DNA of 22,145 nt from a virus. The stretch spans positions 1 through 22,145 of IMG/VR virus record IMGVR_UViG_3300036772_000019; one strand, 5' to 3'. The position numbers and the translations under genes were made by a program. How positions within the stretch are numbered: position 1 is the stretch's first letter; each line of letters opens with the position of its first letter. Below are positions 1-22,145 of the stretch, in pieces. Below the pieces are notes generated by a model. The model worked only from the letters and a program-made list of their open reading frames with translations. It did no database searches and was not told where the DNA came from.

Positions 1-99
1 AGACGATAGGACGACTGCTCTTCGGTGGACGCCAGAATGTTAATGTTGTTACCCGCCAGCAGGCTGACGTTGTGATCACCGATAATGCTTGAGCCGTTG
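1..99 (-). pseudogene. Host filamentous haemagglutinin/CdiA-like gene, fragment cut by the prophage
   Basis: The minus strand is open from about 104 to the left edge and reads like the repeat region of a large secreted haemagglutinin: it contains GSSIIGDHNVSLLAGNNIN followed by ILASTEEQSSYR. The Asn/Gly-rich beta-helix pattern (NVSLLAGNNINILAS) is typical of the haemagglutinin repeats in FhaB and CdiA two-partner-secretion exoproteins. Such proteins are exported through an outer-membrane partner and act in adhesion or contact-dependent inhibition. Only about 33 codons are visible, so neither the full family nor the C-terminal toxin type can be named. The reading frame runs straight into the phage end repeats, so the host gene is most likely interrupted by the prophage. 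Family call is from residue pattern only. Confidence 0.6.
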
Positions 100-200
100 T
101 GTAGCGCGGCGAACGATTTGGCACTAAATCGCGTCAGCTTTGGCACTCATAAAGGACGTTTAAATCCGTGATTTGGCACTGTGCCAAATCGTTCGCACGG
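100..200. repeat. Prophage right end with MuA-type transposase binding sites
   Basis: Three direct copies of the core TTTGGCACT lie at 117-125, 139-147 and 172-180, and one inverted copy (TTTGGCAC) is read from 188 down to 181. Direct spacing is 22 and 33 bp, whole multiples of about one helical turn. The first and the inverted copies belong to a perfect 16-bp inverted repeat, 109-124 with 181-196. Mu carries R1 and R2 as adjacent 22-bp sites at its right end and R3 further in, so the arrangement fits. The terminal dinucleotide is probably the TG at 100-101 (TGTAGCGCGGCGAACG), which resembles the Mu right end TGAAGCGGCGCACG; a TG at 98-99 is the alternative. The other end and the 5-bp target duplication are outside the window. 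Confidence 0.7.
170..190. repeat. 21-bp perfect palindrome in the phage end
   Basis: GATTTGGCAC and GTGCCAAATC face each other across a single T. The palindrome is formed by the third direct transposase-site core and the only inverted one. It lies 30 bp downstream of the methyltransferase stop codon on the minus strand, so an RNA hairpin ending that transcript is a second possible role, but no U-tract follows. Confidence 0.6.
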
Positions 201-220
201 TTAGGCATCCTGTGATGCGG

Positions 221-976
221 TCAAAAATTTCTAACGATTATTTCATTCGCCTTTTGCCCGTTGTCGCCCACGCTATAGCGGGCCGTTACACCTTGCACAT
301 TGAGGCCAGCGAATACCTCCCGCATATCTTTGTGGTCATTGACTGAGATGATGACTTTTCCCGCCATCGAACATGCAAACGCCGCCATCGCCCGGTACTG
401 CTCTAACCCAAATGGGACGCCATAACCCCCGGTTTTCCAGTACGGCGGATCAAGATAAAAAAGCGTCCCCGTGCGGTCGTAACGCCCGATAACCTCTTGC
501 CAGTCCATATGCTCGATGACAACACGACTAAGCCGCACCCATGCCGCTGAGAGCTTTTCCTCAATGCGTAACAGGTTAATGGTGGTGTTGCGGGTAGCGG
601 ACGCACCAAAGGCTTGCCCTGTGACTTTGGCACCGAATGCCATGTGTTGAAGGTAAAAAAAGCGGGCCGCACGCTGTATATCTGTCAGGCGTTCGACGTT
701 AGTGTTTTTCTCCCATTCGAATATCTGCCGACTGGTTAACGCCCATTTGAACTGCCGTATTAATTCCTCCAGGTGATGCTGTACGACCCGATACAGATTC
801 ACGATATCGCCGTTGATGTCGTTCAACACTTCGACTTTTGATGGTTTCTTCATAAAGAATAGAGCGGCACCGCCGCAGAATGGCTCAACGTAACAATCAT
901 GGGCTGGGAACAAGGGCAACAGATGCTTCGCAAGCCTGCGTTTGCCTCCCATCCAGGGAATTATTGGCGAACTCAA
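221..976 (-). CDS. D12-class (Dam-like) DNA adenine N6-methyltransferase
   Basis: Predicted SAM-dependent methyltransferase that transfers a methyl group to N6 of adenine in DNA. From the chosen start the protein has 251 residues. It shows an N-terminal PWMGGKRRL segment (residues 7-15), the SAM-binding motif VEPFCGGAALFF (30-41) and the catalytic DPPYW (176-180), in the order typical of the D12/Dam family. The start is set at a TTG at 976 because AGGAGG lies 5 bp upstream; the frame stays open to a GTG at 1090, but that 38-residue extension is hydrophobic, lacks a good ribosome site and would cross the regulatory gap. The gene occupies the place where Mu carries mom, inside the right end, and probably protects phage DNA from restriction. 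A GATC target is likely from the family but not shown. No restriction partner is visible. Confidence 0.88.
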   Translation of the reverse strand: MSSPIIPWMGGKRRLAKHLLPLFPAHDCYVEPFCGGAALFFMKKPSKVEVLNDINGDIVNLYRVVQHHLEELIRQFKWALTSRQIFEWEKNTNVERLTDIQRAARFFYLQHMAFGAKVTGQAFGASATRNTTINLLRIEEKLSAAWVRLSRVVIEHMDWQEVIGRYDRTGTLFYLDPPYWKTGGYGVPFGLEQYRAMAAFACSMAGKVIISVNDHKDMREVFAGLNVQGVTARYSVGDNGQKANEIIVRNF

Positions 977-1144
977 AATATCCTCCTGATTAGTTGCTGC
1001 AATTTCATCGATCGGTTTCAACGATCGATAACCGTTTATTGATCTATGAGAACAATTGGCAATTAGAATCAAAATAACCACAAATAACACGCGGATGAAT
1101 AACCTTGCCCCGGCAAAGCCTTTTACACAGCGGATGTTATTAAT
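977..1144. promoter_or_regulatory. Divergent regulatory region with a cluster of three GATC sites
   Basis: This 168-bp gap separates the starts of the methyltransferase (minus) and the glycosyltransferase (plus), so both promoters must lie here. It is AT-rich. GATC occurs at 1010-1013, 1023-1026 and 1041-1044, three times in 35 bp, the first two inside CGATCG. They fall between the likely promoter area and the methyltransferase ribosome site (AGGAGG, 982-987). TAGAAT at 1064-1069 on the plus strand matches a -10 hexamer at five of six positions but has no well-spaced -35. On the minus strand TTGCCA (1062-1057) could be a -35 without a convincing -10. Promoter positions are therefore guesses; the GATC cluster is directly visible. 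Confidence 0.5.
981..987 (-). promoter_or_regulatory. Strong ribosome binding site that fixes a TTG start
   Basis: The minus strand reads AGGAGGATATTTTG, a full Shine-Dalgarno match 5 bp before the TTG at 976. It decides the methyltransferase start against the GTG at 1090. Confidence 0.8.
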
Positions 1145-1897
1145 ATGAAAGTCTTTATCATCAATCTAAAACGCTCGTTTACGCGTAGAAAAAGCATTGA
1201 AAAAGAATGCGTTAAATACAAACTTGATTATGAATTTATTGAAGCCGTAGACGGTCGTTTATTAAGCCAGGCTGAGATAAAACGGCACACGCGCGAACTG
1301 AATTATGCGTGCAAGCCCGGTGAGATCGGGTGTTCGCTAAGTCACCTCAAGGCGTATCGCATCATGTGCGCGCGTGGCATTAATAAGGCGCTTATTCTCG
1401 AAGATGATGCAAAGCTGACACCTGAAATAACGGGCGTTTTAACCGAACTCGATAAGACAGGAAACTGCAAAAAACCAACCATTACGCTGCTGACAATGCC
1501 CGGACAATATCGGGATAAATGTCTGGCTCATATCGACCAAAATCACGGCGTCTATCCGGTGATTGAGGCGTCTTTGTCGCATGGTTACGTTATTAATTAT
1601 CCGGCGGCTAAAAAGGCGCTGAAAGCGCTTTACCCTGTCTGGATGGTGGCCGACCGCTGGCAACTTTTTAAGGAATATTCGATAAGTGATATCAATGCGG
1701 TTATTCCTCCCGTCGTTGTGCATTCTGAGCTGGCCTGTACATCGACAATAAACGCGCCTGACGAACATGAATCCTATATTCTGGCTAAGAAGCAAATCTG
1801 GGACAAATTGAAGAAAAGCCGACCACTTTCAATTAAGTTGAAAAGAACGCTTTGGCTATTGTGTAAAAGGAATTTTATTAAGATTGTGAAGTGCTAA
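1145..1897 (+). CDS. GT25-family glycosyltransferase, probable LPS-modifying accessory gene
   Basis: The 250-residue protein begins MKVFIINLKRS and continues with FIEAVDGR (31-38), GEIGCSLSHLKAY (59-71) and LILEDDAK (83-90). These are hallmarks of the glycosyltransferase family 25 (LPS beta-galactosyltransferase type), where the E-D-D block acts in metal and nucleotide-sugar binding. The C-terminus is rich in Lys and Arg and has hydrophobic stretches, suggesting a peripheral inner-membrane location, as expected for an enzyme acting on lipid-linked glycans. It is the only plus-strand gene, is visibly richer in A and T than the structural genes, and sits beside the phage end, all signs of an acquired cargo gene. 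Inferred role: altering surface LPS after lysogeny, hence serotype conversion or exclusion of rival phages. The ribosome site is weak, but the family-typical N-terminus supports the start. Confidence 0.85.
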   Translation: MKVFIINLKRSFTRRKSIEKECVKYKLDYEFIEAVDGRLLSQAEIKRHTRELNYACKPGEIGCSLSHLKAYRIMCARGINKALILEDDAKLTPEITGVLTELDKTGNCKKPTITLLTMPGQYRDKCLAHIDQNHGVYPVIEASLSHGYVINYPAAKKALKALYPVWMVADRWQLFKEYSISDINAVIPPVVVHSELACTSTINAPDEHESYILAKKQIWDKLKKSRPLSIKLKRTLWLLCKRNFIKIVKC

Positions 1898-1908
1898 AGT
1901 TTGTCGAT

Positions 1909-1929
1909 GGCCCCAGCGTCGCCGGGGCC
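1909..1929. terminator. GC-rich hairpin between convergent genes
   Basis: GGCCCC (1909-1914) and GGGGCC (1924-1929) form a 6-bp stem with a 9-base loop. It lies between the glycosyltransferase stop (1897) and the stop of the convergent small gene (1957). No U-tract follows on either strand, so termination is plausible from position only. Confidence 0.4.
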
Positions 1930-1956
1930 GATGTAACACGTTCTAGCCGCTAATCG

Positions 1957-2190
1957 TTAGCCCTGTGGCGCTTCCTCCCCCAGAATATCAGTTAGACCCG
2001 CATCAACTGCTGCGTCAATTTCTGCGTCCAGCGTGGTTTTAATCTGCGTTTTGACGGCTAATGTCACAGCGTCAGAACGTAACGCAGTTTTGACCAGTTC
2101 GTCGGTAACAATATCTTTAATATCTGCCATTTTTAAATCTCCGTTAGTTTTGGGGGTAAAAAAGGGTTTAGCCCATGCCAATATGCTCAT
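1957..2190 (-). CDS. Small protein of unknown function downstream of the fibre genes
   Basis: I do not recognise this protein. The longer form has 77 residues; an internal ATG at 2130 gives a 57-residue form starting MADIKDIVTDEL. Both starts have a ribosome site: AAGGA before 2190 and GGAG before 2130. The shorter form is acidic and looks mostly helical (DIVTDELVKTAL, IDAAVDAGLTDIL), with no Cys, no membrane segment and no signal peptide. It is the last gene of the minus-strand late block, 44 bp after the fibre assembly gene and convergent with the glycosyltransferase. A virion accessory or fibre-linked role is possible from position alone. Confidence 0.6.
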   Translation of the reverse strand: MSILAWAKPFFTPKTNGDLKMADIKDIVTDELVKTALRSDAVTLAVKTQIKTTLDAEIDAAVDAGLTDILGEEAPQG

Positions 2191-2213
2191 GGCTTTATCC
2201 TTTATTTGAGTTG

Positions 2214-2236
2214 AATCAATAATGATTTATTGATTT
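2214..2236. repeat. AT-rich inverted repeat at the end of the fibre assembly gene
   Basis: AATCAATA (2214-2221) and TATTGATT (2229-2236) form an 8-bp stem with a 7-base loop that takes in part of the fibre assembly stop codon. It may slow or end transcription before the small gene, but it lacks a GC-rich stem and a U-tract. Confidence 0.35.
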
Positions 2237-2816
2237 ATTCGCCTGGCTTTTCAGGCCATGCAATATCAGGGGCGGTGCTGGTATCAATGCGGTTTAATAA
2301 AACACGATACCCCGTCCAGGCTTTCAGCGAATCAGCGTCTGAAGGCTGACCGCCGTCATAAGCAATCGAATCATTTAAAATCTGGATATGTTGGGAGGCG
2401 GCGCTAATTCGTGAGGCTTTTTCGGCAACTGCGCCTGCAACTTGTGCCGCCTTTTCGGCGTCGGCATCTTTCACCCAGCCTTTGCCATCCCATTTTTCAT
2501 ACTGGCCGGACGGTGCCGTAACGACGGTATTTTCGGGTAAAGGGCCGATATCCGAAATATGGATTTCCTCACCCGTCGCGATGCTGTAAACCGTTTCCCC
2601 GCGATGGTCTTCAGACAATGACCAGGTTTCTTTTTCCAGGTCAAAAATAGCGACACTCCCGGCGGGTATTTCAGGCGGTGCGATAACGGTACTGTTTGCC
2701 GGTAATCCGGTGTGTGGTGGAATATAGGCGTCACCTTTGCCAATAAATTCATGGGTCAGGGTGAGCAGGTTATAAATGGTTATTTTTTGTTCTGTGTCTG
2801 ACATTTCAAAAGTCAT
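2235..2816 (-). CDS. Tail fibre assembly chaperone (Tfa/Mu U-like)
   Basis: A 193-residue protein of the caudoviral tail fibre assembly family. Such proteins help the receptor-binding fibre trimerise and may stay attached to its tip. Family-like features are the N-terminal TIYNLLTLTHEFIG, the central GQYEKWDGKGWVKD (about residues 103-116), an Ala/Glu-rich helix (about 117-140) and the C-terminal WTGYRVLLNRIDTS followed by IAWPEKPGE. The start codon overlaps the fibre stop by one base (TAATG), so translation is coupled and the pair is a functional unit. An ATG four codons further in could also serve. Only one fibre/chaperone pair is present, and no inverted second set is visible. Confidence 0.88.
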   Translation of the reverse strand: MTFEMSDTEQKITIYNLLTLTHEFIGKGDAYIPPHTGLPANSTVIAPPEIPAGSVAIFDLEKETWSLSEDHRGETVYSIATGEEIHISDIGPLPENTVVTAPSGQYEKWDGKGWVKDADAEKAAQVAGAVAEKASRISAASQHIQILNDSIAYDGGQPSDADSLKAWTGYRVLLNRIDTSTAPDIAWPEKPGE

Positions 2817-3718
2817 TATGCAAGCCTCACAATATAATTAAACGCGATGTTATCGACGGTATTTGCCGTATTACCCGCCGCATCAATGGTTACTGTATGC
2901 CCGTGTGCACCAATGCTAACTGTATGAGCATGTGCGCCAATTCCGACCGTGTGCGAGTGGGCACCGATTCCAACTGAGTGTCCGTGAGAACCTTGACTGT
3001 CAGTCCAGGGGATCAGTCCCTGATTGGCATTTTCAGAGCCTTTCAGTCCGTAGTCATTGGCTATCGGGTCAGCGCCGTAAACGTAGTTTGCTGACATCCT
3101 GACGCCCATACGGTGATTGTGAGCACCCTGTGCGTCTGTACCCTTCGTGCCATAGTCAAAGGCATCCGTACCTTTTGAGCCGTAATCAAAGGCATCGGTA
3201 GACACAGCGCCCAAATCAGCATTGCTAACCGCACCGGTATGGCTGTGTGCCTGAATGCCGCCCGCCTCAAGGCTCAGAACGTCGCGACTGTCTGGTTTAC
3301 CTTTAATCGTCCGACTGCGCATATCCGGCAACGTGCCAGAGGGATAAGAAAGTGCCAGTTTCGGGTATTGGGCTTTATCAAAAGCTTGTCCGGCCATAAT
3401 GGCGAACCCATCCGGCGCAGTATCGGTCGGCCAGGGGAATGGAATACCGACGGGCAACGTAGCGGCCACCACGCCGGCATTAATGAGACTGGTCGCGATG
3501 GCCTTAATCCCGGTAAGTAACTGGTCGTTTTTGGCCTCATCCGGCGTTAATTTCGCCTCGGTTAAAATACTGATGATTTCGTTTTGTGTGCTTATTTCGG
3601 CTGACTGCATGTCATTGAGCCATTTCGCCGAAACAATAGTCCCTTCCGCGCCGGTTGCCGGGTCGCCGTCCTGAAATAAACCGTTATCGGTATCAATCGG
3701 ATTAATTACGTTTTTCAT
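2816..3718 (-). CDS. Tail fibre protein with collar domain and GxHxH receptor-binding tip
   Basis: A 300-residue fibre protein that mediates host attachment. Residues 1-70 (start [20 protein letters not shown]) resemble the baseplate-attaching part of Mu- and P2-like fibres. Residues 91-150 ([20 protein letters not shown], then [11 protein letters not shown]) look like a tail-collar domain. The C-terminal half has six HxH pairs near 158, 200, 245, 254, 263 and 272, the last three in tandem 9-residue units ([27 protein letters not shown]). In T4 gp37 such GxHxH motifs coordinate iron along the trimer axis. A second short repeat, [20 protein letters not shown], lies at 174-193. It ends NYIVRLA, a common fibre end. 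At 300 residues it is short for a Mu-type fibre. No clear ribosome site; the start lies 3 bp from the gp48 stop. Confidence 0.85.
2881..2992 (-). repeat. 27-bp tandem repeat encoding GxHxH units
   Basis: Residues 243-279 of the fibre are encoded by near-identical 27-bp units that alternate a GAHxHTV strand with a two- or three-residue turn. Direct repeats of this kind allow unit gain or loss by slippage, changing tip length. Confidence 0.65.
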
Positions 3719-3720
3719 GG

Positions 3721-4302
3721 TTATTGGTCGCCATAATTAAATACAACTTGCGTGTGTGCGGGTTTTAAATCTTGAAATATCTTTTCAATTAAGTTTTCGC
3801 CGAAACTTGTCAATCGTTCACCCGCCAGAGAACTGCCCGCACGAAAGCGATATACCGGCACCTGCTGCCCTGAAATATTCACAATCCAGACCCAGATAAT
3901 ATCCGGCGTCCAAATCCTTTCCCCGGCGCGGCCTATTCCCGCTCGAAATGCGCCAGGCTCGCTAATCGTAATGTCATAACCGAGCGATTTCGCCAGATTG
4001 ATGAAATACGCGCGACTAAGTCCCCCGGTGGCATTCATCGCCGCCAGAACCTGCTGGCGGCGCTGCTGAAGCGTCATCGAACCGGATACACTGAGCTGAT
4101 AAAGCCTTTCATAATCGGCCAGCAATGACGCCGGGGCATTAAACGGCGTGATGGCGTTCAGTACGTCTTTGCCCTTACGTTCTACAGCCGCCAGCGCATT
4201 GCCTTCGGCCCTCAGTTCCCCGCGTAACCTTTTGCCCTGGTGGTCATAAACCCCTTGTGGCAAAAGCGAAAACAACAGGTCAACATAATCGTCGCTCGTC
4301 AT
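3721..4302 (-). CDS. 48: Baseplate/tail protein, Mu gp48-like (DUF2313)
   Basis: A 193-residue protein starting [19 protein letters not shown]. It resembles Mu gp48/YmfQ, which sits between the baseplate J-like protein and the fibre and probably links the fibre to the wedge. The family pattern of an N-terminal LLPQG, a central helical region with [17 protein letters not shown] and a C-terminal KPAHTQVVF is visible. The start at 4302 is chosen because its ATG overlaps the gp47 stop by four bases (ATGA) and GGAG lies just upstream; a longer frame to 4341 would run 39 bp further into gp47 with an Arg-rich tail. Confidence 0.88.
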
Positions 4303-5372
4303 GCCATATCTCCGACGCTGATCGCTCCGGCGCGTACCCATTCGACCGTTGCCGCGTCTACCTTCGGCACCACGTTGGCGGCGGGGGTCACGATGTCGTA
4401 ATCGACAACCCCGGCAATGTCAGATACCAGCGCCCCAATCTGCGAACGCACGGCGGTTTCGCTCGGTGCCAGACGGCTGAAGTAGTTCGTCACCACGCTT
4501 TGAATCTGCGCTTTTGCTTCGTCCAGGCTTAAATCGGTGCTGCGGTTTACGTTAATTTTCACGTCAGTCGTGACTTCGGTCGGTGCCAGAACCAGTGTGT
4601 TTTTGGCTGTGACCGGTCGCTGATCGTCGATATATGTCTGAACGGCGGCGATGGTGTCTTGTGACGGCAAACCATCGGCGGATGTCACCACGACATCAAC
4701 GGTGCCGTAACCCCGCCGTAAAGGGTAAACATAAGCCTCACTGACACCGCTGACGCTGACCGCCCAGGTGTGATAATCGTACTTATTCCCACCTGCTGCG
4801 GGGCGGCGGATGACTTCCAAAAGACGCGCTAACAGTTCCGTGTCCGTTTCATCTTCCGTGCCGCCGGTCATGGTCAGCACGGTCACCGTGCCGTCGACGC
4901 CGGACGGCGTGGTCATCAGCGTTGCCGACGTCTGCGCCGTCAGGTTGCCCGCCGTTCCTGCCTCCAGTGCGCGGGCTGAAACCGTTGCCGTACCGTCAGC
5001 GCTGATGGTGCCAGCGGCGGTGGTCTGGTATGTCGTGTTGGTGCCCTGAAGGCGAAATTGCAGGCCGGACGGCAATGACGCGTCTGCTGTCCCCCTGAAC
5101 AGGGTTTTCCCGCCAGCCTTCGTCGCCAGTTTCTGCGACAGGTTGCGCGTTCTGGCGTGCAACACTAAATAATCGTGGTCGGCGGTGTCCGGGAACATCT
5201 GGCGGACAATCCATTTTTGATGTTGATATAACCCGTAAACGGCGCTGGCCACCGAATTGGCACGCACGGCGTAATCGCTGTCCTTGCTCACGTCGGCATC
5301 GGGAAGTTGATTCCCGATATCACGTAACAGCGTGCCGCTGATGTCAGTTAAAACCGGTGTCGTATGTGCCAC
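4299..5372 (-). CDS. 47: Baseplate wedge protein J-like, Mu gp47
   Basis: A 357-residue Baseplate_J family protein, the main wedge component of contractile tails (T4 gp6/P2 J type). The beta-rich middle (about residues 90-180) includes FRLQGTNTTYQT and LEAGTAGNLTA, followed by GTEDETDTELLARLLEVIRR (about 172-191), the usual signature of this family. The C-terminal part has VSGVSEAYVYPLRRGYGTVD and a long helix before LVSDIAGVVDYDIV. The gene starts with GTG at 5372 preceded by AGGA six bases upstream, begins 12 bp after gp46 and overlaps gp48. It acts in the cytoplasm during tail assembly and in the virion baseplate. Confidence 0.92.
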   Translation of the reverse strand: MAHTTPVLTDISGTLLRDIGNQLPDADVSKDSDYAVRANSVASAVYGLYQHQKWIVRQMFPDTADHDYLVLHARTRNLSQKLATKAGGKTLFRGTADASLPSGLQFRLQGTNTTYQTTAAGTISADGTATVSARALEAGTAGNLTAQTSATLMTTPSGVDGTVTVLTMTGGTEDETDTELLARLLEVIRRPAAGGNKYDYHTWAVSVSGVSEAYVYPLRRGYGTVDVVVTSADGLPSQDTIAAVQTYIDDQRPVTAKNTLVLAPTEVTTDVKINVNRSTDLSLDEAKAQIQSVVTNYFSRLAPSETAVRSQIGALVSDIAGVVDYDIVTPAANVVPKVDAATVEWVRAGAISVGDMA

Positions 5373-5384
5373 GTTAAATCCTGT

Positions 5385-5735
5385 TTAAATAACCTTTACC
5401 GGGTGTGTGAATGTCTCAGGATCGCCGTTCGCCTGGACAACTGAAATCGTCAGCAACAGCCAGCCATCCTGCGGGTTGCTCGGTGTCACCGTAACGGACT
5501 GTGCGCGGCCATCGTCAACCAGCGGGGCTAACGCCTGTTCGGTGTATTGCACCGCGCGGCGGTGAACGCTGGTCAGGTCTTTTGCGCGGGCTAAAAGGTG
5601 AAGCTTTGACCCCAGAGCCGGGTCGGCCCAATAGCTGCCCTGCGGCGTTTCAAGACGAATATAAACAGCGTTCGACAGCGTGGTGGTGCGTGTTCCGGTG
5701 TAATCGCCGGTAAGGGAATCAATCAGTGCGTCCAT
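5385..5735 (-). CDS. 46: Baseplate protein, Mu gp46 family (gp25-like)
   Basis: A 116-residue protein of the Mu gp46/gp25-lysozyme-like fold family. It joins baseplate wedges to the sheath initiator. Visible features are MDALIDSLTGDYTGTRT at the N-terminus, a central YWADPALGSKLHLLARAKD and a C-terminal strand pattern DGWLLLTISVVQ. The ATG at 5735 matches the family start. The frame is open to a TTG at 5792, but that would add an Arg/Pro-rich tail and cover the shared intergenic element. There is no good ribosome site before 5735. It is the first gene after the only gap in the tail operon. Confidence 0.88.
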   Translation of the reverse strand: MDALIDSLTGDYTGTRTTTLSNAVYIRLETPQGSYWADPALGSKLHLLARAKDLTSVHRRAVQYTEQALAPLVDDGRAQSVTVTPSNPQDGWLLLTISVVQANGDPETFTHPVKVI

Positions 5736-5753
5736 GCGGACAAGATTATGCGG

Positions 5754-5789
5754 ATGTTGTGCGGGGGGTGACCTACGTGGGCGTAGTGG
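5754..5789 (-). promoter_or_regulatory. Bipartite shared element, copy upstream of gp46
   Basis: The minus strand reads CCACTACGCCCACGTAGGT (5789-5771), six bases, then CCGCACAACAT (5764-5754). The first block matches the element upstream of gene I at 17 of 19 positions and the second at 9 of 11. It sits 19-54 bp before the gp46 start, directly after a terminator-like hairpin. The first block contains a small palindrome (CTACG, 4 bases, CGTAG). Position suggests a late-gene regulatory site, for instance for the C-type activator. A CATAAT hexamer at 5750-5745 could be a -10 box, which would make the gp46 message nearly leaderless. Confidence 0.55.
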
Positions 5790-5790
5790 C

Positions 5791-5817
5791 AAAATAAAAG
5801 CGGCGCAAAGGCCGCTT
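5791..5817 (-). terminator. Rho-independent terminator-like hairpin after gp45
   Basis: On the minus strand a 7-bp GC-rich stem (AAGCGGC with GCCGCTT, 5817-5811 and 5804-5798) closes a 6-base loop and is followed by TTATTTT. It begins 14 bp after the gp45 stop. This is the best intrinsic terminator in the window and lies inside the tail operon. Confidence 0.65.
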
Positions 5818-5830
5818 GAGGTAGTGAATG

Positions 5831-6499
5831 TTACCCGGCTTGCGGGCCTTCAGAAAGCCCGTCAGGTGTTTGGTGTTTATGTCCACCCATTGGAATGTCT
5901 TTTATCACGACGTCGCCGCTGGTGTCGATGGTGCCACCAGAATGCTGAACGTTGCCGCTAAAGGTCGCTGTCGCGCCGTCTTTACCGCCTTTGATGGCCA
6001 TGCCACCGTTGCCGCTGATTTGCCCTTCGGCGATGACTTCCTGACTGGCCGTCAGCGCTGGAGTGTCAAACTGCGCAGATTCTTCAGCGTTCACGCTGTA
6101 GCGTTTGCAGTTGACCTGATAGTCGTCACAGGTGACCGCAATCAGTTTATTGCGCTTGAGTACAATACTGGCCCCCTCGTCGGTGTAGACCGCTACTTCG
6201 CCAGATTCCAGCGCCTGTACGCGATAACTGCCGTTCTCCGTGGCAATGACGATAGCGTGTGTGGTTTTGCCACCGAGCGGAAGAACGACGGCCATCGTGC
6301 CTGCTGGCGGGACGGACGTCAGGCCGTATTGCTGGAACATTTCGACGTCTTCGAGCGTTTCACCCGCAAGCCCGGACACTTGCGTCGTCTGAACGCCGTT
6401 CGCCGATGTGACGCGGGTCAGCACACCGCGAAAGGCACGACGCACGCCGCTCATGGCCTTACCGATGCGCCGGTCGATGATGGTGCTGATATCAGCCAT
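5831..6499 (-). CDS. 45: Baseplate central spike, Mu gp45
   Basis: A 222-residue protein of the Mu gp45 family, the trimeric membrane-piercing spike at the tip of the contractile tail (P2 gpV type). The N-terminal OB-like part includes TTQVSGLAGETLEDVEMFQQ and YGLTSVPPAGTMAVVLPLGG. The C-terminal half is beta-helical in character (GNGGMAIKGGKDGATATFSG, GTIDTSGDVVI) and ends with GGHKHQTPDG, where His207 and His209 match the HxH iron site at the spike tip. The start overlaps gene P by 8 bp and has GGGAG upstream. A terminator-like hairpin follows. Confidence 0.93.
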   Translation of the reverse strand: MADISTIIDRRIGKAMSGVRRAFRGVLTRVTSANGVQTTQVSGLAGETLEDVEMFQQYGLTSVPPAGTMAVVLPLGGKTTHAIVIATENGSYRVQALESGEVAVYTDEGASIVLKRNKLIAVTCDDYQVNCKRYSVNAEESAQFDTPALTASQEVIAEGQISGNGGMAIKGGKDGATATFSGNVQHSGGTIDTSGDVVIKDIPMGGHKHQTPDGLSEGPQAG

Positions 6500-7601
6500 T
6501 GTTGATGCTCTCCCAATTTTCCCACAAGCCCGCCTTGCCCTTACGCTTGCGTTTGTGTTTTTTCTTCGGATACGCGTCAGGCAACCAGACCCCGTCTTCG
6601 ACCAGAGTTAACAGCGTGACGCGTGGCGTGTTGCGCCCGCCCCGAAAACGGCGGTGCATCAGAAAATAAATACCGTCGATATCGTGGGGTTCGCTTTTGA
6701 CGTGAACGCGCTGGCCAGGCTCCCACAGCACACCGGACGCCGTCCTTAACCCCTTCACCGTGGCGGTCATTGAAAAGGCGTTCAAACGGGCATCGGCCTG
6801 TAGCTTTTTCGCCCTAAACTGCACTTCAGCGTCGTCATCAGAATCGCCGCAAACTTCGATGCGGGGGCGATAAAACGTCATGCTGGTATCGGTGGCCGTG
6901 CTGCGCCGGTCATGCTTGCCGTTCTCTTTGCCGTAGCCGTGGCCTTGTGCCAGAACCGTGGTTTCTGAAAACCGCTCATTGATACTGCGGCGCACTGAAA
7001 GCGCCATCAGATTATTGGTCGGCCCGTCACGCTTCATGACCAGCGTGTCGAGGGCGGGCGTGGTGTAGTCAGGCCCGCCGACAATCAACGTGCCGTCCGG
7101 TGCCATCCACGGCCATAAGCCCGACACTTCAGCGGTTTTGGTCAGCGCGCCCCAGGCACTTTCTCCGGGTTCGATGCTAAATTTTTTCGGCGCGGTGCTG
7201 CTTTCAGCGCGGATGTCTATTTTAGTGATGCCGAACGGCTTAATGACCTGGGCGATCACTTCGGTCAGGGACATATCGCGCACCGTAAACACCGGGGCCG
7301 AACAGTCGACAAGCCACCCGGCTAAATCACGCCCGGACAAGGTGATCGTGTGTTGTTTAGGGGTGACGTTCTGGTCGATTTCGTCGATTCGCCCGGTCAT
7401 GATCAAATCACCCCCGGCGTACAATTCCGCCCTGGCTCCTTCAATAACTTCGGCGGGCAACGTGCCTGATGAAAGCCCTACGCTCACGCTCCAGGCATCA
7501 GCCGGGGTGAGCAAATCCGAATCAACTTCAAAATCAAGCCAGTCATTGTGCGCCACTCCGGCAATACGAAGCGAAAGCCGGTCATCATTTTGCGAAGGCA
7601 T
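6492..7601 (-). CDS. P: Baseplate hub protein, Mu gpP (gp44)
   Basis: A 369-residue hub protein related to Mu gpP/gp44 and to gpD of P2 (T4 gp27-like). It forms the ring that carries the spike under the tube. Visible parts are the N-terminal WLDFEVDSDLLTPADAWSVS, GRIDEIDQNVTPKQHTITLS and GRDLAGWLVDCSAP, the middle FSIEPGESAWGALTKTAEVS with LWPWMAPDGTLIVGG, and the C-terminal WEPGQRVHVKSEPHDIDG. The tail end is strongly basic (YPKKKHKRKRKGK). The gene overlaps N by 17 bp and gp45 by 8 bp, placing it in the usual Mu order N-P-45. Confidence 0.92.
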   Translation of the reverse strand: MPSQNDDRLSLRIAGVAHNDWLDFEVDSDLLTPADAWSVSVGLSSGTLPAEVIEGARAELYAGGDLIMTGRIDEIDQNVTPKQHTITLSGRDLAGWLVDCSAPVFTVRDMSLTEVIAQVIKPFGITKIDIRAESSTAPKKFSIEPGESAWGALTKTAEVSGLWPWMAPDGTLIVGGPDYTTPALDTLVMKRDGPTNNLMALSVRRSINERFSETTVLAQGHGYGKENGKHDRRSTATDTSMTFYRPRIEVCGDSDDDAEVQFRAKKLQADARLNAFSMTATVKGLRTASGVLWEPGQRVHVKSEPHDIDGIYFLMHRRFRGGRNTPRVTLLTLVEDGVWLPDAYPKKKHKRKRKGKAGLWENWESINNG

Positions 7602-8934
7602 TCAGCACGTCTCCGGGTTTTAACGCATTGGGGTTTTGCATGGCAGGGTTAAGGCGCACCAGCTCGTCGGCGCGGTCTGCGTCGCCGTACCAGTCAAAGG
7701 CCAGCAAATGCACGTTACAGGCACGCGTCACGCTGCGCGTAACTAGCGGCGGCAAGGTTAAAATCAGGCTGCGGGCCTGCGCCTGGATGCTGTAGGCCAG
7801 CGCCTGAAGCTGGCTAACCAGTGAGGCGTCGACGTCGGTGTCCGCCGTGGTGTTGCCATCGCTGATGCCTGCGCTGATTTTGTCGGCAATAATTTCACGC
7901 TGGCCGATGATGGCGTCTTCAATCATTGAACGCACATTGTTAGTCAGGCGTTCAACCTGCTGGGTCGACAAGGTGGGTTCCGTGCTTTGCGTCAGAAAAA
8001 TATCGCTGGCGACTTCGGCCAGCTCTGTCAGCACGGTCAGGCGCGTTGTCTGCGTGACCAGCCTGCGGTCAGACTGCGGCATGATGCTCGCACGCGTCAA
8101 CGGTGAGGCGAAAACGCCGTCGCCCGATGCGCTGGTGCTGAAATTTTGCATACTGGCGAGCTGTTCAGGTAAAGCAATCGCGCCCAGACACAACGTCTGG
8201 GTCGCTTCAAAGTCTGACACCACGGTCGAGCTGATCAGACTTAATGAGTCAGTGAAGGTGGTCGTCAGTGATTTAACGTCGTTGACGAAAACGCCAGGGT
8301 AAGAAAACAAATCCAGCGTGCTGCCGACCGTCGTTTTGATATTGTCTTCCAGGCTGGTTATCACGTATTGCGCCGTAGACAGAATATTGGTTACGCGGGC
8401 AACGTCCTGTTTGACGGTGTTCAGCGTGTTGACGGCATCGGCGAACGCGGCGGCGGCGCTGCCCAGCATCCCATCCGTCAGGCTATTCACCGTATCGGTC
8501 AGGCTTTCGGCGTAAGTCTCGGTAAATAACGCCTGTTCCGTGGTGGCTTCTATAAAATTGAGTTCAACCGTCACCGCGTTCAGCGGTTCAATTTCATGCT
8601 CAATGCCGACGTTAACCAATTGGGCCTTCGGGATTGACCCCCACATCGGATGGATAAGTTCCCCCGCGCCGCTTTCCTTTGCCGCCTTTAAAAACCCTTT
8701 TAACTGCGTTTGATAGTCGTCGCCCCAGAACAGCGCAGTAATGCGAAACGTCATGGCTTTCATGCCCTGGTCTTCGACTTCAGCCCCGTCGCGGTAGGGG
8801 AACGTATAGGCGACGATGTCTTTTTCCAGTGTGTCAGACGTCGACAAACAGTCGAACGTTACGCCACGAAAAGACGCGGTTTCCAGTAAATCAATGCCGA
8901 GCGCCCCGGCAATTTGTTTGATGATATCGGCCAT
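7585..8934 (-). CDS. N: Mu N-like DNA circularisation/tail protein
   Basis: A 449-residue protein of the Mu gpN (gp43) family. The first ~95 residues match the so-called DNA circularisation N-terminal domain: FRGVTFDCLSTSDTLEKD, YTFPYRDGAEVEDQG, ALFWGDDYQTQLKGFLKAA, GELIHPMWG. In the virion it is thought to connect tube end, hub and tape measure; the DNA-circularisation name is historic. The middle is helical, and the C-terminus (NPNALKPGDVLNAF) resembles a LysM-like end found in tail hub proteins. It begins 2 bp after the tape-measure stop. Confidence 0.9.
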   Translation of the reverse strand: MADIIKQIAGALGIDLLETASFRGVTFDCLSTSDTLEKDIVAYTFPYRDGAEVEDQGMKAMTFRITALFWGDDYQTQLKGFLKAAKESGAGELIHPMWGSIPKAQLVNVGIEHEIEPLNAVTVELNFIEATTEQALFTETYAESLTDTVNSLTDGMLGSAAAAFADAVNTLNTVKQDVARVTNILSTAQYVITSLEDNIKTTVGSTLDLFSYPGVFVNDVKSLTTTFTDSLSLISSTVVSDFEATQTLCLGAIALPEQLASMQNFSTSASGDGVFASPLTRASIMPQSDRRLVTQTTRLTVLTELAEVASDIFLTQSTEPTLSTQQVERLTNNVRSMIEDAIIGQREIIADKISAGISDGNTTADTDVDASLVSQLQALAYSIQAQARSLILTLPPLVTRSVTRACNVHLLAFDWYGDADRADELVRLNPAMQNPNALKPGDVLNAFAK

Positions 8935-8936
8935 CG

Positions 8937-10946
8937 TTATTGTCTCCGGCTGTCACGTTCCATGCGTTGCTGTACCGACGCGGCGATGTCATGGCCATCA
9001 AGCTGCACGGTCAGGTTAATAGGCTGCGGCGCAACGGATGAACCACCTGGCTGCGGGCCGACTCCGGGCGGTAACAGGCTGGTCGATGACCAGCGGTTTA
9101 TCGTATTCAGCGCCGGTAACTCGCTGCCGTTCGCGCGCATGTTCTCCATTTTCAACCGGTTCAGTTCGCCCATCTCGCTGTTATGGCCCGCAATGCCGTT
9201 ATAGGTTTTTCCTTCACCCATTGCCTGAAGGATGCCGACGACATCATGACCCGCTGACGCGGTGGCATACACACCGGCACCGGTTAACAGGCTGCCCGGC
9301 TTGAACAGATTTTTCCCTTTGGACAATCCGCCTTTGGTCAGTCCCCATGCTCTGGACAACAATCCCTTCGCCGCCGCGCCACCTGCGGCCCCTCCGGCGA
9401 CGTCAGCCGCGCCGCCACCTAATATCATGCCGACGCCCGCTTTAGCCGCTGCGGCGGCACCTAATGCCGTGATGGCCATTGCGGCCCCTGCGGCGGCGGT
9501 GCTGACGCGGGGGAATTCATCGGCCAGCTTGGCCCCGGTTTCGGCGATATTGCCCAGGGCTTTAGATACCGGGGCGATAGCATCGTTTGAGGCGAACAGT
9601 TTGGCGTTTGCTGCCTGGTGTACCTGAAATTCCGGTTCCTGCTGGATCAGACCATAATCCAGATCGGCTGAACGGTGCCCGTCGGGAAGGTGGAATTGCT
9701 CCATCTCTTCATCCTGAAGCCGCTGAAAATACGGACGCTGGCGGCGCAGGTTCAGGAACGCGTTTCGGGCCTGCTGGTTCGGGAACAGGCGCGATACATA
9801 GCCACCTTCAATCAGGTCGCGTTGTGATTCGATGCGTTCGCGCGCCGCTTCGTCATGCGTGCCCGCCAGTTGCTTTGTGAGGCTTTGATAATTGGGGTCA
9901 TACTTAAGCGCAGAATCGACCACTTTGTTTGTGGTATCCAGCGGCGTCAGACCTTGCTTTGCGTCTGCTAATTCCAGCGCCTGAATATCGACACCTTTGC
10001 CCCGGATTTTTAGGCGTTTTGCGTTATTGACCAGGTTTGAGGATGTCAGTTCAGCTAACAGGTCGTTGGCATTGGTGGCGGCTTCTTCCGGCGAACCGGC
10101 ACCGAGTGCTGACGCTTCAAAGAGTGCGGCGACCTGTGCATAACCTTTTTGCCCCCGGAAACCGGCAGATTTAGCCGCCTCAAGGGCGCGGGGTAATTCG
10201 CTGGCCAGAATCGGGACATCGACACGACCGTTCTGTGCCGCCGTGGTGGTGACCGACAGCGCGGTCGTGGCGTCTTTTTTGCTTAACCCGAAGTTTTCCG
10301 CACTGGCGGCAAGGTTGGCCATCGCGATAGGCGATGAGTTGGTGGCCGTCGCGTTACGCATAACTTCCGGCAGGAATTCACGCGCACGGTTGAAATCCAT
10401 GCCGGTTCGGATCATTGCCGTCAGTGCGCCGATGCCTTCATCGGGTGTGCCGCCTTCACGTAAGGCCGTGCGTAATGCCTGGTCAATTTCTTTTTTCCCA
10501 GCGACGCGTCCGGCAACGTTGCGGTCTTTGAATGCAATGTTGGCCAGCTCCGCTTCCGCATGGCTGAGGCTCATCTGGTCGGTAATGGGTTTGCGCAGGG
10601 TCATCGCCCCCGCTGCGATGCCCGCACCAATGGACAATAAACCCTTGCCAAACTGACGTTGCTGACGCTCCGCGCCTTCCAGTTCGCGACGTAACCCGGC
10701 GACCTTCGACTGCATTTTTTCGTAGGCGCGGGTCTGTTCGTTGGCGGACAGAACGCCGCTTCGCTCCATGCGGTTGTAGGCGGCTGTGGTACGGGTGATT
10801 TCTCGCTGAATATTACGTTCAGAGCGGATGCCCAGCGTTTCGCGGGCGCTTTGCATCCGGCGAAACTCTTCGGAAAGGGAACGAATGCGGGGCGTCGCGT
10901 TGTCGGTCACGCCGAACTTGATTTGTGTGTCGAAATCGCGGGCCAT
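8937..10946 (-). CDS. Tail tape measure protein, Mu gp42-like
   Basis: A 669-residue protein that sets tail length and is ejected with DNA. The N-terminal ~110 residues are heptad-like and charged (RSLSEEFRRMQSARETLGIR, AYEKMQSKVAGLRRELEGAE), suggesting coiled coil. Family-typical segments follow: FGKGLLSIGAGIAAGAMTLR, MSLSHAEAELANIAFKD, LREGGTPDEGIGALTAMIR and TNSSPIAMANLAASAENFGL. An Ala/Gly-rich hydrophobic stretch at about residues 479-529 could insert in the host inner membrane. At 669 residues it would give a medium-length tail. The start lies 3 bp after the stop of the chaperone frameshift product, the universal place for tape measure genes. Confidence 0.93.
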   Translation of the reverse strand: MARDFDTQIKFGVTDNATPRIRSLSEEFRRMQSARETLGIRSERNIQREITRTTAAYNRMERSGVLSANEQTRAYEKMQSKVAGLRRELEGAERQQRQFGKGLLSIGAGIAAGAMTLRKPITDQMSLSHAEAELANIAFKDRNVAGRVAGKKEIDQALRTALREGGTPDEGIGALTAMIRTGMDFNRAREFLPEVMRNATATNSSPIAMANLAASAENFGLSKKDATTALSVTTTAAQNGRVDVPILASELPRALEAAKSAGFRGQKGYAQVAALFEASALGAGSPEEAATNANDLLAELTSSNLVNNAKRLKIRGKGVDIQALELADAKQGLTPLDTTNKVVDSALKYDPNYQSLTKQLAGTHDEAARERIESQRDLIEGGYVSRLFPNQQARNAFLNLRRQRPYFQRLQDEEMEQFHLPDGHRSADLDYGLIQQEPEFQVHQAANAKLFASNDAIAPVSKALGNIAETGAKLADEFPRVSTAAAGAAMAITALGAAAAAKAGVGMILGGGAADVAGGAAGGAAAKGLLSRAWGLTKGGLSKGKNLFKPGSLLTGAGVYATASAGHDVVGILQAMGEGKTYNGIAGHNSEMGELNRLKMENMRANGSELPALNTINRWSSTSLLPPGVGPQPGGSSVAPQPINLTVQLDGHDIAASVQQRMERDSRRQ

Positions 10947-10949
10947 TGA

Positions 10950-11500
10950 TTATTTCCGGTTGCGTCTGGAGGGGGAAGACCGCCGCGCAGCGCCGGGACG
11001 CTTACGACGACGGCTGACCACTTTTTTATCGTTCTGTTTGGCCCATTCTTTCGGATTTTCTTTCCAGTTGATCGCGTCGAACAGGCCCGCCAGTTCTATA
11101 GCGTTAAGGGTTTTGAGTCTTTCTTCGCTGATGCCGTACTCGCCGAGCCTGATGACTGCGCGTCGATAGTTTCTGAGTTTTCCTTCTGCTTGCTGCGCTT
11201 TTTTTTCGCTTCAGCCTGGGCCGCTTTCAGCGTGCGGTAATCATCCATGTCCAGTTCATCACACAACAGTTCATAGGTGATCGCCTCCGGGGGAATATCG
11301 CCCAGGGAAACAATACAGCGCATTAACACGCCGAGATTCTGGCCCGTTTCAGAGATGCCATCTTCCACAACGGCAATTTCATCGCCTACAGTAGACAGAC
11401 GCACCGTGAAATCCTGGTGCATCTTGCCGTCGAAGAGGACGCCGCCCGCGAGCGTGCCGGACTGGGTGAAGCTGTGCGCGGTTTTGTTCTGGTTTTCCAT
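10950..11500 (-). CDS. Tail assembly chaperone, long form made by -1 frameshift
   Basis: If ribosomes slip back one base at the A AAA AAG at 11204-11198, the first 101 codons of the gp41-like gene continue for 82 more codons to a TAA at 10952-10950, giving about 183 residues. The extension reads like real protein: LRNYRRAVIRLGEYGISEER, IELAGLFDAINWKENPKEWA and a basic end RRRKRPGAARRSSPSRRNRK. Its stop falls 3 bp before the tape-measure ATG. Long-tailed phages commonly make such a long form (lambda gpGT type) at a fixed low ratio to bind tape measure and tube subunits. Frame and heptamer are directly seen; the slippage itself is inferred. Confidence 0.75.
11096..11500 (-). CDS. Tail assembly chaperone, short form (Mu gp41-like)
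   Basis: A 134-residue cytoplasmic chaperone lying between tube and tape measure genes, the standard place for the short tail assembly chaperone. Features include LFDGKMHQDFTVRLSTVGDE, a helical middle with LGVLMRCIVSLGDIPPEAIT, and an acidic ELLCDELDMDDYRTLKAAQ. Beyond codon 101 the in-frame tail becomes Ser/Ala/Lys-rich and low in complexity. Start ATG at 11500 with GAGGA upstream, 6 bp after the tube stop. The codons AAA AAA AAG (99-101) form a slippery site. It is not a virion protein in characterised phages. Confidence 0.85.
   Translation of the reverse strand: MENQNKTAHSFTQSGTLAGGVLFDGKMHQDFTVRLSTVGDEIAVVEDGISETGQNLGVLMRCIVSLGDIPPEAITYELLCDELDMDDYRTLKAAQAEAKKKRSKQKENSETIDAQSSGSASTASAKKDSKPLTL
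11198..11204 (-). promoter_or_regulatory. Slippery heptamer A AAA AAG for -1 frameshifting
   Basis: Eight A residues followed by G on the minus strand (11206-11198) place A AAA AAG in the correct zero-frame phase at codons 100-101. This heptamer drives efficient -1 slippage in E. coli dnaX. The -1 frame stays open for 82 codons to just before the tape-measure start. Confidence 0.75.
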
Positions 11501-11506
11501 GTGCTG

Positions 11507-11878
11507 TTATTCCTCAACTTTGTTTAATGCAAACGCAGTAATGTTGATGCGCGCTTCGTTGTCGACGCTGTACTGTTCGCCCACTTCCGTGACGAAAACG
11601 TCCTGGTACGTGGTGCGGGTGCCGGTATCCGACAGCGGGTATTGCGTCATCTTCGCCCCTGCAATTGCCGCCCAGTTCACTTTCTGGCTGACAGGAACGA
11701 CAGCGGTGATGCTCAGTTCCCAGGTTGCAATACCGTTTGAGTACCCTTTGGCGCGTCCGGCACTGTTCATCGTCTTCACCAGTTTTTTACCGGTGGTTTC
11801 GCGAGGGTTAAATTCGGTGACTTCGATTTCCTGGCTGTTCACTTCCAGGACAATCGAGCCTGTGTATTCAATGGCCAT
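11507..11878 (-). CDS. M: Tail tube protein, Mu gpM
   Basis: A 123-residue tail tube subunit of the Mu gpM family. It stacks as hexameric rings forming the inner DNA channel. Visible pattern: MAIEYTGSIVLEVNSQEIEV, TGKKLVKTMNSAGRAKGYSN and WELSITAVVPVSQKVNWAAI, a beta-strand-rich fold with one helix, then INITAFALNKVEE. GGGGAA lies before the ATG at 11878, 12 bp after the sheath stop. The order sheath-tube-chaperone-tape measure is that of contractile-tailed phages. Confidence 0.92.
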   Translation of the reverse strand: MAIEYTGSIVLEVNSQEIEVTEFNPRETTGKKLVKTMNSAGRAKGYSNGIATWELSITAVVPVSQKVNWAAIAGAKMTQYPLSDTGTRTTYQDVFVTEVGEQYSVDNEARINITAFALNKVEE

Positions 11879-11890
11879 GAAAATTCCCCT

Positions 11891-13348
11891 TTAAAGCAGA
11901 TAAATAAGACCGGCGAAAATATGCAGGCCGCGCACGACCGGAGCCGGGATTGTGGCATCGGCACGCGTGTCGTCCTGGGCATTGCGAACCACCGTTAACT
12001 GGTCTTTGTACGCGTCGACGTTCTCGACAATTTCCAGTCCTTCCAGCACATAAAGCACGTCCAGTAACTCAGAACGGATGCGTAACAGTTTGGCGTCGGT
12101 CAGTTTTTCACGCGGGAAACGCTGGCTGATACGGGTACGGCACGCAAGGCGAACGTAATCGAGCGAACGAATGATGGTGATATCCATCAATGCCCGGTCG
12201 ACCACGCCTTCCGCGTTCTTCACGTAAGTCGAGATGGCCCGCACGATTTGCACCGTATTGCCTACCACCTCAAACGGCGTCAGGCCGTTGGCCAGCGCGT
12301 TTTCCTGCTCTGTGCGTCCGGGCCAATTTTGCTGCGCAGTGATATCCAGGCCGGGTAACGTCAGCGTGTTAAGCGGACGTGCCGGGTCGTCTTCGGAGGC
12401 GATCACGGCAGCGTAAATCGCTGCAATTTCGCCGTTCGGCATCATGGAACCGTTATGCCAGCCTGTTGTCAGGCGGGCCACATTGACCGCGTTCGTCAGT
12501 TTCGTCCCCGTCGAAAGCGTGCCATTCCACCCCGCGACACCAATTGCGCCCCGTTGTTCAAGCGGGCCTGAAACGCTATCCAGATGCTTGGTCAGGCTGC
12601 CCAGCGCGGCATTGGTCGAATACGGCACGATCAACATCGTGTGACCGGCACTGAAAATTGCCGCTAACGCGCCATCAATCGCTGGGTCGCCATCACCACC
12701 GCTCAACTTATCCCATGTCTCTGCGGGGGCGCTGCTGACCGTAATGCCAGCGGCGGTGATATCAACAGACAAGCCGATTTCGTTTGCTGCCAGGCCTTTG
12801 TTTTTTGCGGTGACCTTGATTTCCTCAACAGTCGTTCCACCCGTGGCAACCGCATTCATCGACGCAATCACAGGTAAGTCCCTATTGGCATTGATAGCTG
12901 TAAGTAAATCGTCCATCACATCAGGAGCCTGGGCACCTGAGTTAACAGCAACAGCCACCGTTGTACCCCCGATGTTGATGCTCACCTGTCCAGAACTGGT
13001 CGCTGTACCTTCTAAAAGAAGAGCACTCCTCGCCGCCACTCCGGCATCGTCATCATCAATTGCCACCACAGACAGTTGTAAATAACCATTGGCTTTCATG
13101 GCGGCGTCAGCCATACGGTGCACTTGTGACCCGTGCCCAAAATAGGCGGCAACATCACTCGAACTGAACACATCAATGGGTGTTAATGATTCAACAGCGG
13201 TAGACGCCGTTGTGCGTTGCCCGATGATGACCAGTTTCTGGTCATTGGTCGCCAGGGCACGCGACGCCATCGTGTAATTAAACTCGAAGTATTTGCCCGG
13301 TTTTTTCGTGGTTGTCGGGATGCCGGTAAAGTTCACGATATTGCTCAT
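11891..13348 (-). CDS. L: Contractile tail sheath protein, Mu gpL
   Basis: A 485-residue tail sheath subunit, close in length to Mu gpL. It forms the outer cylinder that contracts on adsorption. Visible segments: N-terminal MSNIVNFTGIPTTTKKPGKY with an arm-like FEFNYTMASRALATNDQKLV, FSSSDVAAYFGHGSQVHRMA, an insertion domain at about 115-210 rich in Thr, Val and Ala (possibly the variable outer domain), and the conserved C-terminal core with FPREKLTDAKLLRIRSELLD and PAPVVRGLHIFAGLIYLL. The start overlaps the gp38 stop by 4 bp (ATGA), with AAGGGGG upstream. Confidence 0.95.
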   Translation of the reverse strand: MSNIVNFTGIPTTTKKPGKYFEFNYTMASRALATNDQKLVIIGQRTTASTAVESLTPIDVFSSSDVAAYFGHGSQVHRMADAAMKANGYLQLSVVAIDDDDAGVAARSALLLEGTATSSGQVSINIGGTTVAVAVNSGAQAPDVMDDLLTAINANRDLPVIASMNAVATGGTTVEEIKVTAKNKGLAANEIGLSVDITAAGITVSSAPAETWDKLSGGDGDPAIDGALAAIFSAGHTMLIVPYSTNAALGSLTKHLDSVSGPLEQRGAIGVAGWNGTLSTGTKLTNAVNVARLTTGWHNGSMMPNGEIAAIYAAVIASEDDPARPLNTLTLPGLDITAQQNWPGRTEQENALANGLTPFEVVGNTVQIVRAISTYVKNAEGVVDRALMDITIIRSLDYVRLACRTRISQRFPREKLTDAKLLRIRSELLDVLYVLEGLEIVENVDAYKDQLTVVRNAQDDTRADATIPAPVVRGLHIFAGLIYLL

Positions 13349-13575
13349 GACGCCCCCTTGCTTTCTGCTGTGTCAGACTTATCAGCGACGTTTTTAACCT
13401 CTGCCGGGGCGAGTGCTGCCGTTTTAGTCAGGATTAAATCGCCTTCGCGCAAACGGCGGTGATAATAGGCAGACTCTTCAACCTCAAATACATCTTTATC
13501 ATTGATGTATTTACGGGCGTTATCTTCACGCGGCACCTGTAAACCTGGGCGTGCAATGACTTTAATTTTACTCAT
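13345..13575 (-). CDS. Small conserved tail-region protein, Mu gp38 (DUF2635)
   Basis: A 76-residue protein starting MSKIKVIARPGLQVPREDNA with VFEVEESAYYHRRLREGDLI, matching the DUF2635 family found just upstream of Mu-type sheath genes. Its molecular role is unknown; by position it may act in tail assembly. The ATG at 13575 overlaps the gp37 stop by 8 bp and has GGAG upstream. The frame continues upstream to 13788 inside gp37, but that part has no family features. The end is Ala/Lys/Ser-rich. Confidence 0.85.
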   Translation of the reverse strand: MSKIKVIARPGLQVPREDNARKYINDKDVFEVEESAYYHRRLREGDLILTKTAALAPAEVKNVADKSDTAESKGAS

Positions 13576-14218
13576 CGTTTCTTGTCTCCACGATATCTTC
13601 AGCGGCATTACCGCTTTGTCCTGGCAAGCGGTACGCCATGCCGGTGCTTTCGTGCATTGGCCACGGCTTGTCGAGTTTCCCGCCGTAATACTGGAATGCA
13701 TAATCGTCATCCGCGTCGGACTCCGGGGCGGGCCAGCGCGCATTGTCCAGCGCCTCTTCGACCCAGACGGTGTCAAACTCGCAGGCATAAGCCGACAGGG
13801 CTTTATGGTTCATGGCGGAATTAAACAAATTGCGCACGCGTCCAGGCATTAGTGGTTCAATCTTCAGACCGAAGTCCTGACGGGTCAGCAACCGGCGAAT
13901 ACTGCGGATCAAAAGATTTGAACCGGGTTCGTCGCGATTGATGCCCATCGGCCCGCCCTGACGGCGTGCCGTTTCTTCGCGCACGTTGTAACAAGCCACC
14001 ATCACGGAAAATCGCCCGGTGACATAAAACTTTTTGCGGTGCGTGCTGACGGGTTTGGTGCCCTGAACGCCCAGGAACGTGACCCACACAGCGGGCAGGA
14101 TATGGACAACCGCGCCCATGTCTTCCAGCTCGCCACCGTAGCTGTTCACCTCTTTGGCCATCTTGCCCAGGCCGAGGCGAAGACGTTCGACGATGGCGTT
14201 TTCTGTCAACGTGATCAT
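13568..14218 (-). CDS. Head-tail connector region protein, Mu gp37 (DUF1834)
   Basis: A 216-residue protein of the DUF1834 family, lying between gp36 and gp38 as in Mu. It is thought to belong to the head-tail completion or tail terminator group. Features: MITLTENAIVERLRLGLGKM, AVWVTFLGVQGTKPVSTHRK, FYVTGRFSVMVACYN and NRDEPGSNLLIRSIRRLLTR, then an acidic C-terminal region (ESDADDDYAFQYYGGKLDKP). The ATG overlaps the gp36 stop by one base (TGATG). The exact structural role is inferred from position. Confidence 0.85.
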   Translation of the reverse strand: MITLTENAIVERLRLGLGKMAKEVNSYGGELEDMGAVVHILPAVWVTFLGVQGTKPVSTHRKKFYVTGRFSVMVACYNVREETARRQGGPMGINRDEPGSNLLIRSIRRLLTRQDFGLKIEPLMPGRVRNLFNSAMNHKALSAYACEFDTVWVEEALDNARWPAPESDADDDYAFQYYGGKLDKPWPMHESTGMAYRLPGQSGNAAEDIVETRNDE

Positions 14219-14652
14219 CAGTAACCGCCTCCCTGAGTTGAACGGCGCGACCAGTTTTTCGAACCTGAACAGAAGGCGACGCTACTGCCTGCGGACGGCA
14301 CCGCCGCACCGGTATCGGCAAACACGCCCAGCGTCACCGTGCCGTTAGCGACTTTTTCCAGATAGCGGATCGCATCACGATAGCGGTCACGGATTTCGTC
14401 GCTGCACGTTCTTTCTGTACCGGTCAGGCGGTAACGGGCAATGTCACAGCAAATGCCTTTTAAAATCGGCGGCGTTTGCGGTAACGGCAGTTTGTAGCGT
14501 CCGGCGATGTAACCGTTGATTTCATCCGTCGCCTTCGCTAGCCCCTTGCCTAACACGTCAGCATCAACACTGCCTGCAAGTTCACGGTCGGACAGTGTCC
14601 GCGCTTCGCGTTCGCCGAAGCTTTCAATCATGTCATCGCTGGACGCGTACAT
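14218..14652 (-). CDS. Head-completion/connector protein, Mu gp36 (DUF1320)
   Basis: A 144-residue protein of the Mu gp36/DUF1320 family. It begins MYASSDDMIESFGEREARTL and has the helical core LAKATDEINGYIAGRYKLPL, ILKGICCDIARYRLTG and RYRDAIRYLEKVANGTVTLG, a pattern shared with gp6/gp15-like head-tail connectors. It would form a ring under the portal after packaging. The C-terminus is Gly/Ser-rich. It starts 2 bp after the major capsid stop and is followed by a one-base overlap with gp37. Confidence 0.9.
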   Translation of the reverse strand: MYASSDDMIESFGEREARTLSDRELAGSVDADVLGKGLAKATDEINGYIAGRYKLPLPQTPPILKGICCDIARYRLTGTERTCSDEIRDRYRDAIRYLEKVANGTVTLGVFADTGAAVPSAGSSVAFCSGSKNWSRRSTQGGGY

Positions 14653-14654
14653 CG

Positions 14655-15563
14655 TTATGCCCCTGCGCCGGTTGACCCGTAAGCCATTTGCCAGAAGCCG
14701 AAGCCCGCCACGCCGCGCGATTCTGCACCAAATTTGTACATGCCACGCATGAAAACGTCGTCTGCGTTCATGTCGGTCTGTGAGACAAACACAGGTTTTT
14801 TGCGCTGCTGGAAAATCAGTGGCTTCAGCGGGCGCGACACATCCAGCAAGAACCAGGCGGTGTCGGACTTGAGCCAGTCAACGACCAGCACTTCGGCGGT
14901 GCCTTTGTAAAGGTTGGTTTTGCCGTCTTCCAGGCGTTCAGCGGTCATCAGGGCATTCGCCGTATCTTCCAGTGCCGGTGGCACCACAAGCAGACCAGGG
15001 CGAACGGTGAGCGGTCGGCCATCTTCATCTTTGAACTTACGCATTTGTGTACGCGCAGCACCGTAAGAGGCTTTTGCTGCGGCTTGCGATTCAATCGACA
15101 GTGGCGCGGTGCCCATATTGGAATAGGTCAGCTTTCCGACTTCGTGTTTATCGCTGAAGAACGGCTTGTTGTCGTAACACTTCGCCGTAAACGCGATATT
15201 AAGAAGCGAAAAGACCAGTTCGTCAGGCCACTGTTTTGCAGAAAAACCCGCGTCTTTCGCCTGCGGGGCGTAAATCCCCAACAGGTCATCTTCAATGTCA
15301 TCGCGGTCAACTTCGACCGTCGCTTCATACTTTTCATTGACCAGGGTGTAATTGCTGGCAGCAAGGGCTTTAACCTGTTTGTCGCCAATCCATTTACGCA
15401 TACGCGGGAATTTGTTCAGCCAGGCGTAATCGTTCGATTTGCTGGTGGACGGCACAAGCGTCGCGACCTTGTCCCACTGCGTGGGGGTGTCGGCGAACGC
15501 GTTGTTAAAGGTGGTTTTCAGGTTGACGAAAATCGCCTTTAAATTGGATGCATTAACAAGCAT
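14655..15563 (-). CDS. T: Major capsid protein, Mu gpT
   Basis: A 302-residue HK97-fold major head subunit of the Mu gpT family, close to the roughly 300 residues of Mu T. Visible segments: MLVNASNLKAIFVNLKTTFN, the N-arm and E-loop region with WLNKFPRMRKWIGDKQVKAL and YTLVNEKYEATVEVDRDDIE, then KCYDNKPFFSDKHEV, RTQMRKFKDEDGRPLTVRPG and LLVVPPALEDTANALMTAER, and the C-terminal MRGMYKFGAESRGVAGFGFW-like end. AAGGAG lies 7 bp before the ATG, among the better ribosome sites here, as expected for the most abundant protein. It follows the decoration-like gene by 12 bp. Confidence 0.95.
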   Translation of the reverse strand: MLVNASNLKAIFVNLKTTFNNAFADTPTQWDKVATLVPSTSKSNDYAWLNKFPRMRKWIGDKQVKALAASNYTLVNEKYEATVEVDRDDIEDDLLGIYAPQAKDAGFSAKQWPDELVFSLLNIAFTAKCYDNKPFFSDKHEVGKLTYSNMGTAPLSIESQAAAKASYGAARTQMRKFKDEDGRPLTVRPGLLVVPPALEDTANALMTAERLEDGKTNLYKGTAEVLVVDWLKSDTAWFLLDVSRPLKPLIFQQRKKPVFVSQTDMNADDVFMRGMYKFGAESRGVAGFGFWQMAYGSTGAGA

Positions 15564-15575
15564 GTGAAACTCCTT

Positions 15576-15995
15576 TTAGTAAACCCAGACGCCGTCTGTG
15601 TCGATCATGATGATGGTGCCCGCCTGGGATTGGCTGGCGTCGCTCCCGTCTTCTTTGGTGCTGCCGTCTGTTGCTCCGACCGTTTGGTTATCAACGATGT
15701 ACGCACGTTTGCCCATATTGGCCTGGGTCACGCTGCCGTCGTTTTCCCAGCAAAACGCTTTATGGCTGTGCACGATGATGGCCTGATCACCGTCATTGCC
15801 CGCACTGTTGTCGACGCGTTCTTCAGAACGGCCCAGATAAGCCAGCCCCAGCGCAGCGGTGCCGTTAACGGCGTAGCCAGTGGCACTGGCGCAGACAATG
15901 ACGCCCGCCGGGATAACTTCACCTTTTGCCACCGGAACCGGTGTCAGGATGCAATCACGGTATGGCGTGTTGCGGTCTTCGGTTGTCGCTGCCAT
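15576..15995 (-). CDS. Probable capsid decoration/stabilisation protein
   Basis: A 139-residue protein lying between the protease/scaffold and the major capsid gene, where phages often encode a head decoration protein. It is beta-rich and small-residue-rich: PVAKGEVIPAGVIVCASATG, YAVNGTAALGLAYLGRSEER, AIIVHSHKAFCWENDG and a final GTIIMIDTDGVWVY. The pattern resembles the DUF2190/lambda gpD-like cement group and Mu-type prophage proteins at this locus. No enzyme motif is visible. Cement function is inferred from position and composition. Confidence 0.7.
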   Translation of the reverse strand: MAATTEDRNTPYRDCILTPVPVAKGEVIPAGVIVCASATGYAVNGTAALGLAYLGRSEERVDNSAGNDGDQAIIVHSHKAFCWENDGSVTQANMGKRAYIVDNQTVGATDGSTKEDGSDASQSQAGTIIMIDTDGVWVY

Positions 15996-15998
15996 CGT

Positions 15999-17090
15999 TT
16001 ATTCCCCCTGGCCGTTGAGTGCTTTGGCGATGTCTTTCGGGTCATTGCCAAACGCGTTGCAAATCGCCAACGAATCCGCGTCCAGCTCTTCGCGCTGCTG
16101 CGGGCGGTTCGGGGCGTTATTGGTCTGTAATCCATTTAACGCCGCAATCGGCTGGGCCTTATCCAGATAAGTTTTCAGGTAAGACAGGTCTTTTTTGCCC
16201 AGGTCGCGCGCCCAGTCTTCCATCGCCGGATTCAGTCGCCCGTCGCTGAGTGCGGCGGTAATCAATCCGTCAACCTGGCCACCATTGATTTGGGCGGTCA
16301 GCGCGGCCATCTGGGTTTGCAATTGTTCCACGGTAGCCAGCGGCACAAACTTCGACGGGTCAGGTGACTGAGTCGTCAGGGTTTGTACCTGAGTAGACAG
16401 TGCGGCGATTTGCTCGTCTTTCTGCGCGTCCGCCGTCACGAACGTCAAAAGGTCAATGCTGGCGGCGGCGGTGCCCTGACCGTTGGTCAGTTTGGCGATC
16501 AGCTTTTCCAGCTCCGCTTTAACGTCATCAGCGGTGGCCGACAGCGGTAAATTAAGCATCCAGCGCAGTTGTTCTAAAATTTCGTCCACGGGTTCCCCCT
16601 CAATTTCAAAGTTTTGTGATGCAGCGGCTAAGATTTCGTCCATGCCGTCCAGGGCGGGCGTATTGGTTAGCGCCGAATTAATCAGACGGCGCACAGCCCC
16701 GTCTTTGGTGTAGGTGAACAGCGGCGAGATAAAGCGGTATTCCTTCGCGTCAATCATGGTTTTCGCCGCATCCGTCCATTCAACATCGGTGGCGAACAGG
16801 CCGACGCCTTCGACCCATTCAAGCGTTTTAAACCAGCCCGCTGCGGGGGCTGGCTGTCCGTTATTTTGGGTGTTCAGGCTTTGGTGTTCGTAGTCGAAGC
16901 AATACGGGTTCTGGCGTGCATCAGCGGCGGCGATAAGCGCATTAGCCAGCGTCGCATCGAGAAACCAGAAAGGCGCATCGGTCGGGCGTCCGTCCACGGC
17001 GCGAAATTCGCCTGCGGGGAAAAGCTGAACGCGCGGCCCGGCGTCTTTAATCTCGATGGAACATGCGGCAATGCGCGGTTGCTGTTTCAC
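15999..17090 (-). CDS. I: Head maturation protease with scaffold domain, Mu gpI/Z
   Basis: A 363-residue Mu I-type protein. Residues 1-~155 form the protease (FFWFLDATL-like start region, YCFDYEHQSLN with His69, FATDVEWTDAAKTMIDAKEY, FISPLFTYTKDGAV, LINSALTNTPALDGM with Ser139), His and Ser being the likely catalytic pair. Residues ~160-363 are helical and Gln/Ala-rich (KDEQIAALSTQVQTLTTQ, VEQLQTQMAALTAQINGG), as expected for a scaffold. In Mu the scaffold Z is also made separately from the same frame; Met150 and Met178 are candidate starts, but neither has a good ribosome site. The gene starts with GTG at 17090 behind AGGA. It opens a new unit after the 252-bp gap. Confidence 0.92.
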   Translation of the reverse strand: MKQQPRIAACSIEIKDAGPRVQLFPAGEFRAVDGRPTDAPFWFLDATLANALIAAADARQNPYCFDYEHQSLNTQNNGQPAPAAGWFKTLEWVEGVGLFATDVEWTDAAKTMIDAKEYRFISPLFTYTKDGAVRRLINSALTNTPALDGMDEILAAASQNFEIEGEPVDEILEQLRWMLNLPLSATADDVKAELEKLIAKLTNGQGTAAASIDLLTFVTADAQKDEQIAALSTQVQTLTTQSPDPSKFVPLATVEQLQTQMAALTAQINGGQVDGLITAALSDGRLNPAMEDWARDLGKKDLSYLKTYLDKAQPIAALNGLQTNNAPNRPQQREELDADSLAICNAFGNDPKDIAKALNGQGE

Positions 17091-17101
17091 GATTCCTGAA
17101 T

Positions 17102-17120
17102 CCCGTTGATTGATAACGGG
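17102..17120 (-). repeat. Hairpin close to the gene I ribosome site
   Basis: CCCGTT (17102-17107) and AACGGG (17115-17120) pair across GATTGAT. In the mRNA the stem ends 11 bases before the GTG start, directly upstream of AGGA, where it could affect translation. Confidence 0.4.
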
Positions 17121-17129
17121 GAAACAGTA

Positions 17130-17170
17130 ACGTCGTGCGGCACAGGTTTTTACCTGCGGGGGCGTAGTGG
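17130..17170 (-). promoter_or_regulatory. Bipartite shared element, copy upstream of gene I
   Basis: The minus strand reads CCACTACGCCCCCGCAGGT (17170-17152), eleven bases, then CCGCACGACGT (17140-17130). It matches the copy before gp46 at 17 of 19 and 9 of 11 positions, with a spacer five bases longer. One of the two changes breaks the small palindrome of the gp46 copy, so a DNA-bound factor is more likely than an RNA stem. Confidence 0.55.
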
Positions 17171-17309
17171 GTAAGTTTTGGGCAAGATGAGGGGGAAAAC
17201 AGGATTAACAGAAATAAGCGACCGGGGGCAAACATGCAACCCCATTTAAATGCCGTTTAAATCGCGCTGTAAGGTGTTGAATGGGATTCAGGGCGGTCAT
17301 TGTATACGA

Positions 17310-17339
17310 TAAGCGCCTGACGGGCGTCAGAGGCGCTTA
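17310..17339 (-). terminator. Hairpin immediately after gene G
   Basis: TAAGCGCCT (17310-17318) pairs perfectly with AGGCGCTTA (17331-17339), with an inner GAC/GTC stem over a tetraloop. It begins 4 bp after the gene G stop. No U-tract follows on the minus strand, so it may be a weak terminator or an RNA-end stabiliser. Confidence 0.5.
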
Positions 17340-17342
17340 AAT

Positions 17343-17831
17343 TCATTCATCCATGCCGGTGTTCTGAAACACATAATCGTTAATGGTTTGGGTTACGCCG
17401 TCCAGGTCTTCATCGGTCATCGTCAGAAAAGGACGCGCGGGAATATCTGACCCCGGATGGTTAACCTTTTTGACTACGCGACCGCCGAATGCAAGGGCTT
17501 TTTTATCGCGCGGGCGAATGACGTGAGGGCGCGTCTTGCCGCCCTGGTTGTGAATATTGGCGTAAATAACGTTTGTCCCCACGACGGCGGAGTCGTTATC
17601 TGAATCCGAATCAATGGAACGTTTGAGACGCCCGGTTAATTGCAGAATTTCGCCCGCGCGTTCTATCGACTTCCACTTCGGGCGTCCCTGCTGTTCGAAG
17701 TTCTCCATCACGGCGGCGTGCATGTCTTCACTGATGGCCCGCATCAGCGGCACGCGGTGGGTCAGACGCTGTGCCATTGTTTCAAGCGCCACGCGCAGCG
17801 AGTCAGGTACGTCAATCGTGAATTCACTCAT
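17343..17831 (-). CDS. G: Virion morphogenesis protein, Mu gpG
   Basis: A 162-residue protein of the Mu G/P2 S-like virion morphogenesis family, which acts in tail completion or head-tail joining. Visible features: SLRVALETMAQRLTHRVPLM, RAISEDMHAAVMENFEQQGR, PKWKSIERAGEILQLTGRLK, RSIDSDSDNDSAVVGTNVIY with ANIHNQGG and RPFLTMTDEDLDGV. The motif series (PKW, LTGRL, YANIHNQGG, PARPFL) is characteristic. It overlaps F by 8 bp and ends the first head unit; a hairpin follows the stop. Confidence 0.92.
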   Translation of the reverse strand: MSEFTIDVPDSLRVALETMAQRLTHRVPLMRAISEDMHAAVMENFEQQGRPKWKSIERAGEILQLTGRLKRSIDSDSDNDSAVVGTNVIYANIHNQGGKTRPHVIRPRDKKALAFGGRVVKKVNHPGSDIPARPFLTMTDEDLDGVTQTINDYVFQNTGMDE

Positions 17832-19089
17832 CGGCCCATTTCCCCATCAAAACCGGTAACCGTTTCAGTTCGGCAATATCGGCATCGGCCAGCGGCGCGG
17901 CATGGCTGACAACCGGCACGCCGTTTTTCATCGCCACCTGACACAAGCGAGGCGTGCCAGATGTCAGCTTGTCCATCACGTAAATAAACCCGGTGCCGTC
18001 GGCTGATTGCAGCACAACGTCGGGATGGGCCAGCAAGGCGGGCAGACGTAACCAGACCGGATCCAATTGCTCAACATTTCCCAGGGTTTCACCTTCGATA
18101 CGCACAACCGCGCTCACCGGCTGCGCGGCGAGACTGTCAAGCAATGCCGGTTTAAGTGCGCCCGCATAACGCCATTCGCTTTGTAAGCGGGTGTCCGCGT
18201 GGGCCATCCGCACCCAGTCGGCAATGTCGCGCGTGTACTCCGTCAACATTTTCGGCTGGTTCATGACTTCATCTGCGGCCAGTGCGGCAAGGCGCGGGGC
18301 GACGATATCGCCTTTGCGTAACAGCTGATCGCCCAGGCCGCTGAGATAACCGCGACCGGGGTTTTGATGGAAACCGGCGTCCGGGGTGAAAATGTTTCCG
18401 GTTTTCGGGTCGCGATAGGCCAGAACGCGGCGCATGTCGTCCTGACCATAAGGCTGTTCTATCCACTCCATACGGTCTTCTGACGACTCCAGCCCGATGG
18501 CGTGTTTATCGAGTTCCCGCTGATTCAGGGCGCGAACGTTGCACCGGCACCGGTAACCGTTCGGCGGGAAAATGACGTCCCAGATGGGGTCGTCGTAACG
18601 GAATACGCGCTTATTCAGCGCCGCATGGGCCGGGCGCGTGAGGTTATCCATGATGGCGTCGTATTCCCAGAAAGGGCGGAAAGCGACGTTTTCCATCATG
18701 CGCTGATAGCGTCCCGCCGCGTATGACGATTGCATATTGGTGCGGAAAATCGTTTCCATCCGGTACGGCAACAGTTTCTTGCCTTCCAGCTCTCCCGTCT
18801 GCGGGTCTGCCTTCAGCCCTTTGCCTATCCAGCCTTTGCGCTCAAGCGTCGGCATCAGTTCGGCCTGAAACTGTGCCAGCGTTTTGCCGTTCTTCAGCGC
18901 ATCCGCTAAACCGTTCTGAACATCGGCCAGCACATCCTGTTTAAGTATACCGGCCACAGTAAAACCCGTTGCCTGTGCGCTGTCTTCCACGTCGTGCCAG
19001 TTAAAGCCGATCACGTAGCCTTTCGACTCGAAGTATTCAATGGCTTTGGCCGGGGCCAGTGTGGCGGCGAAACCCAAATCAACCGGCAT
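17824..19089 (-). CDS. F: Head morphogenesis protein, Mu gpF (SPP1 gp7-like)
   Basis: A 421-residue minor head protein of the Mu F/SPP1 gp7 family, present in few copies inside the head and involved in capsid assembly or DNA delivery. Diagnostic parts are METIFRTNMQSSYAAGRYQR (about 111-130), RPAHAALNKRVFRYDDPIWD (152-171) and FPPNGYRCRCNVRAL (174-188) with the conserved Cys181-Arg-Cys183. The C-terminal part after ~280 includes IADWVRMAHADTRLQSEWRY and is less conserved in the family; it may be a protein-binding domain. It overlaps the portal stop by 11 bp and G by 8 bp. Confidence 0.93.
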   Translation of the reverse strand: MPVDLGFAATLAPAKAIEYFESKGYVIGFNWHDVEDSAQATGFTVAGILKQDVLADVQNGLADALKNGKTLAQFQAELMPTLERKGWIGKGLKADPQTGELEGKKLLPYRMETIFRTNMQSSYAAGRYQRMMENVAFRPFWEYDAIMDNLTRPAHAALNKRVFRYDDPIWDVIFPPNGYRCRCNVRALNQRELDKHAIGLESSEDRMEWIEQPYGQDDMRRVLAYRDPKTGNIFTPDAGFHQNPGRGYLSGLGDQLLRKGDIVAPRLAALAADEVMNQPKMLTEYTRDIADWVRMAHADTRLQSEWRYAGALKPALLDSLAAQPVSAVVRIEGETLGNVEQLDPVWLRLPALLAHPDVVLQSADGTGFIYVMDKLTSGTPRLCQVAMKNGVPVVSHAAPLADADIAELKRLPVLMGKWADE

Positions 19090-20656
19090 TTAAACGCCCC
19101 CAGATATCGGCGGCAAAGATAGCCTGGGTGACCAGTTGGCGAAGTTCGTCATCATTAAGCGCCGGATAGGCGTCAGACAAGGCCGCGCGGGCTTCGTCCG
19201 GCGTCTTACCCTGAGACAGCGCCGCCAGCAACGGCGTTAAAAGCGTGGACATCGCTTTCGCAGACGCATCAACGATGGCGTCCGGGGCGTTATCGATGGC
19301 GTCCTGTTCCGGCAGGCTGTTATTTGCCGGTGGTTCAGCGGCAAGCGCGGCCAGTGACAGCATCGAGAGGCCGACCGGCTGCGGAGCAGTGATCGGCATC
19401 ATGCCGGTCTTAACCAGAATCGCTTCGCCTTTCTCCGGTTCAGGAATGCGGGTCTTTTGTCGTGCCCACTTCAGGCCGATAGGCATACCCGCCGTGACCA
19501 GCTTGTCGATGGCGTCGGCGGTGACGGTCAGGTCATCAGGTTCAGACGTGTCGAATTTAAAGCGGCACATACGGCGCGGGGTGATATCGCCGAAGCCGTT
19601 CAGCACTAACAGCGGGTAAAGCAGTTCGCGCGTCAGCGTGCTGGCCACCTGCACAGCATCACTGGCCATTAAGTCGTGACGGACTTCATTATGCACGTTG
19701 CCCAGTGCGTTGGTGCTGGTCTTGCCATCGGCCTGAGACGTCAGTGTCGCGCCCAGGATAACTTTTGATTGCGTCCGTTCGCACCAGTCGATCATGAACT
19801 GGAACGGGTCAACCTGACCTTGCGCGGCGGACTGAAAATCGATGGTCATGCCGTCCGGCATGATGCCGCCCGCGTTGTGTCCCAAATCGATAATGGCGTG
19901 CATAAGCGCCATCTTTTGATCTTCCGTAGAACCCGCCGGATATTTACCGACGCGCATCGGCAGGCCGTAGACTTCCAGAAATTCAGCCAGGTCACGCGCG
20001 GACAGGTTTTTAAACAGATACGACCAGGCCAGCACTCGGAATAACCCGGACTCTGCCAGCCAGCCGCTTTTCGCCCGATGCTTATGCAATACCCAGCCGA
20101 ACGGCTGAAGCGTTGCACCGTCCAGCGTTCCGTCGACCAGGTTGATAATGTTGCCGTCAAACTGCGGCGTCTGAAACCAGCGCTGCGGGCGCTTATGAAA
20201 CTTACCCGGTAACCATGTTTTGTCTGAGAAATCCCATTCGATTTCTATCGGCGAAAAGCCGTGGCCCACGGCGTCGAGCATGTCAAAGACCAGCGTTTCA
20301 AAGTCAGGCAGGTCTTCAAACCATTCAGTTGCAACAGCGGCCATCTCCTTTTCGCGGTCGGTAGCGTTACGCGGCGGTGCGATGCTCCAGTCCAGCGACA
20401 TACAGGCGCGGCGGCGCTTGCTCAGTTCCGCAAAAATATGGCCGTCGCGTTCTTCCATGTCTGTGAAAAAGTCGGCCTGACGCGTCAGGTTGCCTTGTTC
20501 GGCTTCGGCAAACATCCGATAAAGCCGCTGAACGGTGACACCCATTGACGGGTGTTCCGCCCATTGTTGGCGCATGATCGATTCGGTATCTGACTGCTGA
20601 ACGGTCAGCGTTTTTTTCGACAACGGATTGCCGTAGACGTCGACTAACTGGCCCAT
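19079..20656 (-). CDS. Portal protein, Mu gp29 (DUF935)
   Basis: A 525-residue portal subunit of the DUF935/Mu gp29 family. Twelve copies form the channel through which the terminase drives DNA. Visible segments: MGQLVDVYGNPLSKKTLTVQ, QRLYRMFAEAEQGNLTRQAD, FAELSKRRRACMSLDWSIAP, GHGFSPIEIEWDFSDKTWLP, LFRVLAWSYLFKNLSARDLA, FLEVYGLPMRVGKYPAGST and QADGKTSTNALGNVHNEVRH. The last ~100 residues are Ala/Pro-rich and helical. The ATG overlaps the terminase stop by one base (TAATG) and has AGGAGG upstream. Confidence 0.94.
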   Translation of the reverse strand: MGQLVDVYGNPLSKKTLTVQQSDTESIMRQQWAEHPSMGVTVQRLYRMFAEAEQGNLTRQADFFTDMEERDGHIFAELSKRRRACMSLDWSIAPPRNATDREKEMAAVATEWFEDLPDFETLVFDMLDAVGHGFSPIEIEWDFSDKTWLPGKFHKRPQRWFQTPQFDGNIINLVDGTLDGATLQPFGWVLHKHRAKSGWLAESGLFRVLAWSYLFKNLSARDLAEFLEVYGLPMRVGKYPAGSTEDQKMALMHAIIDLGHNAGGIMPDGMTIDFQSAAQGQVDPFQFMIDWCERTQSKVILGATLTSQADGKTSTNALGNVHNEVRHDLMASDAVQVASTLTRELLYPLLVLNGFGDITPRRMCRFKFDTSEPDDLTVTADAIDKLVTAGMPIGLKWARQKTRIPEPEKGEAILVKTGMMPITAPQPVGLSMLSLAALAAEPPANNSLPEQDAIDNAPDAIVDASAKAMSTLLTPLLAALSQGKTPDEARAALSDAYPALNDDELRQLVTQAIFAADIWGRLNAG

Positions 20657-22145
20657 TACCAGCCTCCTTTAGAAAATCCTGTGCGTCCGCCGCTGCGACC
20701 GCTTGAAAGTGACCGGTATTCACCGACCGGCGCACTGGTGACGGCCAGCGCCCAGAGCATATGTAACGCATCCGGGCCGTCATCGTGGTCAGCTTTGGGG
20801 AAGTGGCGAAGCTGTTGAATAAGCGTTGACTGCGACGGGTGAAGACGGATCAAACCGTTTTCCATGTGCGGCTGTAGCGACTCAATGCGTAAGAGTTTAT
20901 CGGTGTGGGGAATGACCGCACGCGCCGGAACCGGGATACCCAACTGCGCAGAGCGTTTGATAAGTTCGGTGCGTAGAAACTCCTGAAACTGCACAGACTC
21001 AATGCCCCAGACAAGGCACTGATATTCACGCTGTAAATCGATAACGTCGCTGATGATTTTATCCGGCAGGCGTTTACGGATAGCCGCTTCGACCACGTCC
21101 AGAATACCGGTTGAGCGGTTAAACCCGCCGACCAGTAAGGCCGAGGGGTCACGACTTCCGCCGTTCTTGCCCAGACTGGGGTCACAGGCCCCGTAAAAAA
21201 GCCACTCATTAAGCCGGTTAACCCAGAAGTTAATGCAGGTTGCAAAGATAGCGTCTTCACCGCTGACCGGGTCATTCTGGTATTCGGAATCAAAGGTTGA
21301 ATGACCATCGCGCGCACGTATGAGCATCAGGGCCAGTATCGGACGCGCAGACCAGGACACAATCGCGCCTTCGTCCATTTCGCGCTTGTGAAGGTTGTAG
21401 AACTGCTGGGCAGGGTCTTCGCCTTCGTTGCGTAACAACTCTTCCCAGGTGTCCCACAGCGACATATTGAACGGCCAGCGACGAACGGCTTTAAAACGCT
21501 TAGACCGCCACATCGGGTTAGCCAGGGTGCGTGACAAAACAGAATCGTAATGCAGGATTGTTCCGATATAGACGACGTCCATTTTTGCCCCTGCGCCGCC
21601 TAACGGCAAAACGGTCTTCTTCAGCCAGTTTTCCGTCTTATCGCGCTGATCGGGATTGCGTACCTGTTCGTCATTCTCGATATCGTCGAGCACGACCAGG
21701 TCGGGGCGGTGTGGGCCATGACGCAGACCGCGAAGTTTTTTACCCGAACCTGCTACCTGCACTTTGATGTCGTTACGCGTGAGGATTGTCCCCATCTGCC
21801 ATACGCGGCCCTGACCGCACGCTTCAGGAAAATCAGCCAGTAAACGCGGGTTAAATTCCAGCTCCGCTTTGATGGCTTCAAGCATCGGATAAGCCTGATC
21901 GATGCTGTCCATTACGATGACCGGGTAATGCTTAATCCCTAAAATAATGCACCACATCACGAACAACTGACTGACCAGCGTTGATTTGGCTTCACCGCGC
22001 GGCGCGGCGATGGCGTCATGTTCGCCTTTCGGGCTGGCGACAATCTGCGGCAAGCGGTTGAACAAATAGACGTGCAATTCGCTGGGGTCGGAATGACGAA
22101 CGTAATGTGGAAAATATTCCTGTACGAAATAGCCGTAACCGTCAA
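20656..22145 (-). CDS. Terminase large subunit, Mu gp28-like (5' end outside window)
   Basis: Partial packaging ATPase/nuclease; the frame is open to the right edge, and at least 495 codons are visible. The ATPase half shows a Walker A variant, APRGEAKST (near 21979-22005), and a Walker B with acidic pair, DLVVLDDIEND (near 21670-21700). The nuclease half shows GACDPSLGKNGGSRDPSALL (first acidic residue near 21183) and the late HDDGPDALHMLWAL (near 20740-20790), as expected for the RNase H-like domain. It cuts concatemeric or integrated DNA and pumps it into the head; Mu-type phages package host DNA next to the ends in a headful manner. The true start lies beyond 22145; the TTG at 22077 is not the start because DGYGYFVQEYFPHYVRHSDP continues upstream. 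Confidence 0.95.
   Translation of the reverse strand, partial: DGYGYFVQEYFPHYVRHSDPSELHVYLFNRLPQIVASPKGEHDAIAAPRGEAKSTLVSQLFVMWCIILGIKHYPVIVMDSIDQAYPMLEAIKAELEFNPRLLADFPEACGQGRVWQMGTILTRNDIKVQVAGSGKKLRGLRHGPHRPDLVVLDDIENDEQVRNPDQRDKTENWLKKTVLPLGGAGAKMDVVYIGTILHYDSVLSRTLANPMWRSKRFKAVRRWPFNMSLWDTWEELLRNEGEDPAQQFYNLHKREMDEGAIVSWSARPILALMLIRARDGHSTFDSEYQNDPVSGEDAIFATCINFWVNRLNEWLFYGACDPSLGKNGGSRDPSALLVGGFNRSTGILDVVEAAIRKRLPDKIISDVIDLQREYQCLVWGIESVQFQEFLRTELIKRSAQLGIPVPARAVIPHTDKLLRIESLQPHMENGLIRLHPSQSTLIQQLRHFPKADHDDGPDALHMLWALAVTSAPVGEYRSLSSGRSGGRTGFSKGGW

Follow-up and report, generated by a model that had tools for sequence, protein, structure and literature searches.

A candidate Dam/OxyR-type operator before the right-end DNA methyltransferase gene of a Mu-like prophage

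Three GATC sites lie close together between two divergent genes of the 22,145-nucleotide stretch of viral DNA analysed here (the window), one gene encoding a DNA methyltransferase (MTase) and the other a glycosyltransferase. The question this locus raises is whether the sites mark a control element that responds to DNA methylation and, if so, which gene it would govern and which enzyme would methylate it. An earlier note, made from the letters of the window, had compared the cluster to the Dam- and OxyR-dependent control region of phage Mu mom and, as the phage encodes its own D12-class enzyme beside it, had proposed autoregulation dependent on methylation or phase-variable expression of both genes.

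The GATC cluster and its setting

In its left part the window contains the right end of a Mu-like, transposable prophage. The window and two further insertions (L002 and L007) are alike as far as ...GCGCTACA and then run into wholly different flanks, and because these three insertions stand at different sites and differ beyond GCGCTACA, the right end of the phage can be located: the phage begins with TG at position 100, and host DNA occupies bases 1-99. The MTase is the last gene before this end, which bears out the mom position that had been assigned to it earlier. When bases 1-125 were searched against plasmids there was no match, and against genomes there were only short weak ones; one frame of the host bases resembles a filamentous-haemagglutinin/CdiA-type gene (a repeat), a name read off a 32-residue peptide. 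The features of the region are the following, all three GATC sites falling between the MTase gene on the minus strand and the glycosyltransferase gene on the plus strand.

100-200, no strand: right end of the transposable phage, 5'-TGTAGCGCGGCG..., with subterminal TTTGGCAC repeats
221-976, minus: D12-class N6-adenine DNA methyltransferase (MTase), 251 aa, TTG start, DPPY motif, in the mom position
982-987, minus: Shine-Dalgarno sequence AGGAGG of the MTase, kept in L002 and L007
1010-1013, 1023-1026 and 1041-1044: GATC sites, forming a cluster (1010-1044) that spans 35 bp
1011-1025, plus: predicted OxyR half-site A, ATCGGTTTCAACGAT, 8/10 to ATAGnTnnnAnCTAT, overlapping the GATCs at 1010 and 1023
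1042-1056, plus: predicted OxyR half-site C, ATCTATGAGAACAAT, 7/10, overlapping the GATC at 1041
1078-1094, minus: terminator-like hairpin with a T-rich tail, before the MTase and the element and in the MTase direction; similar in L002 and L007
1145-1897, plus: GT25 (LPS-type) glycosyltransferase, 250 aa, divergent from the MTase

The GATC span is intergenic if the MTase starts at TTG 976, a start that fits the MSSPIIPW or MNAPIVPW with which its homologs begin; were the mechanical GTG start at 1090 used instead, the span would fall within the MTase open reading frame. The hairpin read from 1094 to 1078 would exclude leftward late transcripts from the MTase and so leave the gene to its own promoter. 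A sigma-70 promoter scan of the gap recognised none, so that geometry is the basis for placing the promoter and for the presumed sign of regulation. Conserved bases within the element were considered as -10 and -35 boxes of the MTase and rejected as a promoter mark, since they also occur in elements of the opposite orientation. An Rfam scan of the window gave no match.

The GATCs lie at 1010, 1023 and 1041, as the earlier note had placed them, and by numbers alone their clustering is only moderately unusual. The whole window holds 37 GATCs against 77.4 expected, about half. When Markov sequences were drawn with the gap's own composition, 93 of 20,000 had three sites within 35 bp; such a triple was also present in 65 of 300 whole-window Markov sequences, in which GATC is about twice as common. 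Random placement of the 37 sites across the window yields such a triple somewhere in 961 of 20,000 trials (4.8%), and this is the figure that speaks for a chance cluster, whereas the conservation of both the spacing and the second half-site in divergent relatives (see below) already contradicts it, leaving chance with hardly any probability. We judge the cluster to be real on account of that conserved spacing and of the OxyR motif, beyond the clustering statistics.

The OxyR link that had been drawn earlier from the Mu analogy now has a predicted motif lying over the GATCs themselves. Half-sites A and C, 16 bp apart and thus compatible with a dimer of dimers of reduced OxyR, together hold 15 of 20 consensus bases at the reduced spacing, which is the best score in the window on either strand (the next best is 13). 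The same scoring gives 14 for Mu mom and 16 of 20 for agn43, with the same architecture in both. The half-sites retain GATC even where the OxyR consensus calls for other bases, and this points to selection for methylation.

Likeness to known systems and conservation among homologs

In plus-strand order the GATCs are spaced by 13 and 18, and toward the MTase by 18 and 13. This is identical, in the same orientation, to the com-mom region of Mu, so that the likeness to the Mu mom control region proposed in the earlier note holds up in its spacing. Mu mom and the window MTase are both modification genes, and each sits at the right end of its transposable phage; the window differs in having a D12 MTase instead of Mom, no Com gene before the MTase, and a start codon much nearer the operator than in Mu. 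The agn43 (flu) gene of E. coli carries three GATCs at 19/13 with its OxyR half-sites in the same order, and differs from the window in encoding a host surface adhesin and in having one extra base between the first two sites; there OxyR represses and methylation relieves the repression (PMC2909390). Half-site A of P22 gtr, ATCGGTAACAACGAT, has 13 of 15 bases, and the flanking GATCs, in common with that of the window, and the P22 gtr half-sites are bound by OxyR in a manner that methylation abolishes (PMC2909390). In gtr of P22 and Salmonella and in opvAB, which is controlled by Dam/OxyR (PMC3350482), the half-sites overlap GATC pairs 13 bp apart, as they do in the window, but P22 gtr has two such pairs 51 bp apart with alternative OxyR sites, an arrangement that the window lacks. 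Besides repressing, OxyR acts as an activator in both gtr (PMC2909390) and opvAB (PMC3350482).

The earlier note had suggested looking for the cluster in relatives, and it is kept there while the flanking DNA has diverged. All three GATCs stand in register, at most 70 bp from the MTase start, in nine of the 12 closest homologs (L002-L013); the set is partial in L008, L004, L010 and L016, the last three keeping two sites, and none of the homologs L014-L081 has three in register. Across 11 loci the mean information content is 1.19 bits per column in the element (0.97 when the GATC columns are removed) and 0.31 upstream of it, and pairwise identity is 0.63 within it against 0.28 in the 90 bp before it. 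The mean upstream OxyR score is 13 for the first 15 homologs, 9.5 for the other homologs and 9.8 for control windows. A fourth GATC accompanies the MTase homolog of Yersinia pekkanenii, and before the MTases of L012 and L288 a fourth GATC makes the spacing a symmetric 13-18-13. A BLAST search of the 60-bp element against named phages gave no match, and the MTase homologs of Phi06_2974 B, KP12, PhiKM, VP882, MuM16-1 and B3 are without the element; MTase homologs are also located on E. coli chromosomes.

Homologs that lack the OxyR element often have something else in its place. In many the leader is conserved and structured, with a GC-rich hairpin followed by GUGAGCC, which pairs with the ribosome-binding site GGCUCAC and does so through covarying pairs (e.g. 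GUGAUCC/GGAUCAC). RNAalifold recovered the helix, Rfam gave no match to the leader, and it may be a translation-controlling RNA of a kind not yet described. The loci are as follows.

L286 (positions 1050-1206), L285, L026, L030, L031, L034, L036, L042, L045 and L048: structured leader
L058, L059, L061, L065, L066, L068, L072, L074, L077 and L051: structured leader, further loci

In other homologs a Com-like zinc-ribbon open reading frame precedes the MTase (L014, L018, L019, L021-L023, L025, L032, L033, L039, L041, L052, L054, L056 and B3, which is L287), and none of these has the GATC element in register. Across the family, control of the MTase thus seems to fall to one or another of three modules.

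The element before other prophage genes

We searched genome contigs with the pattern GATCGNTTNNAACGATCN14GATC, which fixes no more than half-site A and the third GATC and leaves half-site C free. It matched 66 loci, 47 of them labelled Enterobacterales or Orbales and 19 unrelated, a raw count that is not scaled to the enteric share of the collection. Among the 31 non-redundant Enterobacterales/Orbales matches, T6, A10, C12, A14 and T15 of half-site C are conserved and that half-site scores 6-8/10, whereas in the 18 non-redundant non-enteric matches half-site C is at background, mostly 3-5/10. Conservation of the half-site for which we had not searched ties the motif to OxyR-like recognition and not to GATC palindromes alone.

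In many enteric prophages the element precedes unrelated genes, often in the orientation it has toward the glycosyltransferase in the window and with the gene start about 70 nt away. The neighbouring gene matched the superinfection-exclusion protein Cor in 11 of 34 cases scanned, and in this Cor set an extended -10 (TGnTAT) occupies a fixed place near +70 from the first GATC. Loci in which the element, with this extended -10, lies some 70 nt ahead of a Cor gene or another small prophage gene include L229, L224, L235, L236, L237, L242, L255, L259, L260, L094 and L099. It appears, then, to be a portable prophage module that is also found before Cor exclusion genes. The literature that we searched, which most subscription papers lie outside, yielded no description of a Dam/OxyR-type element before such MTases or before Cor.

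A methylation-sensitive switch and its alternatives

Three GATCs in register, an OxyR motif, conservation and position are read directly from the DNA. Taken together they make it probable that the MTase is controlled through this cluster, as an OxyR operator that is sensitive to methylation and of the Mu mom/agn43 type; from this we infer OxyR binding, repression as the direction of control, host Dam as the methylator and a heritable two-state switch, with the presence of Dam and OxyR in the phage's host assumed from relatives. While the GATCs are unmethylated, reduced OxyR would bind 1011-1056 as a dimer of dimers, and the bound protein would both obstruct the MTase promoter and keep Dam off the GATCs. 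Should host Dam methylate the GATCs first, OxyR would be unable to bind, and production of the MTase could go ahead. The operator (its nearest GATC) lies 33 nt from the MTase start, and about 20 nt from it in most of L003-L013; a distance of 33 nt leaves no room for a promoter downstream, so that OxyR would overlap or block transcription, as in agn43. Expression of phage DNA modification would in this way be tied to Dam methylation of the phage DNA, as it is in Mu with mom, with an enzyme unrelated to Mom.

Whether the phage enzyme could itself supply the methylation depends on its specificity. The MTase has a D12 domain and the DPPY motif and aligns with Dam and DpnM. The positions by which Dam recognises GATC we take, from Dam-DNA structures, to be K9, N120, L122, R124, P134, R137 and Y138, and all seven are replaced or deleted throughout the MTase family in the protein alignment (from which L004, with a stop codon in its MTase, was left out). 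Against the NCBIfam Dam profile TIGR00571 the MTase scores 111.7, below the cut-off of 114.85. GATC specificity is accordingly not what its sequence predicts, and with the Dam recognition residues absent and the cut-off missed, host Dam is the likelier methylator. Of the earlier interpretation, the mom/OxyR analogy at the MTase is upheld by spacing, motif and conservation, while autoregulation through a GATC-specific phage enzyme is not. A loop in which the MTase keeps itself expressed by methylating the three GATCs could still appeal to its membership of the D12 family, with DpnM and Dam as relatives, and to a different kind of activity: nonspecific adenine MTases were reportedly described by Drozdz in 2012 (work cited in PMC11952428) as replacing mom in other Mu-like phages (Hia5, Hin1523), and a sequence-nonspecific enzyme of that sort could methylate these adenines. 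Hia5 and Hin1523 are likened to the window MTase by their mom position and their class as adenine MTases alone, host Dam would suffice for the methylation, and the family-wide loss of the Dam positions and the low profile score tell against the loop, which we hold to be distinctly unlikely. For M.EcoMIV, another prophage D12 enzyme, the homologs have no known target according to a paper on E. coli ST131 (PMC4659465).

The protein that reads the cluster might also be something other than OxyR, such as a phage regulator (a late activator or the MTase itself) or SeqA, which binds clustered GATCs, and the GATCs might then be incidental to a palindrome; bases 1007-1029 do form a perfect inverted repeat (ATCGATCG/CGATCGAT). 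That the same element recurs before unrelated prophage genes and at host agn43, and that its conserved non-GATC columns coincide with OxyR contact positions, makes this highly improbable. More credence is due to an extension of the OxyR reading to both flanking genes, in which the element might control the glycosyltransferase too: one OxyR complex would repress the MTase and activate the glycosyltransferase, giving the two genes opposite epigenetic states. The divergent layout of the two genes is kept in three phages (the window, L002/L137 and L007/L087), and the glycosyltransferase-ward elements of other prophages, with the extended -10 of the Cor set, offer a pattern for such activation. The window, however, has no extended -10 near +70, and its glycosyltransferase starts 100-110 nt from the element, against about 70 nt for the genes so placed elsewhere; GT25 homologs with 50-52% identity occur in other contexts without the three-site element, and the MTase keeps the element without the glycosyltransferase, the element going with the MTase in L002-L013. 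Joint control is weakened in particular by the lack of the extended -10, and we regard it as doubtful. It is a little more doubtful still that this one operator sets the MTase and the LPS glycosyltransferase opposite to each other, such that lysogens would split into surface-changed cells and phage-DNA-modifying cells.

A methylation-sensitive OxyR operator acting on the MTase thus remains the reading that we prefer, and its setting suggests that the control slot, and not the Mom protein, is what carries the Dam/OxyR logic of Mu mom, an unrelated enzyme here occupying the same slot behind the same operator. The DNA signature finds this predicted operator before many enteric prophage genes and so provides a testable list of candidate phase-variable genes.
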